Origin: Cloacibacterium caeni
Lineage (GTDB): Bacteria > Bacteroidota > Bacteroidia > Flavobacteriales > Weeksellaceae
Direction of reading: 5' to 3'
Length of the DNA: 64,000 nucleotides
NCBI RefSeq assembly: GCF_907163125.1
Contig: NZ_OU015319.1
Span: forward strand, 2,604,001 to 2,668,000
In this document: piece by piece, positions 1-64,000 of the stretch
How positions within the stretch are numbered: the first letter of the stretch is position 1
How the letters are laid out: each line of letters begins with the position of its first letter
The notes under the pieces: generated by a model
What the model saw: the letters and a program-made list of their open reading frames with translations, nothing else
Databases searched by the model: none
What the model was told of the DNA's origin: nothing
Translations under genes and position numbers: made by a program

Positions 1-63
1 GAAAAAGCCGAAGATTTCAAGGCTAAAATTCAAGAAATCAAAGATTTAAAACAAGGTAAATAA
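1..63 (+). CDS. 3' end of an unidentified gene (last 20 residues)
   Basis: An open frame runs from the window edge to TAA at 61-63. It encodes a charged tail rich in Lys, Glu and Asp that ends in LKQGK, and a strong hairpin terminator follows directly. Too little is present to name the protein. The lysine/glutamate pattern suggests a helical C-terminus. I call it a real gene end because the frame, stop and terminator fit together. Confidence 0.6.
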   Translation, partial: EKAEDFKAKIQEIKDLKQGK

Positions 64-70
64 AACAAAA

Positions 71-97
71 AACTCCAAGAATTTCTTGGAGTTTTTT
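71..97 (+). terminator. Rho-independent terminator after the first gene
   Basis: The stem AACTCCAAGA pairs with TCTTGGAGTT over a three-base loop, followed by a run of seven T. It lies between the convergent edge gene and the DUF4126 gene and may serve both strands. Confidence 0.8.
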
Positions 98-121
98 TAT
101 TGAATTAGACTAATGATTAGA

Positions 122-730
122 TCATAAAGTTTCTTCAGATTTAAGATTTCCTCTTAATTTATTCCAGATTTTTCTTCCAAAAATAAAGACTACAATAACA
201 AGGGCAATCGCTACCAAAAACGCAATTACGGGAGCTGCTAAAGCTAAAAAAGTCATCATTCCTGCTCCTGCTGTTTCGGTGGTGGCAACTACAGAATTTC
301 CGAGTCCGCCAGTTGTCGCAGTAGATGCGGCTCGTGTTCCTGCAAATCCAGAACTAATTGCAGCGGCAGTTCCACCTCCTGCAATTAATGCAAGTGCCCA
401 AGTTGGAAACGTTCCTAAATCTGTAAATTGAGCAGCAAACATGATAGAACCTGCAATTGTAGCCAATGGAACAGAAGCGGTGTCTAATAAATGGTCAACG
501 TACGGAATGTAATACGCTAAAATTTCTACCACAGTGGCAATTCCTGTAGTGATGAGCGTAGGTAAACCAGCCAACCATTGAAAGTTTTCGTTCATGGGAA
601 TCCAACCCATGTAAGAAGCGAGACTTACAGCAAACATAGGCAAGAAAACTCTAAAGCCAGAAGCTGCAGCTAAACCAATGCCGATAAATGCACTGATGAA
701 GTAAGGAAGATAAGGAATGTTGTCTAACAT
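122..730 (-). CDS. DUF4126 family integral membrane protein
   Basis: This 202-residue protein has about five or six hydrophobic segments, at roughly residues 8-40, 55-75, 85-105, 110-130 and 155-185. The last is followed by a basic tail (GRKIWNKLRG). The glycine/alanine-rich segments and the early G-FRVFLP stretch match the DUF4126 family, whose function is unknown. It is the last gene of a minus-strand run with rnpA and tcdA, 58 bases after rnpA. Start is ATG at 730. Nothing in the sequence indicates a substrate. Confidence 0.75.
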   Translation of the reverse strand: MLDNIPYLPYFISAFIGIGLAAASGFRVFLPMFAVSLASYMGWIPMNENFQWLAGLPTLITTGIATVVEILAYYIPYVDHLLDTASVPLATIAGSIMFAAQFTDLGTFPTWALALIAGGGTAAAISSGFAGTRAASTATTGGLGNSVVATTETAGAGMMTFLALAAPVIAFLVAIALVIVVFIFGRKIWNKLRGNLKSEETL

Positions 731-788
731 TTTGTGTAATAGTTTATTATTTGTGCAAACTAAATTACAAAAAACGTGCTAATGATTT

Positions 789-1157
789 TTATTTTTTGAG
801 AAGTTTTAAAAATTCTTCTTCTATCTCTTGATAATTTTTCGGAAGAGTAGGCGAAACGTAGAACAACATGGTTAAGGAATTTTCGCCAAATTTTTCTAAA
901 AACTGAGCTTTATTAAGTCTGTAAACTTCGCGCAAAAGTCTTTTGATTCTATTTCTGTGAACTGCTTTTTTAAAATATCTCTTAGAAACAGAAACGCCAA
1001 CTTTATGTTGAGCTGTCATGCTGAGCGAAGTCGAAGCATCTATTTGGTAAGAAATTACTCTCAAATTTCCACAAGTTTTCCATTTTCCTTTCTCAAAAAG
1101 TAAGGAAATGTCATTTTTTTGTTTGAGTTTTTCTTCTCTGGGATATTTGTAGTTCAA
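789..1157 (-). CDS. rnpA: Ribonuclease P protein component
   Basis: This is the protein subunit of RNase P, which supports the catalytic RNA in removing 5' leaders from tRNA precursors. The family signature is clear at residues 52-76: KVGVSVSKRYFKKAV followed by the basic helix HRNRIKRLLRE. Length (122 aa) is normal. It lies 16 bases downstream of tcdA on the same strand, so the two are probably co-transcribed. It is odd in that residues 40-48 (DASTSLSMT) are encoded by a REP-like palindrome inserted in frame, in the variable loop just before the KVGVSVSK strand. The insertion keeps the frame open, so the protein is probably functional. Confidence 0.95.
   Translation of the reverse strand: MNYKYPREEKLKQKNDISLLFEKGKWKTCGNLRVISYQIDASTSLSMTAQHKVGVSVSKRYFKKAVHRNRIKRLLREVYRLNKAQFLEKFGENSLTMLFYVSPTLPKNYQEIEEEFLKLLKK
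1014..1040. repeat. REP-like palindromic element inside rnpA
   Basis: On the plus strand this reads TGTCATGCTGAGCGAAG continuing TCGAAGCATC. The termini ATGCT and AGCAT are inverted around the core TGAGCGAAGTCGAA. The same core, as TGAGCGGAGTCGAA on the opposite strand, occurs at 16408-16431. The element is therefore one of at least two dispersed copies in the window, and here it contributes about nine codons to rnpA. Confidence 0.75.
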
Positions 1158-1173
1158 AATATTGAGTATAAAA

Positions 1174-1920
1174 TTAATTTTGCTCTTGATTCTTTTTACT
1201 TGGCTCTTTCAACAAATAATTAATCACTTCTGCAGCAGCATTTAAACCAAAAAGTGCAGGCATGAAACTGATGGTTCCGTAAAAAGATTTTTTAAAATTG
1301 CTTCCATCGGTGAGTTTTAGACTTTCTTCTTTTTGAATTTCTGTAGAAAAAACACATCTGAAACCTTTGGTAATTCCCTCTTTTTTCAATCTTTTTCTGA
1401 TTTGTTTGGCAAGGTAACAATTATTGGTTTTGCTTAAATCTCTTACCAAAACTTTACTTGGGTCGGTTTTTCCACCTGCTCCCATCGATGAAACCAGTTT
1501 TATTTTTCTTCTTCTACAAGCTTTAATCAAGGCTAATTTCGGCGAAACACTGTCTATGCAATCTAATACGTAATCAAATTGATGTTCTTCTAGAATTTCG
1601 TCCATTCTTTCTGGTGAAAGAAATTCATTGATTTTAACCAAATTAATTTCAGGATTGATGTCTAAAATTCTCTCGGCAACGATTTCTACTTTATCCTTTC
1701 CTACAGTAGAATGTAAAGCGGGTAACTGTCTGTTTATGTTGGTAATATCTACAATGTCTCCATCTACAATCGTCATGTTTCCTACTCCAGCTCTTGCCAA
1801 AAATTCTGCTGCAAAAGAACCCACTCCACCTAAACCTACCACTAAAACTTTAGCATTTTTCAAGGTCTCTAAGCCTTCTTTTTTTACGAGCAGTTCCGAA
1901 CGTTGTAACCAATCTGTCAT
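1174..1920 (-). CDS. tcdA: tRNA threonylcarbamoyladenosine dehydratase (TcdA, ThiF/E1 family)
   Basis: This E1-like enzyme would use ATP to cyclise the t6A base at tRNA position 37 to ct6A. The ThiF nucleotide-binding motif VVGLGGVGS lies near residues 27-35, followed by the acidic DGDIVDITNINRQ segment and the conserved VLDCIDS stretch. The length (248 aa) and the C-terminal F-P-G-A region match TcdA (YgdL/CsdL) better than MoeB or ThiF, because the zinc-binding Cys pairs of MoeB are absent. It starts a minus-strand run with rnpA and DUF4126. Pairing with rnpA gives two tRNA-maturation genes together. Confidence 0.85.
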   Translation of the reverse strand: MTDWLQRSELLVKKEGLETLKNAKVLVVGLGGVGSFAAEFLARAGVGNMTIVDGDIVDITNINRQLPALHSTVGKDKVEIVAERILDINPEINLVKINEFLSPERMDEILEEHQFDYVLDCIDSVSPKLALIKACRRRKIKLVSSMGAGGKTDPSKVLVRDLSKTNNCYLAKQIRKRLKKEGITKGFRCVFSTEIQKEESLKLTDGSNFKKSFYGTISFMPALFGLNAAAEVINYLLKEPSKKNQEQN

Positions 1921-1974
1921 TTTCTAATTTTATTTTTTCACGCAAAAAGCGCAAAGATTTTCTTAATCACTTAA

Positions 1975-2604
1975 TTAAAACTGAATGTTTAAAATTTCTA
2001 AATTTTTAGAAATCTGTTCTTGTAATTTTTCTACAGAAATTTCCTTGATTTCAGCTACTTTTTGATACAATTCTGCAATGTCAAAATCTGCATCATCTGT
2101 TTCTAAAAAGATTTTTTCTAAAGGAATTTCTTTCAAAGAAGTTTGCAAAGATAAGTTGTGAAGTACAGATTTTCCAAAACTTAGATAAAAACCATGTTTC
2201 AACATTTCATCAGCTATCGCTTTTTTCTTATTAAAACCATGAATAATTAATGGAACTTTTGCAATTTTTTGAAAAGGAATTAATTCTTGAAACCTCTTTA
2301 CACAATGAATGATAACCGGTTTTTGAATTTCGTTTGCCCAAAGAATTTGTGCTTCGAAAATTTTTTTCTGAAGATTTTCATCAATGTTTACCAAAGCATC
2401 CAAACCACATTCGCCAATAGCTAAACATTTTGGATTTTGAGAAATGATTTTTAGGTTTTCTAAGTCATTTTCCCAGTGTTCATCAATGCTTTGCGGATGG
2501 ATTCCCACCGAAAAATAATGCTCTGGAATCCTTTCTTCTGGCGTAGAATTATAAATTCCGTAAGAGATTTGTGGGTTATGATGATGGAAGTTGAAAAAAT
2601 TCAT
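1975..2604 (-). CDS. TatD family hydrolase (metal-dependent nuclease-like)
   Basis: The 209-residue protein from the internal ATG at 2604 starts MNFFNFHHHNP, which places the metal-binding H-x-H near the N-terminus as in TatD enzymes. Other expected ligands are visible: Glu in IGECGLDA, His in VIIHCVKR and PLIIHGF, and Asp in FLETDDAD. TatD proteins are DNases or phosphodiesterases acting in the cytoplasm. A longer frame starts at 2697, but its first 31 residues are unlike the family and overlap the divergent TetR promoter, and a TATCTTTG box ends four bases before ATG 2604. I prefer the shorter form. It is somewhat shorter than typical TatD (about 255 aa). Confidence 0.8.
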   Translation of the reverse strand: MNFFNFHHHNPQISYGIYNSTPEERIPEHYFSVGIHPQSIDEHWENDLENLKIISQNPKCLAIGECGLDALVNIDENLQKKIFEAQILWANEIQKPVIIHCVKRFQELIPFQKIAKVPLIIHGFNKKKAIADEMLKHGFYLSFGKSVLHNLSLQTSLKEIPLEKIFLETDDADFDIAELYQKVAEIKEISVEKLQEQISKNLEILNIQF

Positions 2605-2607
2605 ATT

Positions 2608-2615
2608 CAAAGATA
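2608..2615 (-). promoter_or_regulatory. -7 box TATCTTTG of the TatD-like gene
   Basis: A perfect match to the flavobacterial TAnnTTTG -7 element on the minus strand, with only three bases between its final G and ATG 2604. Transcription would start at or within a few bases of the ATG, so the message is probably leaderless. Confidence 0.6.
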
Positions 2616-2655
2616 TGAAATCGGTTAAAAAATTAAACAAAGTATTAAACATTTG

Positions 2656-2686
2656 TTTGTTTGAGAAAAAGTTTTTTATATCTTTA
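2656..2686 (+). promoter_or_regulatory. Promoter of the TetR regulator gene
   Basis: TTTG at 2656-2659 and TATCTTTA at 2679-2686 are separated by 19 bases, which fits the flavobacterial TTTG/TAnnTTTG pattern. The TetR start codon is 19 bases further on. The divergent TatD promoter lies within 50 bases, so the regulator could affect both. Confidence 0.5.
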
Positions 2687-2705
2687 CTTTTCAACAAATT
2701 AGAGA

Positions 2706-3329
2706 ATGAAGAAAAAATTTACCGAAAAGCAAATTCATATTCTAGACATCGCGGAAGAGCTTATTGCGCAGAATGGTTTTGAAGGGACTTCCGTTCGTGA
2801 TATCTCTGCTAAAGCGAATATCAACGTGGCGATGATTTCTTATTACTTCGGCTCTAAAGAGAAAATGATGGTAAATCTTTACCAATATAGAGTACAGAAA
2901 ACCAGAGAAACATTTGCTGAATTTACCCAAACCATAAAAGACGGAAAACCAGAGATGCAACTCAAAGAAATTATTAATTTCGTAACTAAACAGTTATTTA
3001 AATTCAATTATTTTCATGGTTTTGTGACTCAAGAACTCAGACATCAAGATAGAGTGAAGGATACGTTGCTAGAATTCTACCAAACGTTTACCAAAGTTCT
3101 GGAAGATGTAGTGCAAAAAGGTATTGTAAGCGGCGTTTTTAAAAGAGCTGCAAAATCAGAAGATATAGTTTCTACCATCATTGGAACCATCGTATTTACC
3201 ATTAGAAATAAAAATTATTACGAAATTTATTTAAAAGGTAACGACGAAGATTACCTAGCTAATGCCGAAAAAAAACTGAAAAACCATCTCAATCTTTGTG
3301 TTTTCTCGCTTTTAGGATATCAAATTTAA
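2706..3329 (+). CDS. TetR/AcrR family transcriptional regulator
   Basis: This 207-residue protein has a TetR-type helix-turn-helix at residues 5-50: ILDIAEELIAQNGFEGTSV, then RDISAKANINVAMISYYF and the SKEKM stretch. The C-terminal ligand domain (60-205) is helical and not diagnostic. It sits alone between a divergent TatD gene and bamD. Its target is not evident, and autoregulation in the 100-base divergent spacer is a reasonable guess. Confidence 0.9.
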   Translation: MKKKFTEKQIHILDIAEELIAQNGFEGTSVRDISAKANINVAMISYYFGSKEKMMVNLYQYRVQKTRETFAEFTQTIKDGKPEMQLKEIINFVTKQLFKFNYFHGFVTQELRHQDRVKDTLLEFYQTFTKVLEDVVQKGIVSGVFKRAAKSEDIVSTIIGTIVFTIRNKNYYEIYLKGNDEDYLANAEKKLKNHLNLCVFSLLGYQI

Positions 3330-3380
3330 CCTTATTTGCGTTAAAGTATCTTAAAATAAATCTTTTGACAAAAAAAGTTT

Positions 3381-3388
3381 TATTTTTG
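3381..3388 (+). promoter_or_regulatory. -7 box TATTTTTG upstream of bamD
   Basis: A TAnnTTTG match 47 bases before the bamD ATG. The nearest upstream TTTTG ends only 13 bases earlier, shorter than usual, so the -33 element is uncertain. Confidence 0.45.
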
Positions 3389-3435
3389 CAAACTGATAAA
3401 GGGAACATTATAGAAAGATTTCCTTACTTTTATTT

Positions 3436-4410
3436 ATGAAAAAAATATTCTCATTATTCGCAATCGCTTTTTTGCTTTTGTCTTGTAACAAACAATATGA
3501 TTTGGCAATGAAATCTGCTGATAAAGATTTTATCATGAAAGTTGCCAATGAAAAATACGAAAAAAAGAAATGGACAGACGCTCTTGCGCTTTACGAAAGA
3601 TTAACCAATCTCGTTGCAGGAACAGATGACGCTCCAGAAGTAGTTTATAAATCTGCGTATGCTAATTACTACGACAAAAACTATAAACTTGCGGCGCATC
3701 AATTCAAGAATTTCTCCGTTACATTTACCAATGATCCTAGAAAAGAAGAAGCAGCTTATATGTCTGCATTGTGTTACTACGAAGGTTCTATGGATTATAA
3801 CTTAGACCAGAGCAATACAACTTCGGCGATTAATGAATTACAAGAATTTTTAAATAATTATCCAAATTCAGAAAAAGCAAAAAACATCAATGATTTAATT
3901 GATGAACTGAACTATAAATTAGAGTTCAAAGCTTATGAAAATGCAAGACAATATTTTAAAATGGCAGATTACAAAGCAGCTACCATTGCTTTTGAAAACG
4001 TTTTAAATGATTTTCCTGCAACTAAACTTAAATCTAAAATCTACGCTTATATTTTAAAATCTAAATCAGAATTGGGTATCAACTCTATTTATGACCTTAA
4101 AAAAGAAAGATTAGAAAGTGCAATTGCATTTACCAGACAGGTAGAAAGAGAATATCCAAACTCAGATTTAAGCAAAGAAGCCCTAGATATTAGAGCAAAA
4201 CTAGAAAAAGAAGTTGTAGAATTTGCGAAACTTCAAAAAGAAGTAGAAGCTAGAAAAGCTGAATTTACAGAAAAACAAAAAGCAGCTGAAGCCAAGGAAG
4301 ACGCTAAAAAACAAGTTAAAGATCAGCAAGAAGCGAATAAAATTAAAATCGATAGTGCAAAAATTAGCACTCCAGAACCAGGTGCTACTTTCAAGATTAG
4401 AAGAAATTAA
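3436..4410 (+). CDS. bamD: Outer membrane protein assembly factor BamD
   Basis: A lipoprotein of the BAM complex, which inserts beta-barrel proteins in the outer membrane. The signal peptide ends in the lipobox LLLSC with lipidated Cys17. Residues 30-240 form TPR-like helical pairs (for example NEKYEKKKWTDALALYERL and AYENARQYFKMADYKAA) with the spacing seen in BamD/YfiO. The last 70 residues are a highly charged Lys/Glu helix and linker typical of Bacteroidota homologs. The gene leads a conserved series bamD, omega, coaBC, porD, recN on the plus strand. Confidence 0.9.
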   Translation: MKKIFSLFAIAFLLLSCNKQYDLAMKSADKDFIMKVANEKYEKKKWTDALALYERLTNLVAGTDDAPEVVYKSAYANYYDKNYKLAAHQFKNFSVTFTNDPRKEEAAYMSALCYYEGSMDYNLDQSNTTSAINELQEFLNNYPNSEKAKNINDLIDELNYKLEFKAYENARQYFKMADYKAATIAFENVLNDFPATKLKSKIYAYILKSKSELGINSIYDLKKERLESAIAFTRQVEREYPNSDLSKEALDIRAKLEKEVVEFAKLQKEVEARKAEFTEKQKAAEAKEDAKKQVKDQQEANKIKIDSAKISTPEPGATFKIRRN

Positions 4411-4411
4411 T

Positions 4412-4419
4412 TATCTTTG
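4412..4419 (+). promoter_or_regulatory. -7 box TATCTTTG upstream of the omega gene
   Basis: A perfect TAnnTTTG match starting just after the bamD stop codon and 29 bases before the ATG of the omega gene. No clear TTTG lies at the expected upstream distance. Confidence 0.5.
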
Positions 4420-4448
4420 CAAACTAAAATAAAAATAAATCACTCAAA

Positions 4449-4769
4449 ATGAGCGTAAAATATACAAAAGCAGAAGTAAACACCATTACTTACGATAGAG
4501 ATAAAATCGAAGAAAAAGTAGGTTCTATCTACGAAGCTATCGTAATTATGGGAAAAAGAGCAGAACAAATTAATGCTGAAATTAGAACTGAACTTCACCA
4601 AAAATTAGATGAATTTGCGGTGCACAATTCTACTCTGGAAGAAGTTTTCGAAAACAGAGAGCAAATTGAGATTTCTAAAAACTACGAAAGATTACCAAAG
4701 CCTACATCTATTGCCATTAGAGAATGGTTAGATGACGAAATTTACTTCCGTAGAACCGAAGAAAAATAA
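4449..4769 (+). CDS. rpoZ: DNA-directed RNA polymerase omega subunit (Rpb6-type, Bacteroidota form)
   Basis: This 106-residue protein matches the short Rpb6/omega-like protein that flavobacteria encode between bamD and coaBC. Visible features are the central helix IYEAIVIMGKRAEQINAEIR, which corresponds to the omega core helix (E-A-I-x-I-x-x-R-A-x-Q-I), and an acidic tail. Omega helps assemble the beta' subunit and stabilise RNA polymerase. It has its own -7 box and a terminator directly downstream, so it may form a single-gene unit despite conserved neighbours. Confidence 0.8.
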   Translation: MSVKYTKAEVNTITYDRDKIEEKVGSIYEAIVIMGKRAEQINAEIRTELHQKLDEFAVHNSTLEEVFENREQIEISKNYERLPKPTSIAIREWLDDEIYFRRTEEK

Positions 4770-4795
4770 ACGATATTCGTTAGGATAAAAAAAAC

Positions 4796-4823
4796 AAAGT
4801 CACAGAATTTCTGTGGCTTTTTT
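4796..4823 (+). terminator. Terminator after the omega gene
   Basis: GTCACAG pairs with CTGTGGC (one G-T wobble), extended by flanking A and T, and is followed by TTTTTTG. The next 160 bases before coaBC are AT-rich and contain a weaker hairpin near 4840-4858. I see no gene in them. Confidence 0.75.
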
Positions 4824-4983
4824 GTTGAGTTTATGTTAGAAAATCTTTAGATTTTCAACTTTGCAAGCTTTGTTAAATGAAATGCCTTTAATAACGGTAA
4901 ATGATGCAGATTCTTTGCGTTTAAAATAACCAATAAAAATTCAAAAAAAAACCATAAATTCGTTCAGTTAAAATTCTAATCAT

Positions 4984-6186
4984 ATGGCTCTAAAAGGTAA
5001 AAAAATTCTATTGGCAATTTCTAGCGGAATTGCAGCCTACAAAATGAATTACCTTGTAAGAGATTTTGTAAAAAAAGGTGCAGAAGTAAAGGTTATTTTA
5101 ACACCTTCTGCTGAAAATTTTGTTACAAAAGTCACACTTTCTACACTTTCTAAAAATGCAGTTTATTCTGATTTTTATGACCAAAACGGAACATGGAATT
5201 CTCATGTAGAACTTGCACTTTGGGCCGATGTATTATTGGTAGCACCTTGTACTGCGAATACTTTGGCTAAAATGGTTCATGGGATTTGTGATAATTTGGT
5301 CATTGCTACTTATATGTCAGCTAAATGTCCCGTTTTCATAGCTCCAGCAATGGATTTGGATATGTATGCACATCCTTCCACCAAAGAAAATTTAGAAAAA
5401 GCAGAAAGATTTGGTCATCACATTATTCCCGCAGAATTTGGGGAATTGGCTTCTGGATTAGAAGGTCAAGGAAGATTAGCAGAGCCAGAAACTATTTTAC
5501 AAAAAATAGAAGATTTTTTTACTCAAAATCAATCTAAAAACTTAGAAGGAAAAACGGTTCTCATCACAGCAGGACCTACCTATGAAGCAATAGACCCAGT
5601 TCGTTTTATTGGCAATCATTCTTCGGGAAAAATGGGGTTTTCGCTTGCTGAAGAAGCGGTAAAACGTGGCGCAAAAGTGATTTTAATTTCTGGACCTACT
5701 TCACAAAAAACAAGCAATAAAAATATAGAAATTCATAGAATAACCTCGGCGAAAGAAATGTACGATGAAGTTTTTAAATACTATGAAAAGGTAGATATTG
5801 CTATTGCAAGTGCTGCTGTTGCAGATTATGCCCCAAAAATCGTTGCCAAAGAAAAAATTAAAAAATCTGAAGAAGAATTTACCATAGAATTGGTTAAAAA
5901 TCCAGATATTTTGAAAACGATGGGCGAGAAAAAAACGCATCAGTTTTTGGTTGGTTTTGCCCTTGAAACTCAAAATGAAGAAGAAAATGCCAAAAGCAAA
6001 TTGCAGAAAAAAAATCTGGATATGATTGTGCTTAATTCACTTCGTGATGAAGGTGCTGGTTTCCAAAAAGACACCAATAAGGTTAAAATTTTAACGCATT
6101 CAGAACAAAAAGAATTTTCTCTAAAATCTAAAGACGAAGTGGCAAAAGACATTTTAGATTTTGTAGAAACTCAACTTAAGAAATAA
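4984..6186 (+). CDS. coaBC: Bifunctional phosphopantothenoylcysteine decarboxylase/phosphopantothenate-cysteine ligase
   Basis: Catalyses two consecutive steps of coenzyme A synthesis. The N-terminal CoaC flavoprotein domain (about 1-180) shows LLAISSGIAAYK, the active-site His region NSHVELALWAD, APCTANTLAKM and the PAMDLDMY loop. The C-terminal CoaB ligase domain (about 185-400) shows ITAGPTYEAIDPVRFIGNHS with SSGKMG and the late KIKKSEEEF lysines. Length (400 aa) is normal for the fusion. It is 28 bases ahead of porD. panB, another gene of the pathway, is far away at 62.5 kb. Confidence 0.95.
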   Translation: MALKGKKILLAISSGIAAYKMNYLVRDFVKKGAEVKVILTPSAENFVTKVTLSTLSKNAVYSDFYDQNGTWNSHVELALWADVLLVAPCTANTLAKMVHGICDNLVIATYMSAKCPVFIAPAMDLDMYAHPSTKENLEKAERFGHHIIPAEFGELASGLEGQGRLAEPETILQKIEDFFTQNQSKNLEGKTVLITAGPTYEAIDPVRFIGNHSSGKMGFSLAEEAVKRGAKVILISGPTSQKTSNKNIEIHRITSAKEMYDEVFKYYEKVDIAIASAAVADYAPKIVAKEKIKKSEEEFTIELVKNPDILKTMGEKKTHQFLVGFALETQNEEENAKSKLQKKNLDMIVLNSLRDEGAGFQKDTNKVKILTHSEQKEFSLKSKDEVAKDILDFVETQLKK

Positions 6187-6213
6187 ATTTTTTAAAAATT
6201 CGTTTAGAATTCA

Positions 6214-7116
6214 ATGAAAAAACTACTTTACATATTTGCACTTTTACTGCTTTCTCAATTTAGTTTTGCGCAAGAGCTGAATGCTCAAGTTCAGATTAAT
6301 TACCAACAAATTGGCGGAAGTAACGTGCAATTATTCAGAACAATGGAGAAAAGTCTGAAAGACTTCATCAATAAAACCAGTTGGACTGGCAAAAAATTTC
6401 AGAACTACGAAAAAATAAAATGTAATTTTTCAATCATTCTTGCCGAAAAAAGCGGGAATAATTATAAAGGAACTTTGGTGGTTCAGTCGGTGCGTCCTGT
6501 TTATGGAACGCAATATGAAACGCCGATTCTTAATGTTAATGACACCAATTTTTCTTTTGAATATCTAGAAAATCAGAATATGGTTTTTAACGAAAGACAA
6601 TTTTCGGGGAAAAATTTGATTGATGTGATGAGTTTTTATGTCTACCTTATTTTAGGTTACGATGCAGATACGTATCAAATGAAAGGCGGAACGCCATGGT
6701 TTGATAAAGCGATGCAGATTACTCAAAATTCTCAAAATCAGAACTATATGGGTTGGTCTCAATTAGAAAGTCCAAGAAATAGAGGAGCGCTCATTGCTAC
6801 GATTTTGTCTGAACAAAATTCCACGCTTAGAAATTTCTACTATAATTATCACAGAATGGGCTTAGATAATTTAGGAAAACAAGACCAATTTTCTACCAAA
6901 CAAACCATTGCAAACGAGATTTTGAAACTTAAATTCTACGAAAGCAATTTCCAGATGAATTATCCTTTTAATCTCTTTGTAGAAAGCAAAAAAGACGAAA
7001 TTTATAACATTTTCGATTCCAATAATAATGGAGGTGTAGACATGAATCAGCTCAAAAATTTGATGAGTTTGTTCTCTCCAAAAGATATGGACACGAAATG
7101 GAATAAATGGAAGTAA
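6214..7116 (+). CDS. porD: DUF4835 family protein, probable type IX secretion protein PorD
   Basis: A 300-residue exported protein with a signal peptide ending near residue 20 (LLLSQFSFAQEL). The body lacks enzyme motifs and contains aromatic-rich stretches such as FYVYLILGYDADTYQMKGG and, near the end, the FDSNNNGGVD segment. This pattern and the position between coaBC and recN match the DUF4835 family, which I recall as PorD, a component linked to type IX secretion and gliding in Bacteroidota. The family call is firm. The role is from memory and not readable from this sequence. The D-S-N-N-N-G-G-V-D stretch resembles a calcium-binding loop, but this may be chance. Confidence 0.75.
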   Translation: MKKLLYIFALLLLSQFSFAQELNAQVQINYQQIGGSNVQLFRTMEKSLKDFINKTSWTGKKFQNYEKIKCNFSIILAEKSGNNYKGTLVVQSVRPVYGTQYETPILNVNDTNFSFEYLENQNMVFNERQFSGKNLIDVMSFYVYLILGYDADTYQMKGGTPWFDKAMQITQNSQNQNYMGWSQLESPRNRGALIATILSEQNSTLRNFYYNYHRMGLDNLGKQDQFSTKQTIANEILKLKFYESNFQMNYPFNLFVESKKDEIYNIFDSNNNGGVDMNQLKNLMSLFSPKDMDTKWNKWK

Positions 7117-7216
7117 AATGAATCTTAGAGCTACGCTTTTGTGGTTTGAATTTTCTGAAATTTACACTATTTTTACAGGCTCGAAAACGCAACTCAAAAT
7201 AAGTATTCTTTAAATA

Positions 7217-8866
7217 ATGTTATCAAGAATTTATATCCAAAATTTTGCATTGATAGACCAACTTGAAATTCATTTCAAGAAAGGTTTACAAGTGATTACT
7301 GGCGAAACTGGCGCTGGTAAATCTATTATTTTGGGTGCTTTGAGACTTATTTTAGGAGAAAGAGCAGATTCTAAAAGCATTTCTGACTTCTCAACGAAAA
7401 GTGTAGTTGAAGCGGAATTTAAAATTTCTGAATCTTTGAAAATTTTCTTTGAGGAAAATGATTTGGATTTTGAAGCAGATACCATTATTAGAAGAGAAAT
7501 TTTACCTTCTGGGAAATCTAGAGCTTTTGTAAATGATGTTCCTGTTACTTTAGACGTTTTGAAAGAACTTTCTGAAAGATTGATTGATATTCATTCTCAG
7601 TTTGAAACTTCTCAATTGTTCAGCGAAGAATATCAGTTTAAAATCATCGATGGGCTTTCTGAAAACAAAAATTTGATAGAAACCTATCAATGTGATTATT
7701 TTGAATTTCAAAGAAAGCAAAGAGAACTAGAAAAACTGAAAAATACACTTTCCGAAGGAAATAAAGAGAGCGATTACAAGTTGTTTTTGTTGGAAGAATT
7801 AAAAGCAGCGCAATTAGAATCTGTGAATTATGAATTGCTACAGAGCCAAATTTCTTTAGCTGAAAATAAAGGTGCGATTTCTGAATTGCTCGCGCAGATT
7901 TTTGCCAGAACAGACCAAGAAGAAGTTGGTTTGTTCGATGGTTTCTATGATGTTAAAAACAAATTGAGCAGAGTCGCAGACTTGTCTTTGCAGTTTTCTG
8001 AGCTCAATGCAAGATTAGAAGAAAATTATGTAGAATTCAAAGATATTCTCTTTCAGTTGCAAAATGAAGCCGAAAAACTAGATGCAAATCCTGAAGATTT
8101 ATTGGTTTTACAAGAGCAAAATGATAAAATCAACGCACTTTTTCTAAAGCACAAGGTTTCAGATATAGAAGATTTGTTGAAAATCAAAGAAGAACTTTCT
8201 TTAGAAAAGAATTCTTTTGAAGACATAGAACATAAAATTGCTCAGTTGGAAAAAGAAATTGCTGAGGCTTCTCAGTCTTTGCTGAAAAAAGCTGAAATTT
8301 TATCTAAAAACAGAAAACAAACGGCTCCAGTTTTTGTAGAAAAAGTAGAATCGCTTTTACATCAATTAGGATTAGAAAAAGCAAAAGTAGAAGTGGAACT
8401 CTCTTCAACGAAAGAATTCGGTAAATTTGGAACGGAGAAAATCCAATTGCTATTCCAAGCGAATGCTGGATTTGCCTTAAAACCGATTCAAAATGCTATT
8501 TCTGGTGGTGAAAGAAGTAGAGTGATGCTTTCGATTAAAAAACTCATGGCAGAAAATGCAGAACTTCCTACGCTTATTTTAGACGAAATAGACACGGGTG
8601 TTTCTGGTAGAATTGCCGATGAAATGGGCAATGTAATGCAAGAAATGGCAGAAAATATGCAGTTGATAGTCATTACTCACCTTGCACAAGTTGCAGCAAA
8701 AGGAAATGATAATTATAAAGTGCAAAAATCTGATATTGAAGGAAAAACCCAAACCAGAATTTTCCCACTTAATCAAGAAGAAAAACTTACAGAAATTGCG
8801 CAATTGCTTTCTGGAAGCAAGATTACAGATGCCGCAATTCTTCAGGCAAAAGAACTCATGCAATAA
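7217..8866 (+). CDS. recN: DNA repair protein RecN
   Basis: An SMC-like ATPase acting early in double-strand break repair. The Walker A motif GETGAGKS is at about residues 29-36, a long coiled coil fills roughly 150-370, and the ABC signature ISGGERSRVMLSIKKLM and Walker B LILDEIDTGVSG follow near 425-465. A conserved C-terminal ITHLAQVAA completes the head domain. Length (549 aa) is normal. It follows the porD gene with a 100-base spacer carrying a possible TATTTTTA box near 7166. Confidence 0.95.
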   Translation: MLSRIYIQNFALIDQLEIHFKKGLQVITGETGAGKSIILGALRLILGERADSKSISDFSTKSVVEAEFKISESLKIFFEENDLDFEADTIIRREILPSGKSRAFVNDVPVTLDVLKELSERLIDIHSQFETSQLFSEEYQFKIIDGLSENKNLIETYQCDYFEFQRKQRELEKLKNTLSEGNKESDYKLFLLEELKAAQLESVNYELLQSQISLAENKGAISELLAQIFARTDQEEVGLFDGFYDVKNKLSRVADLSLQFSELNARLEENYVEFKDILFQLQNEAEKLDANPEDLLVLQEQNDKINALFLKHKVSDIEDLLKIKEELSLEKNSFEDIEHKIAQLEKEIAEASQSLLKKAEILSKNRKQTAPVFVEKVESLLHQLGLEKAKVEVELSSTKEFGKFGTEKIQLLFQANAGFALKPIQNAISGGERSRVMLSIKKLMAENAELPTLILDEIDTGVSGRIADEMGNVMQEMAENMQLIVITHLAQVAAKGNDNYKVQKSDIEGKTQTRIFPLNQEEKLTEIAQLLSGSKITDAAILQAKELMQ

Positions 8867-8915
8867 ATTTTGTAACGAAAATATAGTTTTAGAAACTAAT
8901 GATTGAAAAACGATT

Positions 8916-10376
8916 ATGTTTCTAAAATTTCTACAACTTGAACTCAAAAGTTTTGTGAGAAGTCCGCAATTTGCTGCGGGAATCTTAATGAAAATAGGAA
9001 TGCTGTTTATGTACGCATATTTGGCGCTTATTTTTGTAGGTGGAGCTATTGGAGTGTATTTCGGAGCGAAAAAAGTAGCTTATGAACCTATTCAACTTTT
9101 CAGCCGAATTTTCTTAGTCTACATTGCCATCGATTTGCTGTTGAAATATTTTATGCAGCAACTTCCTGCGGAAAACATCAAGCCATTTCTCACCATGAAA
9201 ATTTCTAAAAATCAAGTGGCAGGTTACACTTTGGTGAAAATTTTAGTTTCGTTTTTCAGTTGGGCGTTTTTACTTTTTGCGATTCCATTTGCAGCGCTTT
9301 TAATTTTTAAAGGAAATCTAAATGCAGTAACCGTTTTGCTTTATTTCGCAGCGTGTATTTCCATGGTTTTTATCAATACGTTTGTCAACACCATTATCAA
9401 TAAAAGTGATAAATTGATGTATAGTCTTTTTGGATTGATGGCGATTATTGGTGGATTGCATTACTTTGAAATCATAGATGTTTTGGCGATTTCTGAGCGG
9501 ATTTTCTACGGATTGTATCAAAATATTGGCTTCTTTATTATTCCGATTGTTGTATTGCTGGTTTTGGCGGTTTATACTTTCTCTTTCATCAAAAAGAATT
9601 TGTATTTGGACAGAGGTTTAGAAATGAAAAAAGCGGCAGGAAAAACCGAAAACATTGCTTTCCTCAATAAATACGGAACATTAGGAACTTTTATCAACAA
9701 TGATATTCGATTGATTAAAAGAAGTAAAGCGGCGAGAAGTGCTTTAATTGGTGGCGTTTTATTCCTTTTTTACGGGTTACTTTTCTTTAGCAAAGGTTAC
9801 AACACCAGTTTCATGCAAGTTTTTCTAGGAATTTTTGTAACAGGCGGTTTTAATTTTATGTTCGGGCAAAGGGTTCCAGCTTGGGACAGTTCTTATTATC
9901 CACTGATGATGACGCAAAATGTTCCTTACAAAGATTTTCTCAAAGCAAAATGGGCGCTTTTTGTGATTGCCATTTCGGTTTCTATGATTTTAGCAGTCGG
10001 TTATGCATTCATCAGTTGGGAATTTTATTTTACCATTTTTGCGGCAGGTTTATATAATTTGGGAGTAAACTCTTATCTCACTTTATTGGCGGGAGCTTAC
10101 AATAAAAAACCGATTGATTTGAACTCTGCTTCAAAAGGTTTTACAAGCGGACAAAACAATTTCAATATTAAAATTCCTGTTCTTTTATTGCCACAAATGG
10201 TTTTACCAATGGCTGTTTTCGGAGCGATGAAATATTTCTTCGGAATGACTCCGGCTGTAATGAGTTTAGGGATTTTAGGATTGATAGGGTTTCTGCTTCG
10301 AGATAAAATTTTCAACCTCATTGTAAAAATCTACAGAACTGAAAAATATTCTACCATTGCTGCTTTTAAAAAATAA
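8916..10376 (+). CDS. DUF5687 family membrane protein, probable ABC transporter permease
   Basis: A 486-residue polytopic protein with about ten to twelve hydrophobic segments. It starts MFLKFLQLELKSFVRSPQF, typical of DUF5687 proteins, and has a central soluble loop near 230-260 (LDRGLEMKKAAG). The gene is followed, after a repeat-filled 195-base spacer, by a stand-alone ABC ATPase. The pair most likely forms an exporter, but the substrate cannot be inferred. It is 49 bases after recN with no terminator, so read-through is likely. Confidence 0.75.
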   Translation: MFLKFLQLELKSFVRSPQFAAGILMKIGMLFMYAYLALIFVGGAIGVYFGAKKVAYEPIQLFSRIFLVYIAIDLLLKYFMQQLPAENIKPFLTMKISKNQVAGYTLVKILVSFFSWAFLLFAIPFAALLIFKGNLNAVTVLLYFAACISMVFINTFVNTIINKSDKLMYSLFGLMAIIGGLHYFEIIDVLAISERIFYGLYQNIGFFIIPIVVLLVLAVYTFSFIKKNLYLDRGLEMKKAAGKTENIAFLNKYGTLGTFINNDIRLIKRSKAARSALIGGVLFLFYGLLFFSKGYNTSFMQVFLGIFVTGGFNFMFGQRVPAWDSSYYPLMMTQNVPYKDFLKAKWALFVIAISVSMILAVGYAFISWEFYFTIFAAGLYNLGVNSYLTLLAGAYNKKPIDLNSASKGFTSGQNNFNIKIPVLLLPQMVLPMAVFGAMKYFFGMTPAVMSLGILGLIGFLLRDKIFNLIVKIYRTEKYSTIAAFKK

Positions 10377-10377
10377 T

Positions 10378-10500
10378 GATTAAAATTTGGGCGTGCCTTT
10401 TTTCCAAGCTTTCTTACAGAGCCAAAGCAAAAAAGTCGGTCTACACTTCCAATCTTTTTTTGCAAAAAAGGATTTCCAGTTTCGCCCTCACGCAAAATCA
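10378..10500. repeat. Dispersed intergenic repeat with a perfect poly-T/poly-A hairpin
   Basis: This stretch contains an inverted repeat at 10451-10474: AATCTTTTTT, a short centre, and AAAAAAGGATT, followed by TCCAGTTTCGCCC. The same layout recurs at 16395-16444, where the outer arms match and the tail reads TCCACTTCAATCGGGG. The upstream GGGCGTGCC and downstream CCCTCACGC words resemble a common flavobacterial intergenic repeat that I recall. No plausible gene lies here: a 73-codon frame across it starts at the preceding stop and translates the repeats. Confidence 0.6.
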
Positions 10501-10570
10501 CAACCAAAATAAATATACCAATTACCAAATACCAATTACCAACTACCAATTACTAAATACCAATTACTAT
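10501..10570. repeat. Degenerate 7-base tandem array ending one base before the ABC ATPase start
   Basis: Eight consecutive heptamers of consensus WTACCAA (for example ATACCAA, TTACCAA, CTACCAA, TTACTAA) tile 10515-10570. Two weaker units (CAACCAA, AATAAAT) precede them in the same phase. The start codon ATG is at 10572. Units differ by substitution, but no insertion or deletion breaks the seven-base phase. Confidence 0.85.
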
Positions 10571-10571
10571 C

Positions 10572-11279
10572 ATGATAAACATTCAAAATATTTCTAAAAT
10601 TTACGGAACCGCAAAAGTGCTTAACATACAAGAACTTACTATTCCCAAAGGCGAAACTTTCGGTTTGGTAGGAAATAACGGAGCAGGAAAAACCACGCTC
10701 TTTAGCTTGCTTTTAGATTTAATTGAACCCAGTTCAGGAAGTATTCAAATTGATGGAATTCAAGTGAATAAGTCAGAAAATTGGAAAAATAAAGTTTCGG
10801 CATTTATTGATGACAGTTTCTTGATAGGCTATCTTACTCCAGAAGAATATTTTTACTTTTTAGGCGAGTTGCGCGGACAAAACAAAGCTTCTGTAGACGA
10901 ATTTCTAAAACAATTCGAAGATTTATTCAATGGCGAAATTCTCAATGCTAGAAAATACATCAGAGATTTATCGAAAGGAAATCAGAAAAAAGTAGGAATT
11001 GTAGGCGCTTTAATTGGCAATCCAGAAATTATTGTTTTAGATGAACCTTTCGCGAATTTGGATCCTTCTACACAGATTAAACTAAAGAATCTTATTAAAG
11101 TGCTTTCTCAAAATGCAGAAGTCACCTTCTTGATTTCTAGCCATGATTTGGCGCACACTACAGAGGTTTGCAACCGAATTGTAGCCATCAATAAAGGAGT
11201 CGTGGTAAAAGATATTTCTACCAATTCTGAGACCTTGAAAGAATTAGAAGAATATTTTGCCAGTCAAGTAAGTTTATAG
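10572..11279 (+). CDS. ABC transporter ATP-binding protein
   Basis: A single ATPase domain of 235 residues. Visible motifs are Walker A GNNGAGKTT (about residue 35), a variant signature LSKGNQKKVG (about 135), Walker B IIVLDEPFANLDP (about 155) and the switch His in SSHDLAHT. It resembles drug/heme/gliding-type export ATPases such as CcmA or GldA. With the upstream DUF5687 permease it probably forms an efflux or lipid-linked exporter of unknown substrate. There is no Shine-Dalgarno-like sequence upstream. The start is immediately preceded by the heptamer array. Confidence 0.88.
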   Translation: MINIQNISKIYGTAKVLNIQELTIPKGETFGLVGNNGAGKTTLFSLLLDLIEPSSGSIQIDGIQVNKSENWKNKVSAFIDDSFLIGYLTPEEYFYFLGELRGQNKASVDEFLKQFEDLFNGEILNARKYIRDLSKGNQKKVGIVGALIGNPEIIVLDEPFANLDPSTQIKLKNLIKVLSQNAEVTFLISSHDLAHTTEVCNRIVAINKGVVVKDISTNSETLKELEEYFASQVSL

Positions 11280-11300
11280 ACTAGCTTTTTTTTAAGAACC

Positions 11301-11352
11301 AACCCTTTCTGCGTTTTTTGCTTTTGCATAGAACGCAGAAAGGGTTTTTTGT
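11301..11352 (+). terminator. Strong terminator after the ABC ATPase
   Basis: AACCCTTTCTGCGTT at 11301-11315 pairs perfectly with AACGCAGAAAGGGTT at 11332-11346, followed by TTTTTTG. It ends the recN-transporter unit. Confidence 0.9.
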
Positions 11353-11396
11353 TTTAATACTCGCAATATTATCTTTCCTCTATTTGATTTATTTCG

Positions 11397-11404
11397 TAAA
11401 TTTA
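11397..11404 (+). promoter_or_regulatory. Probable -7 box TAAATTTA of the fumarase gene
   Basis: TAAATTTA followed by CAC is a near match to TAnnTTTG, and TTTG at 11383-11386 lies upstream. A start here would leave a 5' leader of about 70 bases that includes the AAATCGT/AAATCAA heptamer array. Confidence 0.4.
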
Positions 11405-11446
11405 CACTTCAATTTTGAAGATGAAAGAGAAGGTTTTTAGCTTCAA

Positions 11447-11481
11447 AAATCGTAAATCAAAAATCGTAAATCAAATATAAA
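11447..11481. repeat. 7-base tandem array abutting the fumarase start codon
   Basis: Four heptamers alternate AAATCGT and AAATCAA from 11447 to 11474. One degenerate heptamer ATATAAA fills 11475-11481, and ATG begins at 11482. The phase therefore runs exactly to the start codon. The alternation means the array can also be read as a 14-base unit repeated twice. Confidence 0.8.
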
Positions 11482-13089
11482 ATGGACTTTATTTACCAAG
11501 ATCCGTATCCAATTCTAAAGGATGACACTGTTTATAAAAAACTCACTTCAGATTACGTAAAAGTAGAACAATTAGGTGATAGAGAAATCTTAACCATTGA
11601 TCCAAAAGGTTTAGAACTTTTGGCGGAAAAAGCAATGGAAGATGTTTCTTTTATGCTTCGTTCTGAGCATTTGGCAAGTTTACGCAGAATTATAGATGAT
11701 CCAGAAGCTACTGATAATGATAGATTTGTAGCGTATAATTTATTGCAGAATGCTGCAGTTGCGGTAGAAGGTGCATTACCTTCTTGCCAAGACACAGGAA
11801 CTGCAATTGTGGTAGCAAAAAAAGGAGAAAATGTTTACACAGGTGTAGATGACGGTGAATTTTTAAGTCGAGGAATTTTCAATACCTATAAAAATAGAAA
11901 CTTAAGATATTCTCAGATTGTTCCTTTGAGCATGTTCGAAGAGAAAAATTCTGGTTCTAACCTTCCTGCACAAATTGATATTTATGCAAAAAAAGGAAAT
12001 TACTATGAATTTTTATTCTTGACAAAAGGAGGAGGTTCTGCGAATAAAACTTTCTTGTATCAAAAAACAAAATCTCTTTTGAACGATAAATCTTTAGAAG
12101 AATTTATCCGCGAAAAAATTATGGATTTAGGAACTGCAGCTTGTCCGCCTTATCATTTAGCATTAGTTATTGGTGGAACTTCTGCTGAAGCCAATTTAGC
12201 AGCGGTGAAAAAAGCATCTGCTAAATATTATGACAACCTTCCTACAGAAGGAAATATGGCTGGTCAAGCGTTCAGAGATTTAGAATGGGAGAAAAGAGTG
12301 CAAGAAATCTGTCAGGAATCTGCAATCGGAGCGCAATTTGGTGGAAAATACTTAACACACGATGTTAGAGTAATCAGATTACCTAGACACGCTGCTTCTT
12401 GTCCTGTTGGAATGGGTGTTTCTTGTTCTGCAGACAGAAATATCAAAGGAAAAATCACCAAAGAAGGAATTTTCTTAGAACAATTAGAAACCAATCCAGC
12501 GCAATATTTACCAGAAACAGCTCCTCATTTAGAACCAGCTGTGGAAATAGATTTGAACAAACCAATGCCAGAAATTTTGGCGGAATTGTCTAAATATCCA
12601 ATCAAAACTCGTTTGAAACTGAACGGAACACTGATTGTTGCAAGAGATATTGCTCATGCAAAAATCAAAGAATTATTAGACGCTGGAAAACCAATGCCAG
12701 AATATTTTAAAAATCACCCAATTTATTACGCAGGTCCTGCTAAAACTCCAGAAGGAATGCCAAGTGGAAGTTTCGGGCCTACGACTGCGGGAAGAATGGA
12801 CGTTTATGTAGACGAATTCCAGAAAAATGGTGGAAGCATGATTATGCTCGCTAAAGGTAACAGAAGCAAAGATGTAACCAATGCTTGTGCTAAATACGGC
12901 GGTTTCTATTTAGGTTCTATTGGTGGTCCTGCTGCAATTTTGGCTAAAGAAAATATTCTTTCTGTGGAAGTAGTAGATTTCCCAGAATTAGGAATGGAAG
13001 CGGTAAGAAAAATTGAAGTGAAAGATTTCCCTGCGTTTATCATTACAGATGATAAGGGCAATGATTTCTTTGCAGCTTTGGCGCATTAA
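11482..13089 (+). CDS. fum: Fumarate hydratase, class I (iron-sulfur)
   Basis: Interconverts fumarate and malate in the TCA cycle. The 535-residue protein has the class I layout: an N-terminal alpha domain (about 1-330) with [12 protein letters not shown] near residue 100 and [16 protein letters not shown] near 230, and a C-terminal beta domain (about 370-535) with [20 protein letters not shown] and [11 protein letters not shown]. Cluster-ligand candidates include Cys in SCQDTG, in [12 protein letters not shown] and in the [14 protein letters not shown] stretch. The product is oxygen-sensitive in other organisms. It is monocistronic, with its own terminator. Confidence 0.92.
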
Positions 13090-13106
13090 AATATTACAAA
13101 TATAAG

Positions 13107-13136
13107 AAAAGAGAGCGAAATTTTCGCTCTCTTTTT
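13107..13136. terminator. Bidirectional terminator between fumarase and the CoA-disulfide reductase fusion
   Basis: AAAAGAGAGCGAAA pairs with TTTTCGCTCTCTTTT almost directly, with A-runs on the left and T-runs on the right. This suits the two convergent genes. Confidence 0.85.
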
Positions 13137-13157
13137 ATATTCACAATTTTTTTGAAA

Positions 13158-15629
13158 TTATAAGAATAAATTAAGATTAGATTCGTCTGATTTTTCTAAG
13201 AATGTTGCCACACCACCAGTTTGTACTACATCTAACAATTCTTCTTTTTTCACACCCATTACATCCATAGACATTTGACAAGCCACAAATTCTACTCCGT
13301 TTTCTTGCGCATCTTTCATCATTTGTTCTAGTGAAGCTACGCCTTTGTTTTTCATTTGATTCCTCATCATTTTAGCGCCAATTCCGAACATATTCATTTT
13401 AGAAAGTGCTAAATTTTTAGAATTTGAAGGCATCATCATCTCAAACATTCTACTTACAATATCTTTTTTAACGCTAGGTTTTTCTGCTTTTTTGATGATA
13501 TTCAATCCCCAAAAAGTAAAGAAAAGGGTCACTTTTTTGCCCGAACTTGCAGCACCATTCGCCAAAACGAACGTAGCCAATGCTTTGTCTAAATCATCAC
13601 TGAAAACCACAAAAGAAGCTCCGTTTTGAGTATTTCTTTGTACAGAAGTTTTCTTTTGTTCTGCTTTTTCTATAATTGCAGAAATTTTCCCAGCGTTAGA
13701 AGCTACGTCTATCAGTTTATTCCCTGTCATATTACACCAAGAAACTACGTCTTTTGCAAAACCTGGGTCTGTTGCCAAAACTTCATACACATTTCCAGAA
13801 TCTGCAGTATCAAAAACTTTTTTGAGTTTCATAATCGGGCCTGGACATTGCAATCCACAAGCATCAACTTTTATGACGTTTCCACTAGAAACGGTAACAG
13901 ATTTATTTTGAGCTTGATAAATATGGTCATCTTTTTTAACCACCAAATTTTTATAAATATCTTCGTTGCTCTGTTTTTTTACCGCGTATTCCCAAGTTTT
14001 ATAACCTCCATTTAGATTAAATACATTTTCGAAACCATTTTGCATTAAAATTCTTGCCGCCAAATAACCTCTTAAGCCAACCGCACAAAATGCCACAATG
14101 GTATTTGATTTATTAAGTAAATGAAGATTGTCTCGCAAATCATCAATCGGAATGTTAATAGCTCCAGGAATTGAACCTAATTCAAATTCATCTTTAGTTC
14201 TAACATCTAAATAAACTGTTCCGTTTAAAGTTTCTTGAGCATTTACGTGTCTCCAATGTTTAATCTTAACCTTCCCGTTCAGAATATTTTCTGCAACATA
14301 ACCTGCCATATTTACAGGATCTTTTGCAGAAGAATAAGGTGGAGCATAAGCGTGTTCTATATCTATTAAATCATAAATTGTTCCGCCTTTTTTTACCACG
14401 CTTGCAATTAAATCTAATCTCTTATCAACGCTATCATAACCCACAACTTGCGCTCCGAAAAGTTTACCAGTTTCAGGTTGGTAAATAATCTTGATGGTCA
14501 TAGGAATTGCACCAGGATAATAACCAGCATGAGAGGCAGAATGCGTGATAGAATCTAAATATTTAATTCCAGATTTTTTCAAAATTTTGCTTGCAATACC
14601 AGTTGAAGCTACCGTAATATCAAAAACTTTGGCAATTGCCGTGCTTATAGAACCTTTGTATTCAGTTGCATTTCCTAAAATAATATTGTCTGCACAAATT
14701 CTACCTTGTCGGTTTGCAGGTCCCGCCAAATAATTCATAAATGGTTTTCCTGTAATTGGACTAGGAAACTCTATTGCGTCACCTACTGCATAAACATCTG
14801 GATTTGAAGTTTGTAAATAAGGATTTACTTTAATTCCGCCAGCTTCACCAATTTCTAAACCACTTTGTTTAGCGAGTTTAATGGTAGGTTTTACACCGAT
14901 GGAAAGAATCACCATATCTACAGTAATTTTTCTTCCCGACATTAATTCAACAATAATACTTCCGTCTTCTAATTTTTCAAAACTTTTTACACCATCAAGA
15001 AGATAAAATTCTACATTTTTAGTTTTTAAATGTTGATGCACAATAGAAGCCATAGAATAATCTAAAGGTCCCATTACTTGGTCAGACATTTCCACAATAG
15101 AAACCTGAATACCAAGTTCGTGGAGGTTTTCTGCCATTTCCAAACCAATAAAACCAGCACCTACTACTATAGCTTTTTGTACATTTTTGGTAGAAATATA
15201 TTCTTTGATGTAATCGGTATCTGTAACATTGCGAATGGTAAAAATTCCTTCACTCTTAATTCCTGGAAGTGGCGGAACAATAGGATCAGCACCTGGAGAA
15301 AGGATTAATTTATCATATGTTTCTTCGTAAGTTTCGCCAGTAATCAGATTTTTTGCTTTTATTAATTTTTCTTCTGGATGAATGCTTAAAACTTCTGTAT
15401 TTACTCTTACGTCAATACCATATCTCGTCCCGAATTCTTCGGCAGATTGCACAAAAAGTTTTTCTCTTTCTTCTATCACTCCCCCAATATAATAAGGAAG
15501 GCCGCAGTTTGCATAAGAAATGTACGCTCCTTTTTCAAATAAAATTATAGAATTTTTTTCATCTAATCTTCTCAATCTTGCGGCACTAGTGGCTCCACCA
15601 GCTACACCGCCTATAATTAATATCTTCAT
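13158..15629 (-). CDS. CoA-disulfide reductase-rhodanese-TusA-DsrE four-domain fusion
   Basis: A single 823-residue protein joins four sulfur-handling modules. Residues 1-450 are a pyridine nucleotide-disulfide oxidoreductase: FAD motif GGVAGGATSAARLRR, redox Cys42 in ISYANCGLPYYIGG, and NADH-binding AIVVGAGFIGLEMAE. Residues about 455-555 are a rhodanese domain with the active loop CAVGLR. About 580-655 is a TusA-like sulfur carrier (VDACGLQCPGPIMKLKK). About 665-823 is DsrE-like (VVFSDDLDKALATFVLANGA, C-terminal ACQMSMDVMG). Such fusions reduce CoA disulfides or polysulfides and pass sulfane sulfur. The exact substrate here is inference. It is single-copy, convergent with fumarase, with its own promoter. 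Confidence 0.88.
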   Translation of the reverse strand: MKILIIGGVAGGATSAARLRRLDEKNSIILFEKGAYISYANCGLPYYIGGVIEEREKLFVQSAEEFGTRYGIDVRVNTEVLSIHPEEKLIKAKNLITGETYEETYDKLILSPGADPIVPPLPGIKSEGIFTIRNVTDTDYIKEYISTKNVQKAIVVGAGFIGLEMAENLHELGIQVSIVEMSDQVMGPLDYSMASIVHQHLKTKNVEFYLLDGVKSFEKLEDGSIIVELMSGRKITVDMVILSIGVKPTIKLAKQSGLEIGEAGGIKVNPYLQTSNPDVYAVGDAIEFPSPITGKPFMNYLAGPANRQGRICADNIILGNATEYKGSISTAIAKVFDITVASTGIASKILKKSGIKYLDSITHSASHAGYYPGAIPMTIKIIYQPETGKLFGAQVVGYDSVDKRLDLIASVVKKGGTIYDLIDIEHAYAPPYSSAKDPVNMAGYVAENILNGKVKIKHWRHVNAQETLNGTVYLDVRTKDEFELGSIPGAINIPIDDLRDNLHLLNKSNTIVAFCAVGLRGYLAARILMQNGFENVFNLNGGYKTWEYAVKKQSNEDIYKNLVVKKDDHIYQAQNKSVTVSSGNVIKVDACGLQCPGPIMKLKKVFDTADSGNVYEVLATDPGFAKDVVSWCNMTGNKLIDVASNAGKISAIIEKAEQKKTSVQRNTQNGASFVVFSDDLDKALATFVLANGAASSGKKVTLFFTFWGLNIIKKAEKPSVKKDIVSRMFEMMMPSNSKNLALSKMNMFGIGAKMMRNQMKNKGVASLEQMMKDAQENGVEFVACQMSMDVMGVKKEELLDVVQTGGVATFLEKSDESNLNLFL

Positions 15630-15651
15630 CTTTTGTCATTTAATTTCTCTG

Positions 15652-15659
15652 CAAAATTA
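15652..15659 (-). promoter_or_regulatory. -7 box TAATTTTG for the CoA-disulfide reductase fusion
   Basis: On the minus strand, TAATTTTG ends 22 bases before the ATG at 15629. No clear TTTG stands at the usual distance. The remaining spacer up to about 15860 is AT-rich with no gene that I can support. Confidence 0.45.
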
Positions 15660-15864
15660 CCCCAATAAAATAGGGTGATGCATAATTTCTTAATGAGAAA
15701 TATCAATAAATGACTTCAAAAAAAAGAAAGTTCTTAACAAAGATATTTTTCTATTAAAAAAGATAATTTTTATCGATTTTGAGAAATTTCTTCTTGTTGA
15801 TTTTGAGTAAAATAGAGGTTTTGGAATGATGAACATTAATCTTTATAAAAAAAGCTTAATTATT

Positions 15865-15896
15865 TTTGCATAAATAGAAGTAAAGTTTTATTTTTG
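15865..15896 (+). promoter_or_regulatory. Promoter of the small membrane protein gene
   Basis: TTTG at 15865-15868 and TATTTTTG at 15889-15896 are separated by 20 bases, a good flavobacterial promoter. The box overlaps a TTG that could open the frame at 15894, so the ATG at 15915 must be the real start. Confidence 0.65.
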
Positions 15897-15914
15897 CCTA
15901 AAATAATAGAAATT

Positions 15915-16187
15915 ATGTTTTTAGCAGGATTTTGGCCAGTTTATCAGTTCCTTTGGACCGTTTATTTTATCGTAATGTTCCTCATAGGATTTTGGTGTAT
16001 TTTCATGTTCTTTGGAGTAGTGATTCCAATGTGGTTAACTGAAGGTTTAGCTGAATATTTCGGAAAAACTAAGAAATTTAACCCAGAAGATATCAGAAGA
16101 AAAACGCTTCTAGAGCAAGAAGGTGTAGAAGTAATCTACAACCAACCAAAAGGAGAAGGGCCTTATTTACACGCTGGTCATCATTAA
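15915..16187 (+). CDS. Small conserved-looking membrane protein of unknown function
   Basis: From ATG 15915 the product is 90 residues. About 40 aromatic-rich hydrophobic residues come first (FLAGFWPVYQFLWTVYFIVM, then FLIGFWCIFMFFGVVIP), forming one long or two short membrane helices. A soluble charged tail follows (FGKTKKFNPEDIRRKTLLEQ), ending in the His-rich YLHAGHH. The HAGHH tail could bind metal, but this is speculation. It has its own promoter and terminator, which argues that it is a real gene. I do not recognise the family. Confidence 0.7.
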   Translation: MFLAGFWPVYQFLWTVYFIVMFLIGFWCIFMFFGVVIPMWLTEGLAEYFGKTKKFNPEDIRRKTLLEQEGVEVIYNQPKGEGPYLHAGHH

Positions 16188-16197
16188 TTGAGGTGAC

Positions 16198-16230
16198 ATT
16201 GCTTTTCTCCCTGAATTTGAGAAAAGTAAT
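16198..16230. repeat. Imperfect hairpin downstream of the small membrane protein
   Basis: ATTGCTTTTCTC pairs with GAGAAAAGTAAT (one wobble) around a nine-base loop. No T-run follows, so it is unlikely to be the terminator. It opens a run of palindromes that extends to prfA. Confidence 0.6.
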
Positions 16231-16254
16231 ATCAAAGCAAAACAAAATATATTT

Positions 16255-16289
16255 AAAATCTGTTCAGTTTTCTGAGCAGATTTTTTTTA
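16255..16289 (+). terminator. Terminator of the small membrane protein gene
   Basis: TCTGTTCAG pairs with CTGAGCAGA (one wobble) and is followed by eight T. It lies 70 bases beyond the stop codon, after the upstream hairpin. Confidence 0.8.
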
Positions 16290-16291
16290 TT

Positions 16292-16328
16292 CCCCTCTTT
16301 TAGAGGGGTGTCAAATCTTTGATTTGAC
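16292..16328. repeat. Two adjacent perfect hairpins in the prfA upstream gap
   Basis: CCCCTCT-TTT-AGAGGGG (16292-16308) is followed after one base by GTCAAATC-TTT-GATTTGAC (16310-16328), then GGGGTG. Both have perfect stems and three-base TTT loops. The first stem and the CGGGGT that follows share words with the palindrome at 18508-18578 downstream of pflB. No gene is present: a 75-codon frame over 16324-16551 only translates repeats. Confidence 0.7.
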
Positions 16329-16394
16329 GGGGTGTTTCTTTAAGAAGCAGGAAAATTTGAAATTTTTAGAAAATTCAGTCCCGCTTTTCTTTGC

Positions 16395-16444
16395 AATCTT
16401 TTTTGTTCACATTTCGACTCCGCTCAATGTGACAAAAAAGGATT
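16395..16444. repeat. Composite repeat: poly-T/poly-A hairpin with a REP-like palindrome nested in its loop
   Basis: The outer arms AATCTTTTTTG and CAAAAAAGGATT match the element at 10451-10474. Between them sits TCACATT (16407-16413), the core CGACTCCGCTC, then AATGTGA (16426-16432). On the minus strand this inner part reads TGAGCGGAGTCGAA, the same core as the element inside rnpA. One repeat is thus inserted into, or has grown inside, the other. Confidence 0.7.
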
Positions 16445-16483
16445 TCCACTTCAATCGGGGCTATAAAACACTTTCAGTTATTC

Positions 16484-16525
16484 TTTTGTCTTTCAACTTC
16501 CGACTTCCATCTTCCAACTCCCGAC
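16484..16525. repeat. 7-base tandem array just upstream of the prfA -7 box
   Basis: Six heptamers of consensus TTCCRAC (for example TTTCAAC, TTCCGAC, TTCCATC, TTCCAAC, TCCCGAC, with TTTTGTC first) run in strict phase. They end seven bases before TATCTTTG, so they occupy the place where the -33 element would be. Confidence 0.8.
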
Positions 16526-16532
16526 TTTTTTG

Positions 16533-16540
16533 TATCTTTG
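16533..16540 (+). promoter_or_regulatory. -7 box TATCTTTG of prfA
   Basis: A perfect -7 box 20 bases before the prfA ATG. No TTTG stands at the expected upstream position. The heptamer array lies there instead. Confidence 0.6.
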
Positions 16541-16560
16541 CACCCAAATAATTTTAGACT

Positions 16561-17643
16561 ATGTCAAAAAGTTTAATCCCAAAACTTCAAGCAATTAAGC
16601 AACGTTATAACGAGGTTGCTGATTTAATTATACAACCAGATGTAATTACTGACCAAAAAAGATATGGTCAGCTCAACAAAGAATACAGCGATTTGGGAAA
16701 AATCGTGAAAGTTTTTGATGAGTATATGCAAGCATTAAATACGATTGAAGAATCAGACGAAATCATTGCAGATGGTTCTGATAAGGATTTTGTAGAATTA
16801 GCAAAAATCGAAAAAAACGAAGCTTTAGAAAAAATTCCAGGTTTGGAAGAAGAATTAAAAGTTCTTTTAATCCCAAAAGATCCTGCAGATGATAAAAACA
16901 TTATCCTAGAAATGCGCGCCGGAACTGGTGGCGACGAAGCTGCGATTTTCGTGGAAGATATGTACAGAATGTACACCATGTATTTCAAAACCAAAGGTTG
17001 GAGACACGAAGTTACCGATTCTTCTGAAGCGTCTAAAGGTTACAAAGAACTGGTGATGAAAGTAGAAGGAGAAGGTGTTTACGGAATTATGAAATTTGAA
17101 TCTGGAGTTCACCGTGTTCAAAGAGTTCCAGAGACAGAATCTCAAGGTAGAGTGCATACTTCGGCGATTACGATTGCAGTTTTACCAGAAGCGGAAGAAG
17201 TAGATGTGGAAATAAATCCTGCAGATATCGAGATGCAAACTTCTCGTTCTGGTGGAGCTGGTGGACAAAACGTAAACAAAGTAGAAACAAAAGTACAGTT
17301 AACGCACAAACCTTCAGGAATTGTGGTGGTTTGTCAACAAGCGCGTTCTCAGTTGGCAAACAGAGAGTTAGCGATGGAAATGCTTCGAGCGAAATTGTAT
17401 GATATTAAATTACAGGAAGTTGTTGGTGACATTGCAGCTCAACGTAAAACAATGGTTTCTACAGGAGATCGTTCTGCAAAAATTAAAACCTACAATTATC
17501 CTCAAGGTAGAGTTACCGATCACAGAATTAACAAATCTATCTACAATCTAGATGCTTATATGAATGGCGACATCCAAGAAATGATGGATGCCGTGATTAT
17601 GGCAGAAAATGCAGAAAAAATGAAAGGACAAGAGGAAATTTAA
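16561..17643 (+). CDS. prfA: Peptide chain release factor 1
   Basis: Recognises UAA and UAG stop codons and triggers peptide release. The catalytic GGQ loop is visible in [16 protein letters not shown] near residues 225-240, with the PEVEVDIEI-like strand just before it. The anticodon-mimic region around residue 180 ([23 protein letters not shown]) fits RF1, and the length (360 aa) is standard with no sign of an RF2-type frameshift. The gene is monocistronic, with a clear -7 box and a terminator shared with convergent pflA. Confidence 0.95.
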
Positions 17644-17675
17644 CCTTTATAAACCTAATTTATAGAATAAATAAC

Positions 17676-17706
17676 AAAAAAGTCGAGATCATTTCTCGAC
17701 TTTTAT
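17676..17706. terminator. Bidirectional terminator between prfA and pflA
   Basis: AAAAAGTCGAGA pairs with TCTCGACTTTT over a six-base loop, with A- and T-runs on both sides. It overlaps the last codon of convergent pflA. Confidence 0.85.
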
Positions 17707-18440
17707 TTTTGATTATCTGGTAAAGGCAAATTGTATTTCTTAAAAATTTCCACTGCTTTTTTTACATCTTCCATATCGGCTGGTCGGCAATTTTCTAGAG
17801 GATAAGCTCTGCCAATTTCTTTCCATTTGTGGGCGCCCATTTGGTGAAATGGTAAAATATCTACGCGTTCTACATTTTTGAACTGAGAAACATATTTCGC
17901 CCAATTTTCTAAATCTTCCGCATCATCGGTATAATCAGGAACCAGAACGTATCTGAGCCAAGTTGGTTTGTTGATTTCAGATAAATATTGCATAAACTGA
18001 AGCGTAGGTTCTAGCTCTACTTCCGTTAATTTTAGATATTTTTCTGGGTCGATGTGTTTAATGTCTAGAAGCACCAAATCTGTAATTTCTAAAACTTCTT
18101 TGATTTCTTCACTGAACAAATAACCATTGGTATCTACACAAGTATGAATTCCGTTTTCTTTACATTTTTTGAATAATTCCAGGACAAAGTTGGCTTGCAT
18201 CAAAGGTTCGCCACCAGAAACGGTAACGCCCCCAGATTTTATAAAACCTTTTACTTTTTCTATCTCGTGGAAGGCTTCGTCTACAGACATTTTGGTTTTT
18301 TCGCCTTTGTTCCAAGTATCAGCGTTATGACAATAGAGGCAACGCAAATGACAACCTTGCAGAAAATAAACAAATCTAATTCCTGGGCCGTCTTTGGTGC
18401 CGAAAGTTTCGTATGAATGGATAAATCCGTGATTTGACAT
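17703..18440 (-). CDS. pflA: Pyruvate formate-lyase activating enzyme
   Basis: A radical-SAM enzyme that installs the glycyl radical on PflB. The cluster motif CHLRCLYC (CxxxCxxC) lies near residue 28, followed by HNADTW, then GGVTVSGGEPLMQ near 75. The ADMEDVKKAVEIFKKY tail is typical. I choose ATG 18440, giving MSNHGFIHSYETFGT (245 aa). The longer TTG start at 18446 lies against the -7 box, and a transcript from that box would not include it. pflB is upstream on the same strand, separated by a terminator and a hairpin pair, so pflA appears to have its own promoter. Confidence 0.93.
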   Translation of the reverse strand: MSNHGFIHSYETFGTKDGPGIRFVYFLQGCHLRCLYCHNADTWNKGEKTKMSVDEAFHEIEKVKGFIKSGGVTVSGGEPLMQANFVLELFKKCKENGIHTCVDTNGYLFSEEIKEVLEITDLVLLDIKHIDPEKYLKLTEVELEPTLQFMQYLSEINKPTWLRYVLVPDYTDDAEDLENWAKYVSQFKNVERVDILPFHQMGAHKWKEIGRAYPLENCRPADMEDVKKAVEIFKKYNLPLPDNQK

Positions 18441-18443
18441 GTT

Positions 18444-18451
18444 CAAAGATA
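18444..18451 (-). promoter_or_regulatory. -7 box TATCTTTG of pflA, probably leaderless
   Basis: On the minus strand TATCTTTG is followed by AAC and then ATG. With transcription starting a few bases after the box, the pflA message would begin at or next to its start codon. The same spacing occurs at the TatD-like gene (2604) and the lipoprotein at 50071. Confidence 0.6.
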
Positions 18452-18488
18452 AATATTCTTAAAGGGTGTTTAAAGCTTTTTAATAATA

Positions 18489-18592
18489 AATTTTTAGAAT
18501 TTTTCTTTTCCCCAACCCTAAAAGGGAGTTAAAATTCTAAAAATTTTCATCAAAATTACACCTTTTAGGGACGGGGAAATTAATTTTGATGA
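18489..18592. repeat. Two adjacent hairpins with complementary loops (kissing-loop topology)
   Basis: Arm A AATTTTTAGAATTTT (18489-18503) pairs perfectly with A' at 18531-18545. Arm C TCATCAAAATTA (18547-18558) pairs perfectly with C' at 18581-18592. The loop of the first contains B TTCCCCAACCCTAAAAGG (18508-18525). The loop of the second contains B' CCTTTTAGGGACGGGGAA (18561-18578), complementary to B at 16 of 18 positions. The order A B A' C B' C' allows either two hairpins with kissing loops or one large B/B' stem. Confidence 0.75.
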
Positions 18593-18605
18593 AATTCATA
18601 TTCTT

Positions 18606-18636
18606 AAAAAAAGAGTTAAGAAATTTCTTAACTCTT
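18606..18636 (-). terminator. Terminator of pflB
   Basis: AAGAGTTAAGAA (18611-18622) pairs with TTCTTAACTCTT (18625-18636). Read on the minus strand the stem is followed by a run of T, as expected downstream of pflB. Confidence 0.85.
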
Positions 18637-18664
18637 CTTCAAGATAATTGATGTTATATATAAA

Positions 18665-20890
18665 TTAGAAACATTCTGTGATGGTTCTGTTGATGACATC
18701 TAATTGTTGTTCTTTAGTTAACTTGATGAAATTCACTGCGTAACCAGAAACTCTAATGGTTAATTGAGGGTATTTTTCTGGATGTTGCATTGCATCTTCT
18801 AACAATGAACGATTGAAAACATTTACATTCAAGTGGTGACCTTTTTGGTTGAAATATCCGTCTAAAAGTCCAACTAAATTTCCTTGTTTTTCGTCTAATG
18901 TTTTTCCTAAAGTTTCAGGCGTAATTGCAAAAGTGTAAGAAATACCATCTTGAGCGTGTTCGAAAGGTAATTTAGCAACAGAAGCGAGTGAAGCTACTGC
19001 ACCTTTTGTGTCTCTTCCGTGCATAGGATTTGCTCCCGGTCCGTAAGGCTCACCTTCTCTTCTTCCGTCTGGTGTATTTCCTGTTTTTTTACCGTAAACT
19101 ACGTTTGAAGTAATGGTAAGAACAGATTGTGTAGGAATTGCATTTCTGTAAGTTTTTTGTTTTCTTACTTTGTTCATGAAAATTTCTACAATTTCTGCTG
19201 CGATTTTATCAGTATTATCATCGTTATTTCCGTAAGGAACGTAAGGTTTTTCTACTACATAGTCTACTGCGATTCCGTTTTCGTCTCTTATTACTCTTAC
19301 TTTTCCGTATTTCATCGCTGCAAATGAATCGGCAACGATAGAGATTCCTGCAATTCCACAAGCTTGAGTTCTGATAACATTTACGTCGTGAAGTGCCATT
19401 TCATAAGCTTCGTAAGAATATTTATCGTGCATGTAGTGAATAATGTTCAATGCTTGGATGTAAGTTTCTGCTAACCAATCCATCATTTTATCAAACTTAT
19501 TCCAAACATCATCGAAATCTAGATATTCGCCTTCTACTTTTGGCATTTCTGGAGTGACTTGAACTTTGGTTAATTCATCAATGCCACCATTTATTGCATA
19601 TAATAAAGCTTTAGGTAAATTAGCTCTTGCTCCGAAATATTGCATTTGTTTTCCTAAAGTCATCGGAGAAACACAACAAGCAATTCCGTAATCGTCATTA
19701 AAGCAATCTCTCATTAAATCATCATTTTCGTATTGAAGAGATGAAGTATCGATAGAAACTTTAGCGCAATATTTTTTCCAGTTTTCTGGTAATTTTTCGC
19801 TCCAAAGAACAGTTAAGTTTGGTTCTGGAGATGCACCTAAATTGTATAAAGTGTGTAATAATCTGAAAGAGTTTTTGGTTACATAAGAACCGCCGTCTTT
19901 ATTCAAACCACCAATTGATTCTGTTACCCAAACTGGATCACCAGAGAAAAGTGAATCATATTCTGGAGTTCTCAAGAATCTGATGATTCTTAGTTTCATT
20001 ACGAAATGGTCAATCAATTCTTGAGCTTCAATTTCTGTAAGAACACCTCTTTTAATATCTCTTTCAATGTAAATATCTAGGAAAGTAGAAACTCTACCAA
20101 TAGACATTGCAGCACCGTTTTGGTCTTTAGTAGCTGCTAAATAAGCGAAATATAACCATTGAATAGCTTCTTTAGCATTGGTTGCAGGTTTAGAAATGTC
20201 AAAACCGTAAGATTCTGCCATTTTTTTAAGCGCTTTCAATGCATTGATTTGCATAGTGATTTCTTCACGAAGTCTTACGATTTCTTCGTTCATACCATCA
20301 CAATCCATGTTTTCGAAATAGTCTTGACGATCTTTAATTAAGAAGTCCACACCATATAAAGGAACTCTTCTGTAGTCACCAATAATTCTACCTCTTCCGT
20401 ATGCATCTGGTAAACCAGTTACGATTCCAGAATTTCTAGCTTTTCTAATCGGTGAATTGTAAGCAGAGAAAACACCTTCGTTATGAGTAACTCTATATTT
20501 TGTATAAATTTCTTTAGTTGCTTCGTCTAATTCATAACCGTAAGCTTTTAAGCCATCTTCCACCATTCTAATTCCGCCATTTGGGAAAATAGCTCTTTTT
20601 AGAGGCTTATCAGTTTGAACTCCTACGATTTTTTCTAAATTTTTATTGATATAACCAGCTCCATAAGCATCAATCTGAGATGGTTTCTTGGTTTCAGCAT
20701 CATAAATTCCTTTTTCTCTCTCTGCTTTGAACATTTCAGATAGTTCTGCCCAAAGTTGATTGGTTGCTTCAGTAGCAGGAGTTAAGAAGCTTTCGTCTCC
20801 GGTATATTCTGTGTAATTGTTTCTAATAAAATCACTTACGTTAATTTCCTTTTGCCAAACTCCGGGTTTAAAACCAATAGTTGCTTCCAT
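18665..20890 (-). CDS. pflB: Formate C-acetyltransferase (pyruvate formate-lyase)
   Basis: Cleaves pyruvate with CoA to acetyl-CoA and formate without oxygen. The adjacent catalytic cysteines are visible in [13 protein letters not shown] near residue 410, and the C-terminal glycyl-radical motif is RVSGYAVNF near 718-726. The 741-residue length is close to E. coli PflB, and the intervening [17 protein letters not shown] region also matches true PFL, not a diol dehydratase. Its activase gene follows on the same strand. Its presence together with the cbb3 oxidase implies facultative metabolism. No formate channel or formate dehydrogenase lies in the window. Confidence 0.95.
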
Positions 20891-21306
20891 AATGTTAATT
20901 TTTTGTTTGTTTCTAATTGTATTTTGGGCTTATTTTCCTTGAAATTTTAGTCATCAATAGGTTAAAAAAGCGAAGCAAAGTTAGGAAGATATTTTGCCCT
21001 AGAACAACGATTAATCATGATATAAATTAGGGTTTCGTTTGATTTTTTGAATAGAAAAATAGCACTTTGATAGACCGAATAAGTAATGTTGGCGAATTAT
21101 TTTGATTAGAAGTTAATAAATTTAATTAAAATGAAAATAATTGTCAGTTTTAAATAAAATTAATAAAAATTCGATAAAAATATCTATATATGTTTGTGAA
21201 AAATCAAATTTTACATTTTTTGCTGTCAAGGAGCCCAAATCGCCTAAAATTTCACTTTTTTTTAAAATTAAAAATATCGTAAATTTACTCATCGAAATTT
21301 CATGAA
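20891..21306. other. 416-base divergent spacer between pflB and the mutase
   Basis: Very AT-rich DNA with promoters for both genes expected. The only motif I can place is TAAATTTA at 21280-21287, 19 bases before the mutase ATG. A weak CCCTA/TAGGG inverted pair lies near 20997-21033. I looked for a cobalamin riboswitch core and for an FNR-type TTGATnnnnATCAA palindrome and saw neither. Confidence 0.5.
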
Positions 21307-23430
21307 ATGAGAACGAAAATTCAAAACGTAAATCCCGATTTTAAAAATTTTGGATTTACTTCTAATACAGAAAATTATTCTTTTGAAAAAGATGGACTTC
21401 AACTAAAATCTTCTTACACTTCTGAAGATTCAGAAGTTTTAAAATCAAAAGGTTACAGCGCAGGAATTGCTCCTTATTTGAGAGGACCATATTCTACGAT
21501 GTACGTTCAAAAAACTTGGACGATCCGTCAGTATGCAGGTTTTTCTACCGCAGAAGAATCCAATGCTTTTTACAGAAGAAACCTTGCGGCCGGACAAAAA
21601 GGACTTTCTGTGGCTTTCGATTTGGCAACGCACAGAGGTTATGATTCAGACCATCCTAGAGTAGTAGGAGATGTTGGAAAAGCAGGAGTTGCCATAGATT
21701 CTGTGGAAGATATGAAAATTTTGTTCAATGAAATTCCATTGGATCAAATTTCGGTTTCCATGACCATGAATGGAGCAGTTTTACCGATTTTGGCATTTTA
21801 TATTGTTGCCGCAGAAGAACAAGGTGTTTCTCAGGAACAACTTTCGGGAACTATCCAGAATGATATTTTGAAGGAATTTATGGTGAGAAATACTTACATC
21901 TATCCACCAGAACCTTCTATGAAAATTATTGCTGATATTTTCGAATATACTTCTCAAAATATCCCGAAATTTAATTCGATTTCTATCTCAGGTTATCACA
22001 TGCAAGAAGCAGGAGCAACTCCAGTTTTGGAAATGGCTTATACACTTGCCGATGGTTTAGAATATGTAAGAACGGGGATAAAAGCAGGGATGAATGTTGA
22101 TGATTTCGCGCCGAGATTGTCATTTTTCTGGGCAATTGGAATGAATCATTTCATGGAAATTGCCAAAATGAGAGCCGCTCGTTATATTTGGGCGAATCTT
22201 TTGACGCAATTTAATCCTCAAAATCAAAAATCTTTAGCACTAAGAACACACTCGCAAACATCTGGATGGAGTTTAACCGAGCAAGAACCGTTCAATAACA
22301 TTACCAGAACAGCAATTGAAGCGCTTTCTTCCGCTTTAGGAGGAACACAGTCTCTTCATACGAATGCTTTAGACGAAGCGATAGCTTTGCCAACAGATTA
22401 TTCTGCAAAAATTGCGAGAAATACTCAGATTATTCTTCAGCAAGAGTCTGGGATTTGTGATGTTGTCGATCCGATGGGTGGAAGTCATTTGGTAGAAGCT
22501 TTGACTCAAAAAATGATTGAGGAAGCTCAGAAATATATCGACGAAGTAGAACAAGAAGGCGGAATGACGAAAGCAATTGAAGCAGGAATTCCGAAGATGA
22601 GAATAGAAGAAGCCGCAGCTAGAAAACAGGCGAAAATTGATAGCGGTGAAGAATTTATCATTGGTGTAAATTCTTTTAAAACCAATCAAAAGCAGCCAGA
22701 ATTTGAAATTCTAGACATTGACAATACGGAAGTTCGAAGAAAACAAATCGAAAGATTAGAAAAAATAAAAGCAGAACGAAACGCAGAAAAAGTAGAAGAA
22801 ATTTTAACAGAAATTCGTGAAGCGGCTAAAAATAGAGACAAAAATCTTTTGGCACTAAGTATAGAAGCTGCGAGAAGAAGAGTAACTCTTGGTGAAATTT
22901 CAGATGCTTTAGAAAGTAATTTCGGAAGATATAAAGCCAATATCAAAACCATTTCAGGTGTATATGCTATGAATGCTAATAAAAATGAATATTTTGAAAA
23001 AGCGGTGAGGCTTACTCAAAAATTTGAGGACCAAGAAGGTCGTAGACCAAGAATTATGGTTGCCAAAATGGGACAAGATGGTCATGACAGAGGTGCAAAA
23101 GTAGTAGCAACAGCCTTTGCAGATATGGGATTTGATGTAGATGTGGCTCCGCTTTTCCAAACGCCAGAAGAAGTGGCGAAACAAGCCGTAGAAAATGATA
23201 TTCATATTTTGGGCGTTTCTTCTTTAGCAGCAGGTCATAAAACGCTGGTTCCACAAGTGGTAGACGAACTCAAAAAACTAGGTGCAGATGATATTACGAT
23301 TGTAGTAGGTGGTGTAATTCCACAGCAAGATTATGATTTCTTGTATGCAAATGGGGCTGATTTTATCTTCGGACCTGGAACGAACTTGCCGAAATCTGCG
23401 GTGGAGATTTTGGAGAAGTTTTTGGGATAA
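21307..23430 (+). CDS. scpA: Methylmalonyl-CoA mutase, large (catalytic) subunit
   Basis: A B12-dependent enzyme interconverting succinyl-CoA and methylmalonyl-CoA. The substrate barrel (about 1-480) shows [35 protein letters not shown] and the active-site His in [15 protein letters not shown] linker is rich in Lys/Glu. The B12 domain (about 570-707) has the base-off ligand motif [11 protein letters not shown] (DxHxxG) and later [12 protein letters not shown]. The 707-residue length suits a MutB-type subunit. In Bacteroidota a small MutA subunit often precedes it. None lies next to it here. The chaperone gene meaB is 0.6 kb downstream. Confidence 0.95.
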
Positions 23431-23438
23431 AAATTTTG

Positions 23439-23466
23439 TTGGATGCGTGATGTAGGAAGCAGGAAT
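23439..23466. repeat. Short 7-base tandem array downstream of the mutase
   Basis: Four heptamers (TTGGATG, CGTGATG, TAGGAAG, CAGGAAT) keep a GGAWG-like core in strict seven-base phase, starting eight bases after the mutase stop. It is shorter and weaker than the arrays before the ABC ATPase and fumarase genes. Confidence 0.55.
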
Positions 23467-23643
23467 TTTTTCTGAAATCTAAAAATTTAAAATAATTTAT
23501 ATAAGGAAATCATTTTTTGGTTTCCTTTTTTTATTTAAAAACCTAACAAAAATCACTGAAATCATTCATATCACTTTATGAGGTGTGTTAAGCGGATTGG
23601 CGTACCTTTATACCACCAAAAAAAGCCTAAAAACCCAATTGAA

Positions 23644-23856
23644 ATGGAATTAACCACATTACAAAAAATTAATAATCTGATAAAAGATTTGCCAGATTAT
23701 TTAGCAGAGGAATTATTGGAGTATATAGAATACTTGGTATATAAATTTCACAAAGACGAAGATTTAAGTGACGAACAAAAAAGAGTAATACTGAGAGGTC
23801 TAGAAGACATAAAGTATGGCAGAAGTCATTTAGATATTCCGGCAGAGACAGAGTAA
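23644..23856 (+). CDS. Small acidic protein, antitoxin-like (DUF2281-like)
   Basis: From ATG 23644 the product is 70 residues: an amphipathic helical part (LQKINNLIKDLPDYLAEELL, then EYIEYLVYKF) and a charged tail ending DIPAETE. The pattern of an N-terminal helix with LPDYLAEELLEYIEYLV resembles small DUF2281-type antitoxins. No toxin gene follows: the next 180 bases hold only a terminator and the meaB promoter. The frame is open upstream to 23578, but that N-terminal stretch looks non-coding. It may be an orphan antitoxin or a small regulator of unknown role. Confidence 0.5.
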   Translation: MELTTLQKINNLIKDLPDYLAEELLEYIEYLVYKFHKDEDLSDEQKRVILRGLEDIKYGRSHLDIPAETE

Positions 23857-23889
23857 AAGTTCTTCATATCAAATCAAATTTTTTCATAA

Positions 23890-23917
23890 AAGCTTCAGGT
23901 TTCTGAAGCCTTTTTCG
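23890..23917 (+). terminator. Terminator after the antitoxin-like gene
   Basis: GCTTCAG-GTTT-CTGAAGC, flanked by AAAA and CTTTTT. It separates the mutase region from meaB. Confidence 0.75.
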
Positions 23918-24024
23918 TTATGGCATTTTTCTAAAATTCTAACAGAAAAAAAGTGTAGAAATTCTATTTTGATTTTCTTTTAAAGCAATTTTAAATTTTT
24001 GGAAAATAGTTTGAAATACTTTCT

Positions 24025-24032
24025 TAATTTTG
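24025..24032 (+). promoter_or_regulatory. -7 box TAATTTTG of meaB
   Basis: TTG at 23999-24001 and TAATTTTG are 23 bases apart. Only five bases separate the box from ATG 24038, so the transcript probably has almost no leader. This also rules out the upstream in-frame TTG at 23999. Confidence 0.55.
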
Positions 24033-24037
24033 TTAAG

Positions 24038-25024
24038 ATGAAATTTTCTACAGAAGAACTTTTACAAGGAATATTAGCCCAAGACAAAAGAATTCTTGGG
24101 AAAGCCATTACTTTAATCGAAAGTAAAAAGCCAGAGCATAGAGTTTTGGCTGAAGAACTGCTGAAAAAAATCCTGCCTTATACCGGAAAATCTGTAAGAA
24201 TAGGAATTACTGGAGTTCCTGGTGCTGGGAAATCTACATTTATTGAAAGTTTTGGAAAATTTGCAATTTCTCAAGGCAAAAAAGTTGCTGTTTTAGCCAT
24301 TGACCCAAGTTCTTCGGTGAATAAAGGTTCCATTCTAGGAGATAAAACCAGAATGGAAGAATTGGCAAAAGACGAAAACGCATTTATTCGCCCTAGTCCA
24401 AGTTCTGGATTTCTAGGCGGAGTTGCCAATACTACTTTTGAAACTATGCTTATTTGCGAAGCTGCTGGTTATGATTACATTTTGATAGAAACGGTAGGAG
24501 TTGGTCAATCAGAAGTTTTGGTTGCGGATATTTCGGATGTAATTCTGATGCTAAAAGTAGTAGGAACTGGAGATGAATTGCAAGGCATCAAAAGAGGTTT
24601 GATGGAAATGATAGATGTTATTTTCATCAATAAAGTACATGAAGAAAATCTAAAAGAGGCCAGAATGCACCGTTCAGAATTGATTCACGCATTGCAGTTT
24701 CAGCATCCAAAAGAAAAAGATTGGAAAGTGCCTGTTTTGTTAGGTTCCGCTCTTCATAACGAAGGTTTAGATGAGGTTTACGAGAAAATAAGTGATTTCA
24801 TTTCTTTAAAAATAAAAACAGGAAGGCTAGAAGAAGTAAGAAAAATTCAAGCCGAAAAACGTTTTGAATATTGGGTTCATCAATATATTTTAAGTGCAAC
24901 TAAATCTACCAATGAACTTGAAAATCAGTTCGAAAGTCATAAAAAAAATGCTTCAGAATTGAAATCTAATCCAAGTTCTGAAGCCAAAATTTTTGTAGAA
25001 AGTTTATTGAATAAAAAACTTTAA
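24038..25024 (+). CDS. meaB: Methylmalonyl-CoA mutase-associated GTPase MeaB
   Basis: A G3E-family GTPase that protects and reloads the B12 mutase. Motifs: P-loop GITGVPGAGKST at about residue 52, AIDPSSSVNKG, ETVGVGQSEV (switch region), and the guanine-specificity NKVHEEN. From ATG 24038 the product is 328 residues, starting MKFSTEELLQGI. The longer frame adds 13 residues that overlap the promoter. Proximity to the mutase gene supports MeaB over the older ArgK name. Confidence 0.93.
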   Translation: MKFSTEELLQGILAQDKRILGKAITLIESKKPEHRVLAEELLKKILPYTGKSVRIGITGVPGAGKSTFIESFGKFAISQGKKVAVLAIDPSSSVNKGSILGDKTRMEELAKDENAFIRPSPSSGFLGGVANTTFETMLICEAAGYDYILIETVGVGQSEVLVADISDVILMLKVVGTGDELQGIKRGLMEMIDVIFINKVHEENLKEARMHRSELIHALQFQHPKEKDWKVPVLLGSALHNEGLDEVYEKISDFISLKIKTGRLEEVRKIQAEKRFEYWVHQYILSATKSTNELENQFESHKKNASELKSNPSSEAKIFVESLLNKKL

Positions 25025-25025
25025 A

Positions 25026-25556
25026 TTATTTCTTAGAAATTTCATTTTTCATCAAGTAGCCATTATAAGAAATGGGTTGTCTGTCGTTAGAATCTATAGA
25101 AACGTAGGCACTACCGTTTTTATAAACTTCTATGTAAATTACTCTTACATGATCTACATCTTTAGGCGAAATGGTATACACTAAATTCCCTTTTTTGTTA
25201 AGAATTTTACTCAGTGTAAAATCTTTAGAAGTAAAACGGTAACTGTTTTTAGAAGTGTCATAACTTGGATTAAACATTCTGCCAAAGTATGGCAAAGTCA
25301 CATCTAGCTCTTTTTCTTTCAAAACCACAGTATAACCATAATCTAAATCTAGCATTCTAGCCGAATTACCATTTGGCATAGAATTCATCACATTGATTAC
25401 ATCATAGTTGGTAGGATTGGCTCTTTCTGCCATAAAAATAAACTGATTAGAAGTTGTAATTTCTTCTAAAGTTTTGGGGTCTATATTGATTTGTGACGTA
25501 CACGAATATAAAAAAGAGAGTAATCCAAAGAAACTCAAATAAATTAATTTTTTCAT
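25026..25556 (-). CDS. DUF4251 family lipoprotein
   Basis: A 176-residue exported protein with a lipobox at LLSFLYSCTS (lipidated Cys about 19). The middle carries the DUF4251 pattern: LDLDYGYTVVLKEKELDVTL followed by PYFGRMF and an FTSKDFTLSKI strand. Function is unknown, and a periplasm-facing or outer-membrane lipoprotein is the likely location. It is convergent with meaB, with only one base between the stop codons and no terminator in between. Confidence 0.75.
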   Translation of the reverse strand: MKKLIYLSFFGLLSFLYSCTSQINIDPKTLEEITTSNQFIFMAERANPTNYDVINVMNSMPNGNSARMLDLDYGYTVVLKEKELDVTLPYFGRMFNPSYDTSKNSYRFTSKDFTLSKILNKKGNLVYTISPKDVDHVRVIYIEVYKNGSAYVSIDSNDRQPISYNGYLMKNEISKK

Positions 25557-25652
25557 AATATAGTGGGTGTTGAGTTAAACTATTAATTATCAATACAAAT
25601 TTAATGCAAAACTATCACGATTTAATTTCTTTTTTATATAATTTCTACATAA

Positions 25653-25684
25653 TTGTGAATGGAATAAAATTTGTTTTAAATTTG
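25653..25684 (+). promoter_or_regulatory. Promoter of the M48 protease lipoprotein
   Basis: TTG at 25653-25655, 21 bases, then TAAATTTG at 25677-25684, followed by ATG at 25709. It lies inside the longer open frame that begins at 25604, so the ATG at 25709 is the better start. Confidence 0.6.
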
Positions 25685-25708
25685 CTTCAAGTATTAAATC
25701 ACATAAAA

Positions 25709-26518
25709 ATGAAAATAAAAACTATTATCGCTACCGGAGCTGTTTCTTTAGCATTAGTTGCTTGTGTAACGAATCCAATTACAGGTAGAAAATCTGTACA
25801 AATTGTAGGAAATGACCAACTTTCTGCAATGGGAGTGCAAGAATATCAAACTGCGCTTTCTAAAGCTAAAGTTATCACTAATACTACTGATGCAACTCGA
25901 GTAAAAAATGTAGGAATTAGAATAAAAAATGCTGCAACTAATTATTATAAAAGCATTGGTAGAGAAGCAGATTTGCAAGGGTATAACTGGGAGTTTAATT
26001 TATTAGAAGACAAACAGTTAAACGCTTGGTGTATGCCTGGTGGAAAAGTAGCTTTCTACACAGGAATTATGCCCGTTTGTAAAGACGAAACAGGTATTGC
26101 TGTAGTAATGGGACACGAAGTTTCTCACGCTCTTGCAGGTCACGGAAATGAAAGAATTTCTCAAGCAATGATTGCACAATATGGTGGTGCAATTGCTGGT
26201 GGTGTGATTTCGAATGATAAATTACAACAAATTTTTCAAGTTGCATATCCAATTGGAGCGCAAGTTGCACTTCTTAAATATGGAAGAAGTCAAGAATTAG
26301 AAGCAGATCAAATGGGATTATATATCATGGCAATGGCTGGATATGACCCAAGACAATCACTACCTTTCTGGGAAAGAATGGAAGCTCAAGCTGCCAATTC
26401 ACAAAGACCACCAGAATTTTTATCAACTCACCCAAGTCCAGATACTAGAAGATCAGACTTAAATAAACATATGACCAAAGCGCTTGAATATTACAAGCAA
26501 GCTGGTGGAAAAATGTAA
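25709..26518 (+). CDS. M48 family metallopeptidase lipoprotein
   Basis: A zinc protease anchored in the envelope. The lipobox is LALVACVTNP (Cys about 19). The HExxH motif is in VVMGHEVSHALAGHG near residue 135, and the third zinc ligand Glu is in SQELEADQMGLYIM. The 269-residue protein resembles Bacteroidota LoiP/YcaL/BepA-like M48 lipoproteins without TPR repeats. It may help quality control of outer membrane proteins (inference). It is monocistronic with a clear promoter and terminator. Confidence 0.88.
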   Translation: MKIKTIIATGAVSLALVACVTNPITGRKSVQIVGNDQLSAMGVQEYQTALSKAKVITNTTDATRVKNVGIRIKNAATNYYKSIGREADLQGYNWEFNLLEDKQLNAWCMPGGKVAFYTGIMPVCKDETGIAVVMGHEVSHALAGHGNERISQAMIAQYGGAIAGGVISNDKLQQIFQVAYPIGAQVALLKYGRSQELEADQMGLYIMAMAGYDPRQSLPFWERMEAQAANSQRPPEFLSTHPSPDTRRSDLNKHMTKALEYYKQAGGKM

Positions 26519-26536
26519 ATAATTTAAAATAATAAC

Positions 26537-26577
26537 AAAAACCTTCTTAAATTTTTTTAAATTTGAGAAGGTTTTAT
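26537..26577 (+). terminator. Terminator after the M48 gene
   Basis: AAAACCTTCT pairs with AGAAGGTTTT around an AT-rich centre that can pair further, and is followed by ATTTT. Confidence 0.7.
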
Positions 26578-26595
26578 TTTAAAAATACGTTAAAA

Positions 26596-26910
26596 ATGAA
26601 AAATTTAACAATTATAGGAATTATCCTTTTAAGTATTTCTGGATTGCTGTTTTATATGACCACCAATTTAGAAGTAGAAGAATTTACACTTTCTCACTTT
26701 ATGGGAATAATGGGAGGCGTAGGAATTGGTTTAATTATAGGAGGAATTGTAGGATATGCAAGTAAAGGCTCTTCTATAAAAGCGGAACAAAAAAGAAAAG
26801 AATTACAAAGATTGCAGCAAGAAAAGATAGAAATAGAAAAGCAAGCTGCTGAGTTAGCGCAACAAAATGTAAATCCAACTCCTAATAATTCTGATAATAG
26901 TAATCTATAA
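26596..26910 (+). CDS. Small membrane protein of unknown function
   Basis: From ATG 26596 the product is 104 residues. Two hydrophobic helices (about 3-22 and 38-60, the second glycine-rich: MGGVGIGLIIGGIVGYASKG) are followed by a charged coiled-coil-like tail (EQKRKELQRLQQEKIEIEKQ) and an Asn/Pro-rich end. The frame extends upstream into the terminator, which excludes the earlier start. A two-TM plus coil layout resembles YtxH-like or phage-shock-like small proteins, but I cannot assign it. A strong terminator follows. Confidence 0.65.
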   Translation: MKNLTIIGIILLSISGLLFYMTTNLEVEEFTLSHFMGIMGGVGIGLIIGGIVGYASKGSSIKAEQKRKELQRLQQEKIEIEKQAAELAQQNVNPTPNNSDNSNL

Positions 26911-26914
26911 AATG

Positions 26915-26948
26915 AAAAATCTCGGCTGCGAAGCAGCCGAGATTTTTT
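26915..26948. terminator. Bidirectional terminator
   Basis: AAAAATCTCGGCTGC pairs perfectly with GCAGCCGAGATTTTT over a three-base loop. It serves the small membrane protein on plus and the beta-barrel gene on minus. Confidence 0.9.
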
Positions 26949-26975
26949 ATGTTTTTAATAAATTTCCTTAATTTT

Positions 26976-27611
26976 TTAGAAATTTAAACCAACTCCGAAC
27001 ATTAATAAACTCGGTCTGTTGTCATATCTAATTTCATCAATAGAAGAAGATGTATTTGTATTAATGAATTTTCTTTGGTCATTGCTAAATGCACCTTCGT
27101 ATCTTGCAGAAACTACCAATTTAGAAATAGTAACCTGTGCCCCGAATTGATAGCCTAAAGTAAATTCTTTCGTAGCATTTTCTTTAAAATCATTATATTG
27201 ATTATCTGTAGAAAGGTTGTAAGATGCTACAGGTCCTGCATAAATACCTAGTGTTTTTCCTAATACATTATATCCTACTAAAACAGGCAAATCTGCTCTG
27301 TTGTTTTTAACTGTAATGGTAGTGTTAGTTCCTTCTACTGTAAAATCTTTACTAAAAGTAGTGTAATACAATTCTGGTTGAATAAAAATTCCAAGAGGGG
27401 TATCAATTTTTAGTGAAATACCTGCGTTATAGCCTACGTTATTCTTTCCTTTGTCTTCGTATGCATCTACAGTTCCATTTTTTATGTTTTCCCAAGTAGG
27501 ATCACCAGTTTGGTAAATAACATTGGCTTTCGCTCCGAAAGTTACCTGCGAGAATGACAGCAATGATGCCGTTACAAATAATGTGCTAAATATTTTCTTG
27601 ATCTGTTTCAT
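26976..27611 (-). CDS. Outer membrane beta-barrel protein (porin-family fold)
   Basis: A 211-residue exported protein. The signal peptide ends near residue 27 (LLSFSQVTFGAKA). The body has alternating amphipathic strands (GYNAGISLKIDTPLGIFIQP, FTLGYQFGAQVTISKLVVSA) and ends in LLMFGVGLNF, with a terminal Phe as in outer membrane barrels recognised by BAM. The start ATG lies inside the last codons of the MlaF gene (26-base overlap), suggesting translational coupling in the operon mlaE-mlaF-barrel. Ligand unknown. Confidence 0.75.
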   Translation of the reverse strand: MKQIKKIFSTLFVTASLLSFSQVTFGAKANVIYQTGDPTWENIKNGTVDAYEDKGKNNVGYNAGISLKIDTPLGIFIQPELYYTTFSKDFTVEGTNTTITVKNNRADLPVLVGYNVLGKTLGIYAGPVASYNLSTDNQYNDFKENATKEFTLGYQFGAQVTISKLVVSARYEGAFSNDQRKFINTNTSSSIDEIRYDNRPSLLMFGVGLNF

Positions 27612-28410
27612 TTTCTATTGTTGTTATAATGTTATCTATACTTGTTTTATTGATTTTGATAAGATATTCTCTTAATTCTTTAAATAATTCTGAAGAATAA
27701 ACGAAATCTATCAGGTAATTATTGTCTGAGGTGATTAAAATATCTTTTGTTCCTTCCCATTCTTTAATTCCTTTTCTCAAGTATACAATTTTCTCGCCAA
27801 TTGTCATTACAGAATTCATATCGTGAGAATTGATAATCGTAGTGGTATTATATTCTTCGGTGATTTCTGCAATTAAATCATCAATTATGTTTGCGGTAAA
27901 AGGGTCTAGCCCAGAGTTGGGCTCGTCACAAAACAAATATCTTGGGTTATTAACAATTGCTCTCGCAATCGCTACTCTTTTTTGCATTCCTCCTGAAATC
28001 TCAGATGGAAATTTTTTTTCTGCATTTTCTAAGTGAACTCTACCAATTACTTCTTTCACTCGTTTTTTCTTTTCAGTAAAAGTAAGGTTGGTAAACATAT
28101 CTAGAGGAAACATAATATTGTCTTGAACCGTCATGGAATCAAACAATGCGCTTCCTTGAAATACGGTTCCTATTTCTGCTCTCACTGCCTCTTTTTCTTG
28201 ACGAGACATGCCTACAATATCTCTTCCGTCAAATAAAATATGTCCGCTGGTTGGTTCAAAAACATTCAGTAAACTTTTTAGAAAGACCGTTTTTCCTGAA
28301 CCAGACTGTCCTATCACTAAGTTTACCTTTCCAGTTTCGAAAGTGGTGGTAATTCCTTTCAGAACTTCTACACCATCAAAACTTTTTCTTAAATCTTTTA
28401 CTTCTATCAT
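27586..28410 (-). CDS. mlaF: ABC transporter ATP-binding protein, MlaF-like
   Basis: The ATPase of an MCE-type lipid transport system. Walker A GQSGSGKT (about residue 34), signature SGGMQKRVAIARAI (about 135), Walker B YLFCDEPNSGLDP (about 160) and switch His in INSHDMNSV are all present. The PNSGLDP variant is typical of MlaF. It shares one base with the upstream permease gene and overlaps the beta-barrel gene. The matching MCE protein is not adjacent here. A candidate is at 41136. Confidence 0.9.
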   Translation of the reverse strand: MIEVKDLRKSFDGVEVLKGITTTFETGKVNLVIGQSGSGKTVFLKSLLNVFEPTSGHILFDGRDIVGMSRQEKEAVRAEIGTVFQGSALFDSMTVQDNIMFPLDMFTNLTFTEKKKRVKEVIGRVHLENAEKKFPSEISGGMQKRVAIARAIVNNPRYLFCDEPNSGLDPFTANIIDDLIAEITEEYNTTTIINSHDMNSVMTIGEKIVYLRKGIKEWEGTKDILITSDNNYLIDFVYSSELFKELREYLIKINKTSIDNIITTIENETDQENI

Positions 28411-29159
28411 TAGCTTAAGAACATTTGTGTTAATACTAAGTTAGCAATGATGATGGCTACTATAGTCCAAACTACAGCTTGTGTACTTGCCCTACCTACT
28501 TCTAAAGATCCTCCACTTACTTTATAGCCAAAAAAAGCAGGGATGGTAGCAATAAGGAATGCAAATACAGCTGTTTTTAAAAATGCATACCAAATATAAA
28601 ATGGTGGCATATACATTTGAATTCCTGAAATATAGTCTGCTTTAGACCAGTTTCCTGTCGCAATACCTGCAAGATGACCTCCCCATATTCCAAAAACCAT
28701 ACTTATAGCAATTAGCAATGGATTGAAAATTACACTTGCTAAAATTTTTGGTAAAATCAAGAAATTTGCAGAATTTACTCCCATAATATCTAAAGCGTCT
28801 ATTTGCTCTGTAACTCTCATTGTTCCAATACTCGAAGTAATATAAGAACCTACTTTACCGGCTAGAATTACAGAAATAATTGTAGGGGCAAATTCTAGAA
28901 TTAAGACAACTTTGGTAGCATAACCAATAAAAGGAGCGGGAATGGGTATAGAAGAATTTCTAAAATTATTATACATCTGTATTGCGATTACAGCTCCTAC
29001 AAATATTGAGGTAAATAAAGTGAGTCCAAAAGAATTTACTCCCAAGTCATTGATTTCTCTCATGAGAAGTTTAAAAAAAACTTGCCTTTTTTGAGGTTTT
29101 TGAATTACTTTTCCTAATAGTAAAAAGTATTGTCCTATTGCGCTTAAAAGTTTTAACAT
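28410..29159 (-). CDS. mlaE: MlaE-family ABC permease
   Basis: A 249-residue permease of the MlaE (DUF140) family with five or six hydrophobic segments. Recognisable stretches include VILEFAPTIISVILAGKVGS and YITSSIGTMRVTEQIDALDI, followed by MGV, the conserved MlaE core, and the C-terminal VGRASTQAVVWTIVAIIIAN. It works with MlaF in moving phospholipids between inner and outer membrane. It is the first gene of a three-gene minus-strand operon. Confidence 0.92.
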   Translation of the reverse strand: MLKLLSAIGQYFLLLGKVIQKPQKRQVFFKLLMREINDLGVNSFGLTLFTSIFVGAVIAIQMYNNFRNSSIPIPAPFIGYATKVVLILEFAPTIISVILAGKVGSYITSSIGTMRVTEQIDALDIMGVNSANFLILPKILASVIFNPLLIAISMVFGIWGGHLAGIATGNWSKADYISGIQMYMPPFYIWYAFLKTAVFAFLIATIPAFFGYKVSGGSLEVGRASTQAVVWTIVAIIIANLVLTQMFLS

Positions 29160-29218
29160 AACCGTGCGAAGTTACATTTTTTAGGATTAATAATTTTATA
29201 GAATTTCAATTTATTGTT

Positions 29219-30586
29219 CTAAATGGCTTTCTGGTCTCCTTTTATTACTAATAAAATGGTTTTAAGAATTATAACTGCATCTAAAATGATACTCCAATTT
29301 TTCACGTAGAATGAATCCGCAATAATTCTTTTTTTCATTTCTACTTCCATTTCGCCAGTGTCACCACGCAAACCGCTTACTTGTGCAAGTCCCGTAATGC
29401 CAGGTTTTACTAAACTTCTCACCGAATATCTTCCAATTTTTGCCTTGTAAAATTCATCAATTAATAACATGTGAGGTCTAGGTCCTACTACAGACATATC
29501 TCCTCTTAAAACATTAATGAATTGAGGCATTTCGTCTAAACTGGTTTTTCTAAGAAATTTGCCAATTTTAGTAATTCTACTATCATTTTGTGAGGTAGTC
29601 TTGGTGGTAGATTCTTCATTTTCAATCATGGTTCTGAATTTGAGACATTCAAAAATTTCATCATGAAATCCATATCTTTTTTGTTTGAAGAATACACTTC
29701 CTTTACTGTCTAATTTGATCAATAAAGCAAGGATGGGGAAAAGCCAAGTCGCAATAAAAATTAAAACCAAAAGCGAGAATAAAATATCAAAACTTCTCTT
29801 GATAATCGCATTACTATAATAGTGCAAAGGAAATTTCGAAGGCGTTAAAATCGGTTGAGTTTCTATGTATCCCAAATCATATTGGAAAAAATCGTTTTGA
29901 ATAGCACTTGGAATTAATGAAATTTTTATCTTATCATTTTCTGCTTCTCTATTGATCTCTTCAAGTAGTTTTTTGCTTAAATGATTTTGAGTAGGAATAA
30001 AAACGGTGTGAATTTCTTTTTCCCTCCAAAAATTTTGAAGCTCTGTAATATTAATTTCTTCATTGGGAAATTCATAAACTCTATAACCATAATCTTTACG
30101 TTGCGTAACAATATCTTTTAAAATTTCAGAAGATGAATTTTCTGCGATAAACATTACATTTCTGTAGTTTCCACCTTGTGCTCTAATGTACTTTAAGGTA
30201 AAGAAAATGAATGACTTAACCAAAAATAAAATAATGAAAAGCGTAAACGTAATCCAGAATCTTTCATACTTCAAAAATTCATTATTGCTGACTCTGGCTA
30301 AAAGTACAATTCCCAATAGAAAGATGAAAATATGAGTGACAATACGCTCTACATAAAGTGTATACGTAAGGTTTCTAGGAATGGAATACAATTTTGTCCT
30401 TCCACTTAAAAGAATCCAAAAAAGACTTAATAGCAGAAGTGACAAAACGTTTTCTTCTGTTCTTGCTTTTTCTAAAACATATTCATGTCTCATCAGAAAA
30501 AAGAACACAAAAACAGCAGCCACGATTAAAATATCGAGGATTATGATAGCGCTTTTAAAATATCTAGAGTATCTTAATTTCTGCAT
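29219..30586 (-). CDS. Polyprenyl-phosphate sugar phosphotransferase (WcaJ/exopolysaccharide type)
   Basis: Starts surface polysaccharide synthesis by placing a sugar-1-phosphate on undecaprenyl phosphate. The N-terminal half has four hydrophobic helices (about 10-130) and a Rossmann-like CoA-binding-type domain (about 140-240). The C-terminal catalytic domain (about 265-455) shows KRSFDILFSLLVL, FFKQKRYG, ECLKFRTM, RKTSLDEMPQFINVLRGDMS, VGPRPH and KPGITGLAQVSG. The 455-residue length is full. It may supply the GT4/flippase cluster at 46-50 kb, though it is not linked to it. Confidence 0.9.
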   Translation of the reverse strand: MQKLRYSRYFKSAIIILDILIVAAVFVFFFLMRHEYVLEKARTEENVLSLLLLSLFWILLSGRTKLYSIPRNLTYTLYVERIVTHIFIFLLGIVLLARVSNNEFLKYERFWITFTLFIILFLVKSFIFFTLKYIRAQGGNYRNVMFIAENSSSEILKDIVTQRKDYGYRVYEFPNEEINITELQNFWREKEIHTVFIPTQNHLSKKLLEEINREAENDKIKISLIPSAIQNDFFQYDLGYIETQPILTPSKFPLHYYSNAIIKRSFDILFSLLVLIFIATWLFPILALLIKLDSKGSVFFKQKRYGFHDEIFECLKFRTMIENEESTTKTTSQNDSRITKIGKFLRKTSLDEMPQFINVLRGDMSVVGPRPHMLLIDEFYKAKIGRYSVRSLVKPGITGLAQVSGLRGDTGEMEVEMKKRIIADSFYVKNWSIILDAVIILKTILLVIKGDQKAI

Positions 30587-30623
30587 GTTTTAGAAAAAAA
30601 AGTCCTTACAAAGTTGCTAAATT

Positions 30624-31253
30624 TTATGGAATATTAAGATATTTATGTGTTTGTACAGAAGCTTGCCATTTAGGATTTGCCAAAATAAAATCGGTAATCT
30701 TAGGATACATTTCGTTTCTTTTGCTCCATTCACTTTGTAGATACAGTTTACAATCTTCTGAAACTTTTGCAGCTTGTTCTTCAGCGAAGGTAAAATCATG
30801 GTTGTTAAATACTATGATTTTCAACTCATTAGCTACTTTGTAAATTTCTTCTTTTGGTAAGCCTGTTTTCTTTGGAGAAAGCGTAATCCAGTCCAGTGTT
30901 CCGCTCATATCATAAGCTCCAGAAGTTTCGATGTGAATTTGGCAGCCTAATTCTTTTAATCTTTTGGTCAAAATTTCTAAATTCCACATCAGTGGTTCTC
31001 CTCCTGTTAGAACAATGGTTTTGCAATAACTTGCTGCAATTTCTGCAATTTCTACGGTATCCATCAAAGGATGTAATTCTGGGTCCCAACTTTCCTTCAC
31101 ATCACACCAATGACAACCAACGTCGCAACCGCCTAGTCTGATGAAATATGCAGCTTTTCCTGTGTGAGCTCCTTCTCCTTGTAAAGTATAAAAATGCTCC
31201 ATCACTGGGAGCATTTTTCCTTCTTTCAATAATATTTCTTTTGTTAAATCCAA
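30624..31253 (-). CDS. queE: 7-carboxy-7-deazaguanine synthase
   Basis: A radical-SAM enzyme of the queuosine pathway. The N-terminus HFYTLQGEGAHTGKAAYFIR is followed by the cluster motif GGCDVGCHWCDVKESW (CxxxCxxC) near residues 43-51, and then TGGEPLMWNLE. Length 209 aa is normal. It is three bases after folD, so probably co-transcribed with it. queC, queD and queF are not in the window. PflA, at 17.7-18.4 kb, is the other radical-SAM protein here. Confidence 0.93.
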   Translation of the reverse strand: MDLTKEILLKEGKMLPVMEHFYTLQGEGAHTGKAAYFIRLGGCDVGCHWCDVKESWDPELHPLMDTVEIAEIAASYCKTIVLTGGEPLMWNLEILTKRLKELGCQIHIETSGAYDMSGTLDWITLSPKKTGLPKEEIYKVANELKIIVFNNHDFTFAEEQAAKVSEDCKLYLQSEWSKRNEMYPKITDFILANPKWQASVQTHKYLNIP

Positions 31254-31256
31254 TTC

Positions 31257-32144
31257 TTAATCTTTATAAATCGTGTGTTTGTATGCTAAAATAGTATTTT
31301 TTAATAACATCGCTCTTGTCATTGGTCCCACTCCTCCTGGAACTGGAGTAATCCAACTTGCTTTTTTCTCACAACTAGCAAAATCTACGTCTCCTACAAT
31401 TCTATAACCTTTTGGTGCATTAGCATCTTCTACTCGGGTAATTCCTACGTCTACAATCACTACACCATCTTTAATCATATCTTCTTTTAAAAATTCTGGA
31501 TCTCCTAATGCAGTAATCACAATGTCTGCATTTTTGGTAAATTCTTCAATGTGTGGAGTGTAAGAGTGCGTTACCGTAACCGTAGCATTTCCTGGAAAAT
31601 CTTTTCTTCCCATTAAGATAGACATCGGTCTTCCTACGATTTTACTTCTACCGATAATGACACAGTTTTTACCTTTGGTTTCGATGTTATAACGTTCTAA
31701 TAATGTAAGGATTCCAAAAGGTGTAGCTGGTAAAAATGTACTCATTTCGAGTGCCATTCTTCCAAAATTTTCAGGGTGAAAACCATCTACATCTTTATGA
31801 GAATTAATCGCCATGATTACTTTTTCTTGGTCCATCTGTTTTGGTAAAGGCAACTGAACGATGAATCCGTCAACTTCTGGATCTACATTGAGTTCTGCAA
31901 TTTTTTCTAAAACTTCTGCTTCAGAAGCGGTGCTCGAAAATCTGTAAAGTGATGAGGTAAATCCTACTTCTTTACAATCTTTTATTTTGCTGGCAACGTA
32001 AGTTTCGCTCGCGCCGTTGTTTCCTACTAAAATTGCTGCGAGATGAGGTGCTCTTTTGCCGCTTGCAATAATTTTTTCTACGTCTGCTTTAATTTCAGCC
32101 TTTATTTCTTTAGAAACTTTTAGACCGTCGAGAATTTGTGCCAT
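31257..32144 (-). CDS. folD: Bifunctional methylenetetrahydrofolate dehydrogenase/cyclohydrolase
   Basis: Interconverts methylene-, methenyl- and formyl-tetrahydrofolate. Visible motifs are YVASKIKDCKEVGF with the catalytic Lys, GFIVQLPLPKQMD, KDVDGFHPENFG, PATPFGILTLLERY, VIIGRSKIVGRPMSILM and the C-terminal TPVPGGVGPMTRAML. Length 295 aa is standard. It lies between pgi (40-base gap) and queE on the minus strand. Confidence 0.95.
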   Translation of the reverse strand: MAQILDGLKVSKEIKAEIKADVEKIIASGKRAPHLAAILVGNNGASETYVASKIKDCKEVGFTSSLYRFSSTASEAEVLEKIAELNVDPEVDGFIVQLPLPKQMDQEKVIMAINSHKDVDGFHPENFGRMALEMSTFLPATPFGILTLLERYNIETKGKNCVIIGRSKIVGRPMSILMGRKDFPGNATVTVTHSYTPHIEEFTKNADIVITALGDPEFLKEDMIKDGVVIVDVGITRVEDANAPKGYRIVGDVDFASCEKKASWITPVPGGVGPMTRAMLLKNTILAYKHTIYKD

Positions 32145-32183
32145 GTTTTTTCTTTTTATTTACTTTTTAGATTTATTCCAAAT

Positions 32184-33824
32184 TTACTTATTTTCTTTGA
32201 AATAGTTTATTAAACCATTTGTAGAAGAATCATGTGAGTTTACTTTATCATTATCAGTAAGTTCTGGTAGAATTTTTCCTGCTAACACTTTTCCTAATTC
32301 TACACCAAATTGGTCAAAACTAAACACGTTCCAAATCACACCCTGTACGAAGATTTTGTGTTCGTAAAGTGCGATGAGTTGTCCTAGTGAAAAAGGAGTT
32401 AGTTCATTGATAAAGAATGAATTAGTAGGGGTGTTTCCCATGAAGGTTTTGAATTTTACTAATTTTTCAATTTCTTCTTCAGATTTTCCTTCTTTTACCA
32501 ATTCTGCTCTTGCTTCGTCTTCGCTTTTTCCGAATGCAAGTGCCTCAGTTTGAGCGAAAAAGTTCGCTAATAATTTTTCTTGATGGTCTGAAACTTCGTT
32601 GCAAGATTTTACATAAGCGATAAAATCTGCAGGAATGAGTTCTGTTCCTTGGTGAATCAATTGATAGAAAGCATGTTGACCATTTGTTCCAGGTTCTCCC
32701 CAAATAATTGGGCCCGTTTGATAAGTTACATATTCACCATTTCTGTCTACTGATTTTCCGTTAGATTCCATATCTCCTTGTTGAAGATACGCTGCAAATC
32801 TATCTAGATATTGAGAGTAAGGTAAAATAGCATAAGAGCTTGCATCAAAGAAATTTCTGTACCAAATTCCCAAAAGCCCCATTAAAACAGGAACGTTTTC
32901 TTTGAAATCTGCCGTTTGGAAATGCACATCGGTTTCATAAGCTCCTTTCAATAAATTTTCAAAATTTTCATAACCCACTGCTAGAACGATGCTTAAACCA
33001 ATAGCGCTCCAAAGTGAATATCTTCCGCCAACCCAATCCCAGAACTCGAAAATATTTTCTTCTGCAATTCCGAACGCTTTAACTGCTTGAATATTAGTAG
33101 ATAAAGCTACGAAGTGTTTCGCTACATCTTCTTCTTTTCCAGCTTTTAAGAACCAAGATTTTGCAGAATTTGCATTGGTCATGGTTTCTTGAGTGGTAAA
33201 CGTTTTAGAAGCTACGATGAAAAGTGTAGTCTCAGGATTTAAGTTTTTCACTACTTCTGCCATGTGATTTCCGTCTACATTCGAAACGAAATGTACATTT
33301 AATCTTGTTTTAAAATGCTTAAGCGCCGAAACTACCATTACAGGTCCTAAATCTGAACCTCCAATTCCGATGTTTACCACATCAGTAATTTCTTTTCCGC
33401 TGAAACCTTTGTGCGCTCCTGAAATTACTTTTTCGGAGAAAGCTTTCATGTGATCAAGAACTTTTTTGATTCCTGGTTTTATGTTTTCGCCGTCTACAAG
33501 AATTTCTTTGTCAGAAAAATCTCTTAAAGCAGTGTGAAGTACCGCTCTTTTTTCGGTTTCATTTATTTTTTCACCAGAAAACATAGCGTTAATGGCAGCT
33601 TTCAATTGTGTTTCTTCTGCCAATTGAAGCAATAAATCAAATGCTTTTTGGTCAATTAAATTTTTAGAAAAATCAAAAAGATAATTTTCTTTTTTTACTG
33701 AAAACTGTTGGAAACGATCAGTGTTTTCTTGAAAAAGTGTTCTTAGGTCAAAATCATTTTGTGCAAAATGTTCGTTGAGTGATTTCCAAGCTTGTGTGTT
33801 TTCTGGATTTATTTTTGGTAACAT
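32184..33824 (-). CDS. pgi: Glucose-6-phosphate isomerase
   Basis: A glycolytic isomerase of 546 residues. The two family signatures are present: [15 protein letters not shown] near 150 with the [11 protein letters not shown] phosphate-binding stretch, and the C-terminal [16 protein letters not shown] near 510. Active-site candidates are Glu in MESNGKSV and His in [14 protein letters not shown]. It is probably first in a pgi-folD-queE unit. Its upstream region contains GGTTTAA twice in a row. Confidence 0.95.
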
Positions 33825-33916
33825 AATTCTTTTGGTTTAAGGTTTAACAACTAAAATTTACAGTTTTATTCATCTTCATAAAACGGACAAAGTCCGTGCA
33901 AATTTACGCAAAAATA

Positions 33917-33942
33917 AAAGCCCCGAAAAATTTCAGGGCTTT
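33917..33942 (-). terminator. Terminator-like hairpin between divergent genes
   Basis: AAAGCCC pairs with GGGCTTT, with an inner GAAA/TTTC. A T-run follows only when read on the minus strand. It therefore stops transcription running leftward, although the gene immediately to its right is on plus. It could stop read-through from the DUF4349 gene at 34406-35335. Confidence 0.6.
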
Positions 33943-33950
33943 AAGATTTT

Positions 33951-34403
33951 ATGAATTTTGTTATCTTTGAGAAAAATAATAACGTGATTTTTCAAATACT
34001 TTTATCTTTTACGGTAATCTCTTTAGGTTTTGTTTCTTTTTTCTATTTTACAAGATTGGTTGACTTCAATAAAAATTATTTATATCTTTCTCTAGGCTTA
34101 CTTTTTTTGACTGTTTTGTGTTTTTTATTTTTTGAAAAATTTCAGCAAGAATTTCCAGCTTTCAAATTTGCATTGATTTTAATGTTTTCTTTTGCGGTTC
34201 CCATTTTATTTTTCATGAGAAAAATTATGGATTTCAGAATGAAAAATTTCACAGAAAGTAATAATCAAAATAAAGGATTACAAAACTTATATACTCATTT
34301 TAAAAAACTAGAAGAATATGCTTTTGCCTTCTTTTTAGTGATGATTGTCTTTTATCAAATCTTAATAATTTGGGTTCCTAAAATTACAGAAAACATTCAT
34401 TAG
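33951..34403 (+). CDS. Putative membrane protein of unknown function
   Basis: A 150-residue frame with three or four hydrophobic segments (about 12-32, 42-60, 70-90 and 125-145). The middle loop and the NQNKGLQNLYTHFKKLEEYA stretch are polar. TATCTTTG lies inside the frame at 33962-33969, so translation may instead begin at GTG 33984 on a nearly leaderless transcript, giving 139 residues. It ends two bases before the convergent DUF4349 gene, with no terminator between. I do not recognise a family. Confidence 0.55.
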   Translation: MNFVIFEKNNNVIFQILLSFTVISLGFVSFFYFTRLVDFNKNYLYLSLGLLFLTVLCFLFFEKFQQEFPAFKFALILMFSFAVPILFFMRKIMDFRMKNFTESNNQNKGLQNLYTHFKKLEEYAFAFFLVMIVFYQILIIWVPKITENIH

Positions 34404-34405
34404 TA

Positions 34406-35335
34406 TCACTTTTTGACATTCTCAGATTTTGAAATTTTTTTCGGGAAGATAATAGTCGTAAGGTTATACTTTACAAAATAAATTACAATTAGAATTCCTA
34501 AAAATAAAGGCCAAAAATTCAGTAAGAAAACGAAAAATTTTTGCACGAAATAAAATCCGTTAAGTAGAGAAGATTTCGCTTCGTAGAAGAAATTGACTTG
34601 GTATTTATTGTCGTAAAATTGGGTGTTGGTAATGGCAATTTCGGCGATTCTTACTTTTGGTTCTTTAATGTAAATATCTACAGTACTGTACTTTATATTA
34701 TCTGCAAGATTTAGATTTTCAATTTGTTGTGTATTATTTTTCTCTTCGTTTTCTTCGGTGAGGTTTGCTTTCTTTTCATTGTTTTTAATTTGAGAAATAA
34801 CTTCGCCCGTTTTATTGATTTTTTTCAATTCAAGTTCTGCAATTTTAGCATTATTGGTAACATCTTCAGCCAAAATAATTCTGGTATTCAAGAAAAGTTT
34901 TCGGTCATTTACAGAAGTGAGAAACGCACCTAATTTTTCCGAAGGAACTCTTACTTGCATTTTGTTATAAGAATTGAATTTTCTGAGTAAAACCGCATTT
35001 TGGTCAGAAGTGTTATAGGTTTCTTCTTCGATAACTTGACTTTGTAATTCACTTTTGGTAACAAATCCGCCCAAATTTTTTAGTGCATTTTCTATGTGAA
35101 CTGTGGCTTCGTAAACGTCTTTTACTTCCATGCTGACTTCTGCAGTTTTTACAAATTTTTTGTCTGGAATTTGTTGAGAAGCAGCGTAAGAAACTTCATC
35201 TTTTTGAATAGAAGTAGAATCTGCAGTCATGGCAGCGCTTTCGTATTCGGCATCTACGCTTTCAGATTTTTGACAAGAAAATAATCCCGCTAAAATAAAA
35301 GTTGCGAAAACCAGTTTTTGAAATTTTGTGTTCAT
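34406..35335 (-). CDS. DUF4349 domain lipoprotein
   Basis: A 309-residue envelope protein with a lipobox at LAGLFSCQKS (Cys about 21), a low-complexity acidic linker, the DUF4349 domain (about 60-240, including FVKTAEVSMEVKDVYEATVH and MQVRVPSEKLGAFLTSV), and a C-terminal hydrophobic helix (about 270-290) followed by basic residues. A lipid anchor and a C-terminal helix together are usual for this family. Role unknown. Confidence 0.8.
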   Translation of the reverse strand: MNTKFQKLVFATFILAGLFSCQKSESVDAEYESAAMTADSTSIQKDEVSYAASQQIPDKKFVKTAEVSMEVKDVYEATVHIENALKNLGGFVTKSELQSQVIEEETYNTSDQNAVLLRKFNSYNKMQVRVPSEKLGAFLTSVNDRKLFLNTRIILAEDVTNNAKIAELELKKINKTGEVISQIKNNEKKANLTEENEEKNNTQQIENLNLADNIKYSTVDIYIKEPKVRIAEIAITNTQFYDNKYQVNFFYEAKSSLLNGFYFVQKFFVFLLNFWPLFLGILIVIYFVKYNLTTIIFPKKISKSENVKK

Positions 35336-35462
35336 TGTTTAAGGTTTTTGTGGTTAGACTTCCTCAAAGTTGAGCACAAGATTCTTGTAAAGTTTGTAAA
35401 AGTGGTTTTTTGTTTTTGTAAACTTGGTTTGCAATAGAAGTTGCAGAATTTCAGTTGTTTGT

Positions 35463-35493
35463 AAAAAAAACAACAACCCGCAAATTTGCGGGT
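35463..35493 (-). terminator. Terminator of the toxin-antitoxin operon
   Basis: ACCCGCAAA (35476-35484) pairs with TTTGCGGGT (35485-35493). On the minus strand the stem is followed by a T-rich run. Confidence 0.75.
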
Positions 35494-35529
35494 CTTATCA
35501 TTTAAGTTTTTTTTAAAATCTATCTGATT

Positions 35530-35826
35530 TTATTTCAAAGCTAAAGTTTTAGGATTCTTTTTTCCGTGTCTTATTGTCAAAACATGAAGATTTCCTTTTT
35601 CTATTTCATAATAAAGTAGATAATCTCTGATAATTTTAACATAAACGTTTTTGATATCCGTTTTTCTACCAATTTTTGGGAATTCTAAAATAAAAATGAG
35701 TTGTTCTTGGATTAATTGATTGAGTTTTAAACTGTAAATGTTTGATTTATTTCTGTTTACCCAATATTCAAGAATTTCTATAAGTTCAGATTTTGCTTTA
35801 GGTGACCAAATTATTTCTCCAGCCAT
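35530..35826 (-). CDS. RelE/ParE-type toxin
   Basis: A 98-residue basic protein with the ParE fold pattern: IIWSPKAKSELIEILEYW at the start, the FPKIGRKT loop, VKIIRDYLLYYEIEKG, and the C-terminal VLTIRHGKKNP. ParE toxins poison gyrase, and RelE toxins cut mRNA on the ribosome. The residues here do not decide between them, but FPxxGR plus the RDYLLYYEI strand favours ParE-like. It overlaps its antitoxin gene by 16 bases, the usual arrangement. Confidence 0.85.
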   Translation of the reverse strand: MAGEIIWSPKAKSELIEILEYWVNRNKSNIYSLKLNQLIQEQLIFILEFPKIGRKTDIKNVYVKIIRDYLLYYEIEKGNLHVLTIRHGKKNPKTLALK

Positions 35827-36044
35827 GATGTAATTTCTTTTTGAACATCTTCATTAGAAATTCCATCTCCGTTTTTAATCTGATTTTGTGCTTCTTTTAC
35901 AGCCTCTTTTTCTTCTTTATTAGTAATGTAAAGAGACTCATCTGCTTGAAATTTAAGTAATTGCATAATTTCTTTAAGTCTTACTTTATCAGTAATACCT
36001 GCAATTTGATTGATTAAATTTAATTTTAATTCAGCAGTGCTCAT
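35811..36044 (-). CDS. Antitoxin partner of the ParE-type toxin
   Basis: A 77-residue acidic helical protein (LKLNLINQIAGITDKVRLKE, then a Glu/Lys-rich middle and the C-terminal EDVQKEITSWLEK) placed directly upstream of, and overlapping, the toxin. The N-terminal segment could form a dimerising DNA-binding part, while the tail would wrap the toxin. The family is a guess based on context. The same spacer holds a long inverted repeat at 36080-36136. Confidence 0.8.
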   Translation of the reverse strand: MSTAELKLNLINQIAGITDKVRLKEIMQLLKFQADESLYITNKEEKEAVKEAQNQIKNGDGISNEDVQKEITSWLEK

Positions 36045-36079
36045 TTTTAGAAATTTATAATATCAAAATTAAAAAAATA

Positions 36080-36136
36080 TTGCCACGAATCCACAATTTT
36101 TTATAAAATTAAAAATGATTTGTGAATTGGTGGCAA
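36080..36136. repeat. Long inverted repeat between lon and the antitoxin gene
   Basis: TTGCCACGAATCCACAA (36080-36096) and TTGTGAATTGGTGGCAA (36120-36136) are inverted copies with two mismatches around an AT-rich 23-base centre. It lies downstream of lon and upstream of the antitoxin. It may end lon transcription or act as an operator for the toxin-antitoxin pair. Confidence 0.65.
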
Positions 36137-36142
36137 AACATT

Positions 36143-38533
36143 CTATTTTTCAATCGCTAATTCCACTACTTCTTTCATGGTTTTCACGTAATGAACTTTC
36201 AGATTTTTAAGATAATTTTGGTTGATTTCTAAAACATCTTTTCTGTTTTCTTCACATAAAATTACTTCTTTAATTTCGGCTCTTACTGCGGCCAACAATT
36301 TTTCTTTAATTCCGCCAACTGGAAGCACTTTTCCTCTTAAAGTAATTTCGCCAGTCATTGCTAAATGTGGTTTTACTTTTTTATTCAAATAACTAGAAAC
36401 CATACTCGTTAGCATTGCAATTCCTGCACTTGGTCCATCTTTCGGAGTCGCACCTTCTGGAACGTGAACGTGGATATTTTTATTTTCAATATCTTCTAAG
36501 GAAATGCCTAAACTTTCATGTTTTGCTTTGATGTATTCTAGCGAAATGGTTGCCGATTCTTTCATCACATTTCCTAGATTTCCTGTCATGGTAAGATTGC
36601 CTTTTCCTTTACTTAAAATGCTCTCTATGAACAAGATATCGCCACCAACTGAAGTCCAAGCTAAGCCTGTAACTACACCTGGAACATCCATCATTTCTGA
36701 GAAGTTTTTAGACATCGGAACACCTAAGATTTCATCAATTTTCTGAATGGAAATTTTCGGGTCGTATTCTTTATTCATGGTAATTTGTAGCGCAACCCAA
36801 CGAGAAATTTTGGCGATTTGTTTTTCTAAATTTCTTACACCGCTTTCTCTGGTGAATGCTTCTACTACGTGTGCAATTTCTTTATTTCCTAGTTTATAAG
36901 CGTCTTTTTGTAGGCCAGTTTCTTCCATTTGTTTTTTAATCAAATGGCGTTTTGCGATTTCTACCTTTTCTTCAATCGTATAACCCGAAAGTTGAATAAT
37001 TTCCATTCTGTCTAACAATGGCGTTTGAATGCTAGAAAGCGAATTGGCTGTAGCAATGAACATTACTTTTGACAAGTCGTAACCAATTTCTAAGAAATTA
37101 TCATAAAAACTGTGGTTTTGTTCTGGATCTAGAACTTCCAAAAGTGCAGAACTAGGGTCGCCATGCATTCCTTGTCCAAGTTTGTCTATTTCATCTAAAA
37201 CGATAACTGGATTAGATGTTCCCGCTTTTTTGATGGCTTGCAATAATCTTCCCGCCATTGCGCCGATGTAAGTTTTTCTGTGTCCACGGATTTCTGATTC
37301 GTCATGCAAACCGCCCAAACTCATTCTTACATATTTTCTGCCAAGAGCATCTGCAATAGACTTTCCGAGGGAAGTTTTACCAACTCCAGGAGGACCCACT
37401 AAACACAAAATCGGAGATTTCATGTCGTTTTTTAATTTCAGAACTGCCATGTGTTCTAAAATTCTTTTTTTGATGTCTTCTAAACCGAAATGGTCTTTAT
37501 TCAAGATTTTTTCCGCTTTTGGAATATCAAAAATGTCTTTAGAATAAGAATTCCAAGGTAAATCTGTGAAGAAATCTAAATAATTTCTCTGTACATTATA
37601 ATCTGGCGAATTAGGATTATGGCGTTGAAGTCTTTTCAGTTCTTTCTCGAAATGTTCCTGAATTTCTGGTTTCCAAGAAATTTTTTCTGCTTTTTTCTTC
37701 AGTTCATCTACATCGGTTTCCGTTCCACCGCCTAATTCTTCCTGAATGGTTTTAATTTGTTGGCTCAGGAAATATTCTCTCTGTTGTTTGTCTAAATCGC
37801 GAGAAGTTTTTTGATGAATTTGATTTTTCAATTCTAATCTTCTGAAATCATCATGCATCAGTTCATAGCATAATTCTGCGCGCTTCATCAGTGATTTTTC
37901 TTCCAGAAGTTTTTGTTTGTTTTCCGAAGAGAAATTTGCATTTACACAGATAAAATTTAGTAAATCTTCTTGTCCTTCAATATTTCTGATGGCAAAATTA
38001 GCTGCGCCAGGAATATTAGGGTCTATTTCTATGATTTTAATTGCTAAATCCTTGATGTTATCAATCAAAGCTTCATATTCTTCTTTCTTTTTGGTAGAAG
38101 AATCTTTTAATTTTTCTATTTCTGCGGTGAAATAAGGTTCGGTTTCAATGAAATTTTTCACTTTGAAACGCTGAACTCCTCTCGTGATTGCAGAAATATT
38201 ACCATCAGGAAGTTTGATGATTTTTATGATTTTAGCAATAGTTCCTATTTGGTAAAGGTCTTTTTCGGTGGGATTTTCTTGTTGAGAGAGTTTTTGACTC
38301 AAAATTCCTATCAGTTGACCATTTTTTTGTGCTTCTTCTAATAATTTAATAGACTTTTCTCTTCCTGCAGTGATTGGGATAACCACTTTCGGAAACATCA
38401 CCATATTTCTAACAGGTAGAATCGGGAAAATCTCTTGCGCTTTTTCTTCTTTGGTTTGTTTTTCTTCGTTTGCCACGATGCTAAAATTTTCGTCTAAAAA
38501 ATTTTCAAAAGCGATATCTTCTATTTCAATCAT
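36143..38533 (-). CDS. lon: ATP-dependent protease Lon
   Basis: A 796-residue cytoplasmic protease for damaged and regulatory proteins. It has an N-terminal LON domain (about 35-230, starting [16 protein letters not shown]), AAA+ core with Walker [10 protein letters not shown] (about 385) and [11 protein letters not shown], and a C-terminal protease with catalytic Ser in [11 protein letters not shown] and Lys in [13 protein letters not shown]. All catalytic residues are present. A near-perfect palindrome lies 14 bases before its start. Monocistronic. Confidence 0.96.
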
Positions 38534-38547
38534 AATCTAAAAATTAG

Positions 38548-38564
38548 AATGACAAATTGTCATT
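38548..38564. promoter_or_regulatory. Operator-like palindrome at the lon start
   Basis: AATGACAAATTGTCATT has perfect eight-base arms around one central base and ends 14 bases before the lon ATG. TATACTTT on the minus strand at about 38569-38576 could be the -7 box, placing the palindrome over the transcription start. It looks like the binding site of a dimeric repressor, perhaps for stress control of lon. Confidence 0.6.
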
Positions 38565-38827
38565 TTTAAAGTATATAAATCAATTACCAAGACAAGATTC
38601 GAAATTTTCTTGCCTAAAATAAAGAGTACTGTAATATTCGCAATAGCTATGCCAAGAGTTTTTATGGACAAATTTTCCTTTTTTTATTCTAGAAAACTGA
38701 ACTGATTTTCAAAGTGGTGGTCGATTGTGAAATATTTGCCAGATAGACTTCTGTAAAGTCCTTTAAAAAAATAAATATAAACGAATGAAAATGAGTGATA
38801 AAATTTCTCTATTATCTTAAAATTATG
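38565..38827. other. Rest of the divergent lon-ppiD spacer
   Basis: About 260 AT-rich bases. I see a small GACTT/AAGTC hairpin near 38745 and no frame longer than about 20 codons with a start. No RNA gene is recognised. Confidence 0.4.
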
Positions 38828-38835
38828 TATTTTCG
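38828..38835 (+). promoter_or_regulatory. -7 box TATTTTCG of ppiD
   Basis: One mismatch to TAnnTTTG, 29 bases before the ATG at 38865. Confidence 0.4.
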
Positions 38836-38864
38836 CACACTGATTTTAAATACTTATATATAAA

Positions 38865-41006
38865 ATGTCAATTACAGCTTCAATAAGAAAGAGACCTTGG
38901 CTATTATTAGGAATGATTATTATTGCACTTTTAGCATTTTTAATTAATCCTGAAAGCATGGACAAAATGTTTGGTCAAAATCCAAATATTTTGGGAAAGG
39001 TAAATGGTGAAGAAATCACTCGTGATGAATTTAATGACCAATTAAGTTTGTTACAACAACAATCTCAAGGGCAACCACAGCAAGGCTTAGAAGAACAGGC
39101 TTGGCAAATCTTGGTGCAGTCTAAATTAATCAAACAACAGTTTGATAAAATGGGGTTAAAAATTACAGATGAAATTTTCTGGAATCAATTACAATTTGAC
39201 CCAATGTTTTCTAAAGAACAGAATCCACAAAATTTTGACGAAAAAGGAAACTTTAAAGTTGCTGAAATTAAAAAGCAAATTGAAGAACTTAAAAATAATG
39301 GCGACGTAAACCAATATAATGAATGGCTAAAAGCTAAAAAGGCTATCGAATACAGAATGATGGCAAGACAGCTTTTTGCAAACGTTACTGCAGGAATTAC
39401 AGCCAACAAAAAAGAAGCTGCTGAACTAATGAAGCAAAGAGACGAAGTTGCTGATATAGACTTCGTGAAAGTAGATTATGCTGCTTTTGCTGCTAAAAAT
39501 CCAGTGAAAGTAACTACTGAAGATTTAGCAAACTATATCAAAAAACATCCTGTGATGTTTAAATCTGAAGCTGCTAGAAACTTAGGAATTGTATATTTTC
39601 CTGCAAAACCAAGTGCAGCAGATGATGCTTTAGCTCTTAAAGAAATCAACAAACTTTACAACGAAGGTGTAGATAATGGAAATGGCTTAGAAAGTTTCAA
39701 AAATACTCCGAACGATTCTATGTTCGTAGAATTAAACTCTGAAGCACAAATTAAATATTCATTTGTTTCTGACCAAGAAATTCCTCAAGAAGCGCAAGCT
39801 TTTGTAAAAGGAGCTTCTGTAGGTCAATTCTTCGGACCTTATAAATCAGGTGACAAATATTATGTAACCAAATTAGTAGGAAAGAGCAGCGCTACCATGC
39901 CTAAACACATTTTGTTTGCGTACAAAGGCGCAATGAGAGCAGATGAAAAGCAAACTAGAACCAAAGAAGAAGCTAAAAAATTAGCAGACAGCATTGGTGC
40001 ATTAGTAAAAGCTGATCCATTGAAATTCAACGAATATGTGCAAATGTCTGATGAGCCAGGTGCTGCGCAAAGAGGAGGCATGTTAAGTTGGATTTTAGAT
40101 AATGATAATAATTACGCTAAACCTTTTGGAGATTGGGTTAAAGGAAACGCAAAAGGAGCTGTAGGTGTGGTAGAAACTGATTTTGGTTATCATATTATTG
40201 TTAACGAAAATAAAATGCCAGTTTACAAAATTGCAAACTTAGCAAAAGACATCAGAGCTTCTAAAGAAACCGAAAACAAAGTATATACAGAAGCAAATAC
40301 TTTCATTCAGTCTGTTCAAGGAAAATCTTTCAATGATTTTGCAAACGGAGCGAAAAAGAAAAATTTCAATTTCCAAAATCCTAAATCTGTAAAAAGATTC
40401 CAAGGTCAAATCCAAGGTTTAGGAACAGATAAAGATGAAGAAATTTTAGCTTGGGCTTTCAATAAAGAAAGAGAAAAAGGAGAAACCAATATCTTTACTA
40501 CTGGTAATGGTGACTACATCGTAGTATACTTAAACGGTAAACAAGAAGCGGGAATTGCAGATCCAGAATCTGTAAGAGAACAAGTAGAACCAATTGTAAG
40601 AAATCAATTATTAGCGAAAAAAATCACTGAAAAAATTACTGCAAGCAAAGCAACAACTTTAGATGCAATTGCTAAATTGTTTGGTACGACTAAACAATCT
40701 TCGCAAGTAAGTTTATTCTCTCCATTTGTAGGAGGTGCTATGGAAGCTAAAGTTGCTGGAGCTGCATTTGGTGTTAAAAAAGGTAAAATCTCTAAACCAG
40801 TAGAAGGTGCAACTGGAGTTTTTGTAGTAACTCAAAAAGCGGTTAAGCTAAACAAACAACCAGGAGACGTTAAACAAATCATGCAAGCAATTCAACAACA
40901 AGGTGCTCAAATGTTTAGCCAATCATTAATGAAGAGTTTACAAGACAATGCTAAGATAGAAGATTACAGAATTGAAGTATGGGATAAAACTTCTCAAGCT
41001 CAATAA
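38865..41006 (+). CDS. ppiD: Peptidyl-prolyl isomerase PpiD-like (SurA N-terminal and PpiC domains)
   Basis: A periplasmic chaperone anchored in the inner membrane. After a short basic start there is one transmembrane helix (about 13-30, LLGMIIIALLAFLI), then a SurA_N-type domain (VNGEEITRDEFNDQLSLLQQ), a long helical region, the parvulin domain (about 345-455: MPKHILFAYKG to VGVVETDFGYHIIVNENK), and a C-terminal second half. At 713 residues it is longer than E. coli PpiD (623), as is usual in Bacteroidota. It has its own perfect terminator. Confidence 0.92.
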   Translation: MSITASIRKRPWLLLGMIIIALLAFLINPESMDKMFGQNPNILGKVNGEEITRDEFNDQLSLLQQQSQGQPQQGLEEQAWQILVQSKLIKQQFDKMGLKITDEIFWNQLQFDPMFSKEQNPQNFDEKGNFKVAEIKKQIEELKNNGDVNQYNEWLKAKKAIEYRMMARQLFANVTAGITANKKEAAELMKQRDEVADIDFVKVDYAAFAAKNPVKVTTEDLANYIKKHPVMFKSEAARNLGIVYFPAKPSAADDALALKEINKLYNEGVDNGNGLESFKNTPNDSMFVELNSEAQIKYSFVSDQEIPQEAQAFVKGASVGQFFGPYKSGDKYYVTKLVGKSSATMPKHILFAYKGAMRADEKQTRTKEEAKKLADSIGALVKADPLKFNEYVQMSDEPGAAQRGGMLSWILDNDNNYAKPFGDWVKGNAKGAVGVVETDFGYHIIVNENKMPVYKIANLAKDIRASKETENKVYTEANTFIQSVQGKSFNDFANGAKKKNFNFQNPKSVKRFQGQIQGLGTDKDEEILAWAFNKEREKGETNIFTTGNGDYIVVYLNGKQEAGIADPESVREQVEPIVRNQLLAKKITEKITASKATTLDAIAKLFGTTKQSSQVSLFSPFVGGAMEAKVAGAAFGVKKGKISKPVEGATGVFVVTQKAVKLNKQPGDVKQIMQAIQQQGAQMFSQSLMKSLQDNAKIEDYRIEVWDKTSQAQ

Positions 41007-41024
41007 TTCTTCTCAAAAATATTT

Positions 41025-41058
41025 AAAAGCGACTTTTTCTAGAAAAAGTCGCTTTTTT
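41025..41058 (+). terminator. Terminator of ppiD
   Basis: AAAAGCGACTTTTTCT pairs perfectly over 16 bases with the directly adjacent AGAAAAAGTCGCTTTT, followed by T-rich sequence. Confidence 0.85.
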
Positions 41059-41106
41059 TATAACAATCTGCAGAAATATTGAAACTACCATTACTTCAAA
41101 AAGTAG

Positions 41107-41114
41107 TATATTTG
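41107..41114 (+). promoter_or_regulatory. -7 box TATATTTG of the MCE gene
   Basis: A perfect TAnnTTTG match inside the longer open frame that begins with TTG at 41079. Its position 21 bases before GTG 41136 indicates that the GTG is the true start. Confidence 0.6.
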
Positions 41115-41135
41115 CGCATAAAAATTCATAAAATT

Positions 41136-42080
41136 GTGAAATACACTAAAGAAATAAAAGCAGGTTTAATAGCACTTTTAGCTATTGTAGGATTCGTTAT
41201 TCTTTTCCAGTTTATGAAGGGGAAAAGTTTCTTTACATCAGATAATATTTACTACGCAAAATTTGACAATGTAGACGGTTTAGAGCAGTCTAATCCAGTT
41301 TCTATCAACGGTTTGAAAGTAGGACAGGTAGATAAAATTCTTCCTCAAACAGCTAAAGACGGAACCATTTATTTTGTGGTTAAAGTTTTAGTGGATAAAG
41401 GTTTTAATTTTTCTAAAAATTCTACTGTAGAAATCTTTGAACCGGGAATTATGTCTGGTAAACAAGCAAGAATTCATTTGGTTTATGATAAAGCACCTTT
41501 TGCTAAAGATGGAGATACTTTAAGAGGAACTTTTCAATCTTCTTTGATGGCAAGTTTATCTTCGCAAGTAGGCCCTGTAAAAGACCAAGTACAAAGTGTT
41601 TTAACTAAACTAGATTCTACAATGGCAGCGACCAATAAAATTGTAGACGAACAAAACAGAAGAGAAATTAAAATACTTTTGGCAAGTCTCAACCAAACAG
41701 TTGCTTCTTTCAAAAATACTTCTGACCAAACCAATAGATTATTGGCTTCAAGTCAAGGTAGAGTAGAGAATGTACTTGATAATGCTAATAAAACTATGAT
41801 TTCTGCCAATGCTGCTGTAGAGAAATATGGAAAAGTTGCAGAAAGTATTGATACGAAACAGCTCAATCAAACAGTAGAAAGGCTTTCAGAAGTATCTAAT
41901 AAACTCAATCAAGTGATTTCTGGGATTAATAATGGAGAAGGAAGCCTTGGTAAACTGGCTAAAGATGAGGAATTATACAATAATCTCAATAAAACCTCAG
42001 AGAACCTTAATAGTCTAATTTTAGACCTTAAAGAAAATCCTAAGCGATACATAAATATTTCTGTTTTTGGTAAGAAATAA
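41136..42080 (+). CDS. MCE-family protein (MlaD-like)
   Basis: A lipid-binding component of an Mla/MCE transport system. From GTG 41136 the product is 314 residues: MKYTKEIKAGLIALLAIVGF gives a basic start and a single membrane helix. The MCE domain follows (about 35-110, DNVDGLEQSNPVSINGLKVG and the LVDKGFNFSKNSTVEI strand). The rest is a coiled coil rich in Asn and Gln. In Mla systems MlaD works with MlaF and MlaE. Those genes are at 27.6-29.2 kb, so the system may be split. It leads an operon with two Fe-S genes. Confidence 0.88.
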   Translation: MKYTKEIKAGLIALLAIVGFVILFQFMKGKSFFTSDNIYYAKFDNVDGLEQSNPVSINGLKVGQVDKILPQTAKDGTIYFVVKVLVDKGFNFSKNSTVEIFEPGIMSGKQARIHLVYDKAPFAKDGDTLRGTFQSSLMASLSSQVGPVKDQVQSVLTKLDSTMAATNKIVDEQNRREIKILLASLNQTVASFKNTSDQTNRLLASSQGRVENVLDNANKTMISANAAVEKYGKVAESIDTKQLNQTVERLSEVSNKLNQVISGINNGEGSLGKLAKDEELYNNLNKTSENLNSLILDLKENPKRYINISVFGKK

Positions 42081-42114
42081 TTAACGTATTTTTGAAAAAG
42101 AGAAAAAAATAACT

Positions 42115-43446
42115 ATGCAATATCTAGACAATATTTTATTCCTTGTTTTACTCATTGCTGGTTTCGGTCTGTTTTTTAAAAGTTTAAAAGAAATTTACCG
42201 AAATATAAAACTAGGAAGAGAAATCAATCGTTCTGATAACCCTTCAGAAAGATTGAAAACAATGGCAACTGTTGCTCTCGGGCAAAGCAAAATGAAAAAA
42301 CGCCCAGTTGCAGCATTCTTGCACATGATTGTTTACGTAGGTTTCGTGATTATCAATATTGAATTGATTGAAATCATTGTAGATGGAATTTTCGGAACGC
42401 ACCGTTTCTTAGCTTCAATTTTTGGAGATACACTTTATGGAATTTTTACTGCTACATTAGAAATTTTAGCTGCGCTAGTAGTTATTGCTGTAGTGGCATT
42501 CTTCATCAGAAGAAATGGTCTTAAAATTCCTAGATTATCTTCTATCGACCTAAAAGGTTGGCCAAAAAATGATGCCAATTGGATTTTGGTGATAGAATTT
42601 TGCTTAATGATGGCTTTTTTCAAAATGAATGCAGCAGATTGGTTGCTTCAGCAAAATGGCGTTTTAGCAGCACACGGAAGTTTCCCTGTTTCATCTAACC
42701 TTATTGCACCGATTTTTCAATCTTTCGGTTTCAGTGATGGGTTTTTACATTTCATAGAAAGAGGAGCTTGGTGGTTCCACTTTGTAGGAATTTTGTTCTT
42801 CATGAACTATTTATATTATTCTAAACACCTTCACATCATTTTTGCATTCCCGAATACTTGGTATGCTAATTTGGAGAAAAAAGGTAAATTCAATAATTTA
42901 GAATCTGTAACTCAAGAAATCAAATTAATGATGGATCCTAATGCAGATCCTTATGCAGCGCAACCAGAAGGAGCAGAACCTCCTGCAAAATTTGGCGCTG
43001 AAGATATTTTTGATTTGAATCAAGTTCAGTTACTGAATGCCTATTCTTGTACAGAATGTGGAAGATGTACTGCGGTTTGTCCAGCAAATATTACCGGTAA
43101 AAAACTTTCGCCACGTAAAATTATGATGTCTACCAGAGACAGAGTAGAAGAAGTAGGCAAAAACATCAACAAAAACGGAAAATTTGTAGATGATGGTAAA
43201 AAACTCTTAAACGATTATATTACCAAAGAAGAATTATGGGCTTGTACAAGTTGTAATGCTTGTGTAGAAGCTTGTCCAGTTCTTATAGATCCACTTTCTA
43301 TCATTTTTGAAATGCGTAGATTTATGGTGATGGAACAATCTGCAGCTCCACAAGAACTCAATATGATGATGACGAATGTAGAAAATAATGCTGCACCTTG
43401 GCAATATAATCAAGCAGACAGATTAAATTGGGCAAACGAAAATTAA
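42115..43446 (+). CDS. Membrane-anchored [4Fe-4S] protein (HdrC/FadF-like)
   Basis: A 443-residue electron-transfer protein. The N-terminal half has five or six hydrophobic helices (about 5-25, 65-88, 100-128, 150-170 and 215-245) with histidines that could hold heme (FLHMIVYVGF, WWFHFVGILFF). The C-terminal half has two ferredoxin-like motifs, CTECGRCTAVCP and CTSCNACVEACPV. The next gene encodes a CCG-domain protein, so the pair resembles the C and B parts of heterodisulfide reductase or the FadF-type quinone reductases that accept electrons from ETF. The donor and acceptor are not shown by the sequence. Confidence 0.82.
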   Translation: MQYLDNILFLVLLIAGFGLFFKSLKEIYRNIKLGREINRSDNPSERLKTMATVALGQSKMKKRPVAAFLHMIVYVGFVIINIELIEIIVDGIFGTHRFLASIFGDTLYGIFTATLEILAALVVIAVVAFFIRRNGLKIPRLSSIDLKGWPKNDANWILVIEFCLMMAFFKMNAADWLLQQNGVLAAHGSFPVSSNLIAPIFQSFGFSDGFLHFIERGAWWFHFVGILFFMNYLYYSKHLHIIFAFPNTWYANLEKKGKFNNLESVTQEIKLMMDPNADPYAAQPEGAEPPAKFGAEDIFDLNQVQLLNAYSCTECGRCTAVCPANITGKKLSPRKIMMSTRDRVEEVGKNINKNGKFVDDGKKLLNDYITKEELWACTSCNACVEACPVLIDPLSIIFEMRRFMVMEQSAAPQELNMMMTNVENNAAPWQYNQADRLNWANEN

Positions 43447-43518
43447 TGTGACAATGAGATGATGTGTTGATGCGAAAATTAGCACGTCAGCAAATTAACA
43501 AATTAGCATATTTACAAT
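43447..43518. repeat. 8-base tandem array exactly filling the gap between the two Fe-S genes
   Basis: Nine octamers occupy all 72 bases from the base after the upstream stop codon to the base before ATG 43519. The first three share TGTG/TGAG..GA (for example TGTGACAA, TGTGTTGA). The later ones share TTAGCAAA-like words (TTAGCACG, TCAGCAAA, TTAACAAA, TTAGCATA). The phase is never broken. No recognisable ribosome-binding site is present. Confidence 0.8.
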
Positions 43519-44304
43519 ATGGATTTCACTATAAAAACAATGGCAGAATATGCTGCCGAAGGAAAATCTCCAGAAGTTCTTTTTTGGGTAGGTTGTGCAG
43601 GAAGTTTTGACGATAGAGCCAAAAAAATTACCAAAGCATTTGCTAAAATTTTAAATAAAGTAGGAGTAGAATTTGCAGTTCTTGGGCAAGAAGAATCTTG
43701 TACTGGAGACCCTGCAAAACGTGCCGGAAATGAATTCATTTTCCAGATGATGGCATTAACGAACATAGAAGTTTTAAACGCTTACGAAGTAAAGAAAATC
43801 GTAACGGCTTGTCCGCATTGTTTCAATACTCTTAAAAACGAATACCCAAGTTTAGGGGGTAATTACGAAGTAATGCACCATACTCAGTTGCTTCAACAAT
43901 TGATGGAACAAGGAAGACTTAAAATAGAAGGTGGCGCTTTCAAAGGTAAAAAAATTACGTTCCACGATCCTTGTTATCTAGGAAGAGCAAATGATGAATA
44001 CGAAGCTCCAAGAGTTCTTTTAGAAAAATTAGATGCAGAATTGGTAGAAATGAAGCGTTGTAAAACCAACGGTTTATGTTGTGGAGCTGGAGGTGCACAA
44101 ATGTTTAAAGAACCGGAAAAAGGCAATAAAGATATTAATATCGAAAGAACAGAAGAAGCTCTTGCGCTTAATCCAAAAATTGTAGCAACAGGTTGCCCAT
44201 TCTGTAACACGATGATGACCGATGGTGTAAAACACTTCAACAAAAATGAAGAAGTAGAAGTAAAAGACATAGTAGAATTAATTGCTGAAGCAGATGATCT
44301 TTAA
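43519..44304 (+). CDS. CCG-domain Fe-S protein (HdrB/LutA-like)
   Basis: A 261-residue soluble protein with cysteine-rich CCG motifs that hold Fe-S clusters: a C near VGCAGSFD, the first set around TACPHCFNTLKNEYP, and the second set around CKTNGLCCGAGGAQMF and ATGCPFCNTMM. These are typical of heterodisulfide-reductase B and lactate-oxidation LutA proteins. It likely works with the membrane Fe-S protein encoded just upstream. Its last 11 bases overlap the AT-rich gene downstream. Confidence 0.88.
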   Translation: MDFTIKTMAEYAAEGKSPEVLFWVGCAGSFDDRAKKITKAFAKILNKVGVEFAVLGQEESCTGDPAKRAGNEFIFQMMALTNIEVLNAYEVKKIVTACPHCFNTLKNEYPSLGGNYEVMHHTQLLQQLMEQGRLKIEGGAFKGKKITFHDPCYLGRANDEYEAPRVLLEKLDAELVEMKRCKTNGLCCGAGGAQMFKEPEKGNKDINIERTEEALALNPKIVATGCPFCNTMMTDGVKHFNKNEEVEVKDIVELIAEADDL

Positions 44305-45439
44305 AACTAAAAAGTGGTTTTTAATAGACATTTTATATATATTAATTGCTTTAAGCTTTAGTATATATAGTTTTCAAAATAGAGAGTATGATTGGGATTT
44401 ACCAGGCTATTTGGGCTGCTTATTCGAGAGCGAGTACCCTGGAAATATTGAAAAAATAAAAAACGAAACTTATTTAAGTATAAGAAAAGAGGCTTCTCTA
44501 AAACAATTTGATAATTTAGTAGGAGCAAGTTCATATAGGAAAGTTTTATTTGAAAATGCAGACGCATTTAATGAACAATTACCTTATTATCAAATAAAAA
44601 TTGGGTATAATTTGTTAGTAAGAGCTTTTTATTTGATGGGATTTTCTGCTCCTTATTCTGTTTTGTATCTTAATTCACTCCTATTTTTTATTTCTATATT
44701 ATTTTTTTATTTTTCACTAAAAGCTATCTATTTAGAATATCCGTTTTTCGTTTTTTTTGCTTCTGTTTTGTTTTCATCATTGCCAGTTCTTCATTATTTA
44801 TCTAGAAATGCCACACCAGATATATTATTAGTTTTGCTATTATTAGTTTTTGCTAATTTTATTATAAATAATATAAATTCTTATTTTATTTTTTTTATTA
44901 TTTTTTTAATAATGCTTTCAAGACCTGATTACATTATATTTGGGTTAAGCTTTTATTTTTTTAAAATATTATATGAATATTTTTTATTAAAAAAAATTAA
45001 TGTTAATAATTTAATATTTATAATTTTAATTGGAACAGCCTATTTTTTAATAATTAAGTATTATAATTATCCTGGTTGGAAACATGTTTTTTATGACTCT
45101 TTTATTTATAGAAGGAATTATATAAGTGACCAAAATCCAGAATTTAGTTTAAAAACTTATATTGATATAATATTAAAAGGAATTGTTAACATGAAGAAAG
45201 TAATCCTTAGCTCATTATTTTTAACTTTAAGTATTCTATATTTAAGTAAAAATATTTGGATTAAATTTGTAGCTGTAAATTTATTTTTAAATATTTATTT
45301 AAAGTTTTTATTTTTTCCTGCTGCAGGTGAGTATAGATTTTATGTTCCCTTTATTTTTGCTTTATTTTTAATATTTTTATTTGAGTTGAGAAAAATTGAT
45401 TTTATTAAACTTAAAAAATATAATTTATTTAAATTATGA
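44294..45439 (+). CDS. AT-rich polytopic membrane protein, possible GT-C glycosyltransferase
   Basis: From ATG 44294 the product is 381 residues with about nine hydrophobic helices and one long outer loop between helices 1 and 2 (about 35-100, beginning REYDWDLPGYLGC). That layout, with acidic residues in the first loop, is seen in lipid-dependent GT-C glycosyltransferases, but I see no decisive motif. The DNA is much richer in A/T than its neighbours and uses ATA, TTA and TTT codons heavily, suggesting recent acquisition. It overlaps the gene before by 11 bases and the gene after by 4. Confidence 0.7.
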   Translation: MIFKTKKWFLIDILYILIALSFSIYSFQNREYDWDLPGYLGCLFESEYPGNIEKIKNETYLSIRKEASLKQFDNLVGASSYRKVLFENADAFNEQLPYYQIKIGYNLLVRAFYLMGFSAPYSVLYLNSLLFFISILFFYFSLKAIYLEYPFFVFFASVLFSSLPVLHYLSRNATPDILLVLLLLVFANFIINNINSYFIFFIIFLIMLSRPDYIIFGLSFYFFKILYEYFLLKKINVNNLIFIILIGTAYFLIIKYYNYPGWKHVFYDSFIYRRNYISDQNPEFSLKTYIDIILKGIVNMKKVILSSLFLTLSILYLSKNIWIKFVAVNLFLNIYLKFLFFPAAGEYRFYVPFIFALFLIFLFELRKIDFIKLKKYNLFKL

Positions 45440-45924
45440 AAATAGAAGAATCAACCATAGTAGAGACTAATGACTTTAAAGTCATTATTTATCCTGCTTC
45501 TAGAGCGTTAACTGCTAAAGAAGTAAAGGAAATTACGGAGAAATTGTATGATTTTCTTCCTACTTGGAATGCACATGGAAAAGGACTAACGTCTTCTTTT
45601 AAAATAGACCACAAGCAATTTATTATTATCACAGTAGACGAAGAAAAAGTACAGGCTTCTGGCTGTTCTATGGATTCTCTAAATGGTGTAATGAGAGAAA
45701 TCGAGGCAGAATATCAATTAGGAATTTTTGACAGAATGAAAGCTTGCTACAAGGAAAATGGTGAAGTAAAAACCATGAAATTGACCGATTTTAGAACTGC
45801 TGTTAGAAATGGTGAAATTTCAGAAGAAGTAGAAGTTTTTGATTTTTCTAAAGACACTTACGTAAATTATTTATCAGACTTTTTACTTCCTTTCAAGCGA
45901 AGTTGGGCTGGTTTTATCAAATAA
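45436..45924 (+). CDS. Conserved Bacteroidota protein, often mislabelled ABC transporter ATPase
   Basis: A 162-residue soluble protein with no Walker motifs. It has a conserved pattern that I recall from flavobacterial genomes: VIIYPASRALTAKEVKEITE, LYDFLPTWNAHGKGL, FIIITVDEEKVQASGCSMDS, and MKLTDFRTAVRNGEI. The Cys in ASGCSMDSL is a possible functional residue. Databases sometimes call such proteins ABC ATPases, which the sequence does not support. It normally follows the Fe-S gene. Here the AT-rich gene sits between them. Confidence 0.7.
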   Translation: MKIEESTIVETNDFKVIIYPASRALTAKEVKEITEKLYDFLPTWNAHGKGLTSSFKIDHKQFIIITVDEEKVQASGCSMDSLNGVMREIEAEYQLGIFDRMKACYKENGEVKTMKLTDFRTAVRNGEISEEVEVFDFSKDTYVNYLSDFLLPFKRSWAGFIK

Positions 45925-45934
45925 AATTCAATAG

Positions 45935-45960
45935 AGTCGGACTTTAGTCCGACTTTTTTA
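45935..45960 (+). terminator. Terminator ending the MCE/Fe-S operon
   Basis: AGTCGGACT pairs with AGTCCGACT over a short loop, followed by TTTTTTA. Confidence 0.85.
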
Positions 45961-46013
45961 TTTCAAACTTCAATTTGACTTTAGTCAAAATCTATTTCCT
46001 AGAAAGTTTTCTT

Positions 46014-46021
46014 TAAATTTG
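46014..46021 (+). promoter_or_regulatory. -7 box TAAATTTG before the polysaccharide cluster
   Basis: A perfect TAnnTTTG match. It overlaps the TTG at 46019 that would open the glycosyltransferase frame, so either the box is not used or translation starts later (TTG 46037). Confidence 0.5.
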
Positions 46022-47161
46022 TATAAAACTATCTGTTTGAACATTCATACACGACATAAAATTCTCTTCATTTCGTCTTGGTTTCCTAATAAACTTGAAC
46101 CTACGAATGGAAACTTTGTGCAGCGTCATGCAGAAGCCATTTCTTTGCTTCATGACGTGGAAGTTCTTCATGCGATTGGCGATTTTAACCAAAAAGAGAA
46201 ATTCGTTTTTGATGATCAAATTATCAATGGAATCAGAACGTTGATTGTGTACTACAAAAATTCAAAAAATCCACTCCAGAATTTTTTGAGAAGAATGAAA
46301 GCCTATCAATTGGGTTTCAAAAAAATGCAAAAGCCAGATTTGGTTCACGGAAATGTTCTTCATAACAATATGCTTTTTGCAGTTTCCTTGAAAAGAAAAT
46401 ACGGAATTCCGTTTGTGATTTCAGAACATTGGTCAGGATTTTTGTCAAAACAAAATAGAAAAACCATTGCCCTCGCAAAAATTATTGCCAAAAATGCTGA
46501 ATTGGTGATTCCTGTTTCCAAAGAATTAAAAAAAGGTTTACAACTCAATGGAATTGTAAAAGAAGCTAACGTAATTGGTAATGTTATAGATACGGATTTG
46601 TTTTGCATAAGTCAAGAAGCAAAAGACCAATTTATTTTCTTACACATCTCTAATCTAATTCCCTTAAAAAATTCAGAAAAAATTATAAAAGTTGCTTCAA
46701 AGTTGTACGAAAAGTATCCTCATTTTCAGTTGCAAATTGGTGGTGATGGAGATGAAGAAAAGTTAAAAAATTGGGTTAAAAAATATAAAGCAGAGGTTTT
46801 TACAAAGACTTTCGGATTACTTTCTCATAAAGAAGTAGCTAAAAAAATGCAACAATCCAGTTGTTTTGTGCTTTTCAGTGATATGGAAACTCAAGGAATA
46901 GTATTGCTAGAATCTTTATCTATAGGCGTTCCTGTTATTGCGACAAATGTGGGTGGAATTCCAGAAATTGTAGATAAAAAACGAGGGATTTTAGTTGAAA
47001 ATAACAATGAAGACGTACTTTTGGAGGCTATGAAAAGCATGTTAGAAAAAAATGTAGAATTAGATTCGTCTGAGGATTTAAGAAAATATGTTGTAGAAAA
47101 TTTCTCTAAGTCCGTAATCGCCGAAAAATTTTCTGAAATTTATAATCAAGTTTTATCATGA
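46019..47161 (+). CDS. Glycosyltransferase family 4 (group 1)
   Basis: Transfers an activated sugar onto a growing glycan. The N-terminal acceptor domain starts KILFISSWFPNKLEPTNGNF and has SEHWSGF near residue 140. The C-terminal GT-B half shows GDGDEEKLK and the EX7E motif in DMETQGIVLLESLS, then IATNVGGIPEIV. Family members usually begin only a few residues before KILFISSWFP. Here no ATG is available, and the choice is TTG 46019 or TTG 46037 (375 aa). The -7 box at 46014-46021 favours the second. It overlaps the next gene by four bases. Confidence 0.88.
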   Translation: MYKTICLNIHTRHKILFISSWFPNKLEPTNGNFVQRHAEAISLLHDVEVLHAIGDFNQKEKFVFDDQIINGIRTLIVYYKNSKNPLQNFLRRMKAYQLGFKKMQKPDLVHGNVLHNNMLFAVSLKRKYGIPFVISEHWSGFLSKQNRKTIALAKIIAKNAELVIPVSKELKKGLQLNGIVKEANVIGNVIDTDLFCISQEAKDQFIFLHISNLIPLKNSEKIIKVASKLYEKYPHFQLQIGGDGDEEKLKNWVKKYKAEVFTKTFGLLSHKEVAKKMQQSSCFVLFSDMETQGIVLLESLSIGVPVIATNVGGIPEIVDKKRGILVENNNEDVLLEAMKSMLEKNVELDSSEDLRKYVVENFSKSVIAEKFSEIYNQVLS

Positions 47162-48807
47162 GAAAGGGATTTTCGGTTAGAATTTTCAATGGAGAAATAG
47201 AATCTTTTTGTAGATTCCAAGAGGGTTTGTTTGATAATGTGATTGTAGAGAATGAAAGTTTTCTCATTGCAATAGAAGGGGTGATTCTCAATAAAAAATC
47301 ACTTTGCCAAGAATTTGCTTCAACAAATTTTAAAAACTTGGTTCTTGATTTATTCAAGCAAAAAAAACAACATTTTTTTGCGCTTTTGGAAGGTGAATTT
47401 TCAGGGTTCATTATTGATAAAAGTGAAAAAACAGTGTTTGCTTTTACCAATGTTACTTCTACACAAAAGGTTTTTTATTATCGTTCAAAGGATTTAATCA
47501 TCATTGATACTTCTATTAAAAATATTGTGGAGGATTTAAAATCCAATAAAATTCCTTTTTCTATAGATTTAGATAGTATTTACCAAATGTTGGCTTTTAC
47601 CAATATCATTGAAAATAAAACACCGATAAAGGATATTTTTAAAATTTATGACGCATCTTATATAAAAGTAGATGCGAAAGATTTATCTATAAAAGAAGAG
47701 CAATATTTTAATGTAGAAGCAGAGAGGTTTTCAGGAAGTAAAGAAGAAGCAATTGATACCATTGATGAGATTTTCTCAAAATCTGTCGCTCTAGAATATG
47801 AAAAAGATCATGAACTTGGCAAAGAACATTTTTCTCTTTTAAGCGGAGGTTTAGACAGTAGAGTCGCCGTTTTATATGCGGAAAAACTACAGCTAAATCC
47901 TAATAAAATGTTTTGTTTTTCGCAGAGCAATTATTTAGACGAAACCATTTCTAGAAAAATTGCAGAGAAATTTAATTTTGATTACCATTTTGCTCCATTA
48001 GATGGAGGGATTTTCTTGAAAAATATAGATAAAATGGTTTCTATTTCTGAAGGAATGGTTTTATATACGGGTTCTATTCATGTAGACTTTGCAATGCAGC
48101 AGTTTTATCAGGAACAATTTGGGCTTATTCATTCTGGGCAAATTGGTGATGGCGTTTTAGGTGGATTTAACATGATTCCCGATGTACAAAAACCTACCAA
48201 CAAGAAAATAGTAGTCAATAGTCTTTTTTTGCCAAAAGTTTATGAAAATTTAGAAAAAATAACATCTCAATATGAGAGAGAAGAGCTTTTTTATCTCAGG
48301 AATATCGCTTTTAACAGAGCGGTTTTTGGAGGTCAAGTGTTCCAACAGTTCTCGTATCAGACTTCTCCTTTTATGACCAAAGATTTTATGAGTTTCGCTG
48401 TAAGTTTACCAGAAAAATGGAAATTTAATCATCGATTTTACTTAGAATGGATTAAAGAACATTGCAAAGAGGCGACTCTGTTTAAATGGGAACGAACCAT
48501 GATGAAACCCAATGCTCATTGGAAAACGACTCTTGGAGATCATTTTAACAAAAGATTGGTGAATGTTTTTTACAATAAAATTTTCGGAAAGGAATATAAA
48601 ATAAGCATGTATCCGTATCAATATTATTTTGATTCAAGTCCAGAAATTCAGTCTTTTTATAACGATTATTTTCAATCAAATATTGAGCTTTTAGACGATT
48701 ATAAAGAACTTCAAAAAGATATTTTAGAGTTATATCATCATAAAGATTTTTTCTCTAAATCTTCTGCAGTCAATATTTTAGCTATTTTTAAATATTATTT
48801 GTCGTAA
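47158..48807 (+). CDS. Asparagine-synthase-like amidotransferase without the N-terminal cysteine
   Basis: A 549-residue protein whose C-terminal part has the ATP-pyrophosphatase loop LLSGGLDSRVAVLYAEKL (about 222-240), as in AsnB. The N-terminal half is related to class II glutaminase domains, but the residue after Met is Arg, not the catalytic Cys2, so glutamine cleavage is unlikely. Such proteins in polysaccharide clusters probably amidate a sugar carboxylate or transfer an amine to a glycan precursor, perhaps using ammonia or a partner. It starts within the stop of the glycosyltransferase gene (ATGA) and ends directly at the flippase start. Confidence 0.82.
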   Translation: MRKGFSVRIFNGEIESFCRFQEGLFDNVIVENESFLIAIEGVILNKKSLCQEFASTNFKNLVLDLFKQKKQHFFALLEGEFSGFIIDKSEKTVFAFTNVTSTQKVFYYRSKDLIIIDTSIKNIVEDLKSNKIPFSIDLDSIYQMLAFTNIIENKTPIKDIFKIYDASYIKVDAKDLSIKEEQYFNVEAERFSGSKEEAIDTIDEIFSKSVALEYEKDHELGKEHFSLLSGGLDSRVAVLYAEKLQLNPNKMFCFSQSNYLDETISRKIAEKFNFDYHFAPLDGGIFLKNIDKMVSISEGMVLYTGSIHVDFAMQQFYQEQFGLIHSGQIGDGVLGGFNMIPDVQKPTNKKIVVNSLFLPKVYENLEKITSQYEREELFYLRNIAFNRAVFGGQVFQQFSYQTSPFMTKDFMSFAVSLPEKWKFNHRFYLEWIKEHCKEATLFKWERTMMKPNAHWKTTLGDHFNKRLVNVFYNKIFGKEYKISMYPYQYYFDSSPEIQSFYNDYFQSNIELLDDYKELQKDILELYHHKDFFSKSSAVNILAIFKYYLS

Positions 48808-50052
48808 ATGAAGAGTCTTCAAGAATTTTTGCAGAATTTTTTTAAAAATAAAGGTCAATATGTATTTTTTTCACTTTTGATTGCAAAAATCTGTGGACTT
48901 ATTTCGTCTATTGCGGTGGTAAGAATGCTTCCGCAAAGTGATTTTGGAATGATGACGATCGTGGCTTCTGTTTTTGCAGTTTTTGCGACTTTTAGTGGAT
49001 TTGGTTCTGCGCAAGGATTTTTAAGATTCGGGGCCATTGCAGAACAAACAGAAGAAAAAGAAAAACTTCATCAGCATTTTTTTCTTCAAGGATTTTTATA
49101 TCAGTTAATTCTTTCTGTTCTATTTATTTTTTCGAGCATTTTTTTCGTTCAGAAATACGGAGATGTTTTGCTGATTTTTATATTTTTTACCATTCGGCTA
49201 ATTGGTTTTTATTTTTTCAATCATATACAATCTTATTTTAGAGTGTATCATGATAACAAGAACTTTGCTCGAGTGAATAATGTGGTTAATGTTTTGGGAC
49301 TGATTTTAATTATTATTTTAACTTACTTATTCGGGTTAAAGGGTTATTTATTGGCTATTTCAGTTGCTCCTTTTTTATCTTTATTCTGGTTTTTTAAATA
49401 TAAAATTCTAAACTTTCAGAGGATAAAACTTCAGAAAAAAGAACTTTGGAGTTATTCGTTTCATGCAGTTTTTACTGCTTTTTTATCAGATTTATTATTT
49501 TCTTTAGATATTTTACTTCTAGGATTTTTATTAAACGAAAATGCGGTAGCTGATTATAAAGTAGCGATTATTTTGCCTTCCAATCTTACCTTTTTAGCCG
49601 TATCTATGTTGCAAGCAGATTTTCCAAAAATTGCTAAAAACGCTCATAATCAATTATTTGTAAAAGATTATATTTCGAATTACTATAAAATTTTCATTCC
49701 GATTTGTTTAGTCATTTTTGGAGTTTCATTTTTCTTTGCCAAAGAAATTTTAACGCTATTTTTCTCATCTCAATATGCTCATGAAACCCAAGTGTTTTTA
49801 ATTTTGGTCATAACATTTTTAATGAATATGTTATTTAGAAATTTATTTGGGAATTTACTTTCTGCAGTGGGAGAAATGAAGAAAAATACCATTGTTTCTG
49901 TGTTTTCGTTGAATGTTTTGGGTATTTCTGCTTTTATTTTAGTCCCAAAATTTCAAATTTTAGGGATGGGAGTCAGTGTTTTTTTAGCGATGACTTTTTC
50001 GGGATTTCTAGGGATGTTTTTTTTCTGGAAGTATTTTAAAAAATTAGATTAG
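48808..50052 (+). CDS. Polysaccharide flippase (Wzx/PST-type, MOP superfamily)
   Basis: A 414-residue protein with about twelve hydrophobic helices. The start shows ICGLISSIAVVRMLPQSDFG and GFGSAQGFLRFGA, typical of O-antigen and capsule flippases. The ATG directly follows the TAA of the previous gene. With the GT4 and amidotransferase genes it suggests a small glycan export cluster. No polymerase or chain-length regulator is present, so the glycan may be a single-unit or shared product. Confidence 0.88.
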   Translation: MKSLQEFLQNFFKNKGQYVFFSLLIAKICGLISSIAVVRMLPQSDFGMMTIVASVFAVFATFSGFGSAQGFLRFGAIAEQTEEKEKLHQHFFLQGFLYQLILSVLFIFSSIFFVQKYGDVLLIFIFFTIRLIGFYFFNHIQSYFRVYHDNKNFARVNNVVNVLGLILIIILTYLFGLKGYLLAISVAPFLSLFWFFKYKILNFQRIKLQKKELWSYSFHAVFTAFLSDLLFSLDILLLGFLLNENAVADYKVAIILPSNLTFLAVSMLQADFPKIAKNAHNQLFVKDYISNYYKIFIPICLVIFGVSFFFAKEILTLFFSSQYAHETQVFLILVITFLMNMLFRNLFGNLLSAVGEMKKNTIVSVFSLNVLGISAFILVPKFQILGMGVSVFLAMTFSGFLGMFFFWKYFKKLD

Positions 50053-50058
50053 AAAAAT

Positions 50059-50066
50059 TATCTTTG
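50059..50066 (+). promoter_or_regulatory. -7 box TATCTTTG, probably leaderless
   Basis: The box is followed by only CAAT before ATG 50071, the same spacing as upstream of the TatD-like gene and pflA. Confidence 0.6.
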
Positions 50067-50070
50067 CAAT

Positions 50071-50577
50071 ATGAAGTTCAGCAGATTAATCATTTTAGGG
50101 ATTTTAATTTTTCTTAGCTCTTGTAGAGGAGAAGATGAAAGTGACTTGCAGAAAATAGACCAAGTTCTTAATATTTACATCAAAAACGCTGCTGGGAAAG
50201 ATTTGCTCAACACCAATATTCCTGGAGGTTTTACCGCTGTGAGAGCCCAGGATTTAAATGCAGATAGAGCTTTGCAAGATATTACAGGAATTTCCGTCAA
50301 AAAAGACCAAGACACGATTGCTTATGTTGATTATGCAACTGGTGCGGTTAGAATTTTAAAGGATTCTATTTCGCCAAGTCAAAAAACGTATCAGTCTGAT
50401 TTTTACATCAATCTTTCTAAAATAGTAAATAAAGAAACGGTAACAGATGTAGACACAGTAAAAGTAGTGTACAATTGGTCTCCTAACTTGTTTCAAGTTT
50501 CCAAAGTTTGGTATAACAATAAACTTTCATTTTCTAAAGTGGAAGGACAGCCAAACATCATTCATATCGTAAAATAA
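50071..50577 (+). CDS. Lipoprotein of unknown function
   Basis: A 168-residue protein with a lipobox at IFLSSCRGED (Cys about 18). The rest is mostly beta-strand-like and polar, with DTIAYVDYATGAVRILKDSI and a C-terminal YNWSPNLFQVSKVWYNNKLS. No catalytic motif is visible and I do not recognise a family. A -7 box directly upstream gives it its own transcription, separate from the flippase gene. Confidence 0.7.
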   Translation: MKFSRLIILGILIFLSSCRGEDESDLQKIDQVLNIYIKNAAGKDLLNTNIPGGFTAVRAQDLNADRALQDITGISVKKDQDTIAYVDYATGAVRILKDSISPSQKTYQSDFYINLSKIVNKETVTDVDTVKVVYNWSPNLFQVSKVWYNNKLSFSKVEGQPNIIHIVK

Positions 50578-50582
50578 TTCCG

Positions 50583-50590
50583 TAAATTTG
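50583..50590 (+). promoter_or_regulatory. -7 box TAAATTTG of serS
   Basis: A perfect TAnnTTTG box 61 bases before the serS ATG. Confidence 0.6.
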
Positions 50591-50604
50591 CATAAATCAT
50601 TAAA

Positions 50605-50629
50605 ATTTGAGTTTTATTTAGACTCAAAT
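50605..50629 (+). promoter_or_regulatory. Hairpin in the serS leader
   Basis: ATTTGAGT (50605-50612) pairs with ACTCAAAT (50622-50629). No T-box sequence or T-run is present, so a regulatory role is only possible. Confidence 0.45.
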
Positions 50630-50651
50630 CTTAACTCTCAAACCAAATAAG

Positions 50652-51920
50652 ATGTTACAAGTAAGTTTTTTGCGCGAAGAAAAAGAACGCGTTTTAGAAG
50701 GTCTTAAAAAAAGAAATTTTAAGCAATTAGAATTGGTAGATGAAGCTATCCAATTAGATGACGAACGTAAAAAAACACAACAAGAATTAGACTCGCAATT
50801 GGCTGAAATCAATAAAATTTCTAAAGAAATAGGAATTTTAATGAAAGAAGGTAAAAAAGAAGAAGCCGAAGCTGCTAAATCTAAAACCGCTCAATACAAA
50901 GAGTCTTCCAAAGAACTTACTACAAAACTTTCGGAAATAGAAACTTCGTTGCTTAATATTTTATACCAAATTCCAAATATTCCTTATCATTTGGTGAAAG
51001 CTGGTGTTTCTGCTGATGATAACGAAATCGTTTATCAGTCTCACGAAGTTCATGGATTGGGAGAAGGTGCTATTCCGCATTGGGAATTGGCAAAGAAATA
51101 TAATTTGATTGATTTTGAATTAGGTGTAAAAATCGCAGGTGCAGGTTTCCCAGTTTACTTAGGAAAAGGAGCGAGATTACAAAGAGCTTTAGTTCAATAT
51201 TTCTTAGATAAAAATACAGATGCTGGTTATTTAGAAGTAAATCCGCCTCATGTTGTAAATGAAGCTTCTGGTTATGGAACTGGACAATTGCCTGATAAAG
51301 AGGGACAAATGTATCACGTAGGAATTGATGATTTATATTTAATTCCAACTGCAGAAGTTCCCGTAACGAATATTTATAGAGATGTTATTTTAGAAGAAAA
51401 GGATTTACCAATTAAGAATACTGCTTTCTCACAATGTTATAGAAGAGAAGCGGGAAGTTATGGTGCTCATGTTCGTGGTTTGAACAGATTACACCAATTC
51501 GAAAAAGTAGAAATTGTAAGAATAGAAAAGCCTGAAAATTCTTATGCTGCTTTAGAAGAAATGGTAGCTCATGTAAAATCTATTTTAGAAGATTTGGAAT
51601 TGCCTTTCAGAATTTTAAGATTGTGTGGAGGAGATCAAGGTTTCACTTCTGCGATGACTTATGATTTTGAAGTTTGGAGTGCAGCTCAAGAAAAATGGTT
51701 AGAAGTTTCTTCGGTTTCTAATTTTGAAACTTTCCAGGCGAATCGTTTAAAATGCAGATTCAAAGGTGACGGAAAAACGCAATTAGCCCATACATTAAAC
51801 GGTTCTGCAATGGCTTTACCGAGAATTATGGCAGCTTTGTTAGAAAACAATCAAGTAGAAGGCGGAATTAAGTTACCGAAAAAAGTAGCGGAATACGCTA
51901 GATTTGAAATGATAGATTAA
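50652..51920 (+). CDS. serS: Serine-tRNA ligase
   Basis: Charges tRNA-Ser. The N-terminal long coiled-coil arm that binds the tRNA is at about 25-105 (charged Lys/Glu/Gln). The class II catalytic core follows: motif 2 FSQCYRREAGSYG with GAHVRGLNRLHQFEKVE, and motif 3 NGSAMALPRIMAALLENNQ. Length 422 aa is normal. A terminator and a heptamer array follow. It is convergent with a lipoprotein gene. Confidence 0.97.
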   Translation: MLQVSFLREEKERVLEGLKKRNFKQLELVDEAIQLDDERKKTQQELDSQLAEINKISKEIGILMKEGKKEEAEAAKSKTAQYKESSKELTTKLSEIETSLLNILYQIPNIPYHLVKAGVSADDNEIVYQSHEVHGLGEGAIPHWELAKKYNLIDFELGVKIAGAGFPVYLGKGARLQRALVQYFLDKNTDAGYLEVNPPHVVNEASGYGTGQLPDKEGQMYHVGIDDLYLIPTAEVPVTNIYRDVILEEKDLPIKNTAFSQCYRREAGSYGAHVRGLNRLHQFEKVEIVRIEKPENSYAALEEMVAHVKSILEDLELPFRILRLCGGDQGFTSAMTYDFEVWSAAQEKWLEVSSVSNFETFQANRLKCRFKGDGKTQLAHTLNGSAMALPRIMAALLENNQVEGGIKLPKKVAEYARFEMID

Positions 51921-51923
51921 TAT

Positions 51924-51958
51924 GCTTTTTGCATTCAGCAATTAGCTTTCAGTATAAA
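51924..51958. repeat. 7-base tandem array downstream of serS
   Basis: Heptamers that all start with G (GCTTTTT, GCATTCA, GCAATTA, GCTTTCA, then GTATAAA) begin three bases after the serS stop and run into the terminator. The unit sequence differs from all the other arrays, but the period is the same. Confidence 0.65.
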
Positions 51959-51986
51959 AAAACCACCGAAGTTTCGGTGGTTTTTG
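51956..51986. terminator. Bidirectional terminator after serS
   Basis: AAAAACCACCGAA pairs perfectly with TTCGGTGGTTTTT over two or three bases and is followed by TGTTTTA. It sits between convergent genes. Confidence 0.9.
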
Positions 51987-51988
51987 TT

Positions 51989-52774
51989 TTATTCTGTAAT
52001 GATGATTACTTTTTTGTCCTTTTCGTTGAGTTTTAAACTTTCGTCAAGAAGTTGTTCAAAAGAGAAAGACATATCAATGGTATAATCGTCTATTTTCTTT
52101 ACCCAATCGTATTTTCCTTGAATGGATTTTATTTTGGTTTCAAACTTAATTTTGTTGTTGAATTTAGTATTAAACATCTTCATCATAGCAAGTGCAGATT
52201 CTGCTTCTGCTTTAGCTGAATCCGTTTTAGCTTCTAAAGTCATTTCTTTTTTTAAGGTTTCAGAAAAAGTTTGAGGATTAAAATATTCTGTATCTAATGT
52301 TAATGTTTTCCCGTCCCAAATGGTGTTGTCAGAACTTGTGGCGCTTATAAAATTGCTTTTTTTAGATGTTCTAGAGAAATTTTTGATTTCTTCTGGAGTT
52401 AATCTATCCATTTTAAAAGCAATTCCCGTCATTTCATTATTTTCAAAATTAGATTTTACAAACATTTTTTTGATTAATTGAATGCTGTCTTTGTCTTTAG
52501 TCATCGCGATTCCCTTTTTTTCTGAATCTTCTTTCATGATTTCGTACATGTTTTTCCAATCTCTAGGGTACATTTCGAAATCTTTAAATTTATTATCAGA
52601 ATTTGCAGAATCACCACCCATGTTTTTTGCCATCGCAAGTAAGTCTTTCATGTCAATGTTCATGAGAACACTAGTGGTTTTATCTTGATGATAAGTGGTA
52701 ACAGAATCTACAGCACAAGCTTGGAGAATAATGGCCAATAGTGGAATTAGCCAAAAAGTAAATTTTTTAAGCAT
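51989..52774 (-). CDS. Lipoprotein of unknown function downstream of the cbb3 locus
   Basis: A 261-residue protein with a lipobox at IILQACAVDS (Cys about 20). The mature part is charged and has no recognised domain. Several Lys/Asp-rich stretches and a MKMFNTKFNNKIKFETKI-like region suggest a helical and beta mix. It is the last gene of the minus-strand cco run, 39 bases after the TauE/SafE gene. No link to oxidase assembly is evident. Confidence 0.65.
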   Translation of the reverse strand: MLKKFTFWLIPLLAIILQACAVDSVTTYHQDKTTSVLMNIDMKDLLAMAKNMGGDSANSDNKFKDFEMYPRDWKNMYEIMKEDSEKKGIAMTKDKDSIQLIKKMFVKSNFENNEMTGIAFKMDRLTPEEIKNFSRTSKKSNFISATSSDNTIWDGKTLTLDTEYFNPQTFSETLKKEMTLEAKTDSAKAEAESALAMMKMFNTKFNNKIKFETKIKSIQGKYDWVKKIDDYTIDMSFSFEQLLDESLKLNEKDKKVIIITE

Positions 52775-52813
52775 AGATTTGATTTTAAAATTCTGAGCTA
52801 AAAGTAAGAAAAT

Positions 52814-53548
52814 TTAGTGACAGTTTTCGTCTGAAGTTTTCTCTGAGTTCATTTTCTTTTCTACCTTTAAAGCTTCCTTTTTAGGTGAGATGTAAGGAAT
52901 ACCTAATTCTAGACCTCTTAGAATGAATAAACCGCCTAAAATGAGCATGATAATTGGTACAACCTTAAGAATTTTGTTTCTAAGGGCAGTGTTAATTAGA
53001 TTTCCGAAAAGAACAGTGGTAAACATGAACGGAAATGTTCCCAAACCGAAAATGGCCATAAAACTTGCACTTTGCCAAATTCCGCCTGCTGCTAAACTCG
53101 CGGTAAGAGCCATGTAAACCATTCCGCAAGGAAGAAGTCCGTTTAATAATCCTGTTAAAAATCGAGAGGAATAATCAGATTTTTGTAAAAATTTTCCGAG
53201 ATTGATTTTAACTTTGAGTAAAGCATTATTGATGGCTGGAATTTTTGAGGCAAAATCTCCTCCGAAAGAGAAAAGTGCCATAACCATTAATAAAACTCCT
53301 GCAAAAATGCTGATGTATTGCTGAATTCCTGCGAGCTGAAAACCTTCGCCTACAATACCTACAATGGCTCCTAAAATAGAATAAGTGAGAATTCTCCCGA
53401 ATTGATAAGTAAGATTTTGAAGATGAAAATTAACTTGTTGTTTTTTAGACAATCCTAGTGAAAGCGCAATGGGACCGCACATTCCTATACAGTGGAATCC
53501 GCTTGCAAAACCTAAACCTAGTGCCGCTAAAATAAGGGTTATTTCCAT
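52814..53548 (-). CDS. TauE/SafE-type (UreH-domain) membrane protein of the cbb3 locus
   Basis: A 244-residue protein with about six hydrophobic helices. The N-terminus GFASGFHCIGMCGPIALSLG has the conserved GMCGP motif of the UreH-like/SafE-2 group, related to the DsbD/CcdA transmembrane fold. The C-terminal tail is His/Cys-containing (DENCH). In Bacteroidota this gene regularly closes the ccoGH region, where it may help copper or thiol supply for cbb3 assembly. That role is inference. It overlaps ccoH by 10 bases. Confidence 0.8.
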   Translation of the reverse strand: MEITLILAALGLGFASGFHCIGMCGPIALSLGLSKKQQVNFHLQNLTYQFGRILTYSILGAIVGIVGEGFQLAGIQQYISIFAGVLLMVMALFSFGGDFASKIPAINNALLKVKINLGKFLQKSDYSSRFLTGLLNGLLPCGMVYMALTASLAAGGIWQSASFMAIFGLGTFPFMFTTVLFGNLINTALRNKILKVVPIIMLILGGLFILRGLELGIPYISPKKEALKVEKKMNSEKTSDENCH

Positions 53549-53988
53549 TCTACGTCATAATCTACTTGGTAATCTTTTCCGTCTTTGGTCCATAAAACTT
53601 TTAGTGTATAAGAACCATGAATCATAAAATTCTTTGGGATTAAAAAGCTATTATCTGCATCTAGTTGCACAGAACCTGTTTTGTCTTGTGTTTTGTCATT
53701 GGTTCTGTATAAATAGTATTCTATTTTAGCATTTTGATTGTTGATATCTTTAGGGAAAGCAACTCTAATTCCGTAAGGCAACTGTGCATATTGAGGCTTT
53801 GTAGCTAAAGTTTCAGCATTATTTTTAGCATCGATCACTTTTTGATAAGATAATTCGTCTTCATAATAATTTTCGGTAACCAACTCAGAATTCTGTTTAC
53901 CAATTGGAAAAATGAAAATTAAATACAAAATAAAGGATATAAAAAGTCCTAAAGCGACTACTATACCATGTCCCCAAGTGAATTTCAT
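53539..53988 (-). CDS. ccoH: FixH/CcoH family protein
   Basis: A 149-residue protein with one N-terminal membrane helix (about 6-28) and a periplasmic beta-sandwich-like domain. MKFTWGHGIVVALGLFISFI and the C-terminal SYTLKVLWTKDGKDYQVDY match the FixH family. CcoH stabilises assembly of the cbb3 oxidase together with CcoG, CcoI and CcoS. It lies 20 bases after ccoG. Confidence 0.85.
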   Translation of the reverse strand: MKFTWGHGIVVALGLFISFILYLIFIFPIGKQNSELVTENYYEDELSYQKVIDAKNNAETLATKPQYAQLPYGIRVAFPKDINNQNAKIEYYLYRTNDKTQDKTGSVQLDADNSFLIPKNFMIHGSYTLKVLWTKDGKDYQVDYDVEWK

Positions 53989-54008
53989 TAAAAATATTTT
54001 TTAAAAAA

Positions 54009-55454
54009 TTAGAATTGTAACTTAAATGGACCTTCAAAATTAGTTTCGAAAGTGTCTAAAAGTTTTCCTTTAGAATCATAAACGCCAAAAGTAACAATTA
54101 ATTTTGGTTGGTTCACTTCTTTTTCAGGGAAACTTACATTTACAGTTCCTTTGGTGATTTTGTCACGTTTTAGAGCGATAGTACTGTTTCCACTGAAAAT
54201 AACTTCACCATGTGTAGGCTTAATTACTTTAATGGTAACCATTTTATCGTCATTGGTTTTGTTTAGAAGGGTGTAATTGTAGGTATTATTAATTTTTCCG
54301 TCTTTCACATAGAAAGAACTTCCCGCTGGTTTTATGAATTTTGCTTCTAAACCACCTCTATTGTTTAATAAATAACCTAAAACACCTACTAATGCTAATA
54401 GAACAAGCGAGTACGCTTTCATTCTATTCGTAAATTTGAATTTTTCTTCTTTTTCGATTTCGTCTTCTGTAGCGTAACGAATAAGACCTGTAGGTAAACC
54501 TGTTTTGATCATTACTTCATCACAAGCATCAATACACATGGTACAGTTGATACATTCTAACTGTTGACCATTTCTGATGTCAATACCAGTAGGACAAACG
54601 ACTACGCACTGATTACAATCGATACAATCTCCTTTTCCTGCAGCTTTTCTGTCTTCACCTTTTCTCCATTTTGCTCTGTTTTCCCCTCTTTTATAATCGT
54701 AGAAAACGTTTACAGTTTCTTTGTCAATCAATACACCTTGTAATCTACCATAAGGACATACGAGTGTACACACTTGCTCTCTGAACCAAGCAAAAACGAA
54801 GTAAAATAATCCAGTGAAAATTACCATTACAATGAAATTGGTAGGGTATTCTACAGGACCGCCTTTCATAATTTTTAGCGTATCTTCTACACCTACGATG
54901 TACATGAACATCCAATGCGTAATGATAAGAGAGATTACTACATATACAAACCATTTCAATCCTTTTTTCCAGATTTTTTCTGCATTCCAAGGTTGACTGG
55001 CTAATCTAATTTGTTTGTTTCTATCTCCTTCAATCCAAAATTCTATTTTACGGAAAACCCCTTCCATAAAAATAGTTTGTGGACAAATCCATCCACAGAA
55101 AATTCTTCCGAAGATTGCGGTAAAAAGAATGATGAATACAAGAGATGTAATTGCTCCTAATGCAAGAATAAAGAAGTCTTGCGGATAGAATGGTTGCCCG
55201 AAAATAAAAAATTCTCTATCGATAATATTTATTTTGAGCATTGCATTTCCATTTATTTTAAGAAATGGAGTAATAAAGAAAATGGCTAATAAAATGAACG
55301 TGACAATATCTCTGTAATTGGTAAATTTCCCTTTTGGTTTTTTAGGATATACCCATTTTCTAGAACCCGTTTGTTCTATAGTTGCTACAGAATCTCTGAA
55401 GGTTTCTGCATGAATTACTTGACCAGCGCCAATTTGTTCTTCTTTATTAGCCAT
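54009..55454 (-). CDS. ccoG: Cytochrome c oxidase accessory protein CcoG (FixG/RdxA)
   Basis: A 481-residue membrane Fe-S protein involved in copper delivery to cbb3 oxidase. It has four or five hydrophobic helices, CGWICPQTIFMEG and CTLVCPYGRLQGV motifs, and two ferredoxin motifs, CIDCNQCVVVCP and CINCTMCIDACDEVM. The C-terminal part (about 365-481) is the Ig-like periplasmic domain of the family. It follows ccoP with a 70-base gap. Confidence 0.93.
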   Translation of the reverse strand: MANKEEQIGAGQVIHAETFRDSVATIEQTGSRKWVYPKKPKGKFTNYRDIVTFILLAIFFITPFLKINGNAMLKINIIDREFFIFGQPFYPQDFFILALGAITSLVFIILFTAIFGRIFCGWICPQTIFMEGVFRKIEFWIEGDRNKQIRLASQPWNAEKIWKKGLKWFVYVVISLIITHWMFMYIVGVEDTLKIMKGGPVEYPTNFIVMVIFTGLFYFVFAWFREQVCTLVCPYGRLQGVLIDKETVNVFYDYKRGENRAKWRKGEDRKAAGKGDCIDCNQCVVVCPTGIDIRNGQQLECINCTMCIDACDEVMIKTGLPTGLIRYATEDEIEKEEKFKFTNRMKAYSLVLLALVGVLGYLLNNRGGLEAKFIKPAGSSFYVKDGKINNTYNYTLLNKTNDDKMVTIKVIKPTHGEVIFSGNSTIALKRDKITKGTVNVSFPEKEVNQPKLIVTFGVYDSKGKLLDTFETNFEGPFKLQF

Positions 55455-55524
55455 TTTTGTATGTTATTTATTATAAAAACTAACTTTTCATATTTTCTTT
55501 TATAACAAATATAATTTTTTTAAT

Positions 55525-56394
55525 TTATTTTTCCCAATTTGCCTTGGTTCCTTGTGGAGCAGCTCCACCAGCAGCATCTGGCATTTCTTGGTTAATGTGG
55601 TAGATGTATGCAGCTACTTTTTCGATGTCGTTACCATTAAGAACTCCATTTTTACCGAAAGCTTGCATTGTAGGATTGTTTGGACTACCATTTTCTACCA
55701 TGTTAAATACATTTTTGAATAATGTTTTTTCTGGTTGATTGATCCAGAAATCATCAGTTAAGTTTGGTCCAATTCCTCCTTTTCCACCTTCACTGTGACA
55801 AGATACGCAGTTTGTTTTGAAGATTTGCTCTCCTTCTGCAATATTATCTGCATTGTATTTTGCAGTTTCGATAGTCGCTTTAGGAGTAACAGCGTCATAA
55901 GCTGCGATATCTGCTAATTGCTGTTTGTGCTCTGCTTCATATTCTTTGTCTGGGTGAGCAAAATCTGAAACTGAGTATGCAATTAAATAAACTACTGCAT
56001 AAATTACGCCAAAGTAAAATAGACCTAACCACCATTTTGGTAATTGATTATCTAATTCTTTGATGCCATCAAAACCGTGGTCAATAAGGATGTCTTTTTC
56101 TTCAACATCCGATTGTTTTTTGAAAGCACTATCATATAATCTTTTGAAATATGGTATTTCTTTTTCTTTTAAGAAAGTTGCTTTTTCTGCATCTGTCATT
56201 TGCTTGAATCTTTCGTTTTCAGCTAATGCACCGATTGCATTGAAAATGTATGCTAAAACAATACCTATTACGATAGTTCCCCAGAAATAAGGAGAAGATA
56301 AGAAAGAGGTATTTTGTATAAACATGTAAAATAAAAATACTAAGATAAATAATATTGCTACTATGTTTACAAGTACGGGTGTTCTATGTTTCAT
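55525..56394 (-). CDS. ccoP: cbb3 oxidase subunit CcoP (single heme c motif)
   Basis: A 289-residue membrane-anchored cytochrome c subunit. Two hydrophobic helices lie near 8-50, an FixP-type N-terminal segment (IDHGFDGIKELDNQLPKWW, then a third helix) follows, and the C-terminal cytochrome c domain has CVSCHSEGGKGGIGPNL and the Met-ligand region near TMQAFG. Only one CxxCH is present, whereas proteobacterial CcoP usually has two. It lies in order between ccoQ and ccoG. Confidence 0.92.
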   Translation of the reverse strand: MKHRTPVLVNIVAILFILVFLFYMFIQNTSFLSSPYFWGTIVIGIVLAYIFNAIGALAENERFKQMTDAEKATFLKEKEIPYFKRLYDSAFKKQSDVEEKDILIDHGFDGIKELDNQLPKWWLGLFYFGVIYAVVYLIAYSVSDFAHPDKEYEAEHKQQLADIAAYDAVTPKATIETAKYNADNIAEGEQIFKTNCVSCHSEGGKGGIGPNLTDDFWINQPEKTLFKNVFNMVENGSPNNPTMQAFGKNGVLNGNDIEKVAAYIYHINQEMPDAAGGAAPQGTKANWEK

Positions 56395-56415
56395 GACTCT
56401 TGTTTTTTAGAACTT

Positions 56416-56598
56416 TTAATTGTTATGATCATCTTCTAAAGGAGCTCTTTCAACTTCGCTGTAGTGTTTTTTAGGTCTTGAAAGAACGTATAACACAGTG
56501 CTGATGAAAAATATGATAAAGATAATCATAGATAATGTTTGGTAGATTCCTGCATTATCTATATTTGCTAAGATATCTTTTATATTACTTGGTATCAT
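56416..56598 (-). CDS. ccoQ: Small CcoQ-like subunit
   Basis: A 60-residue protein with a single hydrophobic helix (about 18-38, LSMIIFIIFFISTVLYVLSR) and the basic tail RPKKHYSEVERAPLEDD. The size, topology and position between ccoNO and ccoP match CcoQ, which is little conserved in sequence. Confidence 0.8.
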   Translation of the reverse strand: MIPSNIKDILANIDNAGIYQTLSMIIFIIFFISTVLYVLSRPKKHYSEVERAPLEDDHNN

Positions 56599-56624
56599 AT
56601 TGAAAAAACTCCTTTATTAGATTA

Positions 56625-58904
56625 TTAATTATTGCTTGCTGTTTTTACTTCGGTAGTTTTAATATCTGTACCTAATCTTTGTAAATAAGCAATTAAAGCA
56701 ACGATTTCTCTTTTTTCTACAGGAACAAATGCTGCACCTTGTTGTGCTTTTTGAGCATCAAATGCTTTTTTGATTTCAGCATCACCAGAATAGATTCCTT
56801 CTACAATTTTAGCAGCTTGTTCGTCTACTAATTTGTCTACATTATTGATTTCTTCATCTGTATAAGGGTGACCAAATACATTTTTCAATAATACTAATTT
56901 ATCCTTAGTTTTAGTTCTGTCTAGTTCGTTATAGATTAACCATGGATATCTTGGCATGATAGAACCTGGAGATGTAACTCTTGGGTTTAACATGTGTTTG
57001 AAATGCCAAGTATCTGGGTTTTTACCACCTTCTCTGTGTAAGTCTGGCCCAGTTCTTCTAGAACCCCATAAGAAAGGTCTATCAAAAACAAATTCACCAG
57101 CTTTAGAGTATTGACCGTTTTTACCATTGTAACGTACAACCTCATCTCTAAATGGTCTAATCATTTGAGTGTGGCACGCATTACAGCCTTCTCTAATGTA
57201 TAAGTCTCTACCTTCTAATTCTAGTGGAGAATAAGGTTTTACAGATGCGATGGTAGGAACATTATCTTTTACAGTTAATGTAGGAATAATTTCTACCATA
57301 CCACCAATTGCTAAAGCAATTGCTGATAAAACAGAAAAGTATAACGGCATTCTTTCTAACCAAAGGTGTTTTCCTTCTCCTTCTTTTCTAGCGTCAGAAA
57401 TTTTAGCTAATGCAGGAGCTTCTACTGGAACTTCTTTTTCGAATGAACCTTGTCTTACAGTAGCAATAACATTAATAACCATAAGAATAGAGCCAGTAAG
57501 ATATAATAACCCACCAAAAAATCTCATTTGATAGTAAGGAATAATTGCCGTAACAGTATCTAAAAAGTTTTTATATACTAAAGTTCCATCTGGATTAAAT
57601 TGTTTCCACATTAGACCTTGTGTAAATCCTGAAATATACATTGGTACTGCGTAGAAAATAATACCTAAAGTACCTAACCAGAAATGCCAATTTGCTAATT
57701 TTACAGACCACAATTTTGTTCTCCACATAATTGGTAGTAAATAATAAATCATACCAAATGCCATGAAACCATTCCATCCTAATGCACCTACGTGAACGTG
57801 TCCAATTACCCAATCTGTAAAGTGACCAATTTTATTTAATGTTTTTGTTGCTAAAAGCGGCCCTTCGAAAGTAGCCATACCATAACAAGTAACTGCAACC
57901 ACGAAGAATTTAAGAACAGGATTTTCTCTTACTTTATCCCAAGCTCCTCTTAAGGTTAATAAACCATTAAGCATACCTCCCCAAGATGGAGCAATAAGAG
58001 CAATAGAGAACGTAGTACCTAAAGCTTGTGCCCAACCTGGAATTGCTGTGTATAACAAGTGGTGAGGACCAGCCCAAATGTAAACAAATATTAATGACCA
58101 GAAGTGGATGATAGAAAGTTTATAAGAAAACACAGGTCTATCAGCTGCTTTTGGCATAAAGTAATACATTAAACCAAGTACTGGAGTTGTTAGGAAGAAT
58201 GCTACCGCATTGTGACCATACCACCATTGTACTAAAGCATCTTTTACACCAGCATAAGCTGAATAAGATTTCCATCCTGCAAATGATAAAGGAACTTCTA
58301 GATTGTTGAATACGTGTAGCATCGTAATACCTACCCATGTTGCAATGTAAAACCATATAGCAACATATAGGTGTCTTACTCTTCTCTTGGCAATAGTACC
58401 AAACATATTAATACCCATTACAATCCAAATAATAGCAATCATAATGTCAATTGGCCATTCATGTTCTGCATATTCTTTAGAAGTATTTATACCCATTAGA
58501 AAGGTAATTGCTACTGTAACAATTATTAATTGCCATCCCCAGAAATTAATCCAAGAAAGGACGTCACTAAACATTCTTGCCTTTAATAATCTTTGTAAAG
58601 AATAATAAGCACCTGCAAAGAATCCATTACCTACAAATGCAAAAATAACTGTGCTGGTGTGCAACATTCTCCATCTGCCAAATCCAAACGCACCATTAGT
58701 ACTTACAAGTCCTTGAATGTCTCCACTTCTTAAACTTGCAATTGTAGGGTCATCTGTTCCAAAAAGGTATTCTGGTAACTCTGGATAAAATAACATTGAT
58801 GCAACAGTTACACCAAATGTAAAACCAAGTACTCCCCAGACTATTGTAGCGTAAAGAAACGCACGCACAATGCCATTGTCATAACTAAACTTTTGTGTTT
58901 CCAT
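56625..58904 (-). CDS. ccoNO: Fused cbb3 oxidase subunits CcoN and CcoO
   Basis: The catalytic oxidase core in one chain of 759 residues. The CcoN part (about 1-480) has twelve or more helices and the heme/copper histidines, for example in WWYGHNAVAFFLTTPVLG, GPHHLLYTA and HVHVGALGWNG. The CcoO part (about 540-759) has the heme c site CNACHTQMIRPFRDE and a Met-ligand region near PGSIMPRYPWL. The fusion is the usual form in Bacteroidota. It begins 20 bases after the ccoS stop. Confidence 0.96.
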   Translation of the reverse strand: METQKFSYDNGIVRAFLYATIVWGVLGFTFGVTVASMLFYPELPEYLFGTDDPTIASLRSGDIQGLVSTNGAFGFGRWRMLHTSTVIFAFVGNGFFAGAYYSLQRLLKARMFSDVLSWINFWGWQLIIVTVAITFLMGINTSKEYAEHEWPIDIMIAIIWIVMGINMFGTIAKRRVRHLYVAIWFYIATWVGITMLHVFNNLEVPLSFAGWKSYSAYAGVKDALVQWWYGHNAVAFFLTTPVLGLMYYFMPKAADRPVFSYKLSIIHFWSLIFVYIWAGPHHLLYTAIPGWAQALGTTFSIALIAPSWGGMLNGLLTLRGAWDKVRENPVLKFFVVAVTCYGMATFEGPLLATKTLNKIGHFTDWVIGHVHVGALGWNGFMAFGMIYYLLPIMWRTKLWSVKLANWHFWLGTLGIIFYAVPMYISGFTQGLMWKQFNPDGTLVYKNFLDTVTAIIPYYQMRFFGGLLYLTGSILMVINVIATVRQGSFEKEVPVEAPALAKISDARKEGEGKHLWLERMPLYFSVLSAIALAIGGMVEIIPTLTVKDNVPTIASVKPYSPLELEGRDLYIREGCNACHTQMIRPFRDEVVRYNGKNGQYSKAGEFVFDRPFLWGSRRTGPDLHREGGKNPDTWHFKHMLNPRVTSPGSIMPRYPWLIYNELDRTKTKDKLVLLKNVFGHPYTDEEINNVDKLVDEQAAKIVEGIYSGDAEIKKAFDAQKAQQGAAFVPVEKREIVALIAYLQRLGTDIKTTEVKTASNN

Positions 58905-58924
58905 ATTAACTAATCACTTTAATT

Positions 58925-59104
58925 TTAATTTTTTTCTTCAGATTTTTCTTCTTCTATATCTGTTTTTTTGTCTTCTAATAAAATTCTTACTGCGTGAGAT
59001 TCGTCATCGTCAAACTGACCATTCTTGGCACTAATAATAAAGACTATTAGAAAAATTACAGCGATTGAGACACTGCAGATGATCATTAAATAGAGAATTT
59101 CCAC
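58925..59104 (-). CDS. ccoS: cbb3 oxidase maturation protein CcoS
   Basis: A 59-residue protein starting at GTG 59104. It begins MEILYLMIICSVSIAVIFLI, a single hydrophobic helix, then VFIISAKNGQFDDDESHAVR and an acidic tail. This is the CcoS (FixS) pattern, with its conserved G-Q-F-D-D. CcoS helps insert heme or copper into CcoN. It stands between ccoI and ccoNO. The GTG start and short length make it easy to miss. Confidence 0.9.
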   Translation of the reverse strand: MEILYLMIICSVSIAVIFLIVFIISAKNGQFDDDESHAVRILLEDKKTDIEEEKSEEKN

Positions 59105-59111
59105 GATTTTA

Positions 59112-59119
59112 CAAATATA
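59112..59119 (-). promoter_or_regulatory. -7 box TATATTTG of the ccoS-ccoNOQP operon
   Basis: A perfect TAnnTTTG match on the minus strand with seven bases between it and GTG 59104. The operon message would have almost no leader. Confidence 0.5.
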
Positions 59120-59226
59120 AAAGGATTTTGCGCTTCAAAATTAATGTTTTTTAATGACTTTCATCATAGTCTGTTAAAAAAACGTTAATTTAAAAATATT
59201 CTAAATAAGATTTTTTTATCTTATTA

Positions 59227-61605
59227 TTAAAATTTGAAGTATTTTCTTGACCTTAACCATGTTGATAATGAGGTAAATGCAACTACGCTTATTGAGCTTA
59301 AAGGCATCAAAATTGCAGCGAATAATGGTGACATTTCACCGATTACAGCTGCGGTTAAACCTACCACATTATATAGAAAACTAATTCCAAATGTTAATTT
59401 CACAATGATTATGGCATCTTTTGTGAGTGCAAAATAGTCATGCAACTTTGTCAAAACACCTCCATTCATGATCACATCTGAACTCGGCGTGAAAGAATTG
59501 GTGTCATCTGCAATCGCAATTCCTATGTTACTTTGTTTCAGCGCACCCGCATCATTTAGTCCATCTCCAAGCATGGCAACTTTTTTTCCTTGATCTTGTA
59601 AATGCTTGATATACTCTAATTTATCTTCCGGAGATTGACTAAATCTCATTTCAGTGATATTTGGAATAAGATTTTTAAGTGTTTGCTCTTCTGAAGAATT
59701 GTCTCCACTTAATACATGGATTTTATAATCTTTCAGTTCTTTTGCCATTTCGGCTAAACCATCTCTGTATTCATTCTTGAAGATAAATTTTCCTAAAAAC
59801 TCACCATCTCTTTCTATGTAAACGGCAGTTTCTAGTGATTTAGCTTCTTTATGAGTGAATTTTGCAGAACCAATTTTGTAAACTTTTCCTCTTACTGTGG
59901 CTTCGTAACCTTTTCCGGCAGTTTCTTTGAAGTTTTCAATTGGTAAATATTCGTCTTGTACTTCTAAAAATTCGTAAAGCGATTTAGAAAGCGGGTGATT
60001 AGAATTTTTGAGTAAAGATTTTATGTTTTTTAAATCAAATTCAGCGATCTCTTTACCTTCAAAACTGATGTTGGCTTTTTTGTTATAGGTAATTGTTCCA
60101 GTTTTATCGAAAACCAAAGTGTCAATTTTTGCCATTTTTTCAATGGTGTGAGCATCTTTCACATACATTTTATTTCTGCCCAAAATTCTCATGATATGTC
60201 CCATCGTAAATGGAGTAGAAAGCGCCAATGCACATGGACAAGCCACAATCAAAATCGCAGAAACCACTTGGAACATTTTTTCAAAATCTATTTGATACCA
60301 ATAAATTCCAGCAAGAAGCGTAATTCCTATAATAATAAAGGTGAAATATTTTGAAATTTGATTCACCAAAGTATCGAGTCCTAATTCTTCTTTTCTGAAG
60401 GCCTCTTTGTTCCAAAGTTGAGTTAAATAACTTTGGTTCACAGTTTTGATGACTTCTAGTTCTAAAATGGAGCCAATTTGTTTTCCACCAGCAAAAATTT
60501 TATCGCCAGGGTTTTTGGTAATCGTAGCACTTTCACCAGTAATGAAACTATTGTCTATGTTTCCTTCACCATTAATTAAAACTGCATCTACAGGAATAAT
60601 TTCTTGGTTTCTTACTAAAATTCTATCGCCAACTTTAATATCCGAAAGTAAAATATTTTGTTGTTGTCCTCCGAAATCTACTTTGGTTACCGCAATTGGG
60701 TAAAAAGATTTGTAATCTCTATCATACGAAAGTGCAGAATAAGTTCTCTTTTGGAAAATTTTACCCAACAACATGAAGAATAACAATCCACAAAGTGTAT
60801 CAAAATATCCAGGACCATAATTGGTCGCGATTTCGTAGACACTTCTAAAGAATAAAACGAGAATACCTAAAACAATCGGTACATCTATATTTACAATTTT
60901 ATTTTTCAAACCAAACCACGCAGATTTGTAATAGTCTGATGCAGAATACACTACCACTGGAATGGAAAGTAAGAAGGTTAAAAATCTGAAAAACGGCGCA
61001 AACTCTTCTAACCAGAAATCTACGGAAGAACCCGTGTTTAAATATTCTGGGAATGCAAACATCATCGCATTTCCGAAGGCAAATCCTGCAACTGCTACTT
61101 TTATCGTGAGGCTTCTGTCTACTGCGGCTTCTTTTTTGTCTGCCGTTTCTAATGAAATTACAGGTTTATAACCAAGATTCGTTAGGAATTTTGCCAATTC
61201 ACTCAGAGGTAATTCGTTTTGGTTAAAAGAAACTTGTAGCGTTTTCTTGGTGAAATTTACCTGAGAATATCTAATATTCGTGTTCAAATCTTGCAAACTC
61301 TCTAGTAACCAAATGCAAGAGCTACAGTGAATCACTGGGATTTTAAAGGTAACTACACTAGTATTCCCTTCAGAAAAATCTACTACTTTTTCGAAAATTT
61401 CTGGAGTATCTAAATAATCAAACTGAGAAAGATTTTCATCTGGTCTAATTCCAGAATTTTTATTTAATTCATAAAAATTTCCGAGATTATTTGCATTAAG
61501 AATTTCATAAACAGATTTGCATCCGTTACAACAAAATGCCTTCTCATCGAAGAAAATTCTATCTTTTTCTATTTCTTGCCCACAATGGAAACAATTTTCT
61601 GCCAT
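59227..61605 (-). CDS. ccoI: Copper-translocating P1B-type ATPase CcoI (FixI)
   Basis: A 792-residue metal pump that delivers copper for cbb3 assembly. An N-terminal zinc-ribbon-like segment (CFHCGQEIEKD, CCNGCKSVYE) precedes a heavy-metal-binding domain with CSSCIWLLESL. The transport site is ACPCALALS, the phosphorylation site DKTGTITYNKK, and the hinge MLGDGLNDAGALKQ. The first two features are typical of FixI/CcoI rather than CopA. It is first in the cco region and divergent from the Crp/Fnr gene. Confidence 0.93.
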   Translation of the reverse strand: MAENCFHCGQEIEKDRIFFDEKAFCCNGCKSVYEILNANNLGNFYELNKNSGIRPDENLSQFDYLDTPEIFEKVVDFSEGNTSVVTFKIPVIHCSSCIWLLESLQDLNTNIRYSQVNFTKKTLQVSFNQNELPLSELAKFLTNLGYKPVISLETADKKEAAVDRSLTIKVAVAGFAFGNAMMFAFPEYLNTGSSVDFWLEEFAPFFRFLTFLLSIPVVVYSASDYYKSAWFGLKNKIVNIDVPIVLGILVLFFRSVYEIATNYGPGYFDTLCGLLFFMLLGKIFQKRTYSALSYDRDYKSFYPIAVTKVDFGGQQQNILLSDIKVGDRILVRNQEIIPVDAVLINGEGNIDNSFITGESATITKNPGDKIFAGGKQIGSILELEVIKTVNQSYLTQLWNKEAFRKEELGLDTLVNQISKYFTFIIIGITLLAGIYWYQIDFEKMFQVVSAILIVACPCALALSTPFTMGHIMRILGRNKMYVKDAHTIEKMAKIDTLVFDKTGTITYNKKANISFEGKEIAEFDLKNIKSLLKNSNHPLSKSLYEFLEVQDEYLPIENFKETAGKGYEATVRGKVYKIGSAKFTHKEAKSLETAVYIERDGEFLGKFIFKNEYRDGLAEMAKELKDYKIHVLSGDNSSEEQTLKNLIPNITEMRFSQSPEDKLEYIKHLQDQGKKVAMLGDGLNDAGALKQSNIGIAIADDTNSFTPSSDVIMNGGVLTKLHDYFALTKDAIIIVKLTFGISFLYNVVGLTAAVIGEMSPLFAAILMPLSSISVVAFTSLSTWLRSRKYFKF

Positions 61606-61623
61606 CTGTTTTTATTAAATGTG

Positions 61624-61631
61624 CAAAAATA
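61624..61631 (-). promoter_or_regulatory. -7 box TATTTTTG of ccoI
   Basis: A perfect TAnnTTTG match on the minus strand, 18 bases before the ATG at 61605. Confidence 0.5.
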
Positions 61632-61668
61632 ATACAAAAATTCTTTATGATTAATAAGAAAAAAATGA

Positions 61669-61676
61669 TAATTTTG
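61669..61676 (+). promoter_or_regulatory. -7 box TAATTTTG of the Crp/Fnr gene
   Basis: A TAnnTTTG match 26 bases before ATG 61703. The divergent ccoI box is 37 bases away, so one bound regulator could control both. Confidence 0.5.
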
Positions 61677-61702
61677 CTGACGAAAATCATAAAAATTCAT
61701 CT

Positions 61703-62416
61703 ATGTCTTTAGAAAAACAAATTTTTATTGAAAACAAGTTTCAAAGTGTTTTTAATGACAAGGCTTTTAAGGAAATTCTATCTAAAGAAGATTACACTAA
61801 ATATATCAATGCTAAGCAAACTCTTTTCTTTAATAAAGGAGAATCTCTTTTCGAGGAAGGAAGAAATGTAGAAGGTGTTTTTTTTATAGAAAGTGGTACA
61901 GCAAAACTTTATAAACTAGGTTTTAATAGAAAAGAACAAATCTTAAGATTCATCAAAGAAGGTGATATTATTGGTTATAGAGCGCTATTAATTGGTGAAG
62001 CTTATCAAGCTACTGCTGAAGCGATGAGCGATTTACAAGCTACTTATATTCCTGCAGATGTATTTCTTCATTTGCTAGAAGTAGACCCACAATTGTCTTT
62101 TGCAATGCTTCAAAAAATCTCTTTCGAATTGGGCGAAAGTTCTAATACAGTAACTTTCTTGGCTCAAAAAACAGTAAGAGAAAGATTAGCAGAAGTGCTT
62201 CTTCTTCTAGAGCAGAAATTAGGAACAGACCCAGAAGGTTTTATCAAAATTTCTTTAACAAGAGAAGAAATTGCTAACTTAATCGGAACTGCTACAGAAA
62301 GTGCCATCAGATTAATCTCAGAATTTAAACAAGATAACTACATAGAAGTGGAAGGAAGAAACTTAAAAATCTTAAACCACGAAAAACTAAGAAAATTAGG
62401 ACACGTAGTTTTATAA
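61703..62416 (+). CDS. Crp/Fnr family transcriptional regulator
   Basis: A 237-residue regulator with a cyclic-nucleotide-binding-type beta-roll (about 30-150: LFFNKGESLFEEGRNVEGVF, FIKEGDIIGYRALL) and a C-terminal winged helix (about 170-225: LTREEIANLIGTATESAIRL). There is no cysteine in the protein, so it cannot carry the oxygen-sensing [4Fe-4S] cluster of FNR. Its place opposite ccoI suggests it controls cbb3 genes by another signal. That is inference. Confidence 0.9.
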   Translation: MSLEKQIFIENKFQSVFNDKAFKEILSKEDYTKYINAKQTLFFNKGESLFEEGRNVEGVFFIESGTAKLYKLGFNRKEQILRFIKEGDIIGYRALLIGEAYQATAEAMSDLQATYIPADVFLHLLEVDPQLSFAMLQKISFELGESSNTVTFLAQKTVRERLAEVLLLLEQKLGTDPEGFIKISLTREEIANLIGTATESAIRLISEFKQDNYIEVEGRNLKILNHEKLRKLGHVVL

Positions 62417-62420
62417 AAAT

Positions 62421-62453
62421 TAAAAATGTCGACCGAGAGTCGGCATTTTTTTA
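62421..62453 (+). terminator. Terminator after the Crp/Fnr gene
   Basis: AAAAATGTCGAC pairs with GTCGGCATTTTT (one wobble) over a short loop, followed by T. Confidence 0.8.
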
Positions 62454-62480
62454 TATTTTTACTCTTTAAAATTTATTCCC

Positions 62481-63296
62481 ATGTCAGTACATTCCGAAAT
62501 TAAAAAAGTAACGACCGAAACCTTACGAAAAATGAAGTTCGATAAGGAAAAAATCACAATGCTTACTGCTTATGATTATACCACTGCCAAAATGGTAGAT
62601 GCAGGTGGAGTAGATGCTATTTTAATCGGAGATTCGGCAGCGAATGTAATGGCAGGTCACGAAACTACTTTGCCTATTACTTTAGATCAAATGATTTATC
62701 ATGCTCAGTGCGTAGTAAGAGGAGTAGATAGAGCATTAGTAGTTGCAGATTTGCCATTCGGAACGTATCAGTCAGACCCACAAAAAGCGTTGGAATCTGG
62801 CGTAAGAATGATGAAAGAATCTGGAGCTCATGCTGTGAAAATAGAAGGCGGCGAAGAAATCGCAGATTCTGTTTCTAGATTAATTAATGCAGGAATTCCA
62901 GTAATGGGACATTTAGGTTTAACACCGCAATCAATTTATCAATTTGGAACTTATAAAGTTCGCGCTAAAGAAGATGCAGAAGCCGAAAAACTAATAAAAG
63001 ATGCTAAAATTTTAGAAGAACTGGGCTGTTTTGCTTTAGTTTTAGAAAAAATTCCTGCTGACTTAGCGAAGAAAGTTTCAGAAAGTATTTCTATCCCAAC
63101 GATAGGAATTGGAGCTGGACCAGATTGTGATGGTCAAGTTCTGGTTTATCATGATATGGTAGGAATGAATAAAGGATTTTCGCCGAAATTTTTAAGAAGA
63201 TATTTAGACCTTTATACAGAAATTACAGGCGCCGTTTCGCAATATGTGAAAGATGTGAAAGACGTTTCCTTCCCGAATAAGAACGAAAGTTACTAG
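62481..63296 (+). CDS. panB: 3-methyl-2-oxobutanoate hydroxymethyltransferase
   Basis: The first committed step of pantothenate synthesis. Motifs include MLTAYDYTTAKMVDAGGVDA, ILIGDSAANVMAGHETT, LVVADLPFGTYQ, GAHAVKIEGG, GHLGLTPQSIYQFG and SIPTIGIGAGPDCDGQVLV. The length (271 aa) is standard. No panC or panD is nearby. Terminators on both sides show it is a single-gene unit. Confidence 0.96.
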   Translation: MSVHSEIKKVTTETLRKMKFDKEKITMLTAYDYTTAKMVDAGGVDAILIGDSAANVMAGHETTLPITLDQMIYHAQCVVRGVDRALVVADLPFGTYQSDPQKALESGVRMMKESGAHAVKIEGGEEIADSVSRLINAGIPVMGHLGLTPQSIYQFGTYKVRAKEDAEAEKLIKDAKILEELGCFALVLEKIPADLAKKVSESISIPTIGIGAGPDCDGQVLVYHDMVGMNKGFSPKFLRRYLDLYTEITGAVSQYVKDVKDVSFPNKNESY

Positions 63297-63302
63297 ATAA
63301 AT

Positions 63303-63333
63303 AAAAAGTTGAGTTTTTTGCTCAACTTTTTTT
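63303..63333 (+). terminator. Terminator after panB
   Basis: AAAAGTTGAG pairs with CTCAACTTTT over a seven-base loop, followed by TTTATTTTT. Confidence 0.85.
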
Positions 63334-63355
63334 ATTTTTATGGAAAATTATAACC

Positions 63356-64000
63356 ATGAAAAAACTTTCTTTATTGTTCACGTTAATTTCTTTTTGTATT
63401 TTCTCTCAGGAAAAGAAATTTATCACTCCAGAGTTACCCAAAAATCAAGTTTACCAGTATCACATTTCTTCAGCTTCTTCTCTTAAATCTCCAAAAGGAA
63501 AATCGTATCACGCTCCATTTACGGTGAATCAAGATGTAGAATTAACTTATCTTTTTAATGATGGAAATGATAAAATTTTCAGTTGGAAAATCATCAATTA
63601 TGAACACCTACATGAAGGCAAGAAAGAGGAGAAAAACGATTGCAATTGTAATAAAGTAGCCTACCGAAATCAGTTGACCATTTATTTTAGAACAGATTCT
63701 TTAGGTGCTTATAAAAAAATCAATAATCTGGCTCAAGTAAGAGGAAATCTCTTGAAAAACATTGCAGAACAAGAAAAACAACTGAGCAAAAAAGATAAAA
63801 ACATTTTTGAAAGGGTTAAAAGAAATCCAGAAGGTGTAATTTCTAATATAGAAGAAGATATAATTATTTTCTCAAGATATTTTGGTTTAGAAAATAAAAA
63901 TTCGGTGAATACTCTTTTTGCCAAAAGAAATAATTTTCCATTTGGGTTAAAAAGCAAGCCTTTTAAAGTGGTTTTGTCTGTTTTGAGTGAAGAAAAAGAC
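63356..64000 (+). CDS. Exported protein, cut by the window end
   Basis: Starts MKKLSLLFTLISFCIFSQ, a signal peptide with a probable cleavage after the Ser-Gln. The 215 residues visible are mostly polar, with a Cys-containing NDCNCNKVAY segment near 100 and a helical Lys-rich part. No family is recognised. The frame is open to the last base, so the C-terminus is missing. Confidence 0.75.
   Translation, partial: MKKLSLLFTLISFCIFSQEKKFITPELPKNQVYQYHISSASSLKSPKGKSYHAPFTVNQDVELTYLFNDGNDKIFSWKIINYEHLHEGKKEEKNDCNCNKVAYRNQLTIYFRTDSLGAYKKINNLAQVRGNLLKNIAEQEKQLSKKDKNIFERVKRNPEGVISNIEEDIIIFSRYFGLENKNSVNTLFAKRNNFPFGLKSKPFKVVLSVLSEEKD

Follow-up and report, generated by a model that had tools for sequence, protein, structure and literature searches.

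An inverted octamer array between two Fe-S genes of Cloacibacterium caeni and its probable membership in a dispersed class of repeat-built intercistronic palindromes of the Weeksellaceae

REP/BIME and REPIN elements are short imperfect palindromes, extragenic and often intercistronic, that occur in several copies per genome, and the heptameric STRR sequences of cyanobacteria are short tandem units dispersed between genes. Direct repeats of the heptamer TAACTGA have been reported in Beggiatoaceae, Cyanobacteria and five Bacteroidetes; in the portions of that paper drawn on here they are intergenic, show an orientation bias and end, in their largest class, 1 nt before a start codon, a translational role being proposed and one inverted case being given (MacGregor, 2015, PMC4679880). 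The octamer array described below and the arrays related to it have traits in common with all of these systems. Like REP/BIME and REPIN elements, they are short, extragenic, imperfect palindromes found between cistrons, apparently in several copies per genome; unlike them, they have arms made of tandem 7- or 8-mers and often fill the whole spacer between stop and start, one and the same junction can be occupied by different sequence groups, and the putative link to RAYT transposases consists of an association with Y1_Tnp. Short tandem units scattered between genes are also typical of the cyanobacterial STRR sequences, from which the present arrays differ in their inverted arrangement and stop-to-start placement. 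The resemblance to the TAACTGA arrays, as far as the portions cited above describe them, lies in short tandem intergenic units near the start codon, an orientation bias and a proposed translational role; however, one fixed heptamer is repeated directly there, whereas degenerate octamers form inverted pairs able to fold here. Octamer-built intercistronic hairpins are not described among the matches listed in the open-licence literature (titles and abstract openings), and the words "hairpin", "palindrom-" and "intercistronic" are absent from the main text of a flavobacterial transcriptome study (PMC9723704).

The array lies in a stretch of 64 kb of the Cloacibacterium caeni genome that was analysed as a whole and is called the window. 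It fills the spacer, nicknamed the hdr gap, between a TAA stop codon at 43444-43446 and an ATG at 43519 (Table 1), and the two neighbouring genes, taken for Fe-S genes in an earlier note made from the sequence, do carry Pfam 4Fe-4S domains upstream and a CCG cysteine-rich domain downstream. As that note had also stated, the gap consists of exactly nine octamers (72 nt), TGTGACAA TGAGATGA TGTGTTGA TGCGAAAA TTAGCACG TCAGCAAA TTAACAAA TTAGCATA TTTACAAT. Its self-identity at lag 8 is 0.61, the window averaging 0.28 (sd 0.06), and lags 16 and 24 give 0.61 and 0.54; none of 5000 dinucleotide shuffles equals this periodicity, even when any period from 5 to 15 was permitted. It is indeed the sole array of this kind in the window, where no other non-overlapping 72-nt stretch equals its lag-8 identity of 0.61. 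The absence of any remainder is correct as arithmetic (9 x 8), but it is partly due to chance, because stretches that begin up to 6 nt upstream, within the stop codon or the codon before it, are equally periodic. Similarly, the shift of consensus noticed along the array is present, but its cause is a change of strand, since the left half is built of TTTGCTAA-type units and TTAGCAAA, found in the right half, is TTTGCTAA read on the other strand; right-half units such as TTAGCAAA are likewise reverse complements of AATTTGCT-type units. The gap is made of two octamer arrays in opposite orientation, not of one drifting array, and the earlier suggestion of two fused arrays is right but incomplete, the two being inverted and able to pair with each other. 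The array at 43447-43518 has an 8-nt unit unlike TAACTGA, contains no direct TAACTGA repeats and reaches the start codon.

Table 1. Features of the hdr gap and its two flanking genes (window coordinates).
Feature	Position	Strand	Basis
Upstream gene: 443 aa, 4Fe-4S dicluster domain at the C-terminus	42115..43446	+	ORF list and Pfam
Left arm: four (A)ATGTGNN-type octamers	43447..43478	+	Sequence, periodicity, predicted fold
Right arm: five octamers of TTAGCAAA type (left unit reverse-complemented), up to the start codon	43479..43518	+	Sequence, periodicity, predicted fold
Inner stem of 12 bp closing a 6-nt loop (43460-43471 paired to 43478-43489)	43460..43489	+	Predicted fold
Downstream gene: 261-aa protein with CCG cysteine-rich domain	43519..44304	+	ORF list and Pfam

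Together the two arrays are predicted to form an imperfect stem-loop spanning stop to start. Around the inner stem, an outer interrupted helix, which takes in the stop codon, is predicted between 43443-43455 and 43494-43506; a third, small helix joins 43507-43512 to 43516-43521 and contains the start codon. The gap with its flanks has an MFE of -18.6 kcal/mol and a modest z of -2.33, 5 of 200 shuffles folding equally well. The window's genome and the three nearest to it in the genus (three distinct sequences among the four) differ at a single base of the loop and at two of the stem; both stem substitutions swap G-U and A-U and retain their pairs, and there are no double changes in the stem. 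Across these genomes the predicted structure is paired in 84/84 cells, a figure that the shuffle control also gives (100%), with 32-43% for slid structures. Covariation was set aside as proof of the stem, one double change with an unfavourable covariation term having been found in 1 of 18 pairs and no consensus structure having been obtained from an alignment of 41 elements. The MFE z-score was dropped as a stand-alone marker of the elements because array-free co-directional gaps score as well (mean z -2.59, n = 64, vs -2.19 for array gaps, n = 20); many of these comparison gaps, by eye, hold terminators and some hold other 7- or 8-base repeats. A stem-loop predicted in the gap between two genes might also be read as a transcription terminator or attenuator, but on the + strand this gap gave no terminator-like match and no T-run behind the stem, and the right arm extends to the start codon, which makes this reading very improbable. 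Rfam 15 yielded no match above the gathering score within 41000-46100.

The same gap was followed in relatives through 80 loci encoding the downstream protein, from which 20 gaps of 40-160 nt were folded (that of the window and 19 of L001-L024); L002 (38 nt) and L016, L017, L019 and L021 (616-640 nt, with space for another gene) were left out of the folding, and L025-L080, with gaps from 4 to over 1000 nt, out of the gap analysis. The best period is 8 in 14 of the 20, the window included. The gap measures 72 nt in the window's genome and in three other genomes of its genus, and 74, 76, 77, 78, 79, 81, 82, 84, 86, 88 or 90 nt in 13 more distant period-8 relatives, the only multiples of 8 being 72 (window) and 88. 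With a single one of these 13 relatives fitting a multiple of 8, the length of 9 x 8 is mostly a coincidence. The earlier note had expected the gaps of related strains to differ by multiples of 8, as they would if a variable number of octamers set the distance between the genes. The exactly nine units and the octamer runs of differing length found elsewhere would suit such a spacer, but the lengths compared between species show no 8-nt steps and the four nearest genomes all have 72 nt, so that of all the readings considered here this one is the least probable.

As regards folding, z is below -2 in 7 of the 20 gaps and above -2 in 13; L014 (the same locus as L140), L018, L020 and the own-genus G003 and G004 fold no better than shuffles. 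G003 and a partial G004 copy have gaps of 84 and 95 nt with neither an array nor a significant fold, and no upstream gene turned up for a second copy in G004. The fifth genome of the genus, G006, has an 80-nt gap with an octamer hairpin of z -3.38; this hairpin and that of L007 differ from the window's own, since their similarity to it is no higher than that of shuffled sequence. Among nine Chryseobacterium and Elizabethkingia loci, chosen for sharing one array type, gap identity exceeds that of fourfold sites in 36/36 pairs (mean 0.87 vs 0.48), an excess smaller than it appears because the aligner yields about 0.75 on shuffled gaps. In the comparisons with Elizabethkingia L015, fourfold identity is 0.31-0.45, gap identity 0.81-0.91 and shuffled-gap identity 0.73-0.78.

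Very probably, the gap is a member of a class of palindromes built from 7- or 8-base repeats that is dispersed in co-directional spacers of the Weeksellaceae. A three-unit pattern is present in 191 of 246 genomes of this family and in 54 of 198 genomes of a phylum sample, with peaks in some genomes (e.g., 69+52 overlapping matches in G460 and 67+79 in G408, the maximum in any one genome being 146), and some congeneric genomes have none. In the window's own genome, the strict pattern AATTAGCAAATTAGCAAATTAGCA (up to 3 mismatches) gave no match, having missed other arrays because the unit is degenerate; a looser pattern found 10 matches spread over 8 places, one of which is this gap, and none in the control, and the idea that the array is unique in its genome was rejected. 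The other gap-like copies there are only partial paralogues. One of them, at G000:C1:2839536-2839594, is 75% identical over 59 nt, and G001, G002 and G005 contain matches equal to it in score and span.

The neighbours of 69 arrays (from G000, G129 and G098, minus one G098 contig-end array, and from a sample of other loci) are co-directional in 56 cases, convergent in seven and divergent in four, one array lying inside an ORF and one at an edge; ORF ends were set by a simple caller based on ATG starts, orthologous junctions recur among the 69, and L092 is tallied as convergent although its neighbours are co-directional, the ORF floor of 80 aa having missed an ORF of 75 aa. When the left unit type is called F and its reverse complement R, the pattern-detected mixed arrays with two flanking ORFs read F then R in 26 of 27 cases, R-F-R in one and R then F in none; the 27 cover 19 distinct pairs of flanking-ORF lengths, and there are orthologues among them. 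Of the 17 F-only arrays, 12 are no more than 12 nt from the upstream stop and 4 no more than 12 nt from the start; of the 11 R-only arrays, 10 are this close to the start and 1 to the stop. The inverted octamer architecture, its recurrence and, in many cases, its wall-to-wall placement are established. G098 is atypical, with long direct octamer runs and four of its nine arrays in convergent gaps. The long direct runs of AATGTGGT type are located at G098:C11:34258-34519, C3:150356-150441 and C17:4-89, and the assembly may break at C3 and C17, because the runs sit at contig ends there. In G129, five octamer arrays follow each other with an exact spacing of 102 nt behind a paaD-like gene (L131, G129:C11, approximately 10139-10584).

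In Chryseobacterium, a 24-mer core, CATTGGTAAACTGKTACATTGAYA (up to 1 mismatch), occurs in 66/108 genomes with 0-6 copies each (control matches 0). The elements of the hdr gap, of the paaA/paaB junction and of three further junctions can be aligned, and identity across junctions is 0.82-0.86. Thirty CATTGGTAAACTGKTACATTGAYA loci were retrieved; the 22 with both flanking ORFs called are all co-directional and 21 of them are in sense orientation, orthologues included. For 39 of the 41 elements compared, the nearest neighbour belongs to the same junction, so the copies are mostly inherited, and these relationships point to an old dispersal followed by inheritance. An origin without function, by selfish spread or by slippage, is a serious rival to a hairpin kept for its fold. 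The selfish version supposes a dispersed REPIN- or MITE-like palindrome, moved by a Y1/RAYT-like transposase and tolerated mainly between stop and start, with no benefit to the host. It would account for the same core at unlinked junctions and, at paaB/paaC, for the occurrence of both filled and compact states (see below); moreover, Y1_Tnp is commoner in genomes with arrays (156/191) than in array-free ones (26/55; Fisher p ~1e-6, kinship and genome size ignored). On the other hand, 35 of the 191 array-bearing genomes, G006 and G030 included, have no Y1_Tnp match, the copies are mostly inherited, no paaB/paaC gap looks decayed (0/98), and the sense bias would be odd under random insertion, although counted by junction type it is only 7/8. 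We regard the selfish origin as possible, on balance unlikely.

One array cluster of Chryseobacterium is, by Pfam, the phenylacetate operon. The paaB gene was found in 107 of 108 genomes, all of which were analysed (30 loci and 77 stretches). In nine of the 107 the paaB/paaC junction is an overlap or abutment (seven at -1, two at +1), and the five of these that were inspected read TAATG. The remaining 98 gaps measure 68-142 nt; fold z is below -2 in 89 and the periodicity significant in 79, and every one of the 98 has either z < -2 or a significant period of 7 or 8 (60 shuffles each), none having neither. At the foot of the hairpin, the outermost pair lies at a median of 4 nt past the stop codon and 14 nt before the ATG. 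These gaps fall into five or six groups that can barely be aligned (six by motif), with a mean between-group similarity of 0.01-0.14 of the excess over shuffled sequence; a single pair of groups reaches about 0.3. Clustering by single linkage yields ten clusters, of which six have 8-25 members. That one orthologous junction can hold different sequence groups is established. The paaA/paaB gap measures 41-170 nt in 82 of the 107 genomes, the others being longer (20), unresolved (4) or 40 nt (1); the best period is 7 or 8 in all 82 (significant in 80), z is below -2 in 49, and the free stretch before the start codon is 7 nt in one of the two main groups and 17 nt in the other. A 28-nt REP-like motif, TGTCATNCTGAGCNNNNCGAAGNATCTC, lies inside some paaA/paaB hairpin loops (e.g., L161, L167, L171); it was found in 21 of 30 genomes, with up to 34 copies in G199, and several copies form facing pairs about 70 nt apart.

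Conservation of the paa gaps was assessed in same-group pairs that had 40 or more fourfold sites and a fourfold identity under 0.60, the paaA/paaB comparison being restricted to genomes with a filled paaB/paaC. In six group-junction sets, normalised gap identity is greater than normalised fourfold identity in 164/164, 26/26, 13/15, 65/79, 522/527 and 2/2 pairs; two further sets have no clear excess (34/64 and 51/124 pairs, the latter from mixed clusters). Of the seven paa groups that comprise more than two pairs, five show a clear excess, and conservation in most of the groups tested is established, with the reservation that pairs are non-independent, that grouping by motif favours similarity and that the fourfold baseline of 0.35 is assumed. 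These data bear on the second functionless origin, neutral slippage with hairpin template switching, in which octamers would duplicate and one arm would be copied from the other. Such a process could have produced the octamer expansion seen elsewhere in the family, namely the long AATGTGGT runs of G098, as well as the five regularly spaced arrays of G129, and a period of 7 or 8, not a multiple of 3, is what non-coding repeats would be expected to have. It is nevertheless rather improbable, given the conservation above fourfold sites in most groups, the cores common to unlinked loci and the lack, among all 107 paaB/paaC junctions, of any spacer that is neither folded nor periodic.

From the placement, the fold and the different hairpins found at one junction, we infer that the element acts in the mRNA and at the junction itself. 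The reading that we prefer, with a probability of about one half, is an intercistronic mRNA hairpin that resembles REP/BIME elements in location, is kept for its fold and probably acts on translation. Selection for the fold is, taken by itself, somewhat favoured. A connection of the octamer gap to translation, raised in the earlier note, is plausible, and side effects on mRNA stability are likely by analogy with REP/BIME elements. Known models of translational coupling permit unfolding by the upstream ribosome. The stem would keep the stop codon of the first gene and the start codon of the second near its foot, and a ribosome ending the first gene would open this foot and thereby influence initiation at the second, the hairpin being in effect a structural substitute for a stop-start overlap. 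According to the part of one study used here, Bacteroidetes lack Shine-Dalgarno signals and have their initiation tuned by structure and by certain bases (PMC6847099), and the foot of a hairpin close to the start codon can therefore be expected to matter. In the sections of a review cited here, structure directly past the stop codon is correlated with weaker coupling (PMC12548453). Coupling is weakly preferred over insulation, and translational coupling in particular is a tentative proposal that we hold to be unlikely as it stands.

More speculative still, and doubtful, is a generalisation in which junctions such as paaB/paaC would constitute a "hairpin slot", occupied either by a stop-start overlap or by a repeat-built stem-loop joining stop to start. 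Repeat groups would interchange there since selection would see only the fold and the free stretch before the start, and the slot would serve as a sequence-independent coupling or insulation device in bacteria without Shine-Dalgarno signals. If the fold is kept, the gaps are natural replicate experiments, in which the same gene pair is joined by an overlap or by very different hairpins, and the role of intercistronic structure becomes testable in bacteria without Shine-Dalgarno signals; what deserves following up is the occurrence of different hairpins at one junction. Even if they are selfish, the elements account for a recurrent spacer feature of the family, and such arrays are easily misread as single-locus, length-variable repeats.

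Other spacers of the window have repeats or folds of their own. An ACCAATT-type array of period 7 at 10515-10567 ends 4 nt before the ATG at 10572 and has, by eye, no inverted partner, representing a single-arm case, and an array of period 7/14, TCAAAAATCGTAAA, stands at 11443-11475 just ahead of an ORF start at 11482. A 77-nt co-directional gap at 26519-26595 has a very strong predicted fold (z -6.2) and a best period of 10. Finally, at 16490-16527 a CTTCCAA-type array of period 7 is followed by TTTTTTGTATCTTTGC, which we take to resemble a Bacteroidetes promoter.
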